Positions 1 to 64,000 of a stretch of 64,000 bases of DNA are shown here, one piece after another. The stretch is from Bacteroidales bacterium (GTDB lineage Bacteria; Bacteroidota; Bacteroidia; Bacteroidales; Paludibacteraceae). The notes beneath the pieces were generated by a model. It did no database searches and was not told the DNA's origin. It was given only the letters and a program-made list of their open reading frames with translations. The stretch spans positions 1 through 64,000 of the forward strand of contig SUXC01000002.1 in assembly GCA_015061165.1 (NCBI GenBank), read 5' to 3'. Within the stretch, counting starts at the first letter, position 1; each line of letters opens with the position of its first letter. A program made the position numbers and the translations under genes.

Positions 1-116
1 TGGGCGCAGGCAGCTTCTTCTGCTCCATCAATGCACAATGAGTATTTGCTGTGGTAAACACCAGTCTCTCCGTTCTTTTTCACGTAATGAACTAAATATT
101 CCTTAAACTGAATCAT
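1..116 (-). CDS. Hypothetical phage protein, 5' part only (runs off the left edge)
   Basis: A minus-strand reading frame starts with ATG at 114-116 and stays open to the window edge, giving 38 visible residues that begin MIQFKEYLVHYVKKNGETG. It lies directly downstream of the early operon genes and in the same direction, so it probably continues that operon. I do not recognise the family. The rest of the gene lies outside the window, so nothing can be said about function. Confidence 0.55.
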   Translation of the reverse strand, partial: MIQFKEYLVHYVKKNGETGVYHSKYSLCIDGAEEAACA

Positions 117-135
117 GATTTATGTGTTTTTGAAG

Positions 136-225
136 TTAGAAATAATATGTGAACATTTCAATTAAGCACCACGCACCTAATCCTATCTGCAACAATGCAA
201 GAAGCAATGCAATTAAATCGTCCAT
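136..225 (-). CDS. Possible small hydrophobic peptide (29 aa)
   Basis: A short frame, ATG at 223-225 and TAA at 136-138, encodes 29 residues. It starts MDDLIALLLALLQIGLGAW and is almost entirely one hydrophobic stretch, as in a single-pass membrane peptide. It fills the gap between the partial gene at the left edge and the ssDNA-binding-like gene, on the same strand. There is no strong ribosome binding site. It may be a real phage micropeptide or chance. Confidence 0.3.
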   Translation of the reverse strand: MDDLIALLLALLQIGLGAWCLIEMFTYYF

Positions 226-230
226 AGTCT

Positions 231-641
231 TTAGAGTGGTAGTTGGTTGTTATTCACCATATCATCTGTAAAAAGATCATCTGCGGATTTCTCATTAGCC
301 AGCAAGTCGGTGTCCGATTCTTGCCCATTAGATACTTGCTCCGCCTCTTGTGGGGCAGCTTGTGTCGCATCTTGCTTCACAATACGCCAAGCACGGATAG
401 ATGTGTACCAGCGACCGTTAAACTCACGGCTCTCAATATCGAAATCAACAGATACGATGTCATCAACACCGCACGGATTAGCCTTGATACGGTCGTCTCC
501 AAATACCTCAAAGTGTACTTTCTTTGGGTATTGCTCTTTTGTTTCAAGTACATACGCTTGCAATGCCCACTCTTTTCCAGAAGTCTTGCTCACGCCGCCC
601 TGTAACGGCAGTACTTGAATAATCTTTCCTTCGATTGTCAT
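231..641 (-). CDS. ssDNA-binding-like OB-fold protein (DUF3127-type)
   Basis: This 136-residue protein opens MTIEGKIIQVLPLQGG and contains EQYPKKVHFEVFGD, the pattern I associate with DUF3127 proteins, small OB-fold ssDNA-binding-like proteins of Bacteroidetes phages. The body (about 1-90) is beta-rich. It is followed by a polar acidic linker and a short tail ending NNNQLPL, which recalls the acidic protein-recruiting tip of bacterial SSB. It sits at the end of an operon with replication, RecT and Rad50-like genes and overlaps the next upstream gene by 4 bp, so translation is probably coupled. The likely role is protecting single strands during phage replication and annealing. The family call comes from motif memory. 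Confidence 0.65.
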   Translation of the reverse strand: MTIEGKIIQVLPLQGGVSKTSGKEWALQAYVLETKEQYPKKVHFEVFGDDRIKANPCGVDDIVSVDFDIESREFNGRWYTSIRAWRIVKQDATQAAPQEAEQVSNGQESDTDLLANEKSADDLFTDDMVNNNQLPL

Positions 642-877
642 TGTTGTTCCTCCTCTTTATTTTCTTTGCGCTTTTCCTCAATTTTCTTAACCTCAGCGTC
701 AAGAATCTCCTTTGCTTTTGTCATAGTGTGTTTTGCAAAAGAATCGATGCTTGCAGCCATGAGAGCAACCTCAAACGCTTTTGCCTTGTCCATTTGGCGC
801 AACATTTCACTTTCGAGTTTAGCCATCTTCTTAATAAGACGCACTGATTTTGGAATGAAAAAAATCTTAATAAACAT
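638..877 (-). CDS. Small helical phage protein (79 aa)
   Basis: This 79-residue protein has a basic, hydrophobic start (MFIKIFFIPKSVRLIKK) followed by a Lys/Glu-rich helical body (about 30-79) ending KRKENKEEEQQ, consistent with a coiled coil. It overlaps the downstream ssDNA-binding-like gene by 4 bp (ATG inside the stop region), a tight operon arrangement. I do not recognise the family. An internal Met at residue 18 would give a 62-residue protein. Confidence 0.5.
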   Translation of the reverse strand: MFIKIFFIPKSVRLIKKMAKLESEMLRQMDKAKAFEVALMAASIDSFAKHTMTKAKEILDAEVKKIEEKRKENKEEEQQ

Positions 878-903
878 AATTGCCTATTTGTTTTGTGTTT
901 GAC

Positions 904-930
904 AAACGGGGGGGGCAATTAACCCCCGTC
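904..930. repeat. GC-rich inverted repeat between early genes
   Basis: An ACGGGGG arm (906-912, within a run of eight G) and a CCCCCGT arm (923-929) surround a short AT-rich loop between two early genes. It could act as an attenuator or mRNA-stabilising hairpin. No T-tract follows on the minus strand, so it is not a standard intrinsic terminator. Confidence 0.45.
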
Positions 931-939
931 CCGTAATAA

Positions 940-1674
940 TTACTTCTCGATAACTACGAGTTGTGGAGCGATAGCAAGGATTTGCTCAAGTTGCTCGTCA
1001 ATGGCTTTGTCACGAAGCTCGTTCAAAACTTCATTTGCACCAGGAGAGAGAAGCACGAAGCCTACACTCTTTCCGTCAATCTGCGCAAAGGTCTCAACCT
1101 CAATAGTCTGAGGAGTAGAGCCTTTGAAGATAGGCATCTTGAGAGAGATAGCACTTGGTAAGTTTGAATTTACCACTTGCTCGAAAATATCTCCACGATT
1201 ACCATTTTCGCTGATATGACGCTCAACCTTTTGATTGACTGTAGCGGTGAAGTTCATCAGAGTTGTCACGAGTTTCATTCCTTCCTCGCGATTCTCGAAC
1301 CAATAGCGGTGTTGTTTGAACGCCATTGCAAGATTTTGAGGCGACCATAGCTTGCTGGTATTCACACCAAGGGAAGCAAAGTCAGGGTGGAACTCAAGTT
1401 TACCACATACCGTTGCGCTTCTGCGAGGGTCGCACTCGTTGGTAACGAATGTCATGGTGACATTTTCGCGGTCCACGATTAAGTGACAGTCTTCAATTTC
1501 AAACTGTCCTTTGTTTACGCGATTCGTGATGAAGTTGGTCACAGAGCCTAAAGTACCTCTGAGTACAATGGCATTTGGTTCGAGCTGATCCAGCTGCTTA
1601 GGTGCTTCACCCTCAAGGATAGTTACCGTTGTCGCACCTTCTGGGAGGTTGATGTTAAATTTCTTTTCGTCCAT
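940..1674 (-). CDS. Conserved phage protein, resembles DUF2303
   Basis: This 244-residue protein begins MDEKKFNINLPEGATTVTILEGEAPKQL. The middle contains RGTLGSVTNFITNR, then a segment rich in aromatic and charged residues (WSPQNLAMAFKQHRYWFE) and FTATVNQKVERHI. Length and general pattern recall the DUF2303 family of phage early proteins, but I hold this assignment loosely. It lies in the leftward early operon between a small coiled-coil protein and the ssDNA-binding-like gene, with short gaps, so a role in phage DNA metabolism is plausible by context only. No catalytic motif is visible. Confidence 0.55.
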   Translation of the reverse strand: MDEKKFNINLPEGATTVTILEGEAPKQLDQLEPNAIVLRGTLGSVTNFITNRVNKGQFEIEDCHLIVDRENVTMTFVTNECDPRRSATVCGKLEFHPDFASLGVNTSKLWSPQNLAMAFKQHRYWFENREEGMKLVTTLMNFTATVNQKVERHISENGNRGDIFEQVVNSNLPSAISLKMPIFKGSTPQTIEVETFAQIDGKSVGFVLLSPGANEVLNELRDKAIDEQLEQILAIAPQLVVIEK

Positions 1675-1709
1675 AATTTTGGAATTTGAATGTTAATGAT
1701 TGTGGTTAA

Positions 1710-2147
1710 TTATCCCTCTGTGCCTGTACGCAGGGATTGGAATACTGTTTTTTGCAGTTCGTCGGCAGTACATTGACGAGCCTCGATGCAATCTCCATCT
1801 TCGTTGTAGAAGTAGGTCATCTTCTCGTCTTGGTTTACGAACTTGTAGCAAACCTCTGTTACCAACTCTGCCTTTTGACGAATGTTTTGTAGCAGTTCGG
1901 ATTGGCGTTCTTGTAGAGGTTTCAAGCGCACCTTGAATTGCTCCTTGATTGCTTTGAGTTCGCTGGCGATTTCAGAAGTCTCCATGCAGCACTCTGCGAG
2001 GTCTTCCTTGAAGCCTTGCAATTGCTCTGGAGTAAAGTTCTTCATGTACGATTTCTCTACAACAGCATCAGAGTTGTCTTTCAGAAATCTCTTTCTTTGT
2101 TCGGGATCGGTGTACTCCTTACCCATTGGCTTTACTTGTTTACTCAT
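1710..2147 (-). CDS. Hypothetical early protein with coiled coil (145 aa)
   Basis: This 145-residue protein is polar. Residues about 15-60 are charged (FLKDNSDAVVEKSYMKNFTPEQLQGFKEDL), and about 60-100 form a probable coiled coil (KAIKEQFKVRLKPLQERQSE). The C-terminal part (YFYNEDGDCIEARQCTADELQ) looks like a small mixed domain. No enzyme motif is visible. It is co-directional with and 12 bp from the next upstream early gene, so it belongs to the same operon. I do not recognise the family. Confidence 0.55.
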   Translation of the reverse strand: MSKQVKPMGKEYTDPEQRKRFLKDNSDAVVEKSYMKNFTPEQLQGFKEDLAECCMETSEIASELKAIKEQFKVRLKPLQERQSELLQNIRQKAELVTEVCYKFVNQDEKMTYFYNEDGDCIEARQCTADELQKTVFQSLRTGTEG

Positions 2148-2159
2148 TGTTTTGTAAGT

Positions 2160-2876
2160 TTAGTTGTTGATATTATTTTTCTCCAACTCCTCTTGTATGA
2201 GTTGGTCGATGATTTTATCTGCTTCTTGAACAGACATCTGCGAATAAAGATGAGCGTTTTGCTTGTGTACTCTGTCCGTAATTTCTTTGCGGAGTTTACT
2301 GTTCTTAAACTTCTCAAATATAAAATCGGGCATCGGAACAGGCTCGTCCTCATCTCCTTCGAGGGCTTTGTGTTTTTGTAGTATATCCACGAAGTTTGCG
2401 TTGTCGCCTTTCGTTGATTGGTGTTCTTGATACGCACGCTCTTCAACCATGTCGAAATAACTATTCTCAAACTTCTGCAACCACTCCATCAGAACAGAAA
2501 TATCCATTCTTCCGTAATGCGGTCCAAATGCACCACACATTGCATCTTCGAAAAACACTCCGATTGCTTTGAGCGGCAAATGTGGATGCCGTTGTGCTAT
2601 CAACTTTGCAGCCATAGCAATTTGTACAGCGTTCATTGACGAGCGAAGATTAACCATATCCAAGTACTCGCAAAGTTTTGCAGATATGTTTTTAATAATC
2701 ACATCATCTCCATACTCACGAGCAGCACGAATAATTGACAACGGATAATCTTCTTTTAGGATTTCTGCTAATGTGCTACATGAGTCCTTCGAGCGGATTG
2801 CCATCTGGTCCCCACGAGTTCCTGATTGCTGCACCAAGCAACTGTGAGTCTGTTGGTCTGCTGGCAGGATTTCCAT
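2160..2876 (-). CDS. Hypothetical early phage protein (238 aa)
   Basis: The start at 2876 is preceded by an unusually strong Shine-Dalgarno for this phylum (AAAAGGAGG, 5 nt before ATG), which decides the start although the gene then overlaps the end of the upstream replication gene by 101 bp. The first 25 residues are low in hydrophobic content. The body is alpha-helical (about 40-140), with GVFFEDAMCGAFGPHYGRMD, then an acidic linker (EGDEDEPVPMP) and a helical C-terminus. I do not recognise the family with confidence. A DUF6633-type phage protein is possible. It immediately follows the replication HTH gene, as helicase loaders often do, but no nucleotide-binding motif is visible. Confidence 0.6.
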   Translation of the reverse strand: MEILPADQQTHSCLVQQSGTRGDQMAIRSKDSCSTLAEILKEDYPLSIIRAAREYGDDVIIKNISAKLCEYLDMVNLRSSMNAVQIAMAAKLIAQRHPHLPLKAIGVFFEDAMCGAFGPHYGRMDISVLMEWLQKFENSYFDMVEERAYQEHQSTKGDNANFVDILQKHKALEGDEDEPVPMPDFIFEKFKNSKLRKEITDRVHKQNAHLYSQMSVQEADKIIDQLIQEELEKNNINN

Positions 2877-3570
2877 TGTTACCTCCTTTTAATTCAAATA
2901 AACCTTGATAATTATTAGCCATAGACTGCTCCACGATTAACATGGCAGTATGTGGATCGCCGTTACTCAAATTTACAAGCTTATGGTATAAAGCTTCTAA
3001 ACCTTTTTGTTTATAACTTTGCTTGCGCTCTTTCTTGTACTCAAGCCAAATGTCAATTGCTGGTCTGAATGAAACCGCAATAAAAGATAAATCCAAACCG
3101 TCCGTTTTTTTCCCCCTTGAGGGGGACACTTCTGAAAGAAGTAAGGGGGTACTTGATTTAAGTTCTTTATTATTTTTACTGGTAGGAGTATCTATGATAC
3201 GACTATCAGTAGAAATAATATTATTAGTATTTAATTGTGGCTGATTATCCGAATTGGATTTTCCGCATTGGTTTTCAAGTATCGGTTCTTCATATATATC
3301 GTATATGGTTTCGAACTGCCCTTTATCATTACGAATACTTGTCATTTTGATATAACCAAACTCGCACAATTCATCAAGCGCACTCATAACACTATCCTTT
3401 CCGTCTTTGCTCAAAGAAGCAAGCCCTGCAATTGAATATTCCCACTCATCTGGCAGAGATAGCATTATTGACAATAACCCCTTAGACTTTAATGACATCC
3501 TACTTTCTCTCAAATGAAGATTACTCATTATTGTGTAATCTTTATTTTTGTGATTTATGAATTTTGCCAT
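2776..3570 (-). CDS. Phage replication protein with N-terminal winged helix
   Basis: The N-terminal 85 residues (YTIMSNLHLRESRMSLKSKG, then LLSIMLSLPDEWEYS and GLASLSKDGKDSVMSALDEL) match the winged-helix domain of phage and plasmid replication proteins in Bacteroidetes and Firmicutes. A long polar Asn/Ser/Thr linker (about 95-160) separates it from a helical C-terminal domain (about 165-264) with WLEYKKERKQSYKQKGLEALY, resembling DnaD-like or origin-binding tails. It is transcribed leftward after the hydrolase gene (4 bp gap). The likely job is recognising the phage origin or loading replication machinery. The domain call comes from sequence pattern, the role from family and context. Confidence 0.7.
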   Translation of the reverse strand: MAKFINHKNKDYTIMSNLHLRESRMSLKSKGLLSIMLSLPDEWEYSIAGLASLSKDGKDSVMSALDELCEFGYIKMTSIRNDKGQFETIYDIYEEPILENQCGKSNSDNQPQLNTNNIISTDSRIIDTPTSKNNKELKSSTPLLLSEVSPSRGKKTDGLDLSFIAVSFRPAIDIWLEYKKERKQSYKQKGLEALYHKLVNLSNGDPHTAMLIVEQSMANNYQGLFELKGGNNGNPASRPTDSQLLGAAIRNSWGPDGNPLEGLM

Positions 3571-3574
3571 AATC

Positions 3575-4312
3575 TTAAAATGGTATCACATCTATTGGCA
3601 ACTCAAGTCCTCGTTGCGCAATGTGAACGTATTTGCCTGTTAATAATTCAATTTCTTTCTTAAACCTGATTGGATCGGCGTTATTCTTTGAAAGGTGGAG
3701 GAGGATAATTCGGCTCACATCAGTTAGGTCTGTTGCTCGCAACATCTGTTTGCAATGCTCCAGGCTCATGTGAGATTCGAGGGTACGCTCTTCCAGTTTC
3801 TTAGGAATAATGCCTTTTTGGCAATTCTCTTGGAGGATTTGCAAGTCATAGTTACACTCAAGCATGATGATATTCAGTCCGTCAAATTGGTATTTCACAA
3901 AGTAGGTATCAGTTGCAAAGAGTAATGTTCCTATCTCCTCGTGTTTGACAAGGAATCCGAACGGCTCTGCGCAATCATGCTCGGTGTCAAATGGTCTGAC
4001 TGAAAATCCTCCAAAAGTAACTGTCCGTAGCGGAGTCATAGCAATTGGTCTGCGTTGCTTCTTAAAGCGAAACTCATCAATTGCGCCTTGACTGCAATAG
4101 CATGGGAAATATTTGAGATAATCCTCAACATATCTCATGTGGTCAAGGTGAGCATGGGAGATGAACACGCCAACGACCTTTCGTGTATTGAAATTTAGCG
4201 TTTCAAGAACTTCTTGAACATGGCAGCCCGCTTCAATCACAATAGCCTCTTGGTCATTTTGCAACACATAACAGTTGCCATGACTTCCACTATCAAGTAC
4301 AGTTAGTTTCAT
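3575..4312 (-). CDS. Metallo-beta-lactamase-fold hydrolase, probable nuclease
   Basis: This 245-residue protein has the metal-binding HxHxDH signature as SHAHLDH (about residues 52-58), a histidine in FDTEHDC, an aspartate in FATDT and a late histidine in LLHLSKNN, the usual order of an MBL fold. The N-terminus (LTVLDSGSHGNCYVL) resembles the YycJ/WalJ branch, which includes DNA exonucleases. It overlaps the RecT-like gene by 4 bp and lies beside a Rad50/SbcC-like ATPase, so it plausibly supplies the exonuclease that makes single strands for annealing, in place of the SbcD- or lambda-exo-type enzyme usual elsewhere. The fold is clear. The nuclease role is inference. Confidence 0.75.
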   Translation of the reverse strand: MKLTVLDSGSHGNCYVLQNDQEAIVIEAGCHVQEVLETLNFNTRKVVGVFISHAHLDHMRYVEDYLKYFPCYCSQGAIDEFRFKKQRRPIAMTPLRTVTFGGFSVRPFDTEHDCAEPFGFLVKHEEIGTLLFATDTYFVKYQFDGLNIIMLECNYDLQILQENCQKGIIPKKLEERTLESHMSLEHCKQMLRATDLTDVSRIILLHLSKNNADPIRFKKEIELLTGKYVHIAQRGLELPIDVIPF

Positions 4313-5133
4313 TGCCCAAAGATTTCAGGTTGTTCTTGTGCGCCTACTGGCTTCGTTCCTGTTGCAGAAGCAGCTGCTGGGGCTGCTGGTTTCTCCTCTG
4401 GCAACTTGGTTTTGTTACCCTCGGTAGCAACTCGTGATTCAATGACCTCAGCCTTCACCTCTTCGAATGCGATGTTTTCATCGTCTGCATCGCCCATATC
4501 CATTCCTGTGATATTCTCATAGATTTGTTTTTTGAGACGGCGTTCTGCCTTGCCACGGAGTTGGTCAACGGTTGAGTAAGAATCTTTACGAAGGTAAACA
4601 TTCATCTTCAACTCTTTTTCTTCTCCAGTTCTGATGATAACGTACTTTGCATGAGCAGGAATGACAACAAACTCTTGGTCCATCGCAGACTTCTCTTGTT
4701 TTACAGGGAAGCCAGTGGAGTAAATCGCATCTGTAATATGCTTTTTCAGGAGATGTGTGTAACCCTCTTTTGTTGGGTACATGCGCTCTGCAATGATGTT
4801 AAACTGATTGCCGACTGTCAAAAGACCATACATGGTTGCGTCAATGATACAATCGCGAACAATATCTACAGAATATGGTTGCAAAGCCTGTTTTCCTGCG
4901 CGAGCTTTACCTGTGCGGTCGGTAAGGAACCCAATCTTCGTATTCATGAGTGGCATAAATACTTTTTCCATGACCTCATCCGACAAAGCTTCGCGAACTA
5001 AAGAAACAACTTCGGCAGCTGCAAATGCTGCGCCTACATTGTTTACTAATTGCAACTGTCCTGCTCTTTGGCAGGCTAATTCAAACTGCTGTTGCTTTTC
5101 TTTCAAAGCAATTTCTTGTGATTTTGTTTCCAT
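4309..5133 (-). CDS. recT: RecT-family single-strand annealing protein
   Basis: This 274-residue protein contains FNIIAERMYPTKEGYTHLLK (about residues 125-145), close to the conserved core of RecT annealases, and a charged C-terminal segment with LRGKAERRLKKQIYENITG. The tail (about 235-274) is Ala/Pro-rich and disordered. Length matches the family (about 270). It sits between a Rad50-like ATPase (21 bp upstream) and an MBL-fold hydrolase (4 bp overlap), the expected place in a phage recombination operon. RecT proteins anneal complementary single strands during phage replication and repair. Confidence 0.75.
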   Translation of the reverse strand: METKSQEIALKEKQQQFELACQRAGQLQLVNNVGAAFAAAEVVSLVREALSDEVMEKVFMPLMNTKIGFLTDRTGKARAGKQALQPYSVDIVRDCIIDATMYGLLTVGNQFNIIAERMYPTKEGYTHLLKKHITDAIYSTGFPVKQEKSAMDQEFVVIPAHAKYVIIRTGEEKELKMNVYLRKDSYSTVDQLRGKAERRLKKQIYENITGMDMGDADDENIAFEEVKAEVIESRVATEGNKTKLPEEKPAAPAAASATGTKPVGAQEQPEIFGQ

Positions 5134-5153
5134 AAAAATAAGTTTGTAAAGTT

Positions 5154-7112
5154 TTACTTTATAGTCAATTTCTGCCCTTGGATAACAGAAAGTGTGATCG
5201 TTTGAGTTTCAGAAGCTCGCATAACTGTTACGCTCTCCGTGTTATCCACGAATAGCGGCACCTGACACCCTAACGCCTTTGTGAGACCGTTGATGATGTC
5301 AATACCAGCATTGATACGAGTAGCAGTATTCTGCGTTTCGTATGGTACGCCGTCAATAATTGCTTGGCAAATCTCTTTCTCACCATCGTTGGTGAGATTT
5401 GGCTCGTACATTTTCCAACGCACGATTTCGAACAGCGAAGATACGCGGTCCTCAACGATGGATATTTTCTTTTTCTTAAACAGTCGTATCTCGTAATCTA
5501 CACGATCGCAATCTGCAACTGTTTGTGCAAGCGTCTTTGATTCTTCTTCCAAACGCGCTTTCTCCGCATCGATACGAGCATTTGTCTTCTCGGCAGCCAA
5601 TTTCTCGTTAATCTCACGAAGTTTGTTGTCTATCTGACGAATGTGCATTTGGAATGTTTGTGTCTTGGCATTGTACTCTGCAAGTACGGAAGATTGACTT
5701 GGTGTAGCAGACATAGCTTGCATAATCTCCTCGTGCTTTGCTTTCTGCTCTGCGTATTCGCTGACTTGTGCCAATACACTTTCGAGGGTAGGAACATTGC
5801 TGAGTTCGGCTGATATGGCATCAACCTTTTCAATCAGTTCGCGCTCTTCTTGCTCCAATGATTGAATACGAGCGTTCGCACTTTCGATTTCAGACTTGAT
5901 ACTATCAATGCGTTCCTTGAGTCGCTTTCCGTCATTCTCTATCTCTGCAAGACGCTTGAGTTTGCGCTCATTGAACGCCTTAATAGCATTTTCTTGCGCC
6001 TCTTGAACCTTGAACACAGGCAAATCTTGACCACATACAGGACAAGTTGTTTCAACTTCGTCCTTGTATGCTTCAATATTTTGCTTCTGCCACTCTTTTC
6101 CTGCTGCTGCGAGCAATCCCGCTTTTTCGTCTTTTTCTGCGCTCAAACGCGAGATTTTGGACATCTCAGAGGTTTTTTCGTACTGTACCTTGTTGAGTTC
6201 TGCCTTTGTAGCGTACAAACGGTTGTTAATCTCACCTCTTTTGCTCTCAATCTCAACACGAGCATCATGCTCTAATCGTGCAATCTTTTGGTTGCACTCT
6301 GCAAGCAGACGAGGATACTCATTACTTGTCGTCTCTGGACGGTTGCCCAAATGCTCGGTGAGTAACGCATCAATTTCTGCGTGCTCTGTTTCCAAACGAA
6401 CCTTATCGCTTTCCAATGCTGCAAAATCAACATCTACGATACGCAAGCGTTCTTGTTGGTCTATACGAGCAGGAATCTGATCCAAATCGGTTTGAGCAGT
6501 TTTGCGTGTCAAACGATTTTGGCGAATCAACTCGTCCACAGACTTTCCGTCATAGAACGCCTTGATGATTGAAGGATAATCTTTGGCGATTTCATACTCG
6601 CTGATTTCGCCTGTGAGCAACTGCAATTTCTTTCTGCGGTCTTCCATCTTTAAGCCCATGAAAGCAGAGATAGAAGATAGCATGAACCATTCCTGAACAG
6701 GGCAGATCTTGCCCAACTTCTCATCGAAGTCACGCACGGAATAAGGTACGTCGTTGATAAACCTCTCTTGAGTGTTACCTTGTAAGATTGCTTCTAACTG
6801 ACCGCGTGGAACTGACCATTTCTCTTTCTGAACGCGCTTGACGGTCATCTTTGTTCCGTCAATATCTAATTCTAATTCCACAACGGTGTCCACTTTGTGA
6901 ACGACCTCATTGTCTTTGGTTAGTGGTTGAACTGGCAATTCCTTGCCCTCATAGTTCTTTCCGAACAGGCACCACAAATAAGCATCGTACACCGATGACT
7001 TGCCTGTGCCGTTATCTCCAGATATTTGGGTATAGCACCCAAAGTTTGCTTCAAGGTTTTTAATACCCTTGAAATTTGCGATTTTCATCGCTTTTAATTC
7101 GACTCTTGACAT
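5154..7112 (-). CDS. Rad50/SbcC-like AAA ATPase with zinc hook
   Basis: This 652-residue protein shows a Walker A motif SGDNGTGKSS (about residues 31-40) after IANFKGIKNLEA, long coiled coils on both sides of a central zinc-hook motif CPVCGQDLP (about 365), and a C-terminal Walker B-like segment PLFVDNTESV (about 625). This is the layout of Rad50/SbcC and RecF-type SMC-like ATPases, though shorter than host SbcC (over 1000 residues). An internal Met at residue 9 (7088) is an alternative start. It lies upstream of RecT, so it probably holds or processes DNA ends with the RecT and MBL-fold proteins. No SbcD-type nuclease is visible nearby. Confidence 0.85.
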   Translation of the reverse strand: MSRVELKAMKIANFKGIKNLEANFGCYTQISGDNGTGKSSVYDAYLWCLFGKNYEGKELPVQPLTKDNEVVHKVDTVVELELDIDGTKMTVKRVQKEKWSVPRGQLEAILQGNTQERFINDVPYSVRDFDEKLGKICPVQEWFMLSSISAFMGLKMEDRRKKLQLLTGEISEYEIAKDYPSIIKAFYDGKSVDELIRQNRLTRKTAQTDLDQIPARIDQQERLRIVDVDFAALESDKVRLETEHAEIDALLTEHLGNRPETTSNEYPRLLAECNQKIARLEHDARVEIESKRGEINNRLYATKAELNKVQYEKTSEMSKISRLSAEKDEKAGLLAAAGKEWQKQNIEAYKDEVETTCPVCGQDLPVFKVQEAQENAIKAFNERKLKRLAEIENDGKRLKERIDSIKSEIESANARIQSLEQEERELIEKVDAISAELSNVPTLESVLAQVSEYAEQKAKHEEIMQAMSATPSQSSVLAEYNAKTQTFQMHIRQIDNKLREINEKLAAEKTNARIDAEKARLEEESKTLAQTVADCDRVDYEIRLFKKKKISIVEDRVSSLFEIVRWKMYEPNLTNDGEKEICQAIIDGVPYETQNTATRINAGIDIINGLTKALGCQVPLFVDNTESVTVMRASETQTITLSVIQGQKLTIK

Positions 7113-7260
7113 AAGTTAGACGAATGTTAAGTTGTTGGTTGGTTTGTTTGTTATCTGCGTCTGAGTTGCCTCCGCATAGTGAGCAGTTGAGTCTCGCTCT
7201 CAAGTGCTGGTCCTTAGCCATCCCTGCCCATTTGCATTGCCGATTTTCCCAAACAGACAA
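7060..7260 (-). CDS. Possible small Cys-containing phage protein (66 aa)
   Basis: A 66-residue frame begins MSVWENRQCKWAGMAKD and carries Cys9, Cys26 and Cys29 (NCSLCGGNS), suggesting a small zinc-binding motif. It overlaps the start of the ATPase gene by 53 bp, or by 29 bp if that gene starts at its second Met. It otherwise fills the gap between the ATPase and the gene at 7316. The Cys pattern makes it more likely real than chance, but the overlap leaves doubt. Confidence 0.4.
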   Translation of the reverse strand: MSVWENRQCKWAGMAKDQHLRARLNCSLCGGNSDADNKQTNQQLNIRLTYVKSRIKSDENRKFQGY

Positions 7261-7315
7261 TGCCTGAAAAAGAAACGTTTTACAATTTATACCATTTTAA
7301 GAATTGTAGGTTTTC

Positions 7316-7690
7316 TTAATCTGTAGGAGCATTTGCAAGAATGTACTTGCAAACTTTTATTGCTCTGATTACGGTCTGCCTCTGCTTAATACCAAACTTA
7401 TCCATGACCATTTCAATGCAATACTCCTTATCTCGGTAGAGTTGGTATTTATTGACATACCAATTGTAAATCTTGATATATCGCTTGAGTGCTGCCATGT
7501 TTTTTGGCATCTCAACCTCCTCTACATCTTTATCTACACCAACACTCGGAAGATTATCAAAGGTTTTAATAGAATGGACTATGTGTTTCTTTCCAAAATC
7601 TCGTCTTCTTAAACCTCTTTCCCTACGGGTGTTTGGCTTGCGTCCATAGCGGCGTTTACATCGCTTATCGTACCATGAGTGCTTGCACAT
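7316..7690 (-). CDS. Basic hypothetical early protein (124 aa)
   Basis: The N-terminal 35 residues are strongly basic (MCKHSWYDKRCKRRYGRKPN, then RRERGLRRRDFGKK), as in a nucleic-acid-binding tail. The C-terminal half (about 65-124) is helical, with YIKIYNWYVNKYQLYRDKEY and QRQTVIRAIKVCKYIL, possibly a helix-turn-helix-like fold. It overlaps the preceding gene at TAATG (7688-7692), so translation is probably coupled. As the second gene after the leftward promoter at about 8.0 kb, it may be an early regulator or DNA-binding factor, but I do not recognise the family. Confidence 0.5.
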   Translation of the reverse strand: MCKHSWYDKRCKRRYGRKPNTRRERGLRRRDFGKKHIVHSIKTFDNLPSVGVDKDVEEVEMPKNMAALKRYIKIYNWYVNKYQLYRDKEYCIEMVMDKFGIKQRQTVIRAIKVCKYILANAPTD

Positions 7691-7911
7691 TATCTAATAC
7701 GAACAATTGTAGTACCTCGTGGATTGTTACAGCGATGGAATTGAAACTCGCCAGTTATAGCACCCTCACGCTTCAATGTCTGATAGCGTGAACTGAAAGT
7801 GCCAGTGTCAGTTTGTGAGTCTGCGAATAAGATGAACTCAGCTTCTCCTACCTTAAACCCTTTAAGGGTGGCATGAATGTCAGTTTGAACTCTCGTTTTT
7901 AGGTGTGTCAT
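7690..7911 (-). CDS. First gene of the leftward early operon (73 aa)
   Basis: This 73-residue protein is the first gene after the minus-strand promoter at 8009-8040, with an estimated leader of about 90 nt. The C-terminal half (TFSSRYQTLKREGAITGEFQ, then PRGTTIVRIR) reads like a short winged helix. In phages this position often holds a small regulator that acts against the repressor or starts the lytic programme. That is context only, and I do not recognise the family. Confidence 0.5.
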   Translation of the reverse strand: MTHLKTRVQTDIHATLKGFKVGEAEFILFADSQTDTGTFSSRYQTLKREGAITGEFQFHRCNNPRGTTIVRIR

Positions 7912-7920
7912 AACTATTTA

Positions 7921-7952
7921 TTTGCATGTTTGAAATTTTTGTTGTATCTTTG
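7921..7952 (+). promoter_or_regulatory. Plus-strand promoter toward the repressor
   Basis: TTTG at 7921-7924, a 20-bp spacer and TATCTTTG at 7945-7952 match the Bacteroidetes sigma-ABfr consensus. Transcription would start near 7959 and give the repressor mRNA a leader of about 148 nt. It faces the leftward promoter at 8009-8040, so the two would interfere with each other. Confidence 0.65.
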
Positions 7953-8008
7953 CGCTCAAATTTAAAAAAAATACCACGAGTTATGGTGTACAAATCTGAA
8001 ATCGACTG

Positions 8009-8040
8009 CAAAGTTACAACTGTAATTTCACTTTTGCAAA
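8009..8040 (-). promoter_or_regulatory. Minus-strand early promoter
   Basis: On the minus strand, TTTG (complement of 8037-8040), a 20-bp spacer and TAACTTTG (complement of 8009-8016) form a full Bacteroidetes promoter. The predicted start is near 8002, driving the leftward early operon from 7911. Its start lies about 43 bp from that of the opposing promoter, so the transcripts overlap head to head. Confidence 0.7.
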
Positions 8041-8053
8041 TATACTTGAAACG

Positions 8054-8089
8054 GTATTTATATCTGATGTACAGTATTTATAAATGATG
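8054..8089. promoter_or_regulatory. Tandem operator-like repeat upstream of the repressor gene
   Basis: Two near-identical 16-mers, GTATTTATATCTGATG (8054-8069) and GTATTTATAAATGATG (8074-8089), are spaced 20 bp apart, two helical turns. They lie between the leftward promoter and the XRE repressor start. The likely reader is the repressor itself. Binding here would sit just upstream of the early promoter and inside the repressor leader. Confidence 0.55.
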
Positions 8090-8106
8090 AACGAAATTCA
8101 TAAACT

Positions 8107-8436
8107 ATGGCTAATTTATCTTTAATCAAAACCTTAATGAGAGAGAAAAAAATCACTTATGGTATGCTCTCAAAGATGACTGGATTGACCGCTCAAGGGG
8201 TGTGTCAGATGATGAAGGCTAATAAAGCCATGACTGACAATTTGGAGTTGATTGCACATGCTCTTGGCGTACCTGTAGGTTATTTCTTCGAAGAAACGCC
8301 TGCCAAAACATCTCATTCAGATAATAGTGTTTCTGTACCACGAGAGGTGCTTGAAATGTTGGCAGAAAAAGACAAACAGTTACGAGAGAAAGATGCTATC
8401 ATAGCCCGATTGACTGAGCGATTGATAGGTAAGTAA
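8107..8436 (+). CDS. XRE-family phage repressor
   Basis: This 109-residue protein has an N-terminal Cro/CI helix-turn-helix (about residues 5-60: ITYGMLSKMTGLTAQGVCQM, then AHALGVPVGYFFE) and a C-terminal coiled coil (about 78-109: LAEKDKQLREKDAIIARLTE) that would dimerise it. It lacks the peptidase domain of lambda CI. It is the only plus-strand gene between the two leftward gene blocks and is preceded by a promoter and the tandem repeat at 8054-8089, so it is the likely lysogeny regulator. Its stop codon region (AACCTTT, 8435-8441) is also one arm of the first structured unit of the adjacent non-coding cluster. Confidence 0.8.
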   Translation: MANLSLIKTLMREKKITYGMLSKMTGLTAQGVCQMMKANKAMTDNLELIAHALGVPVGYFFEETPAKTSHSDNSVSVPREVLEMLAEKDKQLREKDAIIARLTERLIGK

Positions 8437-8592
8437 CCTTTTCCGAAATCATGTAGTATCTCTATATGGGGACGATTGGCAGTCGTCGTGTAAGACTCGA
8501 CGCACGATGAAATCATCCATGTGAAGGATGATGAAGACATGCGTCGAGTCAATCTAAGACGCTTCTAAATGAAATAGACTTCCTCAAAGGTT
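8435..8592. ncRNA. Structured array unit 1 (left cluster, divergent)
   Basis: A closing helix AACCTTT/AAAGGTT (8435-8441 with 8586-8592) surrounds a two-tier hairpin: an 11-bp outer stem GACTCGACGCA/TGCGTCGAGTC (8494-8504 with 8540-8550) and an inner stem ATCATCC/GGATGAT (8512-8518 with 8526-8532). A small side hairpin GACGA/TCGTC lies at 8471-8487. The 9-mer ATGAAATAG at 8569-8577 recurs in unit 2. Spacing is looser than in units 2, 3 and 5. No coding frame explains the stretch. The transcribed strand is unresolved. Minus would be co-directional with the RT operon. Confidence 0.6.
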
Positions 8593-8612
8593 GTGCATAC
8601 TATTGCTAATAA

Positions 8613-8744
8613 GGCGATTTTGCACGGCGGTTTTCTCTGTACTCATTCGATTGATAGAATCTAATTAAGATGCGCCTCTGTAGTCATACAGAGAGGGGCA
8701 TCATATATCGGATTCTATTATGAAATAGTCATGCACCAATCGCC
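8613..8744. ncRNA. Structured array unit 2 (left cluster)
   Basis: The closing helix is GGCGATT/AATCGCC (8613-8619 with 8738-8744) plus TGCA/TGCA (8621-8624 with 8732-8735). The apical compound hairpin has outer stem ATAGAATC/GATTCTAT (8654-8661 with 8711-8718), middle stem GATGC/GCATC (8669-8673 with 8698-8702) and tip CCTCTGT/ACAGAGAGG with one bulge. Internal strands are 29 nt on the left and 13 nt on the right. ATGAAATAG follows the hairpin at 8720-8728, as in unit 1. TTGCA and GGTTTTC before the hairpin recur in unit 3. The unit ends exactly where unit 3 begins. Confidence 0.75.
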
Positions 8745-8881
8745 AACTGCAATTGCAAGCGTGGTTTTCCCTATATGTGTTTGATAGATGAAGCTATCAT
8801 AGAAGGTCCCGTAAAGAGAGACATCCTTAACGGGACCTTCTTATCATAGCTTTAATGAAAATTTGCTTGCCCATTGCAGTT
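8745..8881. ncRNA. Structured array unit 3 (left cluster)
   Basis: The closing helix is AACTGCAAT/ATTGCAGTT (8745-8753 with 8873-8881) plus GCAAGC/GCTTGC (8755-8760 with 8865-8870). The apical hairpin has outer stem AAGCTAT/ATAGCTT (8791-8797 with 8846-8852) and a perfect 12-bp inner stem AGAAGGTCCCGT/ACGGGACCTTCT (8801-8812 with 8830-8841) around a 17-nt loop. Internal strands are 30 and 12 nt. The left strand carries CCTATATGTGTTTGATA (8770-8786), a 17-mer that matches unit 5 at 13 positions without gaps. The stop of the downstream minus-strand gene lies 8 bp beyond. Confidence 0.75.
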
Positions 8882-8889
8882 ACTCACCC

Positions 8890-9042
8890 TTAAAACCCAG
8901 CCCTTAATCCCAAATGTTTCAGGACTTCTCTCAACTCACTATTTGTGTATTTCTCCGCAATCTCTCGCGACACACCATTATGGTTCATTGTGATCTCAAT
9001 AGCCCTTTGCTTTGAGATAGCAGGTTTCAATTTTCGTTTCAT
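8890..9042 (-). CDS. Small protein between RT-array genes (50 aa)
   Basis: This 50-residue frame starts MKRKLKPAISKQRAIEITM and ends VLKHLGLRAGF. It is basic and helical, with ISREIA-like spacing (NHNGVSREIAEKYTNSELRE) that could form a small helix-turn-helix. Its ATG lies 2 bp past the stop of the zinc-ribbon gene, so translation is probably coupled, and its stop lies 8 bp from array unit 3. I do not recognise it. Position ties it to the RT and array operon. Confidence 0.5.
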   Translation of the reverse strand: MKRKLKPAISKQRAIEITMNHNGVSREIAEKYTNSELREVLKHLGLRAGF

Positions 9043-9043
9043 A

Positions 9044-10201
9044 TCATTTTCGATTAGCGAGTTTCTTTTCTTTCCACTCTTTTTGCTTTGCCTCAATATC
9101 AATCTTGTTGTCAACGATGAGTTGCTTGAGCGCACCGAGCAAGTACCAGCCAGTCTCTTTTGCAGCCATGCTGTCTAACTTCTTGAGAGAAGCCTCTTTC
9201 GTCATTCGCTTACGGTTCTCAAAGAATACACAGCGATGGAAGCGTATGAGGTTCTGCATGCTAAAGAAAGCACCATAGCCTTTGTAGGCATCTTGCCACT
9301 CTTTGCATTGATGAGGGATGAATTGTTTTCTGTCCTCCAACTTCGATGGACTGCTGTATAAAGTAGGCATTACCATGACAAACGCCTTGACCGCATTGTA
9401 CAATGCTCGTGGTGTCGTGGCTTTCTGAATAGCCTCACGGTACATCTTGATAGCGCGGAATACTTGAGCAAACTCATTCAGATACAAGTATCCATAATCG
9501 CTATCTTTCTTGCCTTTCAAAATCTTCTCTGCACCACTATAGCAGATATAAGTCTCCCCAGTCTTCTTGTAGAGGTGTGTCTTGTGCGAGTGGAGCAACG
9601 ATTTCAATTGGTCAAAGTAGTCGTCAATCATTGCGATCGCAAGTTCCTTGTTGTACCAGCGGTTGTCCTCACGGAAGCACTTTGTATCTCCGTGCTTGAA
9701 CATTGATTCCTGACGACCCAACTCCTCTACGAGTACTCTCCAAGTGTAATCGTAGCCAAACATCTTCATGCGTTCGGTGTAGCTGCTCATATCGTAAGTA
9801 CCGTCTGGGCATTGTTTTGTAACATACTTGTTTAGTTTTCCGACGTAAGTGCGTGTCAAAAGCATTTTGAACATCTGAGCCAAGACATGTTGTTTGAACA
9901 AGTGCGAACTGCGGACATCGCCACCGCCCTTGATTTCAGTCACAACGCTATCAAGACGAATAGCGATAACTTGTCCTCCGTCTGGTTTTGTCATGGCAAA
10001 AAGGCTTGACACATCAATACCTGCGTCTTCGAGCTGCTTGATGCGATCAGCTGCTTTCTTGCTGTTGTTGGCAAGTGGCAACTCGATTACACCAAGTCCA
10101 CTATCTGCTCCGATAGTCAAACCGATGGTTACATGTTCTTGTTCACTAATTGCGATTTCTGCACCACATTTTGGGCAGACAACTTTTGTTGTTGGTTTCA
10201 T
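9044..10201 (-). CDS. Zinc-ribbon phage protein between the two RNA clusters (385 aa)
   Basis: This 385-residue protein starts with a possible half zinc ribbon (KVVCPKCGAEIAIS, Cys at about 9 and 12). No matching second CxxC follows, so the metal site may be incomplete or shared between subunits. The rest is helical and basic, with aromatic clusters (YLYLNEFAQVFRAIKMYREA, then IPHQCKEWQDAYKGYGAFF). There is no recognisable catalytic motif. It is on the RT strand between the structured clusters, so it may bind their RNA or the RT product, but that is inference from position. Confidence 0.65.
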   Translation of the reverse strand: MKPTTKVVCPKCGAEIAISEQEHVTIGLTIGADSGLGVIELPLANNSKKAADRIKQLEDAGIDVSSLFAMTKPDGGQVIAIRLDSVVTEIKGGGDVRSSHLFKQHVLAQMFKMLLTRTYVGKLNKYVTKQCPDGTYDMSSYTERMKMFGYDYTWRVLVEELGRQESMFKHGDTKCFREDNRWYNKELAIAMIDDYFDQLKSLLHSHKTHLYKKTGETYICYSGAEKILKGKKDSDYGYLYLNEFAQVFRAIKMYREAIQKATTPRALYNAVKAFVMVMPTLYSSPSKLEDRKQFIPHQCKEWQDAYKGYGAFFSMQNLIRFHRCVFFENRKRMTKEASLKKLDSMAAKETGWYLLGALKQLIVDNKIDIEAKQKEWKEKKLANRK

Positions 10202-10220
10202 AAGATTTTGTTTTTATTGG

Positions 10221-10652
10221 TTAAACATTACTCGTGTCTATCCACGAGCGTAAGATTACTAAATCGTAGTCGTTTGAGGAACGCCAAAACCATTTACCCA
10301 TAGTTTCTTCGTTCCATACAAACGAGCCGTTGATGATTGATTGTAGCACAAAATACTCAAGTTCAAATCGCGCTATATCTCTGTTCGGTCCGTATGTTTG
10401 ATCATCTTGCGACAATTCGTTATACTTGAGTGCCTTGAAGTATGGTCGAGACGGTTCGGTTGCAGACGGAATGGAGTGTTTGTAGTAGGAGTATAACTCC
10501 TCAATTTTCTCCAACACACTCTCTATGATCATCATTTCGCCCGAAGCAATATCAATCTGTTTCCGATTGACAACAAGCGTTCTTTCCTCAAGGTTGATTT
10601 TGTACGATGCGCCATTGGAAATGGCTTCTAAGATTTCTTCGTAAGTTTTCAT
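10221..10652 (-). CDS. Hypothetical protein downstream of the right RNA cluster (143 aa)
   Basis: I place the start at the ATG at 10652 (MKTYEEILEAISNGASYKIN), because the longer frame would need a TTG at 10685 close to the structured units. The N-terminal 45 residues look like a small beta-rich domain (ASYKINLEERTLVVNRKQID). The rest is helical, with YSYYKHSIPSATEPSRPYFK and WNEETMGKWFWRSSNDYD. I do not recognise the family. It is on the same strand as the RT, just after the right cluster. Confidence 0.55.
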   Translation of the reverse strand: MKTYEEILEAISNGASYKINLEERTLVVNRKQIDIASGEMMIIESVLEKIEELYSYYKHSIPSATEPSRPYFKALKYNELSQDDQTYGPNRDIARFELEYFVLQSIINGSFVWNEETMGKWFWRSSNDYDLVILRSWIDTSNV

Positions 10653-10689
10653 AAAAATGTTACTCTCAAAATGTTGTGGTATCAATGTA

Positions 10690-10800
10690 GGTGTTCGGTA
10701 TTTAGATGTAGTTTACCTGGAACGCTAACGCCGCAAATCTGCGGCGTACAGACTTCCACGGTAATACGCCATCTCAATCGAATGTACATTCCTTGATATA
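10690..10800. ncRNA. Structured array unit 6 (right cluster, short)
   Basis: A two-tier hairpin spans 10714-10763. The outer stem is TACCTGGAA with TTCCA-c-GGTA (9 bp with one bulged base, 10714-10722 with 10754-10763). The inner stem is ACGCCGCA/TGCGGCGT (10728-10735 with 10740-10747) around a 4-nt loop. A 12-bp palindrome GAATGTACATTC lies just right of it at 10780-10791. On the minus strand the palindrome places ACATTC before the hairpin, as units 4 and 5 have AACATTCAG and ATCATTCAG. No long closing helix is evident, so this is a reduced unit. Confidence 0.5.
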
Positions 10801-10970
10801 ACTTGCCTACCATAGCAATACAACTCAGTAGCGATGTGCGTTGGTGTAAGGATTTGATACTATCAGAATCAAATCACCAGTAAACTTCGAAACATCGAAG
10901 TAATACTGGTGAATGTGTTTCTGAATGTTAAATGGTGCTACATTGTTGCGATTGGTCGCACTACCAAAAG
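10801..10970. ncRNA. Structured array unit 4 (right cluster)
   Basis: An 8-bp hairpin GATTTGAT/ATCAAATC (10851-10858 with 10868-10875) abuts a two-tier hairpin: CACCAGTA/TACTGGTG (10875-10882 with 10904-10911) and ACTTCG/CGAAGT (10884-10889 with 10896-10901). A short outer pairing ACCAT/ATGGT (10809-10813 with 10932-10936) may close it. On the minus strand AACATTCAG precedes the hairpin and TATCAAATC follows it, the same flanking words in the same order as in unit 5. The closing helix is less certain than in units 2, 3 and 5. Confidence 0.55.
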
Positions 10971-10974
10971 AGAA

Positions 10975-11156
10975 GATTGGTGGTTGCTATAGCGCATGCC
11001 TATACAGGTTTGATTGTATGATCAGGGGTCCTGTCTAAACAGCCTCCAACGGTAGAGGAGGCTGGTTAAACAGGTTAGAGAACAGTGTATCCAGATGCCA
11101 ATCTGGATAACACTGTGCGGAACCTGATCATGCTGAATGATAAGCAACTTCCAATC
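10975..11156. ncRNA. Structured array unit 5 (right cluster, branched)
   Basis: The closing helix is GATTGG/CCAATC (10975-10980 with 11151-11156) plus GTTGCT/AGCAAC (10983-10988 with 11143-11148). The apical domain is a three-way junction. P1 is ATGATCAGG/CCTGATCAT (11018-11026 with 11123-11131). One arm is CCTGT/ACAGG then CAGCCTCC/GGAGGCTG (11030-11074). The other is a 15-bp stem with one bulge, ACAGTGT/ACACTGT then ATCCAGAT/ATCTGGAT (11082-11116). Internal strands are 29 and 11 nt, as in units 2 and 3. The left strand holds CCTATACAGGTTTGATT (10999-11015), matching unit 3. Confidence 0.8.
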
Positions 11157-11160
11157 AGTC

Positions 11161-11174
11161 GTGATGCGCATCAC
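11161..11174. repeat. Perfect 14-bp palindrome at the RT 3' end
   Basis: GTGATGCGCATCAC is a perfect palindrome lying between the RT stop codon (11181) and the closing helix of unit 5. It could mark the edge of the RNA cluster as a hairpin or be a protein-binding site. Confidence 0.4.
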
Positions 11175-11180
11175 ATTGTT

Positions 11181-12452
11181 CTACATGTGCAAGCGAATGA
11201 TTGTGTTGTACACGCCTTTGCTTGTGTGCAAATTCTTCTGCATACAAGTGATAGTGTAATACCCTTTGAGTTCGGGTATCTTCTGCTTGTTTGCTTTCAC
11301 ATTCTTGCCTGTTCCTCTTGCGATACAGCCGTCTTTTTGTTCACGGACATATCCAAGTCCACCAACTTTCTTTCTGCCTGTCTGAACGGCTCGTAGGCAG
11401 TCCATGACAAAGCCATTAAGCACTATCACATCGTGAGGAACATTGATTGTCCTCAATACTCGTGTAGCCCAAGAAAAATCGTTGAACCCTTTGTAGAGTC
11501 CTCGATAGACTGCATGGAGTGCGCTTTCATACGATACATCGCGTTTCTTGATAGTCGCCTCTTCAATCATCTTTTGGAACTTCTTAATACCTGTACTCGA
11601 TAGTGATATATCTGCGCCTTTGATTGAGAAACCAAGGAACTTTACCCAATGGTCTTTGTCAATGTACTCAACCTTTTTCGGATTCAGTCTCATGGACATC
11701 TCGTTTATGCCGTCTGCCAAGCCGCACATGGCTTTTTGGTAGTCATTGCCAGCGAAGATAATATCGTCCGAGTATCGTATGTAGATACCGTCCATGCTTG
11801 ATAATTTCTCATCTACATCAAATAGTACCACATCCGCCAGCCAAGCAGCTACCGCACACCCTTGCTTGAGTGATTGGTATTTCTGTTGCAGTTGATTGTT
11901 TTCGTCAAAGTAGTAGTCGCAATGGTAGTAGTTACGCACGACATCTATCAACGCAGACTTGCCGTACTTGCGTTCAACCGCATCAAAGGCAGCGTCAATA
12001 TACTCAATCGGAACACTATCGAAATACTTGCTCAAGTCGGCTTTGAAACCAACCCTTCCTGCGTAAGACTCGCACACTACAATCTCGCGGCTAAGTTGTT
12101 GTACGATCTTGCCACATGATATGCCCTTCTGATACGATTTGCATGACTTGTGTATCATCTCAGGCATGAGTTCAAAGAGCAGGTCATTGACCAGCGATAG
12201 CAGAACACGGTCTTTCGGCTCATTGACATACACGGTTCGAAAAGTTCCGTCATCTTTAGGTATTTGTGCCGTATGCGGTGGTACGATAGTATATCGCCCA
12301 TCACGGATAGCCAGGTACATAGCCACTCGTGTATCGTCTTCGCACAATTCACGAATATCCTTTTTGCAGATACCCTTTCCGATACCCTTTTCCAATGCTC
12401 TTTCCCAACGACTTTTGTCGGAAAACGCCATTTCTATAATTTTATCTTCCAT
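11181..12452 (-). CDS. Reverse transcriptase associated with a structured RNA array (not the DGR enzyme)
   Basis: This 423-residue protein has RT motifs in order: FKADLSKYFDSV with the first catalytic Asp at 139, LKQGCAVAAWLADVVL (195-210), RYSDDIIFAG with YSDD at 227-230, and LNPKK then VKFLGFSI (256-277). The N-terminal 100 residues (VPPHTAQIPKDDGTFRTVYV) and a C-terminal thumb-like region (about 300-423) complete it. There is no maturase, endonuclease or HNH domain and no intron around it, so it is not a group II intron RT, and it lacks the LPIGN motif of DGR enzymes. It overlaps an upstream small gene by 19 bp. The right RNA cluster begins 24 bp after its stop. I recall similar RTs in Bacteroides phages with no known function. 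The RNA units are the obvious candidate templates or cofactors. Confidence 0.85.
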   Translation of the reverse strand: MEDKIIEMAFSDKSRWERALEKGIGKGICKKDIRELCEDDTRVAMYLAIRDGRYTIVPPHTAQIPKDDGTFRTVYVNEPKDRVLLSLVNDLLFELMPEMIHKSCKSYQKGISCGKIVQQLSREIVVCESYAGRVGFKADLSKYFDSVPIEYIDAAFDAVERKYGKSALIDVVRNYYHCDYYFDENNQLQQKYQSLKQGCAVAAWLADVVLFDVDEKLSSMDGIYIRYSDDIIFAGNDYQKAMCGLADGINEMSMRLNPKKVEYIDKDHWVKFLGFSIKGADISLSSTGIKKFQKMIEEATIKKRDVSYESALHAVYRGLYKGFNDFSWATRVLRTINVPHDVIVLNGFVMDCLRAVQTGRKKVGGLGYVREQKDGCIARGTGKNVKANKQKIPELKGYYTITCMQKNLHTSKGVYNTIIRLHM

Positions 12453-12661
12453 TTTCTCAACTTTTCTTTGCCAACTTTCTCAACTAAGATGTTCAAGTTG
12501 GTTCGTTTGATGTGTAACTGACTTCGCGCCCAATCACGATCGGAATAGTTCTCTTTCTCAATTGCCTCTTGCTCTTTCTGCTCCCAAAAAGCAATCTCTT
12601 TGAGATATTTTTCAATTGCTTCTTGGTTCGGGTGCTTGTACTTTGGTTCGTTATTCGCCAT
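12434..12661 (-). CDS. Small charged helical protein upstream of the RT (75 aa)
   Basis: This 75-residue, strongly charged helical protein (HPNQEAIEKYLKEIAFWEQKE, ending KEKLRKWKIKL) probably forms a coiled coil. Its 3' end overlaps the RT start by 19 bp, so translation is coupled. By position it could be an accessory factor of the RT. I do not recognise the family. Confidence 0.5.
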   Translation of the reverse strand: MANNEPKYKHPNQEAIEKYLKEIAFWEQKEQEAIEKENYSDRDWARSQLHIKRTNLNILVEKVGKEKLRKWKIKL

Positions 12662-12751
12662 ATAATTCTCCTCCGTTTAAGATGTATTGATAACTGATAG
12701 TTTCTTGTGGGTTTAACGCCGATGTGTCAAATAGCCCATAGGTGATTGCGT

Positions 12752-13033
12752 TCATACCAACTCCATTTCATGTATTATCAGATGTAACTTGTCCGCTCCG
12801 TATCGTGTGTAATACTCCGCCCAACGGTCGGTTCTCATCTTCTTAACTACAGATTTTCGGTTTTGAGCAACCCACCACTTATCTTCGTCATTCTCAATGC
12901 TCAACATTCGTTTATTGAACTCTTGTTTAGCATCAGCGAGATTAGTGTATGCACGTTCTCCTACATCGGCAGTCGCATCCTCGTAGCTCTCTTTTTGGTC
13001 TTCAACTATGACCACATAAACTTTTTGTCCCAT
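12752..13033 (-). CDS. Hypothetical phage protein (93 aa)
   Basis: This 93-residue protein starts MGQKVYVVIVEDQKESYED and contains RAYTNLADAKQEFNKRM and KWWVAQNRKSVVKK, a small alpha/beta pattern. It lies 5 bp from the next upstream gene on the same strand. The 90 bp between it and the downstream coiled-coil gene hold no recognisable signal. Function unknown. Confidence 0.5.
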   Translation of the reverse strand: MGQKVYVVIVEDQKESYEDATADVGERAYTNLADAKQEFNKRMLSIENDEDKWWVAQNRKSVVKKMRTDRWAEYYTRYGADKLHLIIHEMELV

Positions 13034-13038
13034 GTTGT

Positions 13039-13278
13039 TTAATATTCAAAAATTGCTGGTTCAAATTGAGATACAGGATATTCAATCAAGTCCCATGTGC
13101 TGATAAAGCGCAATGCGCATGATTGTTCGAAAATAGTTTCTAACTCCAAGATATGGTGTATCTCGTAGCCATTTTCCATTGCCTCTCGTTGTTCTGATGG
13201 GTTATCAAGCAAGTAAATCTTGTGACAACCGTCATACGCAAACATTTCTTGCGTAATCTCATAGCCGTTGACTTTCAT
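13039..13278 (-). CDS. Hypothetical phage protein (79 aa)
   Basis: I place the start at the ATG at 13276-13278 (MKVNGYEITQEMFAYDGCHK), two bases after the stop of the clamp-like gene. A longer frame upstream would run deep into that gene. The protein is 79 residues, mixed alpha/beta, with YDGCHKIYLLDNPSEQREAM. No known motif. Close spacing suggests coupling to the clamp-like gene. Confidence 0.5.
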   Translation of the reverse strand: MKVNGYEITQEMFAYDGCHKIYLLDNPSEQREAMENGYEIHHILELETIFEQSCALRFISTWDLIEYPVSQFEPAIFEY

Positions 13279-13280
13279 AA

Positions 13281-14042
13281 CTAATACTTGTTGAGTAGGT
13301 ACAGACCTAATTGTTTTGCCTCTTCGTTCAATTCGTTGCAATTGGGTGTCATAGGCATGATGACAGCAGTTCTCTTGTCGCTCCAAAACATACCTTTCGT
13401 AGTCTCAGCAAAAGACGATGGCTTTTTGTTGATATAGATACACTCGCCTGTATCAACCAAGAATATGCGTAGAGATTCCGCATGAAAAAATGATTCTCCG
13501 ACCTTGAAGATAGGAGTTGGAGCGTATTTATTCGTTAAGCCATTTAACTTCATGAACGCCTTGCACTCCTTGATGTACTTGTCCAATTCTTTCAGAGAGA
13601 CATTGTGCATGATGTAGTCGTCATTCTTTTGTGGAATAACTGATCTCCAATTTGGGAATCGTTGGTCGATAAACTTTCCATACCTATCAACAGGTCGGTG
13701 TATTATCATTTTGAAGCCCTCTGGCTGATAGCCTTCGTCTGCTTTGCTCTCGTCATAACTACTTGCATCTGCGACTATCATGTGTGCATTGGTAGCCACG
13801 GCAACTTTACTCTCTTTGTCGTGGAACACACCCTCTAAAGCAGGTCGGCAGTTGTCGTTGATAACCCAATCCCAAATATTGAATACACCCTTTGGCGTTG
13901 GCTCGTTATCTACCATAAACTCGTGGATTAAGCGTTTGATTTCATCAATCAAAATCTTATCTACTTTTCCCTCGTGTTTGATGTTGTCTTGCGCCCACCC
14001 TAACTTTGCGTAGGCATCTTGAAGTTTTCTAAAATTGTTCAT
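13281..14042 (-). CDS. Sliding-clamp-like (DnaN fold) phage protein
   Basis: From the ATG at 14042 this is 253 residues. The stretch CRPALEGVFHDKESKVAVAT followed by NAHMIVADASSY resembles the N-terminal repeat of DNA polymerase III beta, where a similar RPxLxGxxF...ATDxHRL pattern is typical. QRFPNWRSVIPQ matches the FPDYxxVIP segment. The protein is shorter than bacterial DnaN (about 365 residues), so it may have two domains rather than three. Phage clamps tether a polymerase to DNA. No phage polymerase is visible here, so it may recruit host enzymes. The fold call is moderately firm, the role inferred. Confidence 0.6.
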   Translation of the reverse strand: MNNFRKLQDAYAKLGWAQDNIKHEGKVDKILIDEIKRLIHEFMVDNEPTPKGVFNIWDWVINDNCRPALEGVFHDKESKVAVATNAHMIVADASSYDESKADEGYQPEGFKMIIHRPVDRYGKFIDQRFPNWRSVIPQKNDDYIMHNVSLKELDKYIKECKAFMKLNGLTNKYAPTPIFKVGESFFHAESLRIFLVDTGECIYINKKPSSFAETTKGMFWSDKRTAVIMPMTPNCNELNEEAKQLGLYLLNKY

Positions 14043-14331
14043 AATTTGGACATAATTTGTAGTCTTGAATGACTTGTTCAACATATTTGCACAGAGTTTC
14101 AATATCAATGCAATTTGTGCTATACAAATAGCCATTTTGTAGCAACTCCCAGCGATTGTCTATGAAGATGAAAGCATCGTAATTATACGAATACTCACAA
14201 GGCAGGTAGAAGCCTTTGTAGTCGCTGTTGTAACTATCAATCGGTTGTGCATTTGCCATACCCGATGATAAAATGCTCAGGCACTCCTCACGAAGTTGCG
14301 CTGCCTTATCTGATAATTTTCCCATAACCAT
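14029..14331 (-). CDS. Hypothetical phage protein (100 aa)
   Basis: From the ATG at 14331 (MVMGKLSDKAAQLREECLSI) this encodes 100 residues. The longer frame would need a TTG start. The middle is rich in Tyr, Phe and Asp (DYKGFYLPCEYSYNYDAFIF). It overlaps the start of the clamp-like gene by 14 bp. A second ATG at 14325 is equally possible. Function unknown. Confidence 0.45.
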   Translation of the reverse strand: MVMGKLSDKAAQLREECLSILSSGMANAQPIDSYNSDYKGFYLPCEYSYNYDAFIFIDNRWELLQNGYLYSTNCIDIETLCKYVEQVIQDYKLCPNYEQF

Positions 14332-14335
14332 GATT

Positions 14336-14524
14336 TTAATAATGTACAATCAAATTGCAATTATAGTATGTTACTTTCAGTCCAAACTCAATCGCTTTCT
14401 TTGCTACACGAGCGCAAATATTTTGCTCGCTATTCATACGCCATCTTAGAAAACCATCATCTACAAAGTGAGCCTTGTGGTATCTCAGCGCATAACTGCG
14501 TAATTTATCAATAGGCGATTTCAT
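14336..14524 (-). CDS. Hypothetical small phage protein (62 aa)
   Basis: This 62-residue basic protein (MKSPIDKLRSYALRYHKAHF, then ARVAKKAIEFGLKVTYYN) overlaps the upstream gene by 4 bp, an ATGA-type junction. No motif recognised. It belongs to the run of small early genes on the minus strand. Confidence 0.45.
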   Translation of the reverse strand: MKSPIDKLRSYALRYHKAHFVDDGFLRWRMNSEQNICARVAKKAIEFGLKVTYYNCNLIVHY

Positions 14525-14805
14525 TGCATAGCCTCCTTTAAGTATTTATTTGCTGCTTTCCAATACTTTTGTGGTACTCCGTGGAGGTATTTCACAATCT
14601 CGTGAGCGCAGCTCCACTCATTGAGCGCGACCTCGAATACCACAAACTCTACAAGTTTCTCATTCATCTCGTTTGACAAGATAAATGTACCTTTGCCTAA
14701 GCACCCTTCGTCTATGGTGTGCATTTGTCCACCCTCAGAAGTGTATTTTTGTATCAATCGTTCTACATCTTCGACCGACACTCTGTATCTTACTCCTGCC
14801 TTCAT
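14521..14805 (-). CDS. Hypothetical phage protein (94 aa)
   Basis: This 94-residue protein begins MKAGVRYRVSVEDVERLIQK and has a beta-rich middle (GCLGKGTFILSNEMNEKLVE). It overlaps the methyltransferase gene end by 4 bp and the next gene by 4 bp, so it is part of a tightly coupled run. Function unknown. Confidence 0.45.
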   Translation of the reverse strand: MKAGVRYRVSVEDVERLIQKYTSEGGQMHTIDEGCLGKGTFILSNEMNEKLVEFVVFEVALNEWSCAHEIVKYLHGVPQKYWKAANKYLKEAMQ

Positions 14806-16274
14806 GATTTCTTGTGTTGTTTAGGCAGCTGCCAACCTTTCACGCTTGCAACTGCTTGGTTAAACTTGTACCACACATTCTCATCTACAAACTCGAAGTG
14901 CATAGTGCCTTTCTTGTAGCCACGGATACGGAAGAAACTCCATTTTCGTATGGTATTACCGTCTTTATCTGTAACGATGTTTGTCCAATCATACCATTGT
15001 CCCCAAAGCAAATTGTTTTGTCGGGCAAATGTGTACAAGTCAGTAATATCGCTATAATCTCTACCAGTTAAAAAGCAGAGTGCTTTCATCACATCGTCTA
15101 TACGACCTGTGCCATTATAGGCTATGTCGATATGCCAATTTGTACGAGGAAAGTCCTTGTCGTATCTTGTTACACACGGCATGATAAATCGCTTGTTTAT
15201 CATGTAGTCAGAATTGGTTTTCCATTTCTCGCCTGCTGTAGAGTTTTCGGCTGATAGAGAGCAGATGTAATCAAATGCCTCTACGAGTGTTTGTTTTATT
15301 CGTTCCTCGTGAGTAGCAACGAGCATTTGCGCCATTCGGTAGATGTTTTTCATTGTGAAAGGCATATCGCTCGCAAGTTCAATCGCTCTATTCAGGTCAT
15401 CAATAACCTTTCGCGTTACATACTTCTCCATGCCAAATTGATTGAATACATGTCGCCACAGAGACTTCTGCAAGGTCTTTTTGAACACATCTCGTGTGAT
15501 AGCACCGCTTGAATAACTGTTTACATCTTGCACTTTTCGTGCGCCAAAGACGATAGGTTGTACTCCCATGCTGTTGCATAGCTCGTTCATGCGGTTATTG
15601 CCCTCTATGACTGTGTCAAACAGTTCGACTGCGTCCTTGTACTTGCTCACAATGTCTTGCACATAACTGTATCGCACAATGCCTTGTGTGTTTGGCTCAT
15701 CATCTTCCGTCATGTCGAAGAAGTCGTCAAACTCATGTTCGCCAGTTCGTGGCTTATACAAGCGTATCACGGACACATCAACACTCGTTTGTCGTTCAGC
15801 AGTCTTGAATACCTCTCCAAGGCATTGGCTATTGCCGTTATTGTCTATGAGTTCTCGTATCTTCTCGCGCCTCTCGTAATAGTTGCGAGAGAGCAGAGAA
15901 GAGTTGCACAAACTGATGATTTCACAGCCCTCTGGCGCAACATCCCAGGCATGTAGTATGTGCGCTTCTTCGGCAGAGAATGGTGGGTTCATCACAATCA
16001 TGTCAATATGGCTAATCATATCGGGTGTAACTGTGAGGAAATCGCTCGCGATCAGTTCGCATTTACCTGCAATAATCGCCTGCAATTTCGTATTGATTTC
16101 GCAGGCGATCACTTTCTTTGCTCCGTTCCTTTGCAGGAAATCTACGATATTGCCACTTCCTGCTGATGGTTCAAGAATGATTTTTCCTCGTATATCCGAG
16201 AGTGAGAGCATTTGCTCAATCACTTCGTGAGGCGTGGGATAGAAATCCCGATTGAATAGGTTTTGAAAGTCCAT
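14802..16274 (-). CDS. N6-adenine DNA methyltransferase-like protein with DUF4942-type C-terminus
   Basis: This 490-residue protein opens with RDFYPTPHEVIEQML, then SAM-binding motif I as LEPSAGSGNIVDFL (about 34-47) and catalytic motif IV as MNPPF (about 93-97), the pattern of type I-like N6-adenine methyltransferases. The C-terminal 300 residues (NSYSSGAITRDVFKKTLQKS and TNWHIDIAYNGTGRIDDVMK) match my memory of DUF4942, common in phage and mobile-element proteins. It probably methylates phage DNA against host restriction. No cognate nuclease is adjacent, so it is likely an orphan. The methyltransferase core is clear, the target unknown. Confidence 0.75.
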   Translation of the reverse strand: MDFQNLFNRDFYPTPHEVIEQMLSLSDIRGKIILEPSAGSGNIVDFLQRNGAKKVIACEINTKLQAIIAGKCELIASDFLTVTPDMISHIDMIVMNPPFSAEEAHILHAWDVAPEGCEIISLCNSSLLSRNYYERREKIRELIDNNGNSQCLGEVFKTAERQTSVDVSVIRLYKPRTGEHEFDDFFDMTEDDEPNTQGIVRYSYVQDIVSKYKDAVELFDTVIEGNNRMNELCNSMGVQPIVFGARKVQDVNSYSSGAITRDVFKKTLQKSLWRHVFNQFGMEKYVTRKVIDDLNRAIELASDMPFTMKNIYRMAQMLVATHEERIKQTLVEAFDYICSLSAENSTAGEKWKTNSDYMINKRFIMPCVTRYDKDFPRTNWHIDIAYNGTGRIDDVMKALCFLTGRDYSDITDLYTFARQNNLLWGQWYDWTNIVTDKDGNTIRKWSFFRIRGYKKGTMHFEFVDENVWYKFNQAVASVKGWQLPKQHKKS

Positions 16275-16278
16275 GATG

Positions 16279-16530
16279 TTATAATTGAGAGTAAATTTTT
16301 TCGGTTAGTTTCTTGCATTTGGCGTATTTCCTATCCTCTGGCGGTCTATACTGGTATTGCTCCTCTTTTAAGAGTGCAAGCAGCACAGTCTTCGGTAATA
16401 ACCAATTGTCCTCGTATTGAGAGTGGTCGGTCATGTCTTCTTTGATGACTCGCTCAAGGTTTTTCCTCATGTGTCTGCCAACTATTTGTATCAGTTGTCG
16501 AGTTCTCTTGCGCAATTCTTTCTTTGTCAT
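16279..16530 (-). CDS. Hypothetical phage protein (83 aa)
   Basis: This 83-residue basic helical protein (MTKKELRKRTRQLIQIVGRH, then WLLPKTVLLALLKEEQYQYR) overlaps the upstream gene by 4 bp and lies 4 bp before the methyltransferase gene. The operon setting suggests co-expression with the methyltransferase. Function unknown. Confidence 0.5.
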   Translation of the reverse strand: MTKKELRKRTRQLIQIVGRHMRKNLERVIKEDMTDHSQYEDNWLLPKTVLLALLKEEQYQYRPPEDRKYAKCKKLTEKIYSQL

Positions 16531-18164
16531 ACGGCTAACAATTTTTTGAGTTCATCTTCTTTGGTTTTTGGGAATACCCAGCCTGCCCCGCAGGACAATT
16601 TGGGATTGAAACGACCTCCCAATTTCTTGAGTTCGTCCTTAATCGCTTTCGTGTCGCCCAGCACAACAATAGCACGCTCAGAATATGGGATAATCTGAAA
16701 GTCGCCATTGATTGGCTCTTGTGGCTCGTTTTTGGGTGTTTGTTCGACATAGAATGACACATTATGTGCTACCCAATATCGAATACTACCAAAGTCGATG
16801 TAGCGATTGTAGTTGAAATGTTCGAACTCAGGTCGGTCATGCAAGCGATACATTGTATCTTCGCAATTCTCTTTGGTAATGCCCAACTCAGCAAGCACTT
16901 CATCGGCTTTCTTATAGGCTTTCTCGCTTACTTCTCGTGATAACTCTACATCGCCACGAGTTGCGTTTTTACCCATTGTGAAATCGGCAAAGTCCGAGAA
17001 CTCTTGTCGCTCATAGCCTGTGCTATCATTCATACCGTCAAAGTACTCGTGACCATGCTCAAAGAGTACCAAATCGGTCTTCTCACGGAACTCTTTTTCG
17101 GTCATCTCGTCCACCCATGAGAGGGTATAGGACGCACCCCAACCGTCATTTTTCTTTAGCGAGAACTTCACGCCAGGGAACGCGGATCTGCACATGGCGA
17201 GTATGTTCGATTTGCGTGCGTTGTTCGTTTTCAGACATGCGGTTTTGTATGCCTTGTATTCGGGCGATTTGCGGTTGTAGGTCTTTTGGTATATCCCCCA
17301 CAATCGTCTTTCTTCCTCAACAAGCGGATTGACATCGGTCATCAAGTGCTGCCATTTCTTGCAGAGTGTTTGATAGGCTTTGTATCGTTCTGCTTTCTCC
17401 TCTGCTGCAATTCGCTCTTCTTCCATTTTGCGCGCTTTCTCTCGTTCGTGTATGATTTCCACCTCAGTAGCAAACATCTCTCGCCAGTTCGCTGGCATAT
17501 AGATGTAGCGGGCATAATTGTAGCCCTCCGAACTTATCAGAAACCATTTGCCGTTATCGGTATTCACGACAACAGTACCAACTGTAAAGAATGTGGCAAG
17601 TTGCTCTTTGGTCGGGTTGTACTCGTCATAATCTGCGACATCTACATCATCAGATTGCGAGCCGTATTTCTCAAAGTCTTGCGGTTGATTTCTCACGAGT
17701 TCGTCCGCGAGTTCTTTGCGTGAAAAGTCCTTGCTTGTAACCTCGATCACGTGCATAACATTGCACAGTCGTTTACTCTCATTGTACAGCAGCAGGTCGT
17801 TGATTTCTCCGTAGGCACCATCGCCGCCGTCTTGTTTCATGCCCGAATTACTGCACCACACGAAATCGCCAAATTGTGGCACTCCCTGATGCGCATCTGC
17901 CATACGAGCATAATGAGCGAAATATGTTTGCTCAAACCACTTTCTTTTTTGCTCGATTTGTTCACGCGCCATTTGTTCGTACATGGCTGTTTGTTGTTCG
18001 CCATAGGTATGCACAAAGGCTGCTCGATTGAGTGGGGACATTGCTCCAAGCGCACCAAAGCTGCCGTATTGTTCGCCCATTGTGTACTCCCAGCCGTTTT
18101 TCAGTTCGTCCGTGGTCAAGATACGCTCTATCTCGTTCACGATTTTGGTAATGTTTGCTTCCAT
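16527..18164 (-). CDS. Large polyvalent phage protein (LPD29-type)
   Basis: From the ATG at 18162-18164 this is 545 residues. A longer frame would overrun the upstream gene. The region around ILAMCRSAFPGVKFSLKKND to SYTLSWVDEMTEKEF matches the LPD29 domain of polyvalent proteins, which are multi-domain proteins carried by phages and conjugative elements and thought to travel with the DNA. The C-terminus has GGRFNPKLSCGAGWVFPKTK, a small module seen at the ends of ArdC-type and similar proteins. A charged coiled coil precedes LPD29. Such proteins are often linked to anti-defence roles, which is inference here. Confidence 0.6.
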   Translation of the reverse strand: MEANITKIVNEIERILTTDELKNGWEYTMGEQYGSFGALGAMSPLNRAAFVHTYGEQQTAMYEQMAREQIEQKRKWFEQTYFAHYARMADAHQGVPQFGDFVWCSNSGMKQDGGDGAYGEINDLLLYNESKRLCNVMHVIEVTSKDFSRKELADELVRNQPQDFEKYGSQSDDVDVADYDEYNPTKEQLATFFTVGTVVVNTDNGKWFLISSEGYNYARYIYMPANWREMFATEVEIIHEREKARKMEEERIAAEEKAERYKAYQTLCKKWQHLMTDVNPLVEEERRLWGIYQKTYNRKSPEYKAYKTACLKTNNARKSNILAMCRSAFPGVKFSLKKNDGWGASYTLSWVDEMTEKEFREKTDLVLFEHGHEYFDGMNDSTGYERQEFSDFADFTMGKNATRGDVELSREVSEKAYKKADEVLAELGITKENCEDTMYRLHDRPEFEHFNYNRYIDFGSIRYWVAHNVSFYVEQTPKNEPQEPINGDFQIIPYSERAIVVLGDTKAIKDELKKLGGRFNPKLSCGAGWVFPKTKEDELKKLLAV

Positions 18165-18183
18165 ATTGTTTGTGTTTTTGAGG

Positions 18184-18546
18184 TTAGTAGCACATTGCAT
18201 TTATAACATCTTCCATGCAGTCTTCTCCGAGCATGCCCGACCATTCAAATGGGTTGAAATAATCATTTTCGCAATCCTCGTCTTCGTGAGCATGTTTGTC
18301 CTTTAATTCTTGCGGAATGTTGTCATCGTCCAGTTGTTCTGTTGCATACGCAAAGAATAACTTGTCGTATCGTTTTCCGAGTAATCCCTCGCACTCATCC
18401 GCAAGATCGCGGGAGCGAAAGTCGTTTTCCAATTTGAGTTCTTGCAGTTGCGTAATTGTTCCGTGCAAGTTTTCTTCGGCTTCAGCCGTAGAGATTGTGC
18501 AAGCAGTTGCTATAGCAGCAATCAGTATCTGATAATCGTTATTCAT
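18184..18546 (-). CDS. Hypothetical acidic phage protein (120 aa)
   Basis: This 120-residue acidic protein (MNNDYQILIAAIATACTIST, ending MEDVINAMCY) has an Asp/Glu-rich C-terminal half with EDEDCENDYFNPFEWSGM. The strong negative charge could suggest DNA mimicry, but no known anti-restriction family is recognised. It is 9 bp from the next upstream gene on the same strand. Confidence 0.5.
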   Translation of the reverse strand: MNNDYQILIAAIATACTISTAEAEENLHGTITQLQELKLENDFRSRDLADECEGLLGKRYDKLFFAYATEQLDDDNIPQELKDKHAHEDEDCENDYFNPFEWSGMLGEDCMEDVINAMCY

Positions 18547-18555
18547 AATATTCGC

Positions 18556-18903
18556 TCACTTTTGGCTGAGCGTACTCCATTCGTTAATGATTGTTTTTAC
18601 TCTCTCTTGCGAGATATGGTGTAATTCTCCGTCCTGATACACATAGTAAGAGGGGAGTTGGTCTGAGTAGTCGTGCAATAGGTGTTCACGAGCCGTACTA
18701 CTCTCATCGTTTTTCAGATCGCACAGGTAGCAGAAGGTAGTACCCATTTCGCGTGTCATCCAAAGGAAGTCTAATTTCACTTCATCGTCTTCGTTGTACA
18801 ACTCGGTTATTGCATAGCGGTCGATAATAAAGTCACTCGCAAACATCTTCACATGTGCTTGCACAATAGCAGCCATCATGGCTGTGAGGTCTTTTGTTTT
18901 CAT
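18556..18903 (-). CDS. Hypothetical phage protein (115 aa)
   Basis: I place the start at the ATG at 18901-18903 (MKTKDLTAMMAAIVQAHVKM). The upstream extension is encoded by a CATA-type simple repeat and is not protein-like. The 115 residues are mixed alpha/beta, with LDFLWMTREMGTTFCYLCDL and VYQDGELHHISQERVKTI. It is the first gene downstream of the 464-bp non-coding stretch at 18904-19367. Function unknown. Confidence 0.5.
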   Translation of the reverse strand: MKTKDLTAMMAAIVQAHVKMFASDFIIDRYAITELYNEDDEVKLDFLWMTREMGTTFCYLCDLKNDESSTAREHLLHDYSDQLPSYYVYQDGELHHISQERVKTIINEWSTLSQK

Positions 18904-18984
18904 ATCTGTTTTTGTTTGGTTGGTTGTTTCGTGTGTTGTAAGGGAGAGAGGGGGTAAGGGGGTGAGAGAGTTCGTTCGCTCCTT

Positions 18985-19032
18985 GCATTGCATACATACA
19001 TACGCATATATACATGTGCATACATACATGCA
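18985..19032. repeat. CATA-type simple repeat
   Basis: An imperfect tandem run of CATA/TACA units lies in the leader of the gene at 18556-18903, interrupted by CATATATACATGTG. The CATG core makes part of it self-complementary. It is prone to slippage and may tune expression, or be neutral. Confidence 0.5.
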
Positions 19033-19302
19033 ACTCGTTCAGTCAGATACACCTTAATTTAGGGGATAATATTGTACTATGTACAACATTAAAAGTCGCC
19101 CAAAAGGGTTTTTCTATGAAATATAGAGGGAAAAGGTGGGAAAAATAAGGAAAAAGGGGAAGAAAGAAGGGACGGGGGGCGGTCGCCAAACTCGTTTTTC
19201 GTTCTTTCCATTTTGCACGCATTATGCTGATTTATAGACATTTACAAATAAAGCATAAAGTGCCACTTTAACCCTGCAAAATAACCCTATTTTGGTCATA
19301 TC

Positions 19303-19350
19303 ATACAATATCCCTTAGTATTACATAGTAATATCTAAGGAATATGGTAT
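19303..19350. repeat. 48-bp imperfect palindrome
   Basis: Arms ATAC, ATAT, CCTTAG, ATTAC (19303-19324) are mirrored by GTAAT, CTAAGG, ATAT, GTAT (19328-19350) around a 3-nt centre, with single-base offsets. Such an extended AT-rich dyad could be a replication-initiator or regulator site, or a cruciform. It lies upstream of leftward genes in the non-coding stretch. Confidence 0.55.
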
Positions 19351-19367
19351 AATATCGGGTCGCTCGT

Positions 19368-19541
19368 TCACTTTGCAATGTGCCAAAACTCCTCTTTTTG
19401 CATTTTGTTCAGCCGTTCGCATAGTTCCTCTGCCTGCTGCAATCGTTCAGGCGGAAAGGGTATGACCGTGAGCGGTCGTTGCGTGCTGAATAGATAATGC
19501 GTGATAGGTCGCTCACTTTGCGTGCTTGCTTTGTTGCTCAT
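19368..19541 (-). CDS. Hypothetical small phage protein (57 aa)
   Basis: From the ATG at 19541 (MSNKASTQSERPITHYLFST) this is 57 residues, with a helical C-terminus (ERLQQAEELCERLNKMQKEE). It overlaps the 3' end of the upstream membrane-protein gene. A start four codons earlier (19553) is also possible. Function unknown. Confidence 0.4.
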   Translation of the reverse strand: MSNKASTQSERPITHYLFSTQRPLTVIPFPPERLQQAEELCERLNKMQKEEFWHIAK

Positions 19542-19698
19542 CGTACCGCTCATAATGGTCGTAAATCATCCACGCGACTGCGCATATACCTGTTAAAACG
19601 AAAGCAGCTATAACTGCCCAGTAACTCACCAGAGCGAGTGAGAAAGTCGCTACTATTCCTATAAAGGTACAGCAGCGAAAGAGTTTGCTTTTTTTCAT
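19513..19698 (-). CDS. Small membrane protein (61 aa, two TM segments)
   Basis: This 61-residue protein has a basic start (MKKSKLFRCC) and two hydrophobic segments (about 8-25, FIGIVATFSLALVSYW, and about 28-45, AAFVLTGICAVAWMIY), then a charged tail (DHYERYDEQQSKHAK). It would span the inner membrane twice. In a prophage it could be a superinfection or membrane-modifying factor, but that is speculation. Confidence 0.5.
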   Translation of the reverse strand: MKKSKLFRCCTFIGIVATFSLALVSYWAVIAAFVLTGICAVAWMIYDHYERYDEQQSKHAK

Positions 19699-19699
19699 G

Positions 19700-20358
19700 T
19701 TGTTTGGGTGTTTATCGTTCGCCCACTATTGGGCATAGTGAGTGGGTAAGGTAATCAGCCTCGCCCACCTGTATTGTTCCGTGTATAGTTCACGCATTGG
19801 ACTGCCGCGATCGCTCGCACATATTCCGCCTACCGTGAAGGATTCGTCCTATACACTCGTTGTTCGTTCGCCTTGGTGTTTCGCATTTTCTCACACTATT
19901 GTTCAGGCACTTTGCCTGATAATAGCGGGCAGGACTTCATGACTACCTGCAACGGTTGTTCGTTGCGCTTTCGTTCAATGCGGATATAGTAGTCCCATAG
20001 TCGCCTATGGCTTGCCACATCAACCTGCTCCATGTGCGCTACGTTTGTAAGACCCACGCACACAGCCACTCTTCCATATGCAGCCGTTTACCTCGATACT
20101 GGTTCAGTCGCTGCTCAATATGCGCTCGTATGCGCATAGGTTCGCTCGCTTGCATACCCATACAGTCCACCCTGCAAGGTCGCGAAAAATTGTCAGTATG
20201 TCAAAGGTCGTGCGCCCGATTTCTCAGGGTTCGCTGCCTACATGCGGCACGGTGTGTGCCTATTGCTTGCAGGCGGTTACGGTGTGTAACCATACACGAA
20301 CGGCTGCGCGGTTGTCAGCATGCAGGCGGTCAGACCTGCATGCCGTATGTGTGTGCGC
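19700..20358. other. 659-bp hairpin-dense non-coding region
   Basis: No convincing gene on either strand. At least nine hairpins are visible: CACTAT/ATAGTG (19724-19740), a long stem around TCAGGCA/TGCCTGA (19896-19925), GCAGG/CCTGC (19929-19950), GCAACG/CGTTGC (19949-19966), CCATAG/CTATGG (19995-20010), ATGCGC/GCGCAT (20120-20137), GGCAC/GTGCC (20246-20260), GGTTAC/GTAACC (20275-20291) and GCATGCAGG/CCTGCATGC (20318-20343). Two share the loop GGTGT. The density suggests a large structured RNA or an origin-like region. Confidence 0.5.
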
Positions 20359-21054
20359 TTATTGCGCTGCTTGCTTTTTCGCCTTTGGTTGTGGCTCTAC
20401 CACGCCTGCGACCTCGTCCACGGCAGCACGCAACGCTTTTTTGACGATGGACGAAAAGCCGTAGCGGTTGTATGGCTGCGCAACCATGCGAGTGCGCTTG
20501 TACTCGTACACTTGCACGAGGTTGCCGTTCTCGTCTATCTGTTTGAGGGGTACTTCGTAGGTTGTGCCGTCCGCAAGTTCGTGCGTGGTCGTTACGGGTA
20601 CACGGATGTCGCGCATAATCGCGAGCGTACTCATGCCCTCGCCTACTTGCTCCTCGTTTTCGGTCATATCGTATCTATAAGATACGATTTTGCGCTTGCC
20701 GTCATTCACTACGATTTCAGCCAAGCCCTCGCGCTCAGCCACGAAGCGCAACACATGTATGCGCCCCTGCTCGTCTGTCATGTGCGGGAGGTTGCGCAGG
20801 GCAGCGCAAAATATCTCGCTCCACTTGTTGCGTAGCAAGTCGCCAAGAGGGGTGCTTTTGGGTGCTGCGTTGCGCACATCTACGAGCGTTGTGTGTACGT
20901 CCGTGTGCTTGTCGGCGGTTGCGTCGAACAGGGCGAGCAGGTCGGCATCGTATGCGCTATGTGCTTGCGCCTTTGCTTGTGCGTTGGTAACTTGCGCGGT
21001 TGCGCTTTGGCTTGCTTGTGCTGCTTGGGCAGCTGTCAAATTTTGCTTTTTCAT
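20359..21054 (-). CDS. Hypothetical phage protein, first gene of the long minus-strand block (231 aa)
   Basis: I take the ATG at 21052-21054 (MKKQNLTAAQAAQASQSATA), because the longer frame would begin upstream of the promoter -7 element at 21117-21124. The first 35 residues are Ala/Gln-rich and likely disordered. The rest is mixed, with LRFVAEREGLAEIVVNDGKR and a Lys/Ala-rich tail. Its GC content is clearly higher than that of the neighbouring genes, and it shares this with the adjacent non-coding region, so the two may have arrived together. Function unknown. Confidence 0.6.
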   Translation of the reverse strand: MKKQNLTAAQAAQASQSATAQVTNAQAKAQAHSAYDADLLALFDATADKHTDVHTTLVDVRNAAPKSTPLGDLLRNKWSEIFCAALRNLPHMTDEQGRIHVLRFVAEREGLAEIVVNDGKRKIVSYRYDMTENEEQVGEGMSTLAIMRDIRVPVTTTHELADGTTYEVPLKQIDENGNLVQVYEYKRTRMVAQPYNRYGFSSIVKKALRAAVDEVAGVVEPQPKAKKQAAQ

Positions 21055-21116
21055 GTTGTTTGAAATTTTGATTGTAAAACGTTGTATTTGCGGACTTGCT
21101 TTTTTCAAATCCGCTG

Positions 21117-21124
21117 CAAAGGTA
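21117..21124 (-). promoter_or_regulatory. Promoter -7 element for the minus-strand block
   Basis: The complement reads TACCTTTGC, a good Bacteroidetes -7 element, about 55 bp before the chosen ATG of the 231-residue gene. No clean TTTG lies 20 bp upstream, so the promoter may be weak or activated. Confidence 0.45.
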
Positions 21125-21477
21125 CTGCTATTGCCAAAGTACACTTTTTAAGAGGCGAAAAAAAATGTAAAAAAATTGCATTTTCTTTGTAAGTGCCTGA
21201 TTTACAGGGGGGTATTCACACCTATTTTTGCTATATGCACCACTGCGCGGTATCATCGCACCTATCCTTTTCCCCTTTTTCCAACCTAAAGCCCTTTAGC
21301 AACTTTCTTCCTTGAAAAATCTCCTCCTACCCCCGTCCTTTTTCTTGCCTGAAATGCCCAAATTCAAATTTTTTCAGAAAAATACTTCCAGAAACTCCTC
21401 CTATAGCGATTTTGGTAGAAAGTACACAAAAAAATCAAAATATATTTCCGTGATTTATAGCATATTAAGCCGATTTT

Positions 21478-21546
21478 GTTCACAAATTCTGTGAACATTG
21501 TAACTTGCAAAAAATTCGACCAAATACGCAAAAGTTCCTAACTTTG
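21478..21546 (+). promoter_or_regulatory. Late promoter 1 with inverted GTTCAC site
   Basis: GTTCAC-aaattct-GTGAAC (21478-21496) lies 42 bp upstream of TAACTTTG (21539-21546). The -33 position reads TTCG rather than TTTG, as expected for an activator-dependent promoter. It would drive the head genes from 21575. The same arrangement recurs at 27.7, 38.3 and 46.3 kb. Confidence 0.6.
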
Positions 21547-21574
21547 TAGCGATTTTTAACAACAAAATGCGTTT

Positions 21575-22198
21575 ATGATTAACAAAATGACAAAAAAGCT
21601 CAAAGAGCTTCATTCAAACTTGGGTTGCCCTGAGGCAATTTTGACTTCTGTTGCTAATGTTGCGATTATTGGCTTGGCTGATGATGCTGACGATGCTGCG
21701 ATTACTGCTCGTGCAAACGATAAGAGTATCGTGGATATGCTGAAAGCGTTTCAGAGCCACGTTGATACTGTTCGTACTGCGGCAAAAAAGGCTAAACATG
21801 GCAAAACAACGGTTGACGAGCCTGAAGACGAACCTGACAACGACGACAAGACTCCAAAGTATGTCAAAGATATACTGGATGTCCTCAAACAACAAGGCGA
21901 GCGTATTGAGGCTATGGAAAATGCGAGAAAAACGGAGAATTTCGATTCTATGGTTGCTCGTGTTGCTAAAGACCTTGGTATTGACGATGCTGTGTTAGAC
22001 TTGGTAAAACCAGGACTGTCCTCTGACATGAGCGAAACCGCCATCAAAGACAAGTTGGGTTCTGTTGTAAAGACCCTCAGTGAGCGTGGTGCAATGTTCA
22101 AAGAAAGCTTAACTCCAGGAGCGAGCGAGGCTAACGACGAAGCACAACGCGAAGCTGCTAAAAAATGGGTTAAAGAGCATGAAGTCAAAAACGAATAA
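21575..22198 (+). CDS. Probable scaffold or capsid-assembly protein (207 aa)
   Basis: This 207-residue acidic, helical protein contains an Asp/Glu-rich linker (DEPEDEPDNDDKTPKY, about 80-95), a coiled coil with VLKQQGERIEAMENARKTEN, and a charged C-terminus (REAAKKWVKEHEVKNE). It is the first late gene, two genes before the major capsid gene, the usual scaffold position. A basic helical C-terminus is typical of scaffold proteins, which bind capsid subunits. The family is not recognised, so the call rests on position and composition. Confidence 0.5.
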   Translation: MINKMTKKLKELHSNLGCPEAILTSVANVAIIGLADDADDAAITARANDKSIVDMLKAFQSHVDTVRTAAKKAKHGKTTVDEPEDEPDNDDKTPKYVKDILDVLKQQGERIEAMENARKTENFDSMVARVAKDLGIDDAVLDLVKPGLSSDMSETAIKDKLGSVVKTLSERGAMFKESLTPGASEANDEAQREAAKKWVKEHEVKNE

Positions 22199-22223
22199 TG
22201 TTTAACCACAAAATTTTCTAACT

Positions 22224-22823
22224 ATGGCTAAGTTTTTAGAAGACAATAACCAATATCACGGCTTAAAGCCTGTGTTTTGGATTGAGCCAGTTAAAAAGGA
22301 TGTAATGGGTTACCGCTTGACGAATGTAGAGAAAGGTCAAGTAATCCTTCCTGGCACGCCTATTCAGACTGACGAGGTTAATAAGACCGCCGTTGTCTGC
22401 AAATACGCTCGTGTTCTTGCTGTAGCTACCGACAAGAAGACTCTTACCGTAGATCGCGGTCATCACTTGAAAGCAGGCGACGTTGTTGCTGTTTCTGGTG
22501 CAGCTACCTTGGTTGCTGTAGAGATTGAGTCTGTAAAAGACGAGACTGTCGTTTTGAAGACTGCAAGTGATGCAGTTAAGGCTGATAGCGTTCTTGTCGA
22601 GGTTGCTACCACAGATAATGTCGTTGCTGCAAAGAACATTCCAAACCGTATCGTTTGTGCTGTAGCACGAATCAACGAGTTGGACCAAACCTGTTCCGCT
22701 ACTCATAGTGCGCCTGTTATCCAAAACATGGTGTTCTATCCAGAGGAGTATCTTAACAAGACTATCGCCCCAGGTACTATCTACTTGAAGGGTTGTCTCG
22801 GTATCACATTCATGTATCAATAA
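22224..22823 (+). CDS. Probable head decoration or structural beta protein (199 aa)
   Basis: This 199-residue protein is rich in Val, Ala and Thr and looks beta-stranded throughout (KYARVLAVATDKKTLTVDRG, AGDVVAVSGAATLVAVEIES). It lies just upstream of the major capsid gene, 18 bp away, where decoration or head-stabilising proteins are common. No family recognised. A capsid decoration role is inference from position and fold type. Confidence 0.5.
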   Translation: MAKFLEDNNQYHGLKPVFWIEPVKKDVMGYRLTNVEKGQVILPGTPIQTDEVNKTAVVCKYARVLAVATDKKTLTVDRGHHLKAGDVVAVSGAATLVAVEIESVKDETVVLKTASDAVKADSVLVEVATTDNVVAAKNIPNRIVCAVARINELDQTCSATHSAPVIQNMVFYPEEYLNKTIAPGTIYLKGCLGITFMYQ

Positions 22824-22840
22824 AAAAGGAGGACTGAACT

Positions 22841-23965
22841 ATGGCAAAAAGTATTTTTGAATACAATCCTATTTTCAAGGAGGCTATGCAGCGCGTAAAA
22901 TTCCGTTTGGAAGCTGCATCTCAGGAGCATGTTAACATCTTCGGTCTGCCTTGGTACACAAAGCACTTCGTTATGGGTACCGTGCCTCATACCGAGAAGG
23001 ACTTTAAGACCATCTTGGGTAAGTTGCACCTCCCTGTAGCTGCTTCTACTATCAATGATCGTGCTGCTGAACCTCTCCGTATGAACCAAGGTTTTGAGGA
23101 CTTGAAGCAAACCATGTTCACTCATGCTCATGCCTATGAGATGACCACTGATGAGATTCTTGAACTCAAGAAGCTTGCTGATCTCGCAGAGAAGGAAGGA
23201 GACATTGCAGCTGTCGATTACATCGCTGATGAGTTGATGAATCAGTTGCGTTGTGCAGTTGAGGGCGTTGATGCTCGTTTGGATATTATTATCCTCGGTG
23301 CGCTCTCTAACAAGGGTAAATTTACCTTCACGGCAGATAACGACCCAGGTTCACCATTCGTCGGTAAAACCATCGACTTTGGTATGAAAGCCTCTAACTG
23401 CGCCGAGGTAGGTACTGGTAATGAGTGGGTAACTGAGAACTTGAGTAAGGTTGACCCAATCGTTGAGATTGAGGATGTTCTTGCTCGCCAACGCCGCAAG
23501 ATCAAAAAGATTCTCACCGACATCAATACCGTGCGCTTCATTCAACGTACTGCTGCAATGAAGGGTTATGTGAACTCAGTTCAGTACCCTAACCAACCAG
23601 TTAGCTTGGGTGCTCTCAACCGTTGGATGGCGGATAACCAATATCCAGTATTTGAGATCGTTGAGCGCGAGGTAGGTATCCAACGCAACGGCAAAATCGA
23701 CACATTCGTACCATTCAAGGCTGGTCAGATGGTTTTCTTGCCAGAGGAGCAAATCGGTACTATTGAGACCTGCTTGAGTCCTGCACAGCAAGGAGTGAAG
23801 AGTGACGGTGTTAAGTATTCTTACCACGGTCGCACCGAGGTTCGTCGATTCACGCAAGGCGAGAAGGAGAATAGCGATTATCGCGAAATCACTAAGGCTT
23901 CGTTGATTGCTGCTCCATCTATGAACACAATCGATAGCATTTTGACTCTTGACACCACGAAGTAA
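22841..23965 (+). CDS. Major capsid protein
   Basis: This 374-residue protein is preceded by a good ribosome site (AAAAGGAGGA). It carries ITNDR-like features common to HK97-fold capsids: a helical spine segment (ELMNQLRCAVEGVDARLDII), then beta segments, and a C-terminal domain with FVPFKAGQMVFLPEEQIGTI. The family may be the lambda gpE type (phage_cap_E), where C-terminal sequences of this kind occur. Position between scaffold-like and connector genes supports the role. Length is normal for an HK97-fold capsid (300-400). Confidence 0.7.
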   Translation: MAKSIFEYNPIFKEAMQRVKFRLEAASQEHVNIFGLPWYTKHFVMGTVPHTEKDFKTILGKLHLPVAASTINDRAAEPLRMNQGFEDLKQTMFTHAHAYEMTTDEILELKKLADLAEKEGDIAAVDYIADELMNQLRCAVEGVDARLDIIILGALSNKGKFTFTADNDPGSPFVGKTIDFGMKASNCAEVGTGNEWVTENLSKVDPIVEIEDVLARQRRKIKKILTDINTVRFIQRTAAMKGYVNSVQYPNQPVSLGALNRWMADNQYPVFEIVEREVGIQRNGKIDTFVPFKAGQMVFLPEEQIGTIETCLSPAQQGVKSDGVKYSYHGRTEVRRFTQGEKENSDYREITKASLIAAPSMNTIDSILTLDTTK

Positions 23966-23967
23966 GT

Positions 23968-24282
23968 ATGACTATTATCGAGGCAATAAGAGCTAAGATG
24001 TATCCGTATGATATGCCAGAGGCTACATTGGAGTTCCTGCTTGATGAGCAGGGGCTTCAAGCCTCTGACAAATACGAATCATTGAAGCATCGCGCACAAC
24101 TCATGCAAGCTGCAATCAATGCCCTCTATCAGTTGATGACATTATCAAAGGAGAAGGACAACGGCAGCGAGATACAGTATAATGCCGATGCTATATCGTC
24201 ATTGATTAGACGATATGAAAATGAGTTGAAACCCGAATCAAAACGCTCTGGTAACAGAGACATCACACACCGCTGGGGATAA
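23968..24282 (+). CDS. Probable head-tail connector protein (104 aa)
   Basis: This 104-residue helical protein (MYPYDMPEATLEFLLDEQGL, then AQLMQAAINALYQLMTLSKE) resembles the small adaptor proteins that follow capsid genes and attach to the portal. It overlaps the next gene at TAATG (24280-24284). The connector call rests on size, fold and gene order. Confidence 0.5.
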   Translation: MTIIEAIRAKMYPYDMPEATLEFLLDEQGLQASDKYESLKHRAQLMQAAINALYQLMTLSKEKDNGSEIQYNADAISSLIRRYENELKPESKRSGNRDITHRWG

Positions 24283-24641
24283 TGGATAGATACCCTCACA
24301 AAATAATCATCCAAAATAGTGTCGGAGATAGCGATAATCCGTACTCAGATTCAACCTTTGAGACTGTTTTTGAAGGTCGCTGCCGATGTTTCTTGGATAA
24401 GAGGTCGTCTGGCACCGATGGAGAAATAACGGAAAACAGTTACCAAGTGGTCATTCCGTCGCCAAATATGGTAGATATTGGCGAAAACTTCAAGGTTGGC
24501 GTGAAATTACAGCATAATTCGGGCAAAAAATGGGATTTGGTCGGTTTTGTGAAGGATTTTGCAAGATATGACCGAGTTTGTAACCTGTACTTCCAAGTAA
24601 CAAAAGACAACCAAATAAGCGAGGATATTCCTGATGAGTAA
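24282..24641 (+). CDS. Probable head-closure/stopper protein (119 aa)
   Basis: This 119-residue beta-rich protein (YPHKIIIQNSVGDSDNPYSD, then RCRCFLDKRSSG and ENFKVGVKLQHNSGKKWDLV) fits the SPP1 gp16-like head-closure proteins: small beta barrels with a flexible loop. It overlaps both neighbours by a few bases, and order matches adaptor, stopper, tail completion. Role inferred. Confidence 0.5.
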   Translation: MDRYPHKIIIQNSVGDSDNPYSDSTFETVFEGRCRCFLDKRSSGTDGEITENSYQVVIPSPNMVDIGENFKVGVKLQHNSGKKWDLVGFVKDFARYDRVCNLYFQVTKDNQISEDIPDE

Positions 24642-25488
24642 GCCGATTTATGATATTGTTTACAACGAAGCTAAGAGAGAATACTCTTGCTATGTAACAG
24701 ACATGTTCGGCAAAAGACACGGTCCATATTACGGATCAAGTCAAAACGGAGTTATCCGTAAGGCAAATTCTGACTTAGGAATACGAAATGTAGGATATGG
24801 TCGTCCTAAAGGCTCGAAAAACTATGTAGGAAGACCGTATAACGAAAAAGACATAAAGCGGTTGTTTGGACATATCAGCGCGGCTTATTCAGGTGCTATC
24901 ATAATGGCAAAAGCCATCACGATGGACGAATTAGCGCAAGATATGCTGGAGCGTACAATACAAAACGCTGTGTACGATGAATATACTGGCAATCTATCCG
25001 CTTCGTATAGTGCGGTTGTTATCGCAAAGCGCAAAATCGTCAGAACACTCGTATATCGGGATAAGGTTACATTTGGAACCGTCCATCACGGGAAACGCGG
25101 AGGGCGGTATGTAAAAAAGAGGCGAGTAACCTATCACGGAATGGCAACTTCCGTGATGGACAGAAGCAAAAATGGGAAGATTCGCTATTTGCGAAAATGG
25201 GAAATTGAACAAGGTGGTTATGGACCTAAATTCAACAGAAATAGGTCAAAAGCAAGTTTTAATGCTGGATATTTGAACCGCGGGTCTGGTCGTATGCAAA
25301 GCGGCGTGATGATTACCAACGATGCGCCATACGCATCAGCAGTTCATAGAGTTCCAAACCGAAAGGTGTTGTCGAACTCAACAGCAATTCCAGCGATAAA
25401 AGGTAAATGGGGAAGTAGATATGAAAGTTTGGTTCGTGTAGCTTCTTCATCCATCCTCAAGAAAGCAGGATTTAGAATCAGAAAATAA
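24634..25488 (+). CDS. Probable tail-completion protein, HK97 gp10-like (284 aa)
   Basis: This 284-residue basic protein has many Arg/Lys/Tyr/Gly clusters (YGRPKGSKNYVGRPYNEKDI, GKRGGRYVKKRRV) and a helical segment with MLERTIQNAVYDEY. After capsid, adaptor and stopper genes, this position is normally the gp10-type tail-completion protein. It is longer than usual (110-170), so it may carry an added domain. I am moderately unsure. Confidence 0.4.
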   Translation: MSKPIYDIVYNEAKREYSCYVTDMFGKRHGPYYGSSQNGVIRKANSDLGIRNVGYGRPKGSKNYVGRPYNEKDIKRLFGHISAAYSGAIIMAKAITMDELAQDMLERTIQNAVYDEYTGNLSASYSAVVIAKRKIVRTLVYRDKVTFGTVHHGKRGGRYVKKRRVTYHGMATSVMDRSKNGKIRYLRKWEIEQGGYGPKFNRNRSKASFNAGYLNRGSGRMQSGVMITNDAPYASAVHRVPNRKVLSNSTAIPAIKGKWGSRYESLVRVASSSILKKAGFRIRK

Positions 25489-25496
25489 TAAAACAC

Positions 25497-25895
25497 ATGA
25501 CATCAGAAGCAGGTGTAAAAAAATATATTTACGATTGGCTGGTAGGGTTGGATATTGGTCGAGTATATCAGGACAGGATGGCACTCAACGATACGACAAA
25601 ACTACAAGAGAAGCGTACTTATGTCATTTATGATTTCCCTGAAGGGATAGAAGATCAAGGACCTTGGTTTTATGGTCAATGCACAGTTTGCATTGGCTGT
25701 CGAGACAAGAAAAAGTACATCGCGGACTTAGCGACATTGGACAAAGCATGCTCAGTCTTTCAGGATGAGTTTGACAAGAACGATGAAGCAGAAGGTATCT
25801 CGTGTATTGATGTCCAATACATTGACGACTATCCTGACGGTGCAGGAAATCACGAATATCAGTACATTTTCGATGTTTACGCATCAAAGTGCTGA
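25497..25895 (+). CDS. Probable tail terminator protein (132 aa)
   Basis: This 132-residue alpha/beta protein (KTYVIYDFPE-like core with PWFYGQCTVCIGCRD, then LATLDKACSVFQDEFDKNDE) lies directly before the tail-tube gene, the place of tail terminator proteins that cap the tube. No family firmly recognised. Assignment is by order and size. Confidence 0.45.
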   Translation: MTSEAGVKKYIYDWLVGLDIGRVYQDRMALNDTTKLQEKRTYVIYDFPEGIEDQGPWFYGQCTVCIGCRDKKKYIADLATLDKACSVFQDEFDKNDEAEGISCIDVQYIDDYPDGAGNHEYQYIFDVYASKC

Positions 25896-25932
25896 AAACC
25901 CTATTGTTTAACAAATCAAAAACTGTAATCCT

Positions 25933-26502
25933 ATGGCATTAGCAGAAAACAAAAAGACAGGTAAGGCTGTAGCTGGTATTTCCGCGTTGTATTTCTACAA
26001 ACACGAGAACGGCGTTGAGCCTGAAATCAATGCAGAGATGCTTCAAAGCGATAAGTGGTTCTCTGTGTTAACCCTTCGTGGTTCTGTAAACACCACCCAA
26101 GACGCTCCTTCTATTGAGAAGATCTTGGTTGACCAATTTGACCAAGCAATTGGTATCACTACAGAGCCTGGTGACTTCACCTTTGAGGCACAACTTCCAT
26201 CGTTGTTGAAAGAGGACATTGAAATGTGGCTCGGTGAGGATATTCAAGTTGTAGAGGGTGCTACTATTGACGGTATGCAACTCGTAGGCGTTGACCTCGA
26301 TGGTAAACTCTATGATGTATCTGCGATGGTTAAGACACGTACCAAAGGTACTATCCTGTTCACTCACGTGCAAGTTGCATTTGTGTTTGGACAAGAAGGC
26401 AAGACTTTCCTCTTCCGTGTATCTGGTCAAGTCTTGGCTCCATCCAACTCAGCAAATAAGTTGATGTATCTTGCTACGCAAGCTCCAGCAGCATCAGAGT
26501 AA
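25933..26502 (+). CDS. Probable major tail tube protein (189 aa)
   Basis: This 189-residue beta-rich protein (TGKAVAGISALYFYKHENGV, FTFEAQLPSLLKEDIEMWLG, VSAMVKTRTKGTILFTHVQV) looks like a tail-tube subunit and precedes the overlapping chaperone pair, the classical order tube, G, GT. Length is typical (150-250). No hallmark motif is known for this family, so the call rests on order and pattern. Confidence 0.55.
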   Translation: MALAENKKTGKAVAGISALYFYKHENGVEPEINAEMLQSDKWFSVLTLRGSVNTTQDAPSIEKILVDQFDQAIGITTEPGDFTFEAQLPSLLKEDIEMWLGEDIQVVEGATIDGMQLVGVDLDGKLYDVSAMVKTRTKGTILFTHVQVAFVFGQEGKTFLFRVSGQVLAPSNSANKLMYLATQAPAASE

Positions 26503-26564
26503 TCTATTTCAAGTACGAGGGTGCGTCCGCGTGATGCACCCTCTATTTACATATATGACAGGCT

Positions 26565-27083
26565 ATGAAAGAAGCATCTCTTAATGACAGACAAGAAGTT
26601 GTTAATCTTCTTGCTCGAACGAAAACGGTCATCGAGTTGAGTGACGGAAAAAAAGTGAAGATTGGATATATCACAGGAGGCACTCAAGATAAAATCGATG
26701 CGCTAATTGTTAATTACGAGGCATTTAAGAAAACTTTGTCTGACTCAGACGAAGACATTAACCGAGGTAATAATTACACTCGCCGATTTTACGCTCAATG
26801 CGCTGCCGCGATTCTGATGAACTCATACATTAGAATTGCGTTGTTCTGGTGGCTCAAATGGCGATGGATGTACTATTTCGGCAACTACAACGGAGAGGAC
26901 TATCTCAAAATCATCACAGAAGCAAAAAAAAAAGCAACGGAGCAGGAATACTCGTTGGCTATGGTGTTACTGATGGATATGACGACGACATGGACGACGA
27001 TGACCAAAAAGGAAGCCGAGGAATACCGTCAAGAACTGGAATTGGCAAGAGAGGCTCAATCATTGAAAAATTCCCAGCATTAG
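26565..27083 (+). CDS. Tail assembly chaperone (gpG-like), upstream frame
   Basis: This 172-residue protein is helical, with LLARTKTVIELSDGKKVKIG at the start. It lies right after the tube gene. A run of ten A (26924-26933) falls in the reading frame as gcA AAA AAA AAA, a good -1 slippery heptamer, and a second open frame in the -1 phase continues to 27319. This is the usual signature of tail chaperone frameshifting. In the zero frame it ends at 27083. Confidence 0.6.
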   Translation: MKEASLNDRQEVVNLLARTKTVIELSDGKKVKIGYITGGTQDKIDALIVNYEAFKKTLSDSDEDINRGNNYTRRFYAQCAAAILMNSYIRIALFWWLKWRWMYYFGNYNGEDYLKIITEAKKKATEQEYSLAMVLLMDMTTTWTTMTKKEAEEYRQELELAREAQSLKNSQH

Positions 27084-27319
27084 GTGATCCGTTGGTTTTG
27101 TTCGGTGGAATAATCACAATACCATTTTGGGGATACCTAAATACGCCTATTGCTCTCATGGATGTGATGATAGCAGACTTGCCTCATGTGCTGTATTCGC
27201 CAAAGCGCACCTCAGACGAAGCGGAAGAGAGCCGCGTAATAGTATCTCGAAACATTAACGAAGAAATCAAGAAGAAAGGACTTGCCAATGCCCTTGGCGT
27301 TTCCTTTAATCTAAAATAA
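26924..27319 (+). CDS. Frameshift extension of the tail chaperone (gpGT-like tail)
   Basis: In the -1 phase after the A10 run the frame reads through SNGAGILVGYGVTDGYDDD and a hydrophobic stretch (LVLFGGIITIPFWGYLNTPI) to a charged C-terminus ending at 27319. It has no good start of its own near the zero-frame stop. A start at the Met near 27158 would give a 53-residue protein instead. I read it as the T part of a G-T fusion made by -1 slippage near 26930. This is inferred from sequence, not shown. Confidence 0.5.
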   Translation, partial: KKKSNGAGILVGYGVTDGYDDDMDDDDQKGSRGIPSRTGIGKRGSIIEKFPALGDPLVLFGGIITIPFWGYLNTPIALMDVMIADLPHVLYSPKRTSDEAEESRVIVSRNINEEIKKKGLANALGVSFNLK

Positions 27320-27626
27320 ATCTGAATTTCTCTATTTCGACTGAAACGATAGAAAGTTCGGCGGTACACTCATAAATAGTTGTATCGCCGTCTTTTTTTT
27401 CGGCTGCAATCTGCGTGTCAAACGAGAAAACATCATACGAGAAAGACACAGTATTGTCATTGAGATTGACAAATAGCATACCTCTATCTGGTATCAGTCC
27501 TTCAAACTCGCTGAATCGAGCATAAGAAAGATTCTTCTTGGTTGCGCCATACATCAAGATTGCTTCGTATTCAACCGAAACATTGTTCTTAAAATTGATA
27601 GTTACGCGGTGTGTAGCTTCTTGCAT
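27306..27626 (-). CDS. Minus-strand moron-like gene inside the late region (106 aa)
   Basis: I place the start at the ATG at 27624-27626 (MQEATHRVTINFKNNVSVEY), because the longer frame starts upstream of its own promoter. The protein is beta-rich (FSYDVFSFDTQIAAEKKDGD, IYECTAELSIVSVEIEKFRF). It is the only minus-strand gene between the tail chaperone and terminase genes and has a private promoter, the hallmarks of a moron expressed from the prophage. Function unknown. Its last codons overlap the chaperone extension by 14 bp. Confidence 0.55.
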   Translation of the reverse strand: MQEATHRVTINFKNNVSVEYEAILMYGATKKNLSYARFSEFEGLIPDRGMLFVNLNDNTVSFSYDVFSFDTQIAAEKKDGDTTIYECTAELSIVSVEIEKFRFILD

Positions 27627-27651
27627 ATTGCTTTGTTTTTGGTTTGAGACT

Positions 27652-27683
27652 GCAAAGGTAACAATTTTGTTGCATATATGCAA
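27652..27683 (-). promoter_or_regulatory. Promoter of the minus-strand moron
   Basis: On the minus strand, TTTG, a 20-bp spacer and TACCTTTG form a full Bacteroidetes promoter about 25 bp before the chosen ATG at 27626. It supports lysogenic expression independent of the late genes. Confidence 0.6.
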
Positions 27684-27708
27684 ATTTTGCACATAGGTTA
27701 TAAACGCT

Positions 27709-27774
27709 GTTCATATACTATGAACGCAATTAAAGTGCTGATTTTGTGCAAGTTGTAAAAATATACTATTTTTG
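27709..27774 (+). promoter_or_regulatory. Late promoter 2 with inverted GTTCAT site
   Basis: GTTCAT-atact-ATGAAC (27709-27725) lies 41 bp upstream of TATTTTTG (27767-27774). TTTG at 27743-27746 is exactly 20 bp from it. It would start transcription about 10 nt before the small terminase gene. Layout matches late promoter 1. Confidence 0.65.
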
Positions 27775-27793
27775 CAAAAATTTTATATTTTCT

Positions 27794-28591
27794 ATGGCAA
27801 AGAAGGAAAAATCATCGTTACCCATTTCACGAAAAGTTGTTGGTTTGATAGATAATCGTCATACGGATAATGATGGTTTGCTTATTCAGCGCGACAGAAG
27901 TGTGACTATGCTTGACCTATTCGGCGGGTCAGAGCAGAAAGCCGCTGTCGCGCACTTTGTCTCCGAGTTACTTGCTAAGGGTTTCAATAACCAGCAAATC
28001 ATAGAGACGGTTAAAATCAAGTATGGTCTTGAGTGGAAAATGCGCCATGTGAATATAATCAAGGACTTGCTTCATAAGTTGTGGCGTTGTGAGATTGCTC
28101 ATACTATGAATGACCAAATAGCTCGTGAGATAGCGACTATTGATGTACAACTCAAAGAAGCGTGGGAGGCATGGGAGTTCAGTAAGAAGGGTATCAAGCA
28201 TGAGAAGAAAAGAACTGCCAATAGCACATCTCCGTCAGATGAAATGACTTACAATCTTGAGGAGATTATTACTGACACAGATACATGTGCTGGTGATGTC
28301 AAGTACCTGCAACATATCAATGAACTTGGCAAAGAAAGGCGAAAGTTGCTTGGTTTGTATGCTCCAGAGAAGAAAGACAATACCCCAAAAGCTAACGCCA
28401 TTCAGTTGAATATCGTAGGACAAGGAGCAGGCGCAGAGGCTGCGAATATAATGGGTGCTATACTTGGTCAGGGTGCGCCACAACAAGTTATACCAGAGGC
28501 GGAAGTGGTAGAAGAAAAGCCAGTTGAAGTACAAAACGAAGGAAGCGGTGTTGATTTAGAGGCTTTCTTTAATGAATTTATGGAGGATTGA
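27794..28591 (+). CDS. Probable terminase small subunit
   Basis: I take the ATG at 27794 (MAKKEKSSLPISRKVVGLID), since the longer frame begins before the promoter at 27767-27774. The 265 residues are helical, with a possible HTH around FVSELLAKGFNNQQIIETVK (about 60-80), a charged middle, and an acidic C-terminal tail with VVEEKPVEVQNE that could contact the large subunit. The stop lies one base before the large terminase start. Small terminases recognise the packaging site. Role inferred from position plus HTH. Confidence 0.6.
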   Translation: MAKKEKSSLPISRKVVGLIDNRHTDNDGLLIQRDRSVTMLDLFGGSEQKAAVAHFVSELLAKGFNNQQIIETVKIKYGLEWKMRHVNIIKDLLHKLWRCEIAHTMNDQIAREIATIDVQLKEAWEAWEFSKKGIKHEKKRTANSTSPSDEMTYNLEEIITDTDTCAGDVKYLQHINELGKERRKLLGLYAPEKKDNTPKANAIQLNIVGQGAGAEAANIMGAILGQGAPQQVIPEAEVVEEKPVEVQNEGSGVDLEAFFNEFMED

Positions 28592-28592
28592 T

Positions 28593-29834
28593 ATGGCGGG
28601 GATTGGAACAAAGATAATAAATGTCATCGGCAACATCTACAACAACATTCTCAAGGGGTTGCAGATGGGCAAAAAATTGATTGCACTACAAGGTTCAGCT
28701 CGTAGCGGTAAAACGCGCAACACGATTATTTTCCTTATTCAGTGCGCGTTAGCAGCAAAAGTTCATATCTCTATCGTGCGTGCTTCGTTGCCTGTTCTCA
28801 AGCGTTCTGTGTTCCGTGATGACTTTATGGAAGTGATGTTGCAAATGGGTATTTGGAATCAGTCTCGAATGAATAAGACCGAGATGACATATACATTTGA
28901 CAACGGTAGTATCATAGAGTTCTTTGCTACTGATGGTCCAGAGGGCGCACAGAAGGCTCGTGGTCCTGGTCGTGATATTCTATTCTGCAACGAGGCAAAT
29001 GAGTTGGACGAAGAAAACTTCAAGCAACTTCGTATGCGTACAAGAAAGTTTGTAATCATAGACTTTAACCCTTCTTTCACAGAGGAGCATTGGGTTTACA
29101 AACTGCTTTCTGATGACCGTACATATCACTTTATCAGCACCTTCAAAGATAATGTCTTCTTGACGGATAATATCCGCGAGGAGATCGAATCGTATAAGTA
29201 CACCAACCCTGCTCTTTGGGAGATTTATGGATTGGGAAAATTTGCCATTGTTGAAGGTCTTGTTTATCCAAAAGAAACATGGGACATTGTTGATATTACA
29301 GATTTACCTGTGGGTATTCCAATGGAGAAGCGAATCGGTATTGACATTGGTTTTTCTGGTAAGGGCGACCCAACGGCAGCTGTGTTATGTTACTTTGCTA
29401 ACATCAATGGTGTTAAGCACATGTGGGTGCAAGAATTGGTGTATGAGAAGGGTATCAATGAGAAGCAGCTGGCATACCGTCTAAAAGCATACAATGGCAT
29501 TAAGAAGTACATTGATAGTGCCAACCCTCTGTACATTCAGAACCTTGAGGATAGCGGCTTGCAGTTGGTATATCCTGTTGTAAAGTACGCCAATTCAGTC
29601 ATAGACGGTATCAATAAAGTGCAAGGTTATAAATTGCACATCATAAAGGGCAGTACGAGTATCATAAAAGAGTTGAAAAACTACTGCTGGATGAAAGACC
29701 GCCATGATGCTTATACCAATCAGCCTATTGACAAGTTTAACCACGCGATGGATGCCATGCGCTATGCAACGATGAGTGACCGTAGTGGACGCTCATTGAA
29801 GCGTAGATACACAAAAGCGGAACTAAATTTATAA
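28593..29834 (+). CDS. Terminase large subunit
   Basis: From the ATG at 28593 this is 413 residues. Walker A is GSARSGKT (near 28690), Walker B-like is DILFCNEANEL, and the nuclease domain starts with the acidic motif RIGIDIGFSGKGDPTAA (about 250). This is the usual ATPase plus RNase H-like nuclease plan of large terminases, which package DNA through the portal. It follows the small subunit and precedes the HTH and portal genes. Confidence 0.85.
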   Translation: MAGIGTKIINVIGNIYNNILKGLQMGKKLIALQGSARSGKTRNTIIFLIQCALAAKVHISIVRASLPVLKRSVFRDDFMEVMLQMGIWNQSRMNKTEMTYTFDNGSIIEFFATDGPEGAQKARGPGRDILFCNEANELDEENFKQLRMRTRKFVIIDFNPSFTEEHWVYKLLSDDRTYHFISTFKDNVFLTDNIREEIESYKYTNPALWEIYGLGKFAIVEGLVYPKETWDIVDITDLPVGIPMEKRIGIDIGFSGKGDPTAAVLCYFANINGVKHMWVQELVYEKGINEKQLAYRLKAYNGIKKYIDSANPLYIQNLEDSGLQLVYPVVKYANSVIDGINKVQGYKLHIIKGSTSIIKELKNYCWMKDRHDAYTNQPIDKFNHAMDAMRYATMSDRSGRSLKRRYTKAELNL

Positions 29835-29837
29835 GAT

Positions 29838-30164
29838 ATGACTACGGAACAGTACATAAACACGCTCAAAAATCCTGTAAAAGAGCCAGCAACAGTTGCT
29901 GCTCGGCAAGTATTATGTCATTACTTGTACAGTGAGAACATCAGTTGCAACATCATCTCAAAAGTGCTTGGTTGCTCCAGACGAATTGTGTACAGAAATA
30001 TCTACAGGACGAGGGATTTGCTTGAGGTAAGCGACAAGATTACACTCGCCGCTTATAAAGAGATAAAGAATCACCACATTACGATTAGACCTTGCATAAT
30101 CGAAGGGACTATACTGTCTCAGTATATCGGATATAAAATGATAATTGATAACTTAATTTATTAA
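29838..30164 (+). CDS. Small HTH protein between terminase and portal (108 aa)
   Basis: This 108-residue protein has a clear helix-turn-helix around ISCNIISKVLGCSRRIVYRN (about 35-55). It lies 4 bp after the terminase gene. It may be a late regulator or a packaging-related DNA-binding factor. I do not recognise the family. Confidence 0.55.
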   Translation: MTTEQYINTLKNPVKEPATVAARQVLCHYLYSENISCNIISKVLGCSRRIVYRNIYRTRDLLEVSDKITLAAYKEIKNHHITIRPCIIEGTILSQYIGYKMIIDNLIY

Positions 30165-30168
30165 AACT

Positions 30169-31680
30169 ATGGGAGAAGCATCAAAGACCGTAGAAAAACT
30201 ACGCCAAGAAGAAAGTAGGCAGTTGGAGCGCGCATCAATAGCCGTTACTGGCTTACGCTCTATGTTAGAGGGTTTTCTTGCAAGTTGTGATATTGATAAG
30301 GCAAAAAAAATGTTCAGTTGCAATCACAGCCGTGCGATGGAAATCATTGCTCAATATAATCCTGATTTGCACAAGATTAACGACCGAGATGATAAGAAAA
30401 TTGAGAATGGTCCAGACTATGAGGTATGTAAATTAACTGATGCTTCGCAAAGGAGAATTAACCAAATTAGTTCGCACTTTATGTTTGCAAATCCTATCAA
30501 ACTAACCTTACAGAATAACATTAAAGAGACTGGTGAATTAGCAGATTCATTTAAGATTTTTAAGAAATTCTTGAAGGAGCATTATTTTGATGAGAGACTG
30601 TATGAGGCTCGTGAAATCACAGGTTCTGAAACCGAGTGTGCAAAGATATATTCGTTGATAACCGACGAAGACGGCAAGTCAGAGGTTGTCTGCCAAATCA
30701 AATGCAATTCTCGTGGAGATAAGTTATATCCTATGTTTAACCAGTACGGCAAGATGGTTGCATTTGCTGTAGGTTATTTCCTGCGTGATGATGAGTTTAA
30801 GAACGAGGAGCATTTCGATGTATATACCAAAAATCACATTTGGGAGTTCCGAAAAACAAAGGTTAGCGGTTTGGATAAATGGGAACTGATACAAAAGAAA
30901 GGTAACCCATTCAAAAAAATCCCTGTGATTTACTACAATCACGAGGAAGACTGGATTGGAGCGCAAAATAGAATTGACCGCCTTGAGTGGGTTGCTTCTA
31001 AGAACGGAGATATTAACGAATACTTCGGAGATCCATTCTTGGTCATTTCTCCTGATGTAGCCGACGAGCGATTGGCTGGTGCCAAGGAAGTCGGAAAGGT
31101 AGTGCTTGTGGAGAAAGATGGTAAATTTGAGTTCTGCGCACCTCCTGATTGTGGCGATATGATTCAAAACGAGAAGGACTCTTTGAACGCAGGTATTGAG
31201 AGAGATACCAATACTCCTGACTGGACTTACAAAAACATCATGGGCTTGGGTACTTTGTCTTCAAAGGCTATGCGCCAAATTAACATCTCTGGATATGTAA
31301 AGCGTGACCGCCTTGCAAATAAGTGCTATAACGAACTTATCAATCGAGAACTCAACCTTGTTAAAGCCATCTTAATCAATTATGTATATGCAGATAAAAA
31401 CGACATCAAGACCTGCATCAATAAACTTGAGTTAGGGTTCTCTTACACAGATCCATTTGTAGGCAGCCTTGACGATAATTCACAAGAGATTGCTCAACTC
31501 CGTGGCGCAAACGCTATGTCTATCCATACAGCAGTAGAAGTCAACTACTATGTGGAAGACAAGGAGGCAGAGGAAAATCGTATTTGGGAAGAAATCGCCA
31601 GATTGGAAAATATCAAGGCAGAAGCAACTGCCAAAGCAGCTAAATCGAAAGAAAGCAACACACCCAAAACAGATGAATAG
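30169..31680 (+). CDS. Portal protein
   Basis: This 503-residue protein follows the terminase, the usual portal position. It contains YKLTDASQ-like and helical segments (RRINQISSHFMFANPIKLTL), a wing region with FAVGYFLRDDEF, a conserved-looking IPVIYYNHEEDWIGAQNRID, and a C-terminal helix with an Ala/Lys-rich tail. Length is typical for SPP1-type portals (400-520). Family-level motifs are weak in portals, so I rely on order and size. Confidence 0.7.
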   Translation: MGEASKTVEKLRQEESRQLERASIAVTGLRSMLEGFLASCDIDKAKKMFSCNHSRAMEIIAQYNPDLHKINDRDDKKIENGPDYEVCKLTDASQRRINQISSHFMFANPIKLTLQNNIKETGELADSFKIFKKFLKEHYFDERLYEAREITGSETECAKIYSLITDEDGKSEVVCQIKCNSRGDKLYPMFNQYGKMVAFAVGYFLRDDEFKNEEHFDVYTKNHIWEFRKTKVSGLDKWELIQKKGNPFKKIPVIYYNHEEDWIGAQNRIDRLEWVASKNGDINEYFGDPFLVISPDVADERLAGAKEVGKVVLVEKDGKFEFCAPPDCGDMIQNEKDSLNAGIERDTNTPDWTYKNIMGLGTLSSKAMRQINISGYVKRDRLANKCYNELINRELNLVKAILINYVYADKNDIKTCINKLELGFSYTDPFVGSLDDNSQEIAQLRGANAMSIHTAVEVNYYVEDKEAEENRIWEEIARLENIKAEATAKAAKSKESNTPKTDE

Positions 31681-31682
31681 CC

Positions 31683-32207
31683 ATGAATGATTTTAAGGAT
31701 TTTTATATAGCGGTTGGTCAGCCTGGGGCGTACTCTAAAAGCATGGAGTACGACCCCGTTATCATCGCTCTTAATCGTGACTATGGCATTAAGATACAAC
31801 ATGCGCCTTTTTCTTTGATGCCTAAAATAAAGAATGTCGTAGTTCAGACATGGAAAGACGAAGATGGAGACGATGTTTTCTTGCCTCGTGTACAAGGCGA
31901 TACTCCTGGAACATGGAAGCCTGCTATCACACATGAGGCAGTTGACTATAAGCCTATTTTTGTGCTTCACGAAAAGAACAATGACATCGCAATAGCAAAT
32001 ATCAGACTTCGTGAGTTTATACGCCGTATAGAGGGACGCTGGTTGAAGGTGTGGGATGAGTACACACAGATAGGATACGAAGGTGTCTATCTGTACGATG
32101 TAGATGACGATCCTGATTTCAAAAGACGAGAGCATGATACTGTTGTCTTTGAGTTGTTTTTCAAAGTTAACGGAGCTGCTATTGACGCTCCATTTGCAGG
32201 TATTTAA
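31683..32207 (+). CDS. Hypothetical structural protein (174 aa)
   Basis: This 174-residue protein (DFYIAVGQPGAYSKSMEYDP, WKDEDGDDVFLPRVQGDTPG) is mixed alpha/beta. It lies between the portal and the giant tail protein, starting 3 bp after the portal gene and ending 12 bp before the next. Its position suggests a tail or neck protein (for example a distal-tail-like component), but no family is recognised. Confidence 0.5.
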   Translation: MNDFKDFYIAVGQPGAYSKSMEYDPVIIALNRDYGIKIQHAPFSLMPKIKNVVVQTWKDEDGDDVFLPRVQGDTPGTWKPAITHEAVDYKPIFVLHEKNNDIAIANIRLREFIRRIEGRWLKVWDEYTQIGYEGVYLYDVDDDPDFKRREHDTVVFELFFKVNGAAIDAPFAGI

Positions 32208-32218
32208 CACACATAGCC

Positions 32219-35200
32219 ATGAGAGTATATCGCAACAACATAGAAACATTCCAAACATCACGCTATTTCCCTGTTTATTGTACAAATGGCGTGTGTTACG
32301 CATCAGATAGGGTTACGAGGAGTTTTCTACAACCACAAGTAGGTCTTATCGTAAAAACAGGTTCTGGTTTCAAGAGCATATCAGCCAATATAGAAATAAC
32401 CAATGATAGTTATTATCGCTTCGACGGTTTTCAAGCAGGTACAAATGAACTGATATGGACCGCAATTGACGAGCAGATTGCAATGGCTAATTCGGTTATA
32501 TCCGTCATAGATATAATGAAAGCCACCTATTCAGGAACAGATATGGGTGAGCGTAAGATAGTCGCGACTATCAAGTTTCCTACGCCTATTGACTTCCGTA
32601 TGGGTGACTATGTAGAGATACCAATGCAGACACTATTGCACTCATCTGAATCGGCTGCTGGTTCTATTGGTTATGAGAGGTTCTATATCTACACAGAACC
32701 TATTACAAAGAAGACTGCACGACCTATGTCTGCTGGCGATGCGTTTGAGATTACAGTAACATTCTATCCTCGTCAATACGAATTAGGAAGCACAATATTG
32801 CGAGACAATATTCAGCAAAAAGCCAATCCAGACAACATTATCTATACTGGCTTTGATACAGTTTCATTTGTTGGCGGCGCACGAGCATTACTTGACTACT
32901 GTATTGCATCTATGAACGCTCAATATGTGGACAATGATGGAGAGCCATTGTGGAAGTATCAGTTGGCAAGTTCGGTTGATGAACAACAAAACAATGCGCT
33001 TGAGTACTTTTCATTCTCATTTTCGCACACATCTGTGGCTGATGCGCTGGTCAAACTGAATGACCCAGAGCAAATTAATACAAAATTCTTTATCAACGAC
33101 CGCACTATCTATGTAGGCTACAAAAGACCATATATATGCAAGGTTAATCTGCAAGAACAGATTGAGGACGAACCTCTAAAACTCATGTACGGCAAAACCT
33201 CTTACCTACCAATCAATCACGATAGAGGATTGCTGCTGAATATCCAAAAGACTGTAGGAGATGTGGTGCCTGTTACCAAACTGTTTGCGTATGGTGCTGC
33301 AAGAAATATCAACCGATATTATTGCGCTGACCTCATTGCATCTGGTCGATATGTCAATAAACTCATGCTGCCGTCATTCAGCAATGATGGTCACACTGAT
33401 TTTGTTATTTCAGAGGATGGAGTAAAGAAGTTTGGTTTTCGAGAGGGTAGCAAAGAGTTCGATATATATCCTTCTATCGAACATATGACCTACGCAGATA
33501 TACGCGGTATTAAGTATTGTATCAAGGTTAAAACCAGCGGTATAACAGCGGATCTGTCGAATAATGACGGCTCTTTTGAACACTCAAACACAAAATCCAA
33601 CTACGCAGTAACTCGTATCCAATGCTATAAAGTAACGCCATGCGATGGAACGGATGGCGAATTAGGTGCCAATAAACTTGTTGAGTGCGCACCTCCAGAG
33701 GATCTGGTGGTTATCGTTAGAGCCACAGGAAAGGTCGTAAAATGTGTCCTTCGAGGTGGAAGTACAAACGATGAAGCCATTGCCAAACAGATTGCCAGCG
33801 ATGGAACATGGGGTAATGGTAATGGACGCGTACCCGCCAGAACATACAAAGGGACGGACTATATTCCTGGCTCTTGCTTCTGCGTACATGATAACAACTT
33901 GACTGACGGAGAGGGCAAGAAATATAGCAGCTCTGATCGTGACAACTGGTTCAACACTCCTGCTACCGCTACTACAGATAGTGCAAGCGAATTGCACCGC
34001 ATTGAGTATGTAGATACTTTTTGGCTTACCGATGTGTATGTGTTCGAATCGTATAGCCAAACACATTTCAGACGAGATGGGTATTCGGCTGGTGCATGGG
34101 CAAGAATCAATAATAACTCAGGCTACGGCGACTCATTGCCTATCAATGAGGTTGTGGCTGTTGAGAAGATTGTTATAACAGATACAAGTAGTAATCAGAA
34201 CACTACTGCTCAAAAGACATGGGATTTATACCTGCGAGACTTGGGTTTCTCCATTGATGAGCAGAATGACTTTGGCGACAAAGTGTTTGTGTTTGATACT
34301 CCCAAGATAAGTATTCGTGATGGTCTTTTGACTGGTCGTGAGTTCACATTTGGTAGCGGCATACCTACGGACCACCAAGACTACTGCGTATGTGCTTACA
34401 ATGAAGATGGCACACTCAATGACGACTTCTTCTCAGGTTCAGGCTATACGGACCGTACTGTTGCTCAAGAGGCTTTTGCCAAAGGTGCTATATGGCGTTT
34501 GAGAATGAACAGAATTGGCGATGACCCTGAATTACAGAGTATCGGTATTATCCTTCCCAACAAAGAACTCTATGTGAGTGAGGGTGATCATGTGACCTTG
34601 CTCGATATTTACATGCCTGATGTGTATGTTCGTGCCGCAGAGAATAGGTTGTTGAGAGAAGCCATGAAGTACTTGCGTCAGAACGACAAGGGCGACATTA
34701 AGTATGCTACAGACATTGACGAGGTGCGTATCAACCAAATCCCAATGTATGCAATCCAAATGCGTGAGGGTGTCCGTGTCCGTTTGTCGGATGAAGATTT
34801 GAAGATAACTACCGAGAACGCCGTCCGCAATATCGTTGACTATCCTAACGGTCTGGAAAGCCAAGTGTCTATGTTCACGGTAGAGCATGATGTGACCACA
34901 GAAACTGTAATGACATTCTTCCGCTTCCAACCTGATGTAACAGACATTTGGAACCAATATGACAGTTTCGAGAGTCATGTTAAAGGATTTAATGAGGAGT
35001 TAGGAAAATGCACTATCTCGTTGCCTCGTATAAGCGAAATGGCGAATGTGGAAAGTCTTGACATTTTCTATAGCAAGCAAGGTGGCGGATATAGCCTCGA
35101 TAGAAGCATGGCAACCTACACCAAGATTTCTCCCAAGATATTGACCACAACACCTGCGGAAGATAACTGGCTTATCTCGTTTGAGTGTTCGAAAGAGATA

Positions 35201-38200
35201 TACGATATACTCGTGAGTGACTATCGTGATATTCATGTTGAGTTGTATGAGAGTATTATTGGTACAGAGACTTATAAATACAGCAACTACGGCAAGCCAT
35301 ATTACGCCATTGCTAACGAGATAGTAGAGTTCTTGTCTGGCAAGTACTACGAGGTTGTGATGGATGTAGAGACGGCGTTTGTGACCAATCCTATACAGTT
35401 CCTTCTCAGCAAAGACAGGGATGTGCTTGGCAACATGTATTGCCCAGAGTGTAGAATCATACAAACTTCGGGAGCCAACAAAGAAGGCTTCCAACGAATC
35501 CGTGTGTCATTCTATCTGGACAATACCTTTGATGACTCTGTTGGCTATTATACAGCCGTGAAGTATATCGCTGACGGTAACACCGAATATGCTTCTATCC
35601 GCCTGTTGTCGGTAACGGAAAAGGACTACGATAGAATGGGCGATGTTGTGGATTATGCTGATAGCGCAATCGAAACAATCACAATTGAAATAGAAGATAA
35701 TACTCGTAGCGCAGATACTCGCATTTTAAGTTCATACCCTGAGCCTATCCGCAAAATAAGTTTGACATTAAATAACACCCCAAAGGCTACAAGTTGGGCA
35801 AAGATGATGAGCAGGGTAAGCGCGACCGAACAGGAGGTTGAAACATATAAAAGTATCAAAGAGTCGTTGATTAAGACCGCTCGTGATAATGCTCGTGCTA
35901 TACTCTCGTTGCGCAATTCTATCTTTGACCCTGATGCGACCACAGAGAATAAATGCGACTATACCTTCTTGCATATTATGATGATGCAACTTGGTGCCGA
36001 TTCCATGAACTACTTGCTGGATAAGACCTATCAAGATGCAGGTGGAGTGTTGCATAACTGTAGCATTTCTCGTGTTTCGGGCGAGGCAAATCCAGTATTC
36101 AATGTCAATACAGAAGACACCCTTCATCATCTTGTCTTTACCGACGGCAGTCAGAATGGACATTGGGCTGTCAAGGGTCCATTTAGCCAAACTTTGCAAC
36201 CAGATGAGGATGGCAGTTGGAGTCCATATTTTGTTTGTATCCGTTGTCGCAAGGATGGTGCCAATGCGCTTGATGAAAACGCATGGATATGCAGCAAACA
36301 TCAGTATGCAGTGAACCAAGACATCAATCCTGAGACTGGATTAACAATCGACCAATACGGCAACCTTATGACTGACTATTGGTACTTCAATTGGGCTATA
36401 CTTACCTGCCCAGACAATGACGGTAGTTATGTCTTGCGTGAAACACGAGGCAATGCCTATATGTACGGAGATAGTCTGATTTGCGGTAAGATTTCGTCAC
36501 TTGCACAGAACTCATACTTTGACCTCAATACAGGTAACTTTGTTTTGGGTGGCAATGCCGATGGCAGCGCAGCATTGTCGTACATTAACGGTGTTTTGAC
36601 TATTAGCGGTATTCCAGATGAGAATACGATTAAGCAATTGATTTGGGAGATGAATAGTAACTCCGATATTGGTGGAGAGAACATTGTTCCAGACTCTGAC
36701 GAGATGAGCGTTTCCCCACCAATGTCTTATCCTATATCAGAATTTATCCTGAATCCGCACCAAGATGCTGATAACTTCATATCCATCAAGGCAGGAACTT
36801 ATGTGTTTAGCGCGGAAAATGCAAAATGTATGTGGTATGCTTTCAAATATGGCACCAACTATAGTTCGCACATTCCGTTCAACTACTACTTGAAAGCAAC
36901 ATATACTGACGGAACATACAACGATATTACGCCAGTTACTACCGTGCAAAATTCAGCCATAAAAGATATTGTGTTCACAATCGAAAGAGAGGCTGTTATA
37001 TCTTTGGTTGTTTCGTATAGCACAAGTGCAATCCCCGAAGCTGACCATAGTATTGTGGAGAAGGTTCAGATAACTCTTACCAATGTGATGCTTCAAAGAG
37101 GCAATAAGTCCACATCGTACCAACGGTATGTAAAACACCTCACAGATGCTTTCGGAGTGCCTACAGAAATTATGGGTGGCGTTATTGCTACGAGCCTTAT
37201 TATGCTCAGAAATGAGAAGGGAGAGGTTGTGGCTGGTATGAGTGGAATGACGGATAATAACCCCGATGGAGAGTACGGAGATGGTACTTTCTCTCATGGA
37301 GTACACTCATGGGCTGGAGGTTCGTATGACGATGCCTTAAAGCAAGCGATGGGGTTGGTTGATGAATTATCTACATTATTACCAGTTCTAATAACGAAAA
37401 ACGGTGTTGGCAGCAATATAGGTTGCTTCCGTGTATTGTCAGATACGACTGTAGAGATTCAGAGTAAAAATTCAGGGCGTATTGTAATTGAATCTGGTGT
37501 AAACAATAATCCATCTATCAATTTCTTCAACAAGAGCGGAGATAATATATTGGAGATAACAGGCGATACATTGCCTGGCGTAACGACAAGTAGTAAAAGT
37601 ATTTCTGATTATAGTTTTAGTCTTGCTAAAAACTTGGAAAATGGCGTTATTATTGGCTCTGTGGGTTTAACTGCCGTATCGTCGTATAATGTAACATATA
37701 ATGGAGCAACTCACATAAAAATAAAAGCCATATACATTGGATTATATGCTGGGTCTGTTAACGCATTTTCATCTGGATTCAAATTGAGGTTTGATATTTA
37801 TCTCGGAGAAAGATGTATTTGTAGTGTAAATGAAAATCAAGACAATTATATGACGCGTGATGGCGGAGATTTTTACTTCAATCTTTATGCAACTTTATCC
37901 AAGAGTATGACTAAAATCAATCGTGGCACCTACAATATAACAGTACGAAATGTATCTGTTTCAATGAAAGGTAAAGATGGCGGATGGTACAAAACCGATA
38001 TGGTTAGATTTGAGGGAATTACAATTGGAGCAGGAACATCAAACGCAACATGGGCGGACGGAAACATCACATTCACATCAGCAGGTGTAAAGAAAATCAC
38101 GATCGGTAGTAATGGTATGTTAATACAAGCTGCATCAGGGTATTTGACTGAGTTCAGAAACGACCAAACGCAGAACTACATAAGAATGGTCGGATTGCCA

Positions 38201-38269
38201 AGTTCATCGGCTGTAGATGGTAGGTTGTATAAAGATTCAGATGGAAAATTGTGTATTGCATCAACATAA
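32219..38269 (+). CDS. Giant tail tip/baseplate protein (2016 aa)
   Basis: This 2016-residue protein is the largest in the tail-tip group. The N-terminal third contains a distal-tail/tail-associated style region (DYVEIPMQTLLHSSES, ERFYIYTEPITKKTARPMSA). The middle is long and beta-rich. The C-terminus (about 1850-2016) has repeated turn-rich strands ending GRLYKDSDGKLCI, as in receptor-binding or fibre ends. It is likely the central tip protein with a fused fibre. A host-binding role is inference. No lysin motif recognised. Confidence 0.6.
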   Translation: MRVYRNNIETFQTSRYFPVYCTNGVCYASDRVTRSFLQPQVGLIVKTGSGFKSISANIEITNDSYYRFDGFQAGTNELIWTAIDEQIAMANSVISVIDIMKATYSGTDMGERKIVATIKFPTPIDFRMGDYVEIPMQTLLHSSESAAGSIGYERFYIYTEPITKKTARPMSAGDAFEITVTFYPRQYELGSTILRDNIQQKANPDNIIYTGFDTVSFVGGARALLDYCIASMNAQYVDNDGEPLWKYQLASSVDEQQNNALEYFSFSFSHTSVADALVKLNDPEQINTKFFINDRTIYVGYKRPYICKVNLQEQIEDEPLKLMYGKTSYLPINHDRGLLLNIQKTVGDVVPVTKLFAYGAARNINRYYCADLIASGRYVNKLMLPSFSNDGHTDFVISEDGVKKFGFREGSKEFDIYPSIEHMTYADIRGIKYCIKVKTSGITADLSNNDGSFEHSNTKSNYAVTRIQCYKVTPCDGTDGELGANKLVECAPPEDLVVIVRATGKVVKCVLRGGSTNDEAIAKQIASDGTWGNGNGRVPARTYKGTDYIPGSCFCVHDNNLTDGEGKKYSSSDRDNWFNTPATATTDSASELHRIEYVDTFWLTDVYVFESYSQTHFRRDGYSAGAWARINNNSGYGDSLPINEVVAVEKIVITDTSSNQNTTAQKTWDLYLRDLGFSIDEQNDFGDKVFVFDTPKISIRDGLLTGREFTFGSGIPTDHQDYCVCAYNEDGTLNDDFFSGSGYTDRTVAQEAFAKGAIWRLRMNRIGDDPELQSIGIILPNKELYVSEGDHVTLLDIYMPDVYVRAAENRLLREAMKYLRQNDKGDIKYATDIDEVRINQIPMYAIQMREGVRVRLSDEDLKITTENAVRNIVDYPNGLESQVSMFTVEHDVTTETVMTFFRFQPDVTDIWNQYDSFESHVKGFNEELGKCTISLPRISEMANVESLDIFYSKQGGGYSLDRSMATYTKISPKILTTTPAEDNWLISFECSKEIYDILVSDYRDIHVELYESIIGTETYKYSNYGKPYYAIANEIVEFLSGKYYEVVMDVETAFVTNPIQFLLSKDRDVLGNMYCPECRIIQTSGANKEGFQRIRVSFYLDNTFDDSVGYYTAVKYIADGNTEYASIRLLSVTEKDYDRMGDVVDYADSAIETITIEIEDNTRSADTRILSSYPEPIRKISLTLNNTPKATSWAKMMSRVSATEQEVETYKSIKESLIKTARDNARAILSLRNSIFDPDATTENKCDYTFLHIMMMQLGADSMNYLLDKTYQDAGGVLHNCSISRVSGEANPVFNVNTEDTLHHLVFTDGSQNGHWAVKGPFSQTLQPDEDGSWSPYFVCIRCRKDGANALDENAWICSKHQYAVNQDINPETGLTIDQYGNLMTDYWYFNWAILTCPDNDGSYVLRETRGNAYMYGDSLICGKISSLAQNSYFDLNTGNFVLGGNADGSAALSYINGVLTISGIPDENTIKQLIWEMNSNSDIGGENIVPDSDEMSVSPPMSYPISEFILNPHQDADNFISIKAGTYVFSAENAKCMWYAFKYGTNYSSHIPFNYYLKATYTDGTYNDITPVTTVQNSAIKDIVFTIEREAVISLVVSYSTSAIPEADHSIVEKVQITLTNVMLQRGNKSTSYQRYVKHLTDAFGVPTEIMGGVIATSLIMLRNEKGEVVAGMSGMTDNNPDGEYGDGTFSHGVHSWAGGSYDDALKQAMGLVDELSTLLPVLITKNGVGSNIGCFRVLSDTTVEIQSKNSGRIVIESGVNNNPSINFFNKSGDNILEITGDTLPGVTTSSKSISDYSFSLAKNLENGVIIGSVGLTAVSSYNVTYNGATHIKIKAIYIGLYAGSVNAFSSGFKLRFDIYLGERCICSVNENQDNYMTRDGGDFYFNLYATLSKSMTKINRGTYNITVRNVSVSMKGKDGGWYKTDMVRFEGITIGAGTSNATWADGNITFTSAGVKKITIGSNGMLIQAASGYLTEFRNDQTQNYIRMVGLPSSSAVDGRLYKDSDGKLCIAST

Positions 38270-38310
38270 CCCCAAAAAAGAATGTTCACATTTTATGTTG
38301 ATTTTTGGGG
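38270..38310 (+). repeat. Inverted repeat around late promoter 3
   Basis: CCCCAAAAA (38270-38278) and TTTTTGGGG (38302-38310) are a 9-bp inverted repeat with a 23-nt loop that contains GTTCAC (38284-38289). The right arm includes the TTTG -33 of the promoter. It may also act as a terminator for the giant tail gene, but without a T-tract beyond the stem. Confidence 0.5.
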
Positions 38311-38335
38311 CTGAGGGCAAATTTGACTAACTTTG
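38284..38335 (+). promoter_or_regulatory. Late promoter 3
   Basis: GTTCAC (38284-38289), 38 bp, then TAACTTTG (38328-38335). TTTG at 38304-38307 gives an exact 20-bp spacer. The flanking AAAAAGAATGTTCAC also occurs at the 46.3-kb promoter. Transcription would start near 38342 and serve the 164-residue gene and the DGR cassette. Confidence 0.65.
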
Positions 38336-38372
38336 CAGAAAATTAACAAGTTTAACTAAAAATTATAAGGTT

Positions 38373-38867
38373 ATGACAACAGTTTTAATTATTTTGATGG
38401 TCATTATGACAATCGTAATCGTGTTCGCTTTGATGCGAATCCGCACCATGAGCAAGCTGCTCAACTCGTATTTCTCGCAAACCAGTTCTACACTCGGAAC
38501 GGTGCGAGGAGAAGTCACAAAAATCTCTTCCGCTGCCGAAAAGATAAAATCAGATGTGGAAGCCTTGAAGACATGGCGACAGTCCCTTGTGTATGTAGAT
38601 AAAGAAACTGGCAATCGGATTCCTATCGAGGATATGTTCGTCAAGCAAGACGAGCCTGCCGAGGAGGCTGACGATAGCCAAGATCCGACCGATGACAAGG
38701 AGGATAATCAAAAGGCAAACAAAGAAGACGAACTCGCTGAAAGACGCGAGAAATACGCCAAGTACCGCAAAGAAGGCATGGATGTCAAGAGTGCAGGAAC
38801 GGCTGTAGGCGTATCATTCACTACCGCTAAACGCTACGAGAAGTGGTATCAATCCAACAGAGCCTAA
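38373..38867 (+). CDS. Membrane-anchored coiled-coil protein (164 aa)
   Basis: One N-terminal transmembrane helix (about 3-25, VLIILMVIMTIVIVFALMRI), a coiled coil (about 28-75), an acidic linker rich in Asp and Glu, and a C-terminal helical module (KYRKEGMDVKSAGTAVGVSF) that resembles a helix-turn-helix. A membrane anchor plus HTH is unusual in a late gene. It could tether or signal. Function unknown. Confidence 0.5.
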   Translation: MTTVLIILMVIMTIVIVFALMRIRTMSKLLNSYFSQTSSTLGTVRGEVTKISSAAEKIKSDVEALKTWRQSLVYVDKETGNRIPIEDMFVKQDEPAEEADDSQDPTDDKEDNQKANKEDELAERREKYAKYRKEGMDVKSAGTAVGVSFTTAKRYEKWYQSNRA

Positions 38868-38983
38868 AGGGGTTTTCGACATTTCCCCCGATGATGTTAA
38901 TAATTGTTTTAGTTTTCCGAGTAGCAATGGGCTGGTGCAGGTGAAAGCGCACCACCCAAAGCGAAAGGAAGAAAGGAGAAATT
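38868..38983 (+). promoter_or_regulatory. Leader with two hairpins before the tail gene cluster
   Basis: An AGGGG/CCCC pairing near 38870-38900 and GGTGC/GCACC around 38935-38955 form two hairpins upstream of the ATG at 38984. They resemble an attenuator or stabilising leader. The 116 bp hold no gene. Confidence 0.35.
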
Positions 38984-39358
38984 ATGGCAGAAAGAATTAG
39001 CATACCACAAGGCATTGATCATTGGATCCGTATTAAGAAGGATAGTCTTCCTGCTACGGAGAGTAATGCAGAATGGATAGCAGTTTTATACAACCGCTCA
39101 TCCAATCGCCGATTTATGGCTACCAAAACGACCGAAGGCGTGTATTTCAAGTTCACATGGGAATCAGGTATGCACTACGATGAAGAGCAGGGTTGCTATG
39201 TTATCAATCCAAGTGCCACTCATTCTACAGCGCACATGCCAGAAGGTGTCTATGAGTTGGAGTTAATCACTTCCGACTACAAGATGATTGCCGTGAATAA
39301 GGTCAAAGGGCAGTATGAAGTTGTGAAATCAAGCGTAATGGCTAAAAATCCATCGTAA
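38984..39358 (+). CDS. Hypothetical tail-associated protein (124 aa)
   Basis: This 124-residue beta-rich protein (GIDHWIRIKKDSLPATESNA, FMATKTTEGVYFKFTWESGM) is preceded by a strong ribosome site (AAAGGAG). It could be a small tail or fibre component. Its stop is next to the following gene's start (2 bp). Family not recognised. Confidence 0.5.
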   Translation: MAERISIPQGIDHWIRIKKDSLPATESNAEWIAVLYNRSSNRRFMATKTTEGVYFKFTWESGMHYDEEQGCYVINPSATHSTAHMPEGVYELELITSDYKMIAVNKVKGQYEVVKSSVMAKNPS

Positions 39359-39360
39359 CT

Positions 39361-39609
39361 ATGGCAGAGGTAACATTCGAAACAACAGTCCAAAAGACAG
39401 TCATTGAGGTCGAGGATATGACTGGTACTCCTGTAAATGTAGAGACTACACCAGAAGTGTCATTTAGTGTTGAAAATGGCAATGCTGGTGGCGGAGGGTC
39501 GTACACGCTTCTGACGGATAGCGAGTATGAGGAATTCAAACTGCACATGAGAGTTGTAACGGATACAATTTTGCCCAATAAAATGATACCAGAAACAGGA
39601 GAAAAATAA
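39361..39609 (+). CDS. Hypothetical small tail protein (82 aa)
   Basis: This 82-residue Thr/Val-rich protein (VTFETTVQKTVIEVEDMTGT, then EVSFSVENGNAGGGGSYTLL) has a Gly-rich hinge. It lies between two tail-like genes, 8 bp before the DGR target. Probably a small adaptor. No family recognised. Confidence 0.45.
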   Translation: MAEVTFETTVQKTVIEVEDMTGTPVNVETTPEVSFSVENGNAGGGGSYTLLTDSEYEEFKLHMRVVTDTILPNKMIPETGEK

Positions 39610-39617
39610 TAAATACT

Positions 39618-40796
39618 ATGAGTTACGACAAAGATAGAGTATGCACCGTTGGTCAGCTCGAAGATATACTGACCATGCAAATGTATGCACTTAAAGACTG
39701 GTGCTTGAATAATGTGGATTCTTTCGCAGTTATGCAGCATATAGCTGCCGAATTGGATAGAGCCAACCATGAAGTAGTGGAGGGTAACGCCGCAGTCAAA
39801 TTGCAAGTTCTTAACAATAGTATCACGCAGATTTTCAAGGTTCTTGAGAACGCTGGTGCTGATGTTGTAGGCGTTGCCTTGAGGGATATTGCGGAGATAA
39901 TCGCAGGCTTGCAATCTACATACGAGGTTTGTATCCTCGATAAAGAGGGTAACAAATGGACGGTTGGTCAATGGCAGATGTATCAAGACGAGAACGGAAC
40001 TACTCCGAGCGATGGCGCGGTTGTAGCAGTTATCACGCCTTACACATCGTTTGTTATCGGTTCTCACATGGCTGCTTCGCGCACATGGGGTACTTACGGC
40101 AAAGATGTAAACGCAGAAGCAGGATTGTACGCGGCGCAAACAGGTTCATTTGTTAATGTGCTGAAAGAAACATTACGCTTCCACTCTTACGAGAACACGA
40201 AGCGTTTGTTACTTGCATATCATCCTATCGAACAGGACGGAACACCTGTTATTTCTACAATCGCATACGATCCAGCGTTGCCTACTGAAACATATAACGA
40301 CTATCTGTGTGTTACTTTCGAGAGTTATGCGCAGTTGGAAGCAAGTGGATTGCGTAAGACATTTGACCAGCAGACTTACGTTGTAATGGCAGATGAAAAC
40401 ACGCTTGATACAGACGGCAATCCTACTCCACGAATCAACTACTATTGGGACGGTGGCGCGTATAAAAAACGCTTCCAAGTTCCTTATGTTGATTCGCAGA
40501 AAATTATCGGTTGCCCTGCTGCAAAGTATTGTTGGCAATATAAGGCATACGACGGCGACACGCGCCAATGGTTGCTACCTACTATTAACCACCTGCTCAT
40601 CTGCTATGCGTACTATACGCAAATCAACGAGTGCTTGTATGCTCTTAACCGCAGTCCTCTGCCCACGAGCGTCACGTGGACGTGTGAGCAGAACTATACT
40701 AGCAACGCGTACGACGTAGTGCCCTCGTCGGGGCAGGTGGGCAACCACAGTAAGAACGGCAGTTACGCGGTGTTTGCGGTTGCCGCATTAAATTAA
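39618..40796 (+). CDS. DGR target protein with C-terminal C-type-lectin-like fold (392 aa)
   Basis: The N-terminal region (about 1-110) is helical. The C-terminal 150 residues have the Trp/Cys/Gly pattern of DGR-type CLec folds: YYWDGGAYKKRFQV, WLLPTINHLLICYAYY, and the final TWTCEQNYTSNAYDVV region carrying the variable repeat (40649-40785). Aligned with the template 699 bp downstream, the repeat has 15 substitutions, all where the template has A. Asn codons become Val, Tyr, Ser, Asp, Gly, His. Likely a tail protein whose binding surface is varied. Confidence 0.85.
   Translation: MSYDKDRVCTVGQLEDILTMQMYALKDWCLNNVDSFAVMQHIAAELDRANHEVVEGNAAVKLQVLNNSITQIFKVLENAGADVVGVALRDIAEIIAGLQSTYEVCILDKEGNKWTVGQWQMYQDENGTTPSDGAVVAVITPYTSFVIGSHMAASRTWGTYGKDVNAEAGLYAAQTGSFVNVLKETLRFHSYENTKRLLLAYHPIEQDGTPVISTIAYDPALPTETYNDYLCVTFESYAQLEASGLRKTFDQQTYVVMADENTLDTDGNPTPRINYYWDGGAYKKRFQVPYVDSQKIIGCPAAKYCWQYKAYDGDTRQWLLPTINHLLICYAYYTQINECLYALNRSPLPTSVTWTCEQNYTSNAYDVVPSSGQVGNHSKNGSYAVFAVAALN
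40649..40785 (+). repeat. DGR variable repeat (VR)
   Basis: This 137-bp repeat at the 3' end of the 392-residue gene matches the template at 41348-41484 without gaps. Exactly 15 positions differ, and at each the template base is A. The last 25 bp or so (GTTACGCGG...GTTGCCG) are identical, as expected for the IMH end. This is the mutational signature of DGR retrotransposition. Confidence 0.95.
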
Positions 40797-40815
40797 CGTC
40801 CGCCATGCGAAGCCA

Positions 40816-40832
40816 ATCGTGCGGAGCACGAT
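40816..40832. repeat. Hairpin downstream of the VR
   Basis: ATCGTGC (40816-40822), GGA, GCACGAT (40826-40832) lies 31 bp after the VR, just past the stop codon. Such short inverted repeats after the IMH promote retrohoming in characterised DGRs (BPP-1). The loop here is 3 nt, or 5 nt if the last pair opens. Confidence 0.65.
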
Positions 40833-40856
40833 GTGTAACAATCAAACAATCGCCCT

Positions 40857-41255
40857 ATGCAGTATAATAATTCTCAAGCCATACGAACCCCAATTATCAG
40901 CAAGGTAATCCTGCTTAACAAGACACTTGTAGAGGCAGGTCGAAAATTACCTAAAGGAAAGCAACGAATGAGAAATGGAGAGGTAACAATGTCCTCTGAC
41001 ATCCGTCACAATTACTTTGACCACGTTCTTAGAACTGGTGCGCTATTATTCCTATATGCAATGCGCCAGCTCAAGGGTAAGGAATATGTAAAACGTGCAT
41101 TGGAAGCGGTAGAGGAGATTCAAGCATACTGCTATCTCATTCTAATGCTTGGAGGTTGGAATGAAAACTTGTGCGCCGAACTTGACCGAATGTGCGATGA
41201 AATTGCAGACCAACTTCACGCCATTGCGGCAGCGCACCGAAGCCAGAATCATTAA
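40857..41255 (+). CDS. avd: Avd-like accessory protein (four-helix bundle)
   Basis: This 132-residue helical protein contains NYFDHVLRTGALLFLYAMRQ and ALEAVEEIQAYCYLILMLGG. Length matches the accessory variability determinant (about 128), a four-helix protein that binds the DGR RT and template RNA. It lies between the VR and the template, the standard order. An internal Met (MRNGEVTMSS) is a possible later start. Sequence identity to known Avd cannot be checked here. Confidence 0.65.
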   Translation: MQYNNSQAIRTPIISKVILLNKTLVEAGRKLPKGKQRMRNGEVTMSSDIRHNYFDHVLRTGALLFLYAMRQLKGKEYVKRALEAVEEIQAYCYLILMLGGWNENLCAELDRMCDEIADQLHAIAAAHRSQNH

Positions 41256-41312
41256 GTCCACGGACGAGAATGAGAGTGTTTTAGTTTATATAATGGAGAT
41301 TCCACTTGTTAT

Positions 41313-42704
41313 ATGCAGCAAGTTACACCTACAGAGAATCTTGACGACCACAGTACTCTGCCCACGAGCAACACGTGGACGTGTGAGCAGAACAATACTA
41401 ACAACGCGTACAACGTAGTGCCCTCATCGGGACAGGTGAACAACAACAATAAGAACAACAGTTACGCGGTGTTTGCGGTTGCCGAATCAGATAGACTATT
41501 ACGAGAATTATTCAACGCAGAGGGTGATTGTTATAAAAACAAGAAAATGCGTTTCGACGCAGCAAGATTCCATTTTCATCTTGCAGAGATCTTTGAATTA
41601 CATCAATCTATATGGACTGAATCCTATACGCCAACAACAAGCATTTGCTTTATTCTCACGTATCCGAGATATAGAGAAGTGTTTGCTGCCAAGTATCGCG
41701 ACAGGGTTGTACATCACCTCGTTGCTCCGTTTATCCTAAAGGTAACGGAAGCGGTACACAAGCACAACGGAAACATCAGCCACGGCAACCGTCCACGGTT
41801 GTCGGCACAAACAGCAGCCGAACAGATACAGCGCAATATGCGTGATTATCCTAACGGAGTAGTGGCTACGATGGACGTTAGCGGATTCTTTATGAATATC
41901 TGCCGCGATATGGCTTATGAGGTATTCGTTAAGTTCTGCGACAAATTCCGCCCTGACGGGTATTCTGATAGTCAGATACAGCAAATGTTGTGGATATTAT
42001 ATACACTTATCCACCACGATCCGACAAGCGATTGTGTACGCAATAGCCCAATAAGTATGTGGGACTTGATTGCAGCGCATAAGTCTATATTCAATGCCAA
42101 CGGGAAAGGGTTGCCGATAGGTAATTTCTATTCGCAACTAATCGCCAATTTGGTATTGTCGGTATGGGGCAGAGCGATTATAGATTTAGGGCTTGATTGC
42201 CGAATAACGCAGTTTGTAGATGATATGTGTGTCGTTGCTGCCAACGCAAAGATAGTAGGCATAATCCGCAAAGAATCGGAGCGCATACTATCAGAAATGC
42301 ACCTTACACTACACCCTACAAAATACTATATTCAGCCTGTCCGTCACGGAGTACAGTTCTGTGGTCGTGTGATATTTGCCAATAGAATGTATATCAATAA
42401 CAGGACGGTACGCGCATGTAAGAATAGTATCAAGCAGGCGATTAAGGCGGGAGCGAATATCAAGAACGCCAAAAGACTACTGAATAGTTATAACTCATAC
42501 ATTGGCTTTATGTGCCATATGCAGTCGTACAAGATTCAATATCAGTTAATGAAAATGATACTTGATAGTCCATATAACGAGTTCTTGTATTTCGAGGAGA
42601 AGAAAAATCAGTTGGTATGCAAGATGTTTGACATGTACAAGCCACATCAACAACATCTGCAAGAGATTAGGGATTTGAAACGATATTACAAACTAACATC
42701 ATAA
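41313..42704 (+). CDS. DGR reverse transcriptase
   Basis: RT motifs are in order: VVATMDVSGFF (183-193), GLPIGNFYSQLIANLVL (266-282) with the DGR-type LPIGN-SQ, and QFVDDMCVV (300-308) with FVDD at 301-304. A core start near ESDRLLRELFNAEGD (about 58) resembles known DGR RTs. The ATG at 41313 makes a 463-residue protein whose first 57 residues are encoded through the template repeat in the same frame as the VR. Whether this extension is translated is open. There is no good Shine-Dalgarno at 41313, and no ATG until MRFDAARF (residue 79). Confidence 0.85.
   Translation: MQQVTPTENLDDHSTLPTSNTWTCEQNNTNNAYNVVPSSGQVNNNNKNNSYAVFAVAESDRLLRELFNAEGDCYKNKKMRFDAARFHFHLAEIFELHQSIWTESYTPTTSICFILTYPRYREVFAAKYRDRVVHHLVAPFILKVTEAVHKHNGNISHGNRPRLSAQTAAEQIQRNMRDYPNGVVATMDVSGFFMNICRDMAYEVFVKFCDKFRPDGYSDSQIQQMLWILYTLIHHDPTSDCVRNSPISMWDLIAAHKSIFNANGKGLPIGNFYSQLIANLVLSVWGRAIIDLGLDCRITQFVDDMCVVAANAKIVGIIRKESERILSEMHLTLHPTKYYIQPVRHGVQFCGRVIFANRMYINNRTVRACKNSIKQAIKAGANIKNAKRLLNSYNSYIGFMCHMQSYKIQYQLMKMILDSPYNEFLYFEEKKNQLVCKMFDMYKPHQQHLQEIRDLKRYYKLTS
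41348..41484 (+). repeat. DGR template repeat (TR), inside the RT frame
   Basis: This 137-bp Asn-codon-rich template (AAC/AAT; protein NNNNKNN-type segments) lies 699 bp downstream of the VR. It is in frame with the RT and stays open. 15 of its A positions are substituted in the VR. The adenine-rich codons are typical of TRs. Confidence 0.95.
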
Positions 42705-42708
42705 CAGT

Positions 42709-42957
42709 ATGAATACGAACATTAAATTGCACCAAATGGTGGTGCCTAACAACTCACCACGCAAAGTGGTAGTAAGTAACGGAGTGGTATGCCGATTTGG
42801 CTTTACCCCTCATGTAGAAAACTTCTCAAAATGCGTAGAGGCTTTTTTCGTGCGTATGCCAAAGAAAGAGGACTTGCAGCGCATAGTAGAGCAATACAAC
42901 GCAGAGAATGGAATTGAAGACACCTTCAACCCAGCCGACTACGGCTTCAAAGAGTGA
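42709..42957 (+). CDS. Hypothetical small protein after the DGR (82 aa)
   Basis: This 82-residue protein (KVVVSNGVVCRFGFTPHVEN, FFVRMPKKEDLQRIVEQYNA) starts 5 bp after the RT stop. It may be part of the DGR transcript. No family recognised. Confidence 0.45.
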   Translation: MNTNIKLHQMVVPNNSPRKVVVSNGVVCRFGFTPHVENFSKCVEAFFVRMPKKEDLQRIVEQYNAENGIEDTFNPADYGFKE

Positions 42958-42983
42958 GTACTACCCTAATGGTTTAGTAATAA

Positions 42984-43304
42984 CTAAAAACAAGGGGACA
43001 CTTGTTGCAGAATGGCGGCATTAGAAATAGATGGGTAGCATTGCGTAGCAGTCCAATGAGGAGTGCAATGAAGATAGAATTTCTTACACCAATCTTTGAT
43101 TGCTTCTTCATGAGAGAATGAACCCCATGTGAAATGTTCGGTACAGTACCCACGAATTTCATCTATAGACTGAGGCTCACTTTCGAAAGTAGGCGAACCT
43201 GTCTTTTGATTAAGATGATAGATGTCCTTGCAGAATTTCAAAAGTTTGTCCTCTGAAATTAACTTAGAATCAATAACTTCGATAAAAGTGATTTTATGTA
43301 ACAT
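42984..43304 (-). CDS. Minus-strand moron-like gene in the late region (106 aa)
   Basis: This 106-residue protein (MLHKITFIEVIDSKLISEDK, FTWGSFSHEEAIKDWCKKFY) is encoded against the late genes and has a promoter-like TACCTTTG just upstream (rc of about 43327). This is how prophage-expressed morons look. Function unknown. Cys and Trp content is high for a chance frame. Confidence 0.45.
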   Translation of the reverse strand: MLHKITFIEVIDSKLISEDKLLKFCKDIYHLNQKTGSPTFESEPQSIDEIRGYCTEHFTWGSFSHEEAIKDWCKKFYLHCTPHWTATQCYPSISNAAILQQVSPCF

Positions 43305-43367
43305 ACCTTATGCGTATTAAAAACGGCACAAAGGTACTAAAAATTAACCAAATAAACAACAATTATT

Positions 43368-43973
43368 ATGAAAAAATGGATTTTTGAAATGGTAGGAGCA
43401 GTAGTTGCGATACTACTATTCTTGTATGTAATCACGGTATTTCAGTCGTGCAAGACACCCAAACCAGTTGCTGAGACCATTAGCAACACCGAGGTAAAGC
43501 ACGATAGTACCGCTAACACTACTACCGAGATTACAACTAACGAAACAATCAAGGAGAGCGATGTGGCGCAGTCGGTAGATGCCGATAGTGCATACGCTGC
43601 TTTGCAGTTTAAGTGTGATAGTTTAGGTAATGTCCTGCTTGTAGCCCTTGAGCAAGAGCAAGGCAAACGCACTAATCTTGAATTGCAGTTGAAGGATAAT
43701 ATATTGAAGATACAAGCTATTCAAGAGGAGTTTGAGATTATTGTTAAAGGACTGAAACGCGACAAAGAGGTGCTGATAAAAGAGAATACCGAACTCAAGG
43801 AGAAATTGTCAAGTGTGCAATCGCAAGAGAAGCAAGAGCCAATTGTAGTCAAGGAAGTCCCTGGTTGGGTCAATTGGGTCAAGTGGCTGGCAGTTGTAGG
43901 CGCAGGATTTATCTTGTACTATCTGATACGGTTTGCTATCTGGGTGTATAAGAAAATCCACTTGAGGGCATGA
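43368..43973 (+). CDS. Spanin-like membrane protein (201 aa)
   Basis: An N-terminal hydrophobic segment (about 8-27) ends with a possible lipobox FQSC (Cys28), then a Thr/Ser-rich linker, a long coiled coil (about 80-160) and a C-terminal transmembrane segment (about 172-195, WVKWLAVVGAGFILYYL). It lies right before holin and lytic-type genes. That layout suits an inner-membrane or unimolecular-spanin-like role, joining the membranes at lysis. Inference, not family recognition. Confidence 0.5.
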   Translation: MKKWIFEMVGAVVAILLFLYVITVFQSCKTPKPVAETISNTEVKHDSTANTTTEITTNETIKESDVAQSVDADSAYAALQFKCDSLGNVLLVALEQEQGKRTNLELQLKDNILKIQAIQEEFEIIVKGLKRDKEVLIKENTELKEKLSSVQSQEKQEPIVVKEVPGWVNWVKWLAVVGAGFILYYLIRFAIWVYKKIHLRA

Positions 43974-44083
43974 TTTTATTTGCAAAGTAAATCCTATAGT
44001 TTGGCAAATCGCTGATTATTAGGTGTTTGTTATTATTAAGCAATTGTTATTACTTATTTATAAAAGCAGAAAGGAGGCAGATT

Positions 44084-44632
44084 ATGAGTTTTATTCCGCA
44101 AATCTTAGGTTCAGTCGTCCATAGATTGGATGAGATGATTAGTACCCTATGGGGTTTCGTTATCGCATGTGCGATAGGGTTGTTTAATTTCTTCGCAGGC
44201 TATAAGGTTGCGTTGGTAGTAGTGCTAACAGCTGTAATCTTTGATGGCATTTGGGGAATAGCGGCAGCGCGGAAGCAAAACAAATTTGCACTATCGGAAC
44301 TTATGCGCGATACACTCAAGAAAGTAGGAGCATATGGTACTGCACTTGTCATGGTCATGCTTATAGAAAATCTTGCCTTTGGGAGTCATCAAGTAGCAAG
44401 CAACGAGGGAACAAACACGCGCTTCGTGGTTGATATAGTAGCAACTGTTATCTCTGCTGTGGAGTTTTGGTCCATATGCGGTAACATTTTGATTGTATAT
44501 CCCAATGCTGTGTTCTTTCGTTTGCTGAAATCTCCATTGATTGGAGAGATTGCTCGCAAACTCAAGATGAGTGAAGATCAAGTAAAAGAGATATTTGATG
44601 AACAAGACAAAAAGAAGAGTGACAAAAAATAA
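44084..44632 (+). CDS. Phage holin family protein (182 aa)
   Basis: I take the ATG at 44084, which has a good ribosome site (AAAGGAGG). The 182 residues have three hydrophobic segments (about 20-45, FVIACAIGLFNFFAGYKVAL; 80-100; 120-140) and a charged C-terminus. Size and pattern fit the toxin-secretion/phage-lysis holin family. It lies between the spanin-like gene and the DUF5675-type gene. Holins open the membrane at lysis. Confidence 0.65.
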   Translation: MSFIPQILGSVVHRLDEMISTLWGFVIACAIGLFNFFAGYKVALVVVLTAVIFDGIWGIAAARKQNKFALSELMRDTLKKVGAYGTALVMVMLIENLAFGSHQVASNEGTNTRFVVDIVATVISAVEFWSICGNILIVYPNAVFFRLLKSPLIGEIARKLKMSEDQVKEIFDEQDKKKSDKK

Positions 44633-44639
44633 ACAAACT

Positions 44640-45074
44640 ATGGAAATACTACTTAAACGCGAATACAAGAAGAAGCACCACACAATAGGCTTTGTGAGTA
44701 TTGATGGTAAATACTTTTGCGACTGCCTTGAGGATAAAGATAGAAACCTTACGCAAAACATGACCGTTGCAGAGATTAACGCTGTAAAGGAATATGGCAA
44801 TACCGCTATTCCTACAGGTCGCTATAAACTTATGCCATACGACTCTCCTAAGTTTGGCTGTGTGCTTCCTATGGTCATGGCTGTGCCTGGATTTAGCTAT
44901 ATTTTGATTCATTGGGGCAATACGATTGCTCACACACTTGGCTGCCCCCTGTTTGGTCGAAACAAGGCTGTGGGCAAGGTGTTGAACAGCCGAAAAACTA
45001 TTGAGGAACTTATGCAGAAACACATCAATCCTGCGTGGGAAAGAGGCGAAGAAGTTTGGTTAGAAATAAAATAA
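44640..45074 (+). CDS. DUF5675-type protein, possible lysis-associated hydrolase (144 aa)
   Basis: From the ATG at 44640 this is 144 residues. CDCLEDKDR, then TAIPTGRYKLMPYDSPKFG and FSYILIHWGNTIAHTLGCPL match my memory of DUF5675, common in phage lysis or tail genes, with a HxGN motif reminiscent of L,D-transpeptidase-like hydrolases. Position after the holin suggests an endolysin. The enzyme activity is not demonstrated. Confidence 0.6.
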   Translation: MEILLKREYKKKHHTIGFVSIDGKYFCDCLEDKDRNLTQNMTVAEINAVKEYGNTAIPTGRYKLMPYDSPKFGCVLPMVMAVPGFSYILIHWGNTIAHTLGCPLFGRNKAVGKVLNSRKTIEELMQKHINPAWERGEEVWLEIK

Positions 45075-45140
45075 CAGCCGCTATCCCAGCGACTGTTACA
45101 CAAACCTAAACCTTAACTATGAAAATTTATTGTTTTCACG
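45065..45140 (-). ncRNA. Candidate small RNA opposite the lysis gene 3' end
   Basis: The minus strand has TTTG, a 20-bp spacer and TACCTTTG (complement of 45145-45176), then about 70 nt, then a stem AACAGTCGCT/AGCGGCTGTT (45073-45097) with T-rich sequence beyond. One stem pair is G-U on the minus strand but C-A on the plus strand, favouring minus. This is a promoter-plus-terminator small RNA layout, antisense to the gene end. No homologue can be checked. Confidence 0.5.
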
Positions 45141-45144
45141 GTGC

Positions 45145-45176
45145 AAAGGTAGTAAAAATTTTTGATATACGCAAAT
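45145..45176 (-). promoter_or_regulatory. Promoter of the candidate small RNA
   Basis: The complement of CAAAGGTAGTAAAAATTTTT and beyond reads TTTG, 20 bp, TACCTTTG, a full Bacteroidetes promoter with no coding frame in front of it on this strand. Confidence 0.6.
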
Positions 45177-45307
45177 AAAAACTACATAATATGAACTGAT
45201 CAGAAGAAGGTATGTGCAAAAAAAACGCACAGACCAACAAGGGAAATTAAGCACCATCAATACTGCTTAAACTGCAAGCGAGATGTAACATATTGAGTAT
45301 AAGCACT

Positions 45308-45496
45308 ATGGCAAAGAAAATTAAGATAGATAGCGGACACATGTGCGACGACTGCGTATTTGCCGATTGGCACACCCAGCAATGGAATCTTGACCTTCAA
45401 GGAAATCCGATAACCTTTGGGTGTCAAAAAGAAGTGTTCGAACATGGAGTAGTCAGAGGAACAAGAAAAGCATGTGAGTTATGGCGAGACAAATAG
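45308..45496 (+). CDS. Small Cys-rich protein A (62 aa)
   Basis: From the ATG at 45308 this is 62 residues with four Cys in two pairs (CDDCVFADWH and later GCQKE, KACELW). A zinc-finger-like protein. It overlaps the next gene by 16 bp. Late phage position. Function unknown. Confidence 0.5.
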   Translation: MAKKIKIDSGHMCDDCVFADWHTQQWNLDLQGNPITFGCQKEVFEHGVVRGTRKACELWRDK

Positions 45497-45624
45497 AGAA
45501 ATGCTGCGAAACATGCCGCGAGTGGTTTCCGATTGGAGGTTGCTCATTTGGCAGAAGCACGCTATGTGACGAGTGGAAAATAAGTTTGTCGTACCCAATA
45601 GATAACGAACCAACATTATGGTAG
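45481..45624 (+). CDS. Small Cys-rich protein B (47 aa)
   Basis: This 47-residue frame, ATG at 45481 to TAG at 45622-45624, has CCETCREW and GGCSFGRSTLCDEW, a zinc-binding pattern similar to its neighbour. It is too short to be sure, but two adjacent Cys-rich genes with overlapping ends look like a small duplicated pair. Confidence 0.45.
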   Translation: MARQIEKCCETCREWFPIGGCSFGRSTLCDEWKISLSYPIDNEPTLW

Positions 45625-45749
45625 ATGTAAGTAAAGCGAGTAGCATATACGCAAAATGCGTTGCAGGGGAGAAGTTAACCCCACAAGAACAAAAAGACTT
45701 GGATGAGTATGCGAGTAGATTTAGACAAAAGGAACAGAATGACTGTTGA
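45618..45749 (+). CDS. Small helical protein (43 aa)
   Basis: This 43-residue frame (MVDVSKASSIYAKCVAGEKL, then EQKDLDEYASRFRQKEQ) starts within the stop region of protein B (45618) and ends with TGA at 45747-45749, which overlaps the next gene's start. Translation coupling supports it. Unknown function. Confidence 0.4.
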   Translation: MVDVSKASSIYAKCVAGEKLTPQEQKDLDEYASRFRQKEQNDC

Positions 45750-46170
45750 TGAATTGCGCAAGTATCGAGAGCGTAAGAACAGAGGCAAAGCGGCATCTTC
45801 GGAACACGCTTTGCAAGTTCAATGTGTCAAGTGGTTCCGTATGCGCTTCCCTGGTGCGTTGATCTACGCTATACCTAACGGCGGATTTCGCACCAAGACT
45901 ACTGCTGGCTTGATGCGAGCAGAGGGTGTTGTGTCAGGTGTATGTGATTTGCATATACCAATTGCACGCCACGGATACCACTCCATGTATATCGAGATGA
46001 AGAATGGTAAAGCAGGTCATTTGACCGACAACCAAAGAGAGATAATCGCAAAACTAAAAGAGTATGGTCACTATGTCGCCGTATGCCATACCTTTGAAGA
46101 TTTTGTAAGAGAGACAGAGAATTATTTGCTATCAATATCCCAACACAGTGCCGATATGGTTTCTGCGTAA
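45739..46170 (+). CDS. VRR-NUC domain nuclease (143 aa)
   Basis: From the ATG at 45739 this is 143 residues. The pattern HALQVQCVKWFRMRFPGAL, IYAIPNGGFRTKTTAG, a DLHIPIARHGYHSMYIEMKN strand and the final ALKEYGHYVAVCHTFEDFV matches VRR-NUC, a PD-(D/E)XK nuclease family. It lies in the late region, where phages encode such nucleases for branched DNA or packaging. Catalytic Asp/Glu/Lys cannot be pinned exactly. Confidence 0.7.
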   Translation: MTVDELRKYRERKNRGKAASSEHALQVQCVKWFRMRFPGALIYAIPNGGFRTKTTAGLMRAEGVVSGVCDLHIPIARHGYHSMYIEMKNGKAGHLTDNQREIIAKLKEYGHYVAVCHTFEDFVRETENYLLSISQHSADMVSA

Positions 46171-46216
46171 TACACTTTCCTTTTTCTTGTAACTGTCATA
46201 TTTATGTATCTTTGCG

Positions 46217-46250
46217 GTAGCCTTCGTTGGGAAACGAGGGCTACTTTTGA
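46217..46250 (+). terminator. Intrinsic terminator-like hairpin after the nuclease gene
   Basis: GTAGCCTTCGTT (46217-46228), GGGA, AACGAGGGCTAC (46233-46244) is a 12-bp stem with one G-U pair on the plus strand, followed by TTTTG. It likely ends the upstream operon. A TATCTTTG at 46207-46214 lies just before it. Confidence 0.6.
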
Positions 46251-46258
46251 AAAAGAAT

Positions 46259-46310
46259 GTTCACTTTTTTATTCCGCATTAGGCACTGCGACAAATCTTT
46301 TGTAACTTTG
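46259..46310 (+). promoter_or_regulatory. Late promoter 4
   Basis: GTTCAC (46259-46264), exactly 38 bp, TAACTTTG (46303-46310), the same spacing as at 38.3 kb. The -33 reads TTAG. The predicted start is only a few bases before the ATG at 46321, so the mRNA would be nearly leaderless. Confidence 0.6.
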
Positions 46311-46320
46311 CCGAAAAATA

Positions 46321-46824
46321 ATGAAAACTATGCAATTACAAGAGTTTTTGAAGCAAGAAGCGATTAAATTAGGTCTTTGCCAACAATGGCAAGACGAGTG
46401 GGGTAATCCTGATGTAGATGAGCTATGTCAGAAATTTATCCGCGGTCAGGACTTCTGCATCAAGCACAATTTTCCGAATGTAGGTCATATTCGAGAGTAC
46501 TTCAAGAGAGAAGATTTAGAGCGCAATGGTATATACTGCCAGCCCGATGTCGTAGCATCTTCTGTAGGACAAAAGAATGTAATAGCAATGGGAAATGCTA
46601 TGGTAGATGTATATGTGCCAGAAGATAGTATATGCGACATCTATGTTCGTCATGATTCGAAGGTCAATCTTCATGTTGGCGACAGAGCATTTGTGTATGT
46701 GACCATGCGAGATAATGGCATGCTCGAAATAAAAAGTAAAGGTCAAGGTGCAAAGATTAAATCATCGGCATTTTCAGGCACTATAGACAAAGTAGAACTT
46801 ATTGATACTATTCACTATAAATAA
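46321..46824 (+). CDS. Hypothetical structural protein before the tape measure (167 aa)
   Basis: This 167-residue protein has a helical N-terminus (QEFLKQEAIKLGLCQQWQDE) and a beta-rich C-terminus (VDVYVPEDSICDIYVRHDSK, LHVGDRAFVYVTMRDNGMLE) with a repeated strand pattern. It lies 12 bp before the tape-measure gene. A tail component by position. Family not recognised. Confidence 0.5.
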   Translation: MKTMQLQEFLKQEAIKLGLCQQWQDEWGNPDVDELCQKFIRGQDFCIKHNFPNVGHIREYFKREDLERNGIYCQPDVVASSVGQKNVIAMGNAMVDVYVPEDSICDIYVRHDSKVNLHVGDRAFVYVTMRDNGMLEIKSKGQGAKIKSSAFSGTIDKVELIDTIHYK

Positions 46825-46836
46825 CAGGAGGTAATT

Positions 46837-49800
46837 ATGGTACAAGCAGGATTTGGGGTAGAGGCTATTGATAATACCACGCCAGGATTACAGTCAGCCT
46901 ATAATAATGTAACCAAATGGTTTGACAAGGCATCGCAGAAAGCTATTGTGACTGCTGCTGTTAAGTTTGATGACAAAAACTTAACCAGATATGTTAATGA
47001 GTTCTCAGAGGCTCTTAACAAAGGCTTGAGGCGCAACATGAAGAAGTTTTCCTTCGAAGGAATGTACTATACCAAAAATGGTAAGGAGAATGGTCCTTGG
47101 CGAAGCATAAACTTCTCTGCTGACGATATTAAGAACATGAATTACGACACTGCGAAGGTCAAACTTCAGCAGTTAGTTGAGCTGCGTGAACGCCTTGCTA
47201 ATGGTACTGCTGTAGCAGCAGGAGAATGGGGAGCAAAAGAAACAAGACAACTTAATAACTTGATTGCGCTATTGACTCAAGCGACCTCAAGTTATGAACT
47301 CATGTTGCGTGTTCGCCAAAAGCAGAATACCGTAGATACATCGGCAGCGACAAAGAGTGCAAATCAGATTGAGAAAGAAGCGGCAGCGACAAAAAAACTC
47401 ATTTGGCTGAATGAGCAACTGCGTGCTGCAAAGAATCAACAACATACGGCATGGGCTTCAAATGACCTCCAAAAGCAAGTTGATGCTCATCGTAATCTTG
47501 CTGATTTGTACAGGAAGCGTTATGCGCTAACAAAGGATATTCGTGATTGCGAGCGTGCTATACGACATGAAGTAGCTGCAAATAGTTTCTCTGCAAGATT
47601 GGCTCACGAAAGAGCGATTACGGAACAAAAGAAACGCCAACTGCAATATGAGCGGTTGTTCACAGAAGCACTGAACAGAAGCAATGCTGGAGTGGCAACT
47701 CGTGGTGTTGTTATGCGCAATCTTGTCAGCCTAATGCGTCGTTACATTAGCCTGTTTACGCTTATCAATGTTGCCCGACAAATGGCAGAGATAACTGGCT
47801 TCTTCGAGCAACAACAAGTCGCATTAGAGGGTATTCTTGGTTCTGCCGCAGAAGCGCGTAAAGCAATCAATGAGATTACTTCTCTTGCTTTGGAATCTCC
47901 ATTCCAGACAAAGGATTTGGTCACTTATACCAAACAATTAACTGCCTATGGTGTAGAAGGTGATGTTGTGGGTATAATGAAAGAGCTTGCGGATATTTCC
48001 GCTGGTCTTGGTGTTGAGATGAGTCGTATCATCCTCGCTTATGGTCAGGTTAAGTCGGCAGCTGTGTTGCGCGGTCAGGAGTTGCGTCAGTTTACTGAGG
48101 CTGGTATTCCTATGGTCAAAGAATTGGCAGATCGCTTTACAGAACTTAATGGACGACTCGTCACTACAGGCGAGGTGTTCAAACTCATCTCTGAACGCCA
48201 AGTGCCATTTGAAATGGTTGCTGATGTGCTGAGTGAAATGACTGAGGAAGGTGGTAAATTCCATGAAATGCAGTCCAGACTCACCGAAACACTGTACGGT
48301 CAAATACAGAAGCTGAAAGATGTATGGACTCTTTCTCTCAAGGATGGCGGTAGCGGTATTGGTGGGGTGCTAATGGGCGTTGTGAAAGGATTACAAGGCG
48401 TAGTGCAACACTTGCCTGGTATTCTTGCGGCGTTTTCAGGCTTGGCTATCGTTAGTGCTTTTCGCTCTATCGCACGCATGATGCCAAAAATTAAAAAGCA
48501 ATTGCTTGAGGCAAAAATAGAATGGCGAATGATTGGTGTAGAAATACACAATGCAAATATCAGAACTCGTCAGCAAGTTGGCACTCTTAATAAAATGGGC
48601 ATGGCTCTCAAGGGCGTAGCTCGTACTGCAAAAGCAATGGGCAGCATCATTGGTACGGTTCTTTCTATTGCCAGTGGCTTTATTATTGATGCTGTTATGA
48701 AATCACGAGAGTGGCAGAGAACGCTTGAGGAGATTAACACATCTTTTGCAAAAGATAGTGCAAAAATGACATCAGGATTAGATAGTCTTATTGGCAAGCT
48801 CAAAGTGGCTAATGAGGGGTCTAAATTATACTCTGATACGCTCAAAACACTCAAATCAAACTATGGAGAATATGTAAATGAAAATGTTATAGATGCTCTT
48901 GTTAAGGAGGCTAAAGCTGCTGGAGATGCTGCAAATAGTTGGGGTAAGTTGGCAGATAGTATTAAGGAGTCTATTAGACAAAAGAAAACTTTTGAGATGC
49001 TTGATGCTATTGCCAATGAAGGTCTAAATAAGGCTATTCAGGGTATTAACAAAGGAAATGATAAATGGCTATTCAATAACATTACATATGATGAAAAAAA
49101 ATTCAGGGGAGATTATTCTGATGGAAGGTCAAATCAAGTAGTATCATCTGTATTTGGACTTGAAAATGCTAAACGTATTCAACAAGCAACAGAAACTGCT
49201 GCCACTATCTTCATGAATGAAATGAAGTATGGCGAACATTTCAAAAGGAATGACGAAGGTAAGATTGTAGGTGTAAATGGAGAGGATTTGAAAAACATAC
49301 TGCTGACCACGGCTCAACAGTATGGGTTTAACCCTAATCAGGCATCTGCAATTTCAGATAGTTGGAGTCAAGTGTTCGACATGTTGTCGAATGATGAAGG
49401 TTACAAGGAGTTTCTTAATTCAGTTATTGCTATAGATAATTCATTCGAAAATACTCTTTCACGAGCATTTGCTAAAGCAAAGGAAACAATCGACAAAGAA
49501 TATCAATCTCTCGTCGGAGATAAAAGCGATGTAGAAAATTATAAACCTTGGGGTGTTGATGAACGAACTCAAGAAGTATATACAGACCTATTGCATAGAC
49601 TTGTAAAAGAACAATTGACCACAGATCAAATGGCTGCTTTATCTATGGATGGGTCCGCATATAGCAATGCTCTTAAACGAGAAGGTGGCGATTATATGAA
49701 GGGAGCAGAAATGCTCGAAGCGATAAATGAATTTATCGACACCCTTCCACAAAGCGAAAGTCAGCTTATTTATCGCTTGCGACAGATTGTAAGTATGTAC

Positions 49801-52800
49801 GATGAGGCTGTAGGTGTTCTGACTGACGATGCCGCACGCATACGTAACAGTGCATCAGACCTCGTTGGATTTGAAGGATTTAACCTTACAGCCGAAGACA
49901 AAGATTTAATTCATAGGTGGACAAATGTCACAGATAAGAATATCTATGAAAAGAGGGATAATCTTGTGAAGTTGATTGATGATTTGAAAAAACAAAACGA
50001 AAACATCGACCCAACTGCTGGCTCAAACTTCAAGGCAACATACGACAACAATGCACATATGATTGCCATACTTGAGGTGCTTCGTAAACGTGGAGAGTAT
50101 TATAATATCCCTGATGACGATAAAAGCGGCTCTAAATCCCTTCCTATAGATGTTGCAAACTTCCTGAATGACCTCAAGAACGCTTATTCAAGATACAAAG
50201 AGGCTGTACAAAAGGGCGGTGTTGGTATTGGTCTTGGATATGCGCGTACAGACAAGCAATTCCAAACAATGTTTGGTCAATTCTTTGGTGGTGCAGAAGG
50301 AGAAAAATTCAAAAGCATCTCTGGTACCAGAATAGGCAATAAGACTATCGGCGACCTACTTTCAGATAAATTCTTCAAAAGTGGTTTGGAAACTGGTGTT
50401 CTTGATTTTGAGAAAGCAATTAACGATGTCATAGCCGATCTCAAGGCGTATGGTAATGCTAACACGAAAGGAGGTAAGGCATATCTCAATGCGGCAAAAC
50501 AACTTGAACAATGGGTAGAAACAACCATCGCAAAGGACAATTTCAATGTTGTTTTGGAAGAATTTGAAAAGAGTGTCAAAGACTTAACCAACTCTTTCGA
50601 GAGAACGAATAAGGAAGTCGATTTGTACCGTAAATTGCGCGCAAATGGAACTGTAGGCGTACTCGGACGAGGTTTGAGTGTTAATCGAAACGATGCACTT
50701 ACCCCCAACTCTACCAGACAGGCAGCGAACATTCAAAGTCTGATTGGTCTGTACAATGAAAAAGCGACTTCGATGGGCGCGCAATCATTCTCGATAGGCA
50801 ATCTGTCGAGCATATCTGATGTGTATTCAGCAATTGAGAGTATTGGCAAAATCAGTAAGATGAACGCCGATAACTTCCCAGGTACTCCGTTGGGAGATAT
50901 GAGCAACGAGGTTACAGAGTTGCTCAAGCAGTTGCTCGGAACTCTCATTAGTGAAGCGCAGAGCATTTCAGGAGAAATGTACTCAGGCAATGCCATGAAA
51001 GATTTGGCAGCAAATGCCGTTAAGAGACTGGCAAGTCAATTCGAAGCACTAACCGAACATGAGAATGTAGCAAGGAAGCAAGGTACATACGATGGTGCCG
51101 CTATCAGGGGAGTAGTTAATGCAACGCAAGATGAGGCAAAGAAAATCTTTGACCAATTTATCAAGGATAATCGCCTCGATGTGATTGCTCAAGAGGGTAA
51201 TGGCAAAATCAGCGATACAGATCTCAATATGTTAGAGGGGAAATTAAAGGCAATTTCCAAAGATTTTCCAGCAGCATTGAGAGACGAGCTGATGTCAAGA
51301 TTAACCGACTTGCGCAATAGTGTTAGCAAATACAATGCCTCTATAGGTGCATTTGGCTCGTTTGGAAGTGCTATTCGTGGCTATCGCAATGCTGATGAAG
51401 ATGCAAACGCACAGTATGTAAGCGAAAAAGAACACTATCTCCGATTGACCGCTAAAAAACAGAATTACGAAAGCGGAACGCTGGCATTGACCGCAGAAGA
51501 GGTAGATGCTTTGAATACTGAGTTGGCTCTATCACAAGAGCGTTTGACGGCAATGGGCGAGAATGGCAAAATTCTTGCAGAGGAGTTGCGTCAAGTATCA
51601 ATGGATAATCTTCAAAAGAGTATTCAGGCATGCCAAAGCCAATTTGGCTCAATGGTTGATTCTGTGAACGCGGTAATAGATGCAGCGAAGGCATTTTCTC
51701 AAGCTATCAATAAAGTGTACGATGTTCTGAATGACGGAGAGAATCCTGATTGGATGAAAGACATGGAAGGTTTCTTGGGAGACTTCGGAGAAGCTTTTGG
51801 TGCGATGATTGCTCCTATATCAAGTGTTATCTCTCTTGTTGCAACGCTTACCGTAGCGTTTGTTGTATGCGAGGCTGCTATGACACCATTGCTTATAGTA
51901 ATGGCAGTCCTGATTGCTGTAGCAGCTGTCGTAGCGGGCATTATAGCAGCAGCGCAGCAACACGACCGTGCGCTTGAGCGAGATATTGAGAATCTTGAAA
52001 AGCAAATGGAGAAGACTCAAAACGCCATGAAAAACCTCGATGCAGCCGCAGAGCGAATGGTTGGATTGGAGGCTTTTGAGACTCGCCTGAAATCTCTTGC
52101 TAAGAATCTCGAACTCTATCGTGACGCTCTTGCCAAAGCAAAAGCAGAGGAGGACAAAAAAAATACCGACCAGGACAAGGTTGATGATTACAAACAAGAG
52201 GCTCAAGAGTATCTTGATACCTTCAAAAACGGATTCAAAGAGCAATTAGATGAGATTACTGGTAGCGTGGATGAATTTGCTGACGCTGTTTCAAGTGCAA
52301 TGCGCTCTGCTTTCCAAAGTGGAGAAAACGCAGCAAGGGCAATGAGAAACGCAGTAAAAGAGAGTATTGGAGACATGATTGAGGAAATCATGAAGCTCAT
52401 ATATCTAAAGCCAGCGATTGAATCTGCAATGGAACAGTTACTCGGCGGAGATAGAGATCAATTGCAAAAGATGTTCGAAGGCGAAGACGGTAAGTTTGAC
52501 TCGAAAAAAGCAACTGCGTACCTTGTAAAGAGGCTAACAGATCCAGATAATGTAGATGCCTTCTTTGATACAATGCAATCTTTCGAAGACGGGTATATCA
52601 ATTTGTACGAATCAATGGACGATCGCCTGAAAGAATACTTCGCTTTCAATCCAGAGAACTCAACATTATCTGGTGGAATCAGTGGAGTATCCGAAGATAC
52701 CGCTCGTGCGCTTGAAGGCATAGGTAATTCGTCGCTTGCTCAGCTTGTCATAACAAATAACCACCTTGCAAGCATACAATCGCACTTAATGGCTACAATA

Positions 52801-52926
52801 CAGATTAGCTGGTTTAATGGTATGCTTGAACAGGCGAAAGCTACCAGATTGGCTGCTGAACGGATTGATAGCGCAATAGATTACATGCGGAAAGGTGTAA
52901 ATCCGTTGTATGTTAAGGTTGTATAA
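46837..52926 (+). CDS. Tape measure protein (2029 aa)
   Basis: A ribosome site (ACAGGAGG) precedes the ATG. Residues about 345-440 (LALESPFQTKDLVTYTKQLT, GQELRQFTEAGIPMVKELAD) match the tape-measure domain. The rest is a long mostly helical chain with coiled coils and one hydrophobic segment (about 1650-1710, ISLVATLTVAFVVCEAAMTP). It sets tail length: by the usual 1.5 angstrom per residue, about 300 nm. It is the last plus-strand phage gene, far from the tail-tip genes. Confidence 0.85.
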   Translation: MVQAGFGVEAIDNTTPGLQSAYNNVTKWFDKASQKAIVTAAVKFDDKNLTRYVNEFSEALNKGLRRNMKKFSFEGMYYTKNGKENGPWRSINFSADDIKNMNYDTAKVKLQQLVELRERLANGTAVAAGEWGAKETRQLNNLIALLTQATSSYELMLRVRQKQNTVDTSAATKSANQIEKEAAATKKLIWLNEQLRAAKNQQHTAWASNDLQKQVDAHRNLADLYRKRYALTKDIRDCERAIRHEVAANSFSARLAHERAITEQKKRQLQYERLFTEALNRSNAGVATRGVVMRNLVSLMRRYISLFTLINVARQMAEITGFFEQQQVALEGILGSAAEARKAINEITSLALESPFQTKDLVTYTKQLTAYGVEGDVVGIMKELADISAGLGVEMSRIILAYGQVKSAAVLRGQELRQFTEAGIPMVKELADRFTELNGRLVTTGEVFKLISERQVPFEMVADVLSEMTEEGGKFHEMQSRLTETLYGQIQKLKDVWTLSLKDGGSGIGGVLMGVVKGLQGVVQHLPGILAAFSGLAIVSAFRSIARMMPKIKKQLLEAKIEWRMIGVEIHNANIRTRQQVGTLNKMGMALKGVARTAKAMGSIIGTVLSIASGFIIDAVMKSREWQRTLEEINTSFAKDSAKMTSGLDSLIGKLKVANEGSKLYSDTLKTLKSNYGEYVNENVIDALVKEAKAAGDAANSWGKLADSIKESIRQKKTFEMLDAIANEGLNKAIQGINKGNDKWLFNNITYDEKKFRGDYSDGRSNQVVSSVFGLENAKRIQQATETAATIFMNEMKYGEHFKRNDEGKIVGVNGEDLKNILLTTAQQYGFNPNQASAISDSWSQVFDMLSNDEGYKEFLNSVIAIDNSFENTLSRAFAKAKETIDKEYQSLVGDKSDVENYKPWGVDERTQEVYTDLLHRLVKEQLTTDQMAALSMDGSAYSNALKREGGDYMKGAEMLEAINEFIDTLPQSESQLIYRLRQIVSMYDEAVGVLTDDAARIRNSASDLVGFEGFNLTAEDKDLIHRWTNVTDKNIYEKRDNLVKLIDDLKKQNENIDPTAGSNFKATYDNNAHMIAILEVLRKRGEYYNIPDDDKSGSKSLPIDVANFLNDLKNAYSRYKEAVQKGGVGIGLGYARTDKQFQTMFGQFFGGAEGEKFKSISGTRIGNKTIGDLLSDKFFKSGLETGVLDFEKAINDVIADLKAYGNANTKGGKAYLNAAKQLEQWVETTIAKDNFNVVLEEFEKSVKDLTNSFERTNKEVDLYRKLRANGTVGVLGRGLSVNRNDALTPNSTRQAANIQSLIGLYNEKATSMGAQSFSIGNLSSISDVYSAIESIGKISKMNADNFPGTPLGDMSNEVTELLKQLLGTLISEAQSISGEMYSGNAMKDLAANAVKRLASQFEALTEHENVARKQGTYDGAAIRGVVNATQDEAKKIFDQFIKDNRLDVIAQEGNGKISDTDLNMLEGKLKAISKDFPAALRDELMSRLTDLRNSVSKYNASIGAFGSFGSAIRGYRNADEDANAQYVSEKEHYLRLTAKKQNYESGTLALTAEEVDALNTELALSQERLTAMGENGKILAEELRQVSMDNLQKSIQACQSQFGSMVDSVNAVIDAAKAFSQAINKVYDVLNDGENPDWMKDMEGFLGDFGEAFGAMIAPISSVISLVATLTVAFVVCEAAMTPLLIVMAVLIAVAAVVAGIIAAAQQHDRALERDIENLEKQMEKTQNAMKNLDAAAERMVGLEAFETRLKSLAKNLELYRDALAKAKAEEDKKNTDQDKVDDYKQEAQEYLDTFKNGFKEQLDEITGSVDEFADAVSSAMRSAFQSGENAARAMRNAVKESIGDMIEEIMKLIYLKPAIESAMEQLLGGDRDQLQKMFEGEDGKFDSKKATAYLVKRLTDPDNVDAFFDTMQSFEDGYINLYESMDDRLKEYFAFNPENSTLSGGISGVSEDTARALEGIGNSSLAQLVITNNHLASIQSHLMATIQISWFNGMLEQAKATRLAAERIDSAIDYMRKGVNPLYVKVV

Positions 52927-52929
52927 ATA

Positions 52930-52962
52930 TGAAGAGCAGGAGTCAAATCCTGCTCTTTTTTA
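52930..52962. terminator. Bidirectional terminator after the tape measure gene
   Basis: AAGAGCAGG (52932-52940), 8-nt loop, CCTGCTCTT (52949-52957), then TTTT. It would stop the late operon and also the convergent minus-strand lipoprotein gene. Confidence 0.8.
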
Positions 52963-53256
52963 GTAGAAATAGACATTGGTTGTTTTGCCAGAGCGTACTG
53001 TACATGTCTTTTCTTTTTCATAACCAAATGATACGGCACTTACCGTGTACTCACCTACAGGAACTTTGAAAAATTCACAATAATCAACAGATGCTTGAAA
53101 ATAAATGTCGCCATTTGCATCTATAATATCTACAAATAGATACGAACAGTAACTTTCATTGTAAACGTCTATATAACCATATTCTGGTCCATTATCTTCG
53201 CATGAACACATGAAAATAGCAAGAATAGCGAATAATGCAAATAAAATCTTTTTCAT
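52960..53256 (-). CDS. Small lipoprotein at the prophage end (98 aa)
   Basis: An N-terminal signal with lipobox IFMCSC (Cys around 17-19), then a small beta protein (EYGYIDVYNESYCSYLFVDI, YTVSAVSFGYEKEKTCTVRS) of 98 residues. It would be lipid-anchored in the periplasm or outer membrane. As the minus-strand gene next to the 409-residue protein, it resembles a lysogenic-conversion or superinfection-exclusion lipoprotein, which is inference. Confidence 0.6.
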   Translation of the reverse strand: MKKILFALFAILAIFMCSCEDNGPEYGYIDVYNESYCSYLFVDIIDANGDIYFQASVDYCEFFKVPVGEYTVSAVSFGYEKEKTCTVRSGKTTNVYFY

Positions 53257-53269
53257 ATCTATTGAGTAT

Positions 53270-54499
53270 TTAGTATTTTATTCCTATAGAATTGAGTTTG
53301 ATAACTCTTTCCGTGATAGCCTCGTCGAAGTCGTATTCCTCCATATTGAGTTGCGTTGAGAAAGTGAAAATGTGATATAGCAGATTATCTTCAATCATTT
53401 TCACTTCGCGAATACAATATGGAAGGTATTTGTCCGAAAGAACAATATATCCCCATTCGTCAGTATCTTCTTGACCGATTGAGATAATTTCAGCAGATCG
53501 TAGCCCGCCTCTGATAATTCTTCCGTATGCGTGCATATATTCCTGTATGCTTTCATTGGGTCTCACGAGAACTTTGCGAGATTCGTTCTCATACCACATT
53601 CCAGCAGATTTATCATCCAGCAACTTCTTCATTTTGTAGAAAAGCGGCTTATCTTCATGTGTGTTAGAGCGCAACTTTTCTTTGTTAATCTGACGCTTTG
53701 TTTTCGACTTTATAGATATAAAACTATAAATGCTCGCGTTAAATCTATTTAACTCATCGTATAGCTTATTGAAAGAAACAACAATATCGTAATCATAGTT
53801 AGAGCAAGAATATACTTCATCTTTTATTGATGATAATAGCGCGAACTTTTCGTCACAAACAAGTTTAATAGCCTGCAATTCTTCAACAGACATATTGGTA
53901 ACATCAGTACGATTAACAAGCGATTCCACTCCTTTGAAAACTGTAGTCCAAGACGGGAGGTGCTTTGCTATCCATTGTAACTTCTTCTGCCTTTCTCGCT
54001 CATCCTTCTTCTTTGCTTGCTCTTTTTTCTTTCTAATAACTATCCGTTTCTTGTCGGCTCTTTCCTTTTCTGTAGCTATTCTTCTTTCTTCGTTCTCCCG
54101 ATATTTGATTTCACGAGCAACTCTTCTCCGTTCTGCCAAACGATTCTTATCCTCGATTGCTTTTGCAACAGGTTCGAGCCAAGTCCATAGTTTATTTTTG
54201 AAATCGTCAAGCTGCTGTAGTAATTCAGTAAACTGTTCTATAGGAAAATCTGATGCTCTATTTGAGTATGGCACTCTTTCGTTGAGAAGTTCGTTAATAT
54301 CATTGACAGTTTTTGAGCATAGAGTGTATGGCTTGTTCAAAGTATTAAAACGCTGACCTAATGTTTTCCCTCCGAGGTCAATAATATCTATCCTGCCATA
54401 AAGTTCGACAACTCTTTTTAATATGCGGTTGTACTCTTTAAGGCGATAGTTTATTTGACCGTCACCTATGTAATATGTACGAGTCTTGTTTTGATCCAT
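53270..54499 (-). CDS. Unknown coiled-coil protein at the prophage end (409 aa)
   Basis: I use the ATG at 54499 (MDQNKTRTYYIGDGQINYRL), since the longer start is TTG. Residues about 115-185 are extremely Lys/Arg/Glu-rich (RRRVAREIKYRENEERRIAT), a coiled coil. The ends are globular (about 1-110 and 250-409). It has its own promoter and lies between the phage terminator and host der, so it may be the last phage gene or an inserted moron or defence gene. No known motif. Confidence 0.5.
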   Translation of the reverse strand: MDQNKTRTYYIGDGQINYRLKEYNRILKRVVELYGRIDIIDLGGKTLGQRFNTLNKPYTLCSKTVNDINELLNERVPYSNRASDFPIEQFTELLQQLDDFKNKLWTWLEPVAKAIEDKNRLAERRRVAREIKYRENEERRIATEKERADKKRIVIRKKKEQAKKKDERERQKKLQWIAKHLPSWTTVFKGVESLVNRTDVTNMSVEELQAIKLVCDEKFALLSSIKDEVYSCSNYDYDIVVSFNKLYDELNRFNASIYSFISIKSKTKRQINKEKLRSNTHEDKPLFYKMKKLLDDKSAGMWYENESRKVLVRPNESIQEYMHAYGRIIRGGLRSAEIISIGQEDTDEWGYIVLSDKYLPYCIREVKMIEDNLLYHIFTFSTQLNMEEYDFDEAITERVIKLNSIGIKY

Positions 54500-54570
54500 G
54501 CGTATTAAATTCAACCAGCAGGTTAGTTTTCAAATGCAACCTTTTTCTTGCAATTTTGCTTTTTACGCGA

Positions 54571-54602
54571 CAAAGGTAGTATAAAATTTTGACATGTGCA
54601 AA
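54571..54602 (-). promoter_or_regulatory. Promoter of the 409-residue gene
   Basis: Minus strand: TTTG, 20-bp spacer, TACCTTTG (complement of 54571-54578). It overlaps the der promoter on the other strand. Confidence 0.65.
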
Positions 54603-54620
54603 TTTTTTTGTACTTTTGCA
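54589..54620 (+). promoter_or_regulatory. Promoter of der
   Basis: Plus strand: TTTG, 19-bp spacer, TACTTTTG. It overlaps the divergent phage-end promoter, giving a back-to-back pair. The leader to the ATG at 54741 is about 115 nt. Confidence 0.65.
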
Positions 54621-54740
54621 GCGTGAATTGAATTTATAACCAATAAATCTCGTTCAAATTGACCTTTGTTGGTAAATTGTTGTACAGGAAAATTAGCAAA
54701 AAGCATATAACTAACTGATAGTAAATAACATACAAAGACT

Positions 54741-56054
54741 ATGGCAAATATTTTAGCGATAGTGGGGCGTCCCAACGTGGGGAAATCGACCCTTTTCAAC
54801 CGCTTGACCAAGACACGTCGAGCGATAGTGAATGATACCGCAGGCACGACCCGCGACCGTCAATACGGCAAAAGCGAATGGTGCGGCAAAGAGTTTTCCG
54901 TCATTGATACGGGCGGATGGGTAGTCAATTCGGATGATACCTTCGAGAGCGAAATCAACCGTCAGGTGAACCTCGCTATCAAAGAGGCAGATGTCATCCT
55001 GCTGGTGGTAGATGTCAATGCAGGAGTAACTCAGTTTGACATGGAAGTGGCACACCTACTCCGTCAAGCCAAAAAGGAAACCGTACTCGCAGTGAATAAA
55101 GTGGATCAATTCGACCAACAATATGGCGCACCCGAATTTTACAAACTTGGTCTTGGCGAGCCATTTATCCTATCGGCTGAGAATGGCTTAGGTACGGGAG
55201 ACCTTTTGGACGAGATTTGCAGTAGGTTCAAGGACACCGTAGCAGGCGAAGACTTGGAAGAGTTGCCACGTTTTGCTATTGTAGGTCGTCCTAACGCAGG
55301 CAAAAGTAGTATTCTCAATGCCTTCATCGGCGAGGAACGTACCATCGTAACCAATATCCCCGGTACCACACGCGATAGTATCTACACACGCTACAATAAG
55401 TTCGGCAAAGACTTCTACCTCGTAGACACCGCTGGTATTCGCAAAAAAGCCAAAGTGAACGAAGATTTGGAATACTACTCCGTGGTGCGCAGTATCCGTG
55501 CCATAGAAAACTCCGATGTATGTATCCTTATGATTGATGCTACACGTGGCATCGAGGCACAGGATTTGAACATATACCAACTGATTCAGAAGAACAAAAA
55601 GGGATTGGTCGTATGCGTCAATAAGTGGGATTTGATTGAGAGCAAGACCACTGCCGACATTAAAGGCTATGAACGCGCTATCCGCGAACGCATTGCTCCA
55701 TTTACCGACTTCCCAATCATCTTCACCTCGGCACTGACCAAACAGCGCATTTTCAAGGTGATGGAGACAGCACTGCACGTCTATGAGAACAAGCAAAAGA
55801 AAGTGCCTACCGCACAACTCAACGAGCGTTTCTTGCCACTCATAGAGAACTATCCTCCACCTGCAACCAAAGGTAAATACATCAAAATCAAGTATTGTAC
55901 GCAATTGCCTAACACTCAGATTCCTACCTTTGTATTCTTTGCTAATTTGCCACAGTACGTGAAGGAGCCATACCGTCGTTTCTTGGAGAACAAACTACGT
56001 GAGTGGTGGGACTTTAATGGTACACCGATACAAATATTTATTCGTGCGAAATAA
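54741..56054 (+). CDS. der: GTPase Der (EngA)
   Basis: This 437-residue protein has two GTPase domains in tandem: GRPNVGKST (9-17), then NKVD, and GRPNAGKSS (about 180), then NKWD, followed by a KH-like C-terminus ([20 protein letters not shown]). This tandem G-domain plan is unique to Der, a ribosome assembly GTPase for the 50S subunit. First host gene right of the prophage. Confidence 0.95.
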
Positions 56055-56123
56055 AATATAGCACAATTTTTAAGAAAGTAGTACTTTTTAATAAGAATAT
56101 TTGCGCGCGTGCGAGATTTTTTG

Positions 56124-56131
56124 TAATTTTG
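56124..56131 (+). promoter_or_regulatory. Promoter of the porU operon
   Basis: TTTG about 20 bp upstream and TAATTTTG at 56124-56131 are close to consensus. The start falls within a few bases of the ATG at 56140, so the mRNA looks leaderless. Confidence 0.6.
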
Positions 56132-56139
56132 CGGTTTGA

Positions 56140-56640
56140 ATGAAAATTATCGGCTTTAGCGAAATAAACGGAGCAGTACAGATGGTGCTCAAATGCGATT
56201 CCTCCATGTTGGTGAATCGCAAGCCGTTCTTTATTCCAGACTGGAGTGAGGATGTGCGTGTGATACCATGCGTGGTACTTCGCGTGAGCCGATTGGGCAA
56301 GAATATCGCTGCTAAGTTTGCTACGCGTTACTATGATGCCGTGGCACCTGCTTTCAATATATATGCAGCGGATGTGCTGGCAACTGGTGATTGGGTAAAG
56401 GCATGGGGGTTTGACTATGCCTTGCCATTGGGTAGTTTTATTGACTTGGAGCGCAACCCATGGCAGGATACGATTATCTCGTTTGATGAAGCCATACATC
56501 GTGCCAGCGAAGTGATGACCCTCCGCCAAGGCGACTTGATATTCATTGACCGCGCTATTGCCTCTCGCCCACTACTGCGCGAAGAGGTGCTCAGTGTTAG
56601 TATTGACAACGAAGAATTATTATACTGCAAAGTGAAATGA
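56140..56640 (+). CDS. Hypothetical protein upstream of porU (166 aa)
   Basis: This 166-residue alpha/beta protein (KIIGFSEINGAVQMVLKCDS, FFIPDWSEDVRVIPCVVLRV) overlaps porU at ATGA (56637-56640), so the two are translated together. A conserved neighbour of porU by position. Family not recognised. A FAH-like fold is possible but I would not claim it. Confidence 0.5.
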   Translation: MKIIGFSEINGAVQMVLKCDSSMLVNRKPFFIPDWSEDVRVIPCVVLRVSRLGKNIAAKFATRYYDAVAPAFNIYAADVLATGDWVKAWGFDYALPLGSFIDLERNPWQDTIISFDEAIHRASEVMTLRQGDLIFIDRAIASRPLLREEVLSVSIDNEELLYCKVK

Positions 56641-59600
56641 AACATATACTGCTCATATTGACCATATGCTTGCTACCGATTTCTTTATCGGCAGGTAGGC
56701 ATACGTATGCCGATCAGTCGGTGCTGCGCGAGGGTAAGATAATCAAGATTCGCGTTAGTCAAACGGGCGTACATGCCATTACCTACAACGAACTCAAAGA
56801 ATGGGGATTACAGCCTGACAAGGTTCGTGTATTAGGTTATGGAGGTACTATGCTTAGTGAGAATTTCACAAAGCATAAGTGGGATGACCTACCATCCGTA
56901 CCTTTCTATATGCACAAGGGTTCGGATGGTGTCTTCAATCAAGGGGATTATATCTTATTCTATGCACAAGGGGCTATCGGATGGCAATATGCCGCAGATA
57001 AGTGGCATCATACGCGCAACCCTTATAGCGACTATGGCTATTACTTTTTGAGCGATAGCGCAGGTCAGCAACGCCTCATCAACGTTAGCGAACCACTAAA
57101 CGATGAACAAGCATACAAAGTGGATTGGTTTACCAATTATCAGTTGCACGAGGTAGAAAAAGTCAATCTATTAGATAAGACAGGTGTCAGCGGTGGCGGT
57201 CGAGAGTTCTACGGCGAAGCACTGCAAGGAGAAAACGCTACTCTGAAGATTACGTTCAACACCCCACACCTATTCACTGATATGCCTATGACGTGCGTTG
57301 CACATGTAGCAGCCACTTCCCCTGAGATATCTCAGTTCACGTTGGAGTTGGCAAACAAGCCAGCATCCGTACGCATATTAGGTATCCCCTCCGATGACTT
57401 TTACACCAAAGCAAAGCACGACTCCATATTACTGAGTACCCATACTACAGGTTCTACCACTGACCAACAAACGGTTACACTACGCTATACCTACCGCTCT
57501 ACCTCATCCGTGGGCTACCTCAATTACATAGAGTTGAATGCTCCCACCAAATTGGTCATGCGTAGCAATCAAATGGCAATTAGCAACACGCACTATCTAA
57601 AACAACAATACAACACTCGCTTTGTATTGAGCAATGCCACTTCGGCTACGCAGATATGGCGCGTAACCGACGGAGTGAATATCGAGCAAATGCCTGCTAC
57701 CTTATCGCAAGGTACGCTGACATGGGTGGGTGCGAACCAACAAGCCGAGAAGTATGTGGCGGTCAATGTTAATGCTACACAATGGCTTCAACCTACTTTT
57801 GTAAGCGAGGTGAAGAATCAGAACCTGCATGCCCTTAGCGATAAAGACTACGTTATTATTTGCCCTGAGGAGTTTCGTGAGCAAGCCATCCGTTTGGCGA
57901 AGAAACATGAGGAGGTTGATCATATCACATGGGCGGTAGTTACTGATGAAGAGGTGTATAATGAGTTTTCTTCTGGAACGCCCGATGTTACAGCCTACCG
58001 TTGGCTGATGAAGATGCTCTATGACCGTGCCCAAGGAAACGCTGTGAAACAGCCCAAAAACTTGCTACTTATGGGCAATGCCTCTTTTGACAATCGCAAA
58101 CTATTGCGCAACTCGGGTGTGAGCCGCCTACTGGTGTACGAAACAAAGAACTCCACCAAAGAAACGGATGCGTATGCCACAGATGACTATTGCGGTTTCT
58201 TGGAAGATAATGCGGGCATAAACAACGAAGGACAATTTCAAGAAATGCGAGCCAAAATGAATATCGGTGTGGGGCGCCTGCCTGTTCGCACTTTGGAACA
58301 AGCCACAGAGGTGGTAGATAAACTCTGCACGTATATGGACAACAAGGGATTGGGCAAGTGGAAAACCCAAATCTGCTTCTTGGCAGATGATGGAGACAAT
58401 GGTTTGCATGTCAATACTGCTGATAATGCTGCTGAGATATTACGTATAGAGAATCCTGCTTTTGTGGTCAATAAGATTTATTTGGACGCTTACACGCAGG
58501 AGAAGAATGCCGCAGGCGAACGCTATCCTGATGCTAAGAACCGCTTTGACAATCTCATGAAGACAGGTGTAATGTTCATGAATTATTCGGGACACGGAGG
58601 ATACAACAATATCACCAACGAACTATTCATGAAGACACAAGATATACGCAACATGACCAATGCCAATCAGGGTTTTTGGTTCTTAGCAACGTGCAGTTTC
58701 TCGCATTTTGATGGTGGCATACCTTCGGCGGGCGAAGAGGCCGTTCTCAATCCGCACGGTGGTGCAGTAGGCGTAGTGTCAGCATGTCGCACGGTATATG
58801 CCTCACAGAACAAGATACTCAATGACCATCTATGCGATACACTGTTTGGTCATAAGGATGCCTTCTCCTATGATATGACCATCGGTAGGGCAGTATCTAT
58901 AGCGAAGAACATGACCGGACAAACGCAGAACAAACTGCCTTATGTTCTTCTTGGCGACCCTGCTTTGCGATTGAACTACCCTACTGACTATCAGATTCAG
59001 ACAACCAGTCAGTTAGACACTATCCGTGCGTTGTCCGTACAGACCGTAGAAGGATATATCATGACCTCAACTGGCGATACAGCCCATTGGTTTAATGGTC
59101 CTATGGATATTACCATCTGGGACAAGATGCAGCAAAGCATCACACGCGATAATGACGAGCCCAAAGAGGCAAACAAAGTCAAGATTCCTTTCAACAACTA
59201 TCCCAACACCTTATTCGCGGGGCAGACGATAGTGGAAAATGGTAAGTTCAGTTATACCTTTATGGTACCTAAGGATATACGCTATAACTACGGCAATGGT
59301 CGTATAGCATATTATGCGTATGATAAGGAGAGTGGCGAGGAAGGTATAGGCTACTGCGAAGATTTTGTAGTAGGAGGCAGTAGTACGTTGGAGATAATCG
59401 ATACCATAGGTCCAGACCTACGATTATACATCAACAATCCCGCTTTTGTGGATGGAGGCAAAACATATGAGTTCCCCCACTTCTACGCCGAGATTTACGA
59501 TGAGAATGGTATCAACACCGTAGGTTCGGGTATCGGACACGACCTGCTGCTCATTGTTGATAATAACCCCAACCAAACGTTTGTACTTAACGATTACTTC

Positions 59601-60041
59601 ACGGCGCGAAGCAATAGTTATCAACAAGGTACTGTCAGTTTCAAGATGCCTGAAATGACAGAGGGAGCACATTCTATCACATTCCGCGCATGGGATTTGC
59701 TTAACAATAGTAACACAGCAGCCCTTAACTTCCAAGTGGTAAAAGGCATGAATCCTACTTTATACAAGGTACTTACCTACCCTAACCCAGTGGCAGCAAC
59801 GGGAGTACTGAATTTCCGAATCGAGTTTGACCAACCCGATGAAGTGGTGCAAACCGAGATTTACCTGTATGACCTCAGTGGCAGACTCATCAAAACGCAC
59901 AAGCAAGTGGGTACAGAAGGCATACAATGGAACATGAACGAACTGAATGCCACACCCGGCATGTATATGTATCTTTTGAATATCAAAACACCTACTTCGG
60001 AGTTCGTATCCAAAGCAGGCAAAATAATAATTACTCAATAA
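56637..60041 (+). CDS. porU: Type IX secretion sortase PorU
   Basis: This 1134-residue protein has a signal peptide (MKHILLILTICLLPISLSAG) and a C25 gingipain-type peptidase domain with catalytic His653 in SGHGGY and Cys686 in TCSF. The C-terminus (about 1050-1134) has a T9SS-type beta domain (TYPNPVAATGVLNFRIEFDQ, ending SKAGKIIITQ). PorU removes the C-terminal secretion signal of T9SS cargo and attaches it to A-LPS. Length is normal. It is translationally coupled to the small upstream gene and followed by porV. Confidence 0.9.
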   Translation: MKHILLILTICLLPISLSAGRHTYADQSVLREGKIIKIRVSQTGVHAITYNELKEWGLQPDKVRVLGYGGTMLSENFTKHKWDDLPSVPFYMHKGSDGVFNQGDYILFYAQGAIGWQYAADKWHHTRNPYSDYGYYFLSDSAGQQRLINVSEPLNDEQAYKVDWFTNYQLHEVEKVNLLDKTGVSGGGREFYGEALQGENATLKITFNTPHLFTDMPMTCVAHVAATSPEISQFTLELANKPASVRILGIPSDDFYTKAKHDSILLSTHTTGSTTDQQTVTLRYTYRSTSSVGYLNYIELNAPTKLVMRSNQMAISNTHYLKQQYNTRFVLSNATSATQIWRVTDGVNIEQMPATLSQGTLTWVGANQQAEKYVAVNVNATQWLQPTFVSEVKNQNLHALSDKDYVIICPEEFREQAIRLAKKHEEVDHITWAVVTDEEVYNEFSSGTPDVTAYRWLMKMLYDRAQGNAVKQPKNLLLMGNASFDNRKLLRNSGVSRLLVYETKNSTKETDAYATDDYCGFLEDNAGINNEGQFQEMRAKMNIGVGRLPVRTLEQATEVVDKLCTYMDNKGLGKWKTQICFLADDGDNGLHVNTADNAAEILRIENPAFVVNKIYLDAYTQEKNAAGERYPDAKNRFDNLMKTGVMFMNYSGHGGYNNITNELFMKTQDIRNMTNANQGFWFLATCSFSHFDGGIPSAGEEAVLNPHGGAVGVVSACRTVYASQNKILNDHLCDTLFGHKDAFSYDMTIGRAVSIAKNMTGQTQNKLPYVLLGDPALRLNYPTDYQIQTTSQLDTIRALSVQTVEGYIMTSTGDTAHWFNGPMDITIWDKMQQSITRDNDEPKEANKVKIPFNNYPNTLFAGQTIVENGKFSYTFMVPKDIRYNYGNGRIAYYAYDKESGEEGIGYCEDFVVGGSSTLEIIDTIGPDLRLYINNPAFVDGGKTYEFPHFYAEIYDENGINTVGSGIGHDLLLIVDNNPNQTFVLNDYFTARSNSYQQGTVSFKMPEMTEGAHSITFRAWDLLNNSNTAALNFQVVKGMNPTLYKVLTYPNPVAATGVLNFRIEFDQPDEVVQTEIYLYDLSGRLIKTHKQVGTEGIQWNMNELNATPGMYMYLLNIKTPTSEFVSKAGKIIITQ

Positions 60042-60074
60042 CGCCTATGAAGCATATTTAGAAAGCAATTACGT

Positions 60075-60150
60075 ATGAGACTATTGGCAATTGGCTATTG
60101 GCTATTGGTTATTGGCTATTGGTTATTGGCTATTGGCAATTGGCAATTGG
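60075..60150 (+). repeat. Heptameric tandem repeat upstream of porV
   Basis: ATTGGCT/ATTGGTT/ATTGGCA units repeat about ten times between porU and porV. The frame encodes AIGYWLLVIGYWLL-type repeats, which I consider a by-product. Such repeats are prone to slippage and may affect porV expression. Confidence 0.8.
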
Positions 60151-60195
60151 TTATAACAAGATTATTAACTACGAAAAAAATAAACAACTACAACA

Positions 60196-61431
60196 ATGAA
60201 GAAAATTCTTTTATCCGTTCTGACCCTTTTCGGTCTAACAATGTCAATCATGGCAACTAATCCAGTGATTACTGCTATGCCTTCACTCACTATTGCTCCT
60301 GATGCACATGCAGCAGGTCTGGGTGATATAGGTGCTGCCACTAATCCTGACCTCAACTCACAACATTGGAACCCATCCAAATATGCTTTTATGGAGAGTA
60401 AAGGTGGTATCACTGCTAACTACACACCTTGGCTCACTAAATTGGTGAATGACATCAATTTGGCATATATCGCAGGTTACTATAACATGGGCGATATGGC
60501 AGGTACTATCTCCGCAAGTTTCACCTATTTTGATATGGGCGACGTTACCCTGATGGACTGGGATAGCAACTACGAAGGTAGCGAACTGGGCACAGCCAGT
60601 CCTAACGAGTGGGCACTTGATGTAGCCTATTCGCGTAAGTTGCACGAGTATTTGAGTATGGCTGTAGCGTTGCGTTTCCTCTATAGCGACCTCAACAACG
60701 GAATCAATATGGGCAGTTCAGGTGGTGGCGTTGTGATGGATATGTATCCTGCTTGGACTTTTGCTGCTGACGTATCACTCTATTATCGCCAACCTATCGC
60801 TACCCCTATGGGCGAGAGTTATTTTGCATTGGGTTTCAACTTGAGCAATCTGGGTGGTAAGATGACCTATGATGAGGGTGATACTCAAAACTTCATTCCT
60901 GCCAATATGCGTCTTGGTGTGAGTTACGAATTGCCATTCGACGACTACAACCGTATCATGATTTCGGCAGAGGCAAACAAGATGTTGGTGCCTACCTACG
61001 AGTCTAAGTTCGCCAACGATGGAGAAGGAGGTCGATACGATCAAACGGATTTCTCCGAGATTTCCTCACCTAACGGCTGGTGGCAATCCTTCTGCGATGC
61101 CCCTGGTTACGATGAGGTAGATCCTACTACAGGCAAACACTTCTCCGCTTCACCAGCACTGGAGGAGTTGCAAGAGATTCAGTGGGGTATCGGTTTGGAG
61201 TATAGTTACAACCGTCAGTTCTTTGGTCGCGTGGGTTATAGCCACGAGAACTATTACAAGGGTAACCGCCGTTATGTAACTTTGGGTGCTGGTTTCAAAC
61301 TCAGTATCTTCTCATTGGATTTTGCATATTGTATCGCAACTGCACCATCCAACCCATTGGACGGTACCATGCGTTTCACCCTTGGCTTCGACCTCGCTGG
61401 TATCAAGGATCTTGTGAATAATAAGAAGTAA
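60196..61431 (+). CDS. porV: Type IX secretion outer-membrane protein PorV (LptO)
   Basis: This 411-residue protein has a signal peptide (about 1-20) and a beta-barrel pattern with LGDIGAATNPDLNSQHWNPS near the N-terminus, characteristic of PorV, and a final strand ending FDLAGIKDLVNNKK. PorV carries cargo to the PorU complex at the outer membrane. It lies after porU, the standard order. Confidence 0.85.
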   Translation: MKKILLSVLTLFGLTMSIMATNPVITAMPSLTIAPDAHAAGLGDIGAATNPDLNSQHWNPSKYAFMESKGGITANYTPWLTKLVNDINLAYIAGYYNMGDMAGTISASFTYFDMGDVTLMDWDSNYEGSELGTASPNEWALDVAYSRKLHEYLSMAVALRFLYSDLNNGINMGSSGGGVVMDMYPAWTFAADVSLYYRQPIATPMGESYFALGFNLSNLGGKMTYDEGDTQNFIPANMRLGVSYELPFDDYNRIMISAEANKMLVPTYESKFANDGEGGRYDQTDFSEISSPNGWWQSFCDAPGYDEVDPTTGKHFSASPALEELQEIQWGIGLEYSYNRQFFGRVGYSHENYYKGNRRYVTLGAGFKLSIFSLDFAYCIATAPSNPLDGTMRFTLGFDLAGIKDLVNNKK

Positions 61432-61478
61432 GATCGGGCTTGATCCCTTGTAGAGCGATTTACAGTGAAACAAACAAT

Positions 61479-61955
61479 ATGAGTATGCGTATCGGTTTCG
61501 GATATGATGTACACGCTTTTGCCCCCAACCGTGAGTTGTGGTTGGGAGGCATTCGTGTGCCTTCTGAACAGGGATTATTAGGACATTCCGATGCGGATGT
61601 CCTCATTCACGCGCTATGCGATGCCTTGCTCGGTGCAGCAGCCATGCGCGATATTGGCTATCACTTTCCACCTGTCAAGGGCAACGAGTACGAGAATATT
61701 GACTCTAAGATTCTCTTGCGCAAGGTGATGTCGATGCTCCGCGAAGCGGGCTACGAACTGGGCAATTGCGATTGCACTATTTGTGCTGAAGCGCCCAAAC
61801 TCAATCCCCATATCCCTGCTATGGTCAGTTGCCTGGCAGAGGTGATGGGTGTGAGCGAAAGCCAAATCAGTATCAAGGCAACGACTACCGAGAAACTTGG
61901 TTTCGTGGGAAGAAAGGAGGGTATTGCTGCACAAGCAGTAGTGCTGATAGTGTAA
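61479..61955 (+). CDS. ispF: 2-C-methyl-D-erythritol 2,4-cyclodiphosphate synthase
   Basis: From the ATG at 61479 this is 158 residues, the usual length. Metal ligands are in FGYDVHAF (Asp10, His12) and GHSDADVLIHALCDALLGA, and EKLGFVGRKEGIAAQA near the end matches IspF. It acts in the MEP isoprenoid pathway. Independent host gene after porV. Confidence 0.95.
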   Translation: MSMRIGFGYDVHAFAPNRELWLGGIRVPSEQGLLGHSDADVLIHALCDALLGAAAMRDIGYHFPPVKGNEYENIDSKILLRKVMSMLREAGYELGNCDCTICAEAPKLNPHIPAMVSCLAEVMGVSESQISIKATTTEKLGFVGRKEGIAAQAVVLIV

Positions 61956-61995
61956 GGTGTAGAGTGTAGAGTGTAAAGTGTAAGGTGTAAAGGAA
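61956..61995 (+). repeat. GTGTARR tandem repeat after ispF
   Basis: The heptamer GTGTAAG/GTGTAGA/GTGTAAA repeats about five times between ispF and the next gene. A shorter run lies at 62361-62385, before aroK. Different from the ATTGGCT repeat at porV but similarly slippage-prone. Confidence 0.7.
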
Positions 61996-62001
61996 AGAGT
62001 T

Positions 62002-62355
62002 TTGAAAGGAAAGATATTTATACTACTTGTTCTATTATCTGCGGGCGTAGTGAACTATCATACGCAGGCAGAACAACCTGCTGCTCACGAGGTCAATATC
62101 GTGAGCGATAGTGTGCCGTCATACACAGAGCCTACCTCAACGCGCGATACGCTGATTACTCATGACTCGATCATTGTCATCCACACTGTTTGTGCGCCTA
62201 TATGTTCTTCGCACGCGCGCGTATTTAATAAGGAATGGCAAATGATAGGCGTTCTCACACCGCCATTCAAGTCCGCCTTTCCTGAAGCATATATCGAAGA
62301 CGGCAAACTGCTGTGGCGCGATAATGATACCTTTGACTATAATCCGTGTCTTTGA
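62002..62355 (+). CDS. Hypothetical exported protein (117 aa)
   Basis: The start is TTG at 62002, giving a signal-like N-terminus (MKGKIFILLVLLSAGVVNYH). The mature part has a Thr/Ser-rich stretch and VHTVCAPICSSHARVFNKEW with three Cys. Small exported protein of unknown function between ispF and aroK. Confidence 0.5.
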   Translation: MKGKIFILLVLLSAGVVNYHTQAEQPAAHEVNIVSDSVPSYTEPTSTRDTLITHDSIIVIHTVCAPICSSHARVFNKEWQMIGVLTPPFKSAFPEAYIEDGKLLWRDNDTFDYNPCL

Positions 62356-62392
62356 TTGAGTGTAAGGTGTAAAGTGTAAAGGCAAGAAGAAT

Positions 62393-62944
62393 ATGCAACT
62401 TCCTATTTATCTCATCGGGTATATGGCAGCAGGTAAGACCACAGTAGGTCGCCTATTAGCTGAGCGTTTGGGTTGGCATTTTGTGGACTTGGACGAGGCT
62501 TTTGCGGAGATTCATAGCCAAACGCCTGCCGAGTATATCCGCGAGCATGGTATTGAGGAGTTTCGCATAAAAGAGAAATATGTGGTTGAGGACCTTGCAG
62601 AATTGCCTATTGAAAAAGTGATTTATGCCACAGGCGGTGGCTATCCTTGTTGGGAGGATAATATGGAGTGCCTCAAAGAATTGGGTACGAGTATTTATCT
62701 GAAGTGGAAGCCCGAACATTTGGCTCAGCGACTGATGCTCACGGATTTGAGTACTCGCCCCGTGCTGCAAGGTCGGACGGAGGAGGAGTTGCTGCAATTC
62801 ATCACACCGCAGTTGGAAGCGCGCGAACCATTTTATATGAAGGCGGATTATGTGATAGAAGCCCCTGTAAAAGAGATTGCAGAAGAAGATGATAAACATA
62901 TAGCAGAACAATTATGGAAATTAATCTCATACAAGATGAAATAA
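62393..62944 (+). CDS. aroK: Shikimate kinase
   Basis: This 183-residue protein has Walker A GYMAAGKTT (9-17), FVDLDEAF with the shikimate-binding Asp, TGGGYPCW, and an LID-like LSTRPVLQG. It phosphorylates shikimate in aromatic amino-acid synthesis. It overlaps the sufE-like gene by 31 bp. Confidence 0.9.
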   Translation: MQLPIYLIGYMAAGKTTVGRLLAERLGWHFVDLDEAFAEIHSQTPAEYIREHGIEEFRIKEKYVVEDLAELPIEKVIYATGGGYPCWEDNMECLKELGTSIYLKWKPEHLAQRLMLTDLSTRPVLQGRTEEELLQFITPQLEAREPFYMKADYVIEAPVKEIAEEDDKHIAEQLWKLISYKMK

Positions 62945-63324
62945 TCGAGGAGTTCAGCAGTTTCGACGATTGGATGGACCGATACAGTTTGCTGATTGAA
63001 TACGGCAACGGTTTGGAGGCCTTTCCCGAGGCAGACAAGAACGACAAGAACCTGATTGATGGTTGTCAGTCTAAGGTTTGGTTTACGGCAGCGATGCAAG
63101 ATGGCAAGGTGGTGTATAAGGGCGATTCGGATGCTATTTTGGTCAAGGGTATTGTGGCACTGCTTATTCGCGTACTCAGCGGTCAAACGCCAGAGGATAT
63201 TATCCATACGAAGTTGTATTTTATCGATGAGATTCAACTCCGTGAGCATCTATCTCCTACACGTAGCAACGGTTTGAACGCCATGCTCCGCCGAATGATA
63301 GAATACGCCATGGCGTACAAGTAA
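62914..63324 (+). CDS. sufE: SufE-family sulfur acceptor
   Basis: This 136-residue protein has Cys51 in LIDGCQSKVW, the position of the catalytic Cys in E. coli SufE, and the C-terminal NGLNAMLRRMIEYA. SufE accepts sulfur from SufS for iron-sulfur cluster assembly. The start overlaps aroK by 31 bp. Length is typical (about 138). Confidence 0.85.
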   Translation: MEINLIQDEIIEEFSSFDDWMDRYSLLIEYGNGLEAFPEADKNDKNLIDGCQSKVWFTAAMQDGKVVYKGDSDAILVKGIVALLIRVLSGQTPEDIIHTKLYFIDEIQLREHLSPTRSNGLNAMLRRMIEYAMAYK

Positions 63325-63343
63325 TAATATCTAAAACGACCGC

Positions 63344-64000
63344 ATGAAACGATTTTTACCCCTCATTCTGACCATTCTTCCTCTTGCGCTGTATGCGCAG
63401 AATATCGCCGAGTCCGAAACGCACACTGCGACACCCGAGGCGCATTTGTTTGCCACCTTTGTCAAGTCCTTTGACCACGGTTTGTCATTGACCATAGAGG
63501 AGGAGATTCGTAGTATTCCTTCCCACCGTTCGCATACAACGGTAGGTCTGACTTATGCGCCTATCAAGTATCTGAGTGTATATGCGGCATACACGCTGAA
63601 GTTGTATGGTGATCAGGGTTGGACGGATGTGGACAAATACCTTCGCCACCGTGCGAATCTGCTGGTGACGGGTCAGGTGAAGTTAGGTCAATGGAGTTTG
63701 TCGTTGCGCGAGGGTGTGATGTTGGACGCTCGTTGCGATAATGTGGACAGCAGGGAGAAGAACGCAGTGGATTTCACCTTGCGTAGTCGTTTGCAGGCGG
63801 TGTATTCTATACCAGAGACACCATTGGGGATTGTTGGTAAGTTTGAGATACTGAACACGTTGAATGCGCCTGTGGCGTATCTAAACTTCATAGCCAATAG
63901 CCAATCGCCTTCCTACGGTCAATATATCAACGAGTTGCGTCCCGAATTGGGTTTGCAGTGGAAGATTACTAAGCAACATTCATTGACTTTGAGTTATCGC
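63344..64000 (+). CDS. DUF2490-like outer-membrane protein, 5' part only
   Basis: ATG at 63344; open to the window edge (219 codons). Signal peptide (MKRFLPLILTILPLALYAQN), then beta-strand repeats (TTVGLTYAPIKYLSVYAAYT, KLGQWSLSLREGVMLDARCD) that resemble DUF2490 beta-barrel proteins. The C-terminus is outside the window. Likely an outer-membrane barrel of unknown substrate. Confidence 0.65.
   Translation, partial: MKRFLPLILTILPLALYAQNIAESETHTATPEAHLFATFVKSFDHGLSLTIEEEIRSIPSHRSHTTVGLTYAPIKYLSVYAAYTLKLYGDQGWTDVDKYLRHRANLLVTGQVKLGQWSLSLREGVMLDARCDNVDSREKNAVDFTLRSRLQAVYSIPETPLGIVGKFEILNTLNAPVAYLNFIANSQSPSYGQYINELRPELGLQWKITKQHSLTLSYR

What the first reader, a model, noticed from the sequence alone, without database searches (positions are those of the whole stretch)
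8435..12452. Second reverse transcriptase flanked by two clusters of structured non-coding units
A complete RT (YSDD, 423 residues, 11181-12452 minus) is followed by two non-coding clusters (10690-11156 and 8435-8881) with three compound hairpin units each, on either side of three co-directional genes. Retrons have one msr/msd RNA, usually upstream of or overlapping the RT. DGRs have one template with a mutated copy. Known DRTs have at most one compact RNA. I know of none with repeated units in two clusters downstream. The RT lacks the DGR LPIGN motif and intron features. The units are candidate templates, cofactors or regulators. The sequence shows the RT and the hairpins. The functional link is inference from proximity and shared strand.
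Basis: partly seen in the sequence, partly recalled or inferred. Interest (0 to 1): 0.95.

Follow-up and report, generated by a model that had tools for sequence, protein, structure and literature searches.

The report
Phage reverse transcriptase with RNA arrays
A phage region carries a reverse-transcriptase gene of the little-studied group UG27, followed by rows of differing, roughly 170-base units predicted to fold into knotted RNAs, a layout found again in most related loci examined; the units likely act as RNA partners or templates of the enzyme in a predicted anti-phage system, whereas the studied relatives read about here use a single RNA.

Summary
The RT (11181-12452, minus) is UG27 (PADLOC E 7e-196); the next two genes are its catalogued partners RTas346 and RTas337. 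Both non-coding clusters are strongly structured (z -9.0 and -8.3). In relatives the stretch just 3' of the RT holds a head-to-tail array of ~170-nt units: profile hits in 66 of 70 non-redundant loci, two or more in 61, hits behind RTas337 in 31; all 510 hits lie on the RT strand. Units share one architecture: a 5' hairpin whose loop pairs with the unit's own 3' tail (pseudoknot, 99% of cells paired, two-sided changes at 5 of 5 pairs, 150 units) around a long hairpin that differs between units. 127 of 131 units match a unit of another locus better than their neighbours: ordered sets of different RNAs. The window's cluster 1 meets the exact geometry three times; cluster 2 fits less well. Best reading: cognate RNA cofactors/templates of a phage-borne DRT-type system. 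No transcript, cDNA or defence was tested; tests for DRT2-, DRT9- and DRT10-type templates gave no clear support.

The parts
11181..12452 (-). UG27 reverse transcriptase, 423 aa, YSDD
   Evidence: PADLOC RT_UG27 E 7.3e-196, next best UG26 1.9e-34, Drt9 7.9e-23, UG17 3e-22; Pfam RVT_1 4.9e-18
10653..11180 (-). array cluster 1: three head-to-tail pseudoknotted units
   Evidence: z -8.97; strict geometry scan; R2 hits 10845-10966 and 10988-11190
10990..11180 (-). cluster 1 unit 1: H1 GTGA-TGCGCA-TCAC (hit from 11175), box TATAG at 11004, tail TGCGC at 10996
   Evidence: boundaries approximate
10834..10989 (-). cluster 1 unit 2: H1 TTGGT-AGTGCG-ACCAA from 10967, tail CGCAC at 10840
   Evidence: boundaries approximate
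10675..10833 (-). cluster 1 unit 3: H1 TTGCT-ATGGTA-GGCAA from 10818, tail TACCA at 10681
   Evidence: boundaries approximate
10221..10652 (-). RTas346 partner protein (ORF listed to 10685; ATG at 10652 fits the homologues); fused to the RT in 13 related loci
   Evidence: PADLOC RTas346 E 9.6e-44; alignment; fusions
9044..10201 (-). RTas337 partner protein, no known fold found
   Evidence: PADLOC RTas337 E 1.2e-69
8890..9042 (-). 50-aa ORF between RTas337 and cluster 2 (part of the 81-aa GTG ORF 8890-9135)
   Evidence: found in 2 of 118 stretches only, the window and L001, whose RT is identical
8437..8889 (-). array cluster 2: three compound hairpins, probable divergent units
   Evidence: z -8.26; R2 8768-8965 E 0.13; same position as hits behind RTas337 in relatives
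8791..8852 (-). cluster 2 hairpin 1
8654..8718 (-). cluster 2 hairpin 2
8494..8550 (-). cluster 2 hairpin 3

Best explanation
The window holds a UG27 reverse-transcriptase operon in which the RT gene is followed by tandem arrays of different ~170-nt units that belong to a family with one covarying pseudoknot architecture and that likely serve as the RT's cognate RNA cofactors and templates in a predicted anti-phage (DRT-type) system. Shown: the operon order, the arrays, their strand, the pseudoknot covariation in relatives, and the conservation of unit order. Inferred: the array is transcribed with the RT and folds into a string of RNAs; each unit docks one RT (with RTas346, which is fused to the RT in 13 loci) through the shared core (5' hairpin-tail pseudoknot plus the boxes UUCAAU, AUAUCRA and UAAAG). 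Inferred: the single-stranded stretch between the long hairpin and the pseudoknot lies at the active site as template, while the unit-specific hairpin is a structural mark of each unit, since its stems change by compensating pairs. Inferred: the resulting RT-RNA-cDNA assembly acts with RTas337 against competing phages.
For: RT identity and partners. Synteny: RTas337 in 72 of 72 non-redundant loci, no other co-oriented neighbour family above 23 of 72. Units in 66 of 70 loci, 510 of 510 hits on the RT strand (hits up to E 1). Pseudoknot 99.0% of cells paired, 5' hairpin 91%, outer stem of the long hairpin 80%; covariation score 0.677 against 0.205 shuffled and 0.05-0.13 slid; the pseudoknot was not part of the model used to align. 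Units under 75% alike: own loop and tail fit in 105 of 110, loop with another unit's tail 45%. In L028, with gene order 346-337-RT, weak R2 hits (E 0.005) lie behind the RT. Wobble pairs in the pseudoknot are G-U 19 against A-C 4, as expected of RNA from the RT strand. The RT's nearest models after UG27 and UG26 are Drt9 and UG17; UG17 is DRT10 (PMC12632851), and Class 2 systems studied so far rely on a cis-encoded template ncRNA (PMC13174585, passage).
Against: No transcript, RNA binding or cDNA evidence. That UG27 belongs to Class 2 was not tested. No template identified: the DRT10-type A-B-A' repeat is not clearly enriched in non-redundant units (43 of 114 with a repeat of 4 or more, null 36.2 +/- 4.6), no poly-U (TTTT in 5 and 2 of 114), no DRT2-type endless frame on the cDNA strand (34 of 150, null 38.2 +/- 3.2; the sense strand shows a small excess, 51 against 42.9 +/- 3.2, and 19 against 12.8 +/- 3.1 for a wider segment). 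Over all stems G-U (77) exceeds A-C (53) only modestly. Four of the 70 loci had no profile hit (L110, L072, L067, L113); L067 then gave E 6e-5 with R2, the other three nothing below E 0.08. The window's own units score weakly. Defence is inferred from the family label.
Confidence: 0.6

Rival explanations
1. The arrays are mRNA-level elements of the operon (attenuators, processing or stability elements, translation control of RTas346) and are not bound by the RT.
For: They lie in the same orientation directly before RTas346 in most loci.
Against: In L028 the units are behind the RT, the last of the three genes; hits lie behind RTas337 in 31 of 70 loci; the array stays beside the RT when RTas346 is fused to it (L046, L048, L052, L062); up to eight ordered, different units are more than control of one gene needs; the tail patterns occurred only on UG27 contigs in the viral collection.
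Confidence: 0.15
2. Each unit is a telomerase-like template as in DRT10, giving a different tandem-repeat cDNA per unit.
For: [quoted passage not shown] over all 150 units longest direct repeats there are slightly above a column shuffle (z 2.4).
Against: Not clearly enriched once related units are removed (43 against 36.2 +/- 4.6); the stretch has nearly invariant letters (TA.AG), unlike the poorly conserved DRT10 template loop (PMC12632851).
Confidence: 0.12
3. The units act as DNA: folded single strands or inverted repeats serving recombination, replication or protein binding of the phage.
For: Some hairpins are very long and near-perfect (L067); arrays are exchanged between loci; an SbcC-like gene is near in the window.
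Against: Fixed orientation and position relative to the RT; G-U 19 against A-C 4 in the pseudoknot; a loop-tail pseudoknot is an RNA-type fold.
Confidence: 0.06
4. The system is a retron with repeated msr/msd.
For: RT plus structured RNA in phages.
Against: UG27 model 649 bits against 34.7 for the best retron model among the 25 of 61 rows shown and 49.5 for NCBI's retron St85 (cut-off 235); the units are downstream of the RT.
Confidence: 0.02

Closest known systems
DRT9 (UG28) and DRT10 (UG17), Class 2 UG reverse transcriptases
   Same: Nearest RT models after UG27/UG26; structured RNA encoded beside the RT, 137 nt in DRT10; in DRT9 the RNA is scaffold and template (PMC12483538, PMC12632851).
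   Different: One RNA per system there; here up to eight profile hits in the first cluster plus further ones behind RTas337. No poly-U, no clear A-B-A', no SLATT partner seen; partners are RTas346 and RTas337.
DRT2
   Same: Pseudoknotted RNA; a poorly conserved middle between conserved flanks (PMC12039810, passages).
   Different: One 280-nt RNA; here ~170-nt units whose middle is a covarying hairpin; no excess of endless frames on the cDNA strand.
DRT3
   Same: RT with ncRNA in a multi-component complex; 6:6:6 complex reported (PMC13213688).
   Different: Two RTs and one ncRNA there; one RT and many units here.
UG27 as catalogued in PADLOC-DB (RT_UG27 + RTas346 + RTas337)
   Same: Same three proteins.

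Membership tests
UG27 RT system | RT matches RT_UG27 best | tested here: met
   E 7.3e-196 over residues 1-420 of 423
UG27 RT system | partner genes RTas346 and RTas337 | tested here: met
   E 9.6e-44 and 1.2e-69
Class 2 DRT with ncRNA | conserved structured RNA encoded in cis | tested here: met
   covariation in relatives; transcription itself not tested
Class 2 DRT with ncRNA | one ncRNA per system, as in the studied members read about | tested here: not met
   two or more profile hits in 61 of 70 loci
Class 2 DRT with ncRNA | RT falls in the Class 2 clade | not tested
   no tree was built; nearest models only
Class 2 DRT with ncRNA | ncRNA-templated cDNA | not testable with these tools
   needs RT assay or DNA sequencing
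DRT (any) | protects against phages | not testable with these tools
   only the family label and the phage location
DRT9 | conserved poly-uridine template | tested here: not met
   TTTT in the two single-stranded stretches of 5 and 2 of 114 non-redundant units; loops of the long hairpin not examined
DRT10 | A-B-A' pattern in template loop | tested here: inconclusive
   z 2.4 on 150 units, 43 against 36.2 +/- 4.6 on 114 non-redundant units; template loop not known here
DRT10 | SLATT-domain partner | tested here: not met
   no SLATT among ten proteins of the window around the RT in Pfam (E to 0.1) or PADLOC (E to 0.01)
DRT2 | cDNA concatemer forming an endless reading frame | tested here: inconclusive
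   cDNA strand 34 of 150 against 38.2 +/- 3.2; sense 51 against 42.9 +/- 3.2; mononucleotide shuffle, template limits unknown
retron | RT of a retron family | tested here: not met
   NCBI retron St85 49.5 bits, cut-off 235; best PADLOC retron shown 34.7 bits against UG27 649.1
group II intron maturase | TIGR04416 above cut-off | tested here: not met
   85.7 bits, cut-off 300
diversity-generating retroelement | template and variable repeat with adenine-directed mismatches | not tested
   RT assigned to UG27; no search for a TR/VR pair was made for this RT

The most novel reading that the evidence does not exclude
UG27 loci encode an ordered set of different guide-like RNAs for one reverse transcriptase: each array position has its own RNA with a shared RT-docking pseudoknot core and its own hairpin, conserved by position across phages, so that one operon builds a multi-RNA, multi-RT ribonucleoprotein (or a panel of different cDNAs) instead of the single-RNA machine of the studied DRTs.
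Probability: 0.3. Interest if true: 0.92.

Novelty: new variant of a known kind. Interest (0 to 1): 0.8.

Why it matters
The ncRNA-using DRTs described in the papers read (DRT2, 3, 9, 10) work with one RNA. A relative with ordered arrays of different RNAs would show a new way to organise reverse transcription in phage conflict, raises the question of what several different RNAs do for one polymerase, and gives a covariance model, a pseudoknot that can be broken and rejoined, and an isolated phage (BS-TP1) in which the RT is annotated as a tail protein and the 1.35 kb behind it is blank.

Tried and rejected

Literature: 'UG27' with 'reverse transcriptase' returned 5 papers, all unrelated by title and abstract; searches for ncRNA arrays, tandem or multiple ncRNAs with RT, and UG RTs in Bacteroidales prophages listed no description of this (listings are capped). 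The UG/Abi catalogue paper (10.1093/nar/gkac467) is not held and was recalled, not read; it or other subscription papers may mention RNAs of UG27. Seen: PMC12632851 abstract, introduction, first of three parts of Results, section 8, discussion and passages; PMC13213688 first of two parts; passages of PMC12039810, PMC12483538, PMC13174585, PMC8934634; other papers only in listings. That UG28 is DRT9 is recalled.

Selections: seed alignment A2 used 31 units (of 86 distinct candidates 49 had the right length, 31 of these were given). A3 took the best 150 of 195 R1 matches from 60 of 117 loci. One search used 70 loci (RT at most 95% alike, partner gene behind the RT, window left out); its orthology count used 131 of 150 units, and the loci there were not thinned. 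Geometry scan of 114 loci, slightly wider than the one used on the window: 178 hits in arrays (98.7 kb), 27 in the 1.5 kb after RTas337, 14 elsewhere on the RT strand, 6 on the other strand of 1.73 Mb; 32 of 114 loci had none in the array.
Full report
What is there. The minus strand of the window reads: RT (12452-11181), a 528-nt non-coding stretch (11180-10653), RTas346 (10652-10221), RTas337 (10201-9044), a 50-aa ORF (9042-8890), a second non-coding stretch (8889-8437), then a convergent helix-turn-helix gene on the plus strand (8107-8436). The RT matches the PADLOC model RT_UG27 with E 7.3e-196; the two next genes match RTas346 and RTas337, which PADLOC labels DRT. So the proteins are a catalogued group that no held paper found by my searches studies. 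The two non-coding stretches fold far better than dinucleotide shuffles, z -8.97 and -8.26. The region is phage: a major head protein lies at 22841-23965, and a viral contig carries the identical RT (L001).

Relatives. Scans with the RT and with an alignment of 21 sequences gave 117 loci from viral contigs and from Bacteroidales genomes (the lists are capped at 80 per call). In 111 of 118 stretches (window included) a partner gene follows the RT, with a gap of 29 to 2965 nt, median 867. RTas337 occurs in 72 of 72 loci that are at most 95% alike in the RT; no other co-oriented neighbour family exceeds 23 of 72. In 13 loci RTas346 is fused to the RT, and units then lie between the fused gene and RTas337 (L046, L048, L052, L062) and behind RTas337. 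In L028 the order is 346-337-RT, and weak unit hits (E 0.005) lie behind the RT. The system is rare in genomes: 2 of 120 relatives and 3 of 393 genomes of the order at E 1e-60, the window's own genome counted in both.

The unit. Gaps in relatives hold head-to-tail units with a median end-to-end spacing of 172 nt. Aligning 31 units, and then 150 units found with a covariance model, shows: a 5' hairpin H1 of about 4 bp with a 6-nt loop (AGCACA); a box TTCAAGG; a box TTcAAT; a long compound hairpin H2; a box ATATCRA; a box TAAAG; and, three nucleotides on, the tail TGTGC. Loop letters 2-6 of H1 pair with the tail: in 31 units 100% of cells are paired, with changes on both sides at all five pairs; in 150 units 99.0%. 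The whole structure scores 0.677 for covariation against 0.205 +/- 0.007 after shuffling and 0.05-0.13 after sliding. The model used to align (R1) did not contain the pseudoknot. Among units less than 75% alike, 105 of 110 loops fit their own tail while 45% fit another unit's tail. Pseudoknot wobbles are G-U 19 and A-C 4 of 732 cells, pointing to RNA of the RT strand, although over all stems the difference is small, 77 to 53.

Specificity. A nucleotide profile from the 150 units finds 510 places in the loci up to E 1, all 510 on the RT strand; all but five lie in the gap after the RT or downstream of RTas337. Among 70 non-redundant loci 62 have hits in the first cluster, 49 two or more; 31 have hits behind RTas337, 18 two or more; 66 have any. 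Of the four without, L067 is found by the covariance model R2 (E 6e-5); L110, L072 and L113 are not. Two exact tail patterns searched in the whole viral collection returned six stretches, all on contigs already found by the RT; the patterns were written from these arrays, so this speaks for absence elsewhere, not for sensitivity. RTas346 and RTas337 of BS-TP1 are confirmed.

Units are different from one another and ordered. Of 131 units, 127 resemble a unit of another locus more than any unit of their own (mean best identity 0.76 against 0.51), and 86 of 125 best partners above 55% identity sit at the same ordinal place; loci were not thinned there, and relatedness adds to this. Arrays often differ by about one unit (L012 351 nt and L013 512 nt; L004 700 nt and L005 859 nt), though L007 and L008 differ by 95 nt. 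Arrays are exchanged: L039 and L095 have RT genes 77% identical, while windows along the array run at 95-100% and along downstream genes at 88-99%. In more distant pairs the array is less conserved than the RT (for example L063/L066, 59% and 74%). In six groups of orthologous units, two-sided changes occur at 11 of 18, 13 of 26, 11 of 21, 9 of 40, 16 of 24 and 3 of 49 predicted pairs over the whole unit. I read this as H2 being kept mainly for its shape.

The window's own units. They are divergent members. R1 over the whole window, the nucleotide profile and R2 over the whole genome miss them. R2 on 7 kb without filters ranks two cluster-1 units and the first cluster-2 unit on top, E 0.0056, 0.0083, 0.13, with a hit outside the clusters next at 0.16. 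A scan for the exact geometry (H1 of 4 bp or more, loop of 6, letters 2-6 Watson-Crick to a tail three nucleotides behind a TA[ACT]AN box, an AT[CT][AGT]A box upstream) gives three hits in both strands of 64 kb, namely the three cluster-1 units; simulated strands gave a mean of 0.42. The box pattern had been widened after inspecting these units, so the companion result matters: a slightly wider scan of 114 loci gave 178 hits in 98.7 kb of arrays and 6 on the other strand of 1.73 Mb. The nearest relatives L012 and L013 show two and three R2 hits behind the RT (the weakest at E 0.76) and hits behind RTas337 (E 5e-4 and 5e-6). Cluster 2 of the window has three compound hairpins and boxes in the right order but no clean pseudoknot under the strict rule.

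How it most likely works. UG27's nearest models after UG26 are Drt9 and UG17; UG17 is DRT10 (PMC12632851). In DRT9 the RT binds an RNA encoded beside it that is scaffold and template (PMC12483538, passage). By analogy each unit would dock an RT through the shared pseudoknot core, the conserved single-stranded stretch between H2 and the pseudoknot would lie at the active site, and the cDNA with RTas337 would act on invading phages. The docking, the template and the defence are inferences, and the class of UG27 was not tested by a tree. Tests for three known template logics gave no clear support: no poly-U, no clearly enriched A-B-A' repeat, no endless frame on the cDNA strand, with a small excess on the sense strand. 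The accessory proteins show no known fold in the searches made, so their role is open.

Verdict. A real, conserved feature: a catalogued RT group, unstudied in the papers found, that carries arrays of different pseudoknotted RNAs, a new variant of the ncRNA-using DRT kind. The link to the RT rests on position, strand, exclusivity and covariation, not on experiment.

Noticed in passing
window 41313-42704 (+): A second RT ORF of 463 aa; best PADLOC model is the generic RT (E 6e-19), then UG17 (8e-11); no clear group.
   Followed up: partly
window 5154-7112 (-): SbcC-like subunit of a palindrome-specific endonuclease (phrog_77, E 5e-56), with a metal-dependent hydrolase at 3575-4312 (phrog_392, E 4e-71).
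   Followed up: no
window 14802-16274 (-): DUF4942 protein with an N-terminal part that matches DNA-methyltransferase families; phrog_32703 E 9e-166.
   Followed up: no
L124 5001-6263 (PQ571274.1 79351-80613): UG27 RT of Bacteroides phage BS-TP1 is annotated 'tail protein'; the array behind it is unannotated.
   Followed up: yes
L044, L046, L048, L050, L051, L052, L054, L055, L058, L060, L062, L103, L107: RTas346 fused to the RT in one ORF.
   Followed up: partly
L067 9252-9869: Unusually long near-perfect GC-rich hairpins inside the units.
   Followed up: no
L039 / L095 near L039 9317-9467: Identity break inside unit 1: RT genes 77% identical, array windows 95-100%, downstream windows 88-99%.
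   Followed up: partly
window 16527-18200 (-): 557-aa protein with an LPD29 domain (Pfam E 1e-7) upstream of the operon.
   Followed up: no
window 8107-8436 (+): Helix-turn-helix regulator convergent with cluster 2; weak capH and RmrA matches.
   Followed up: no
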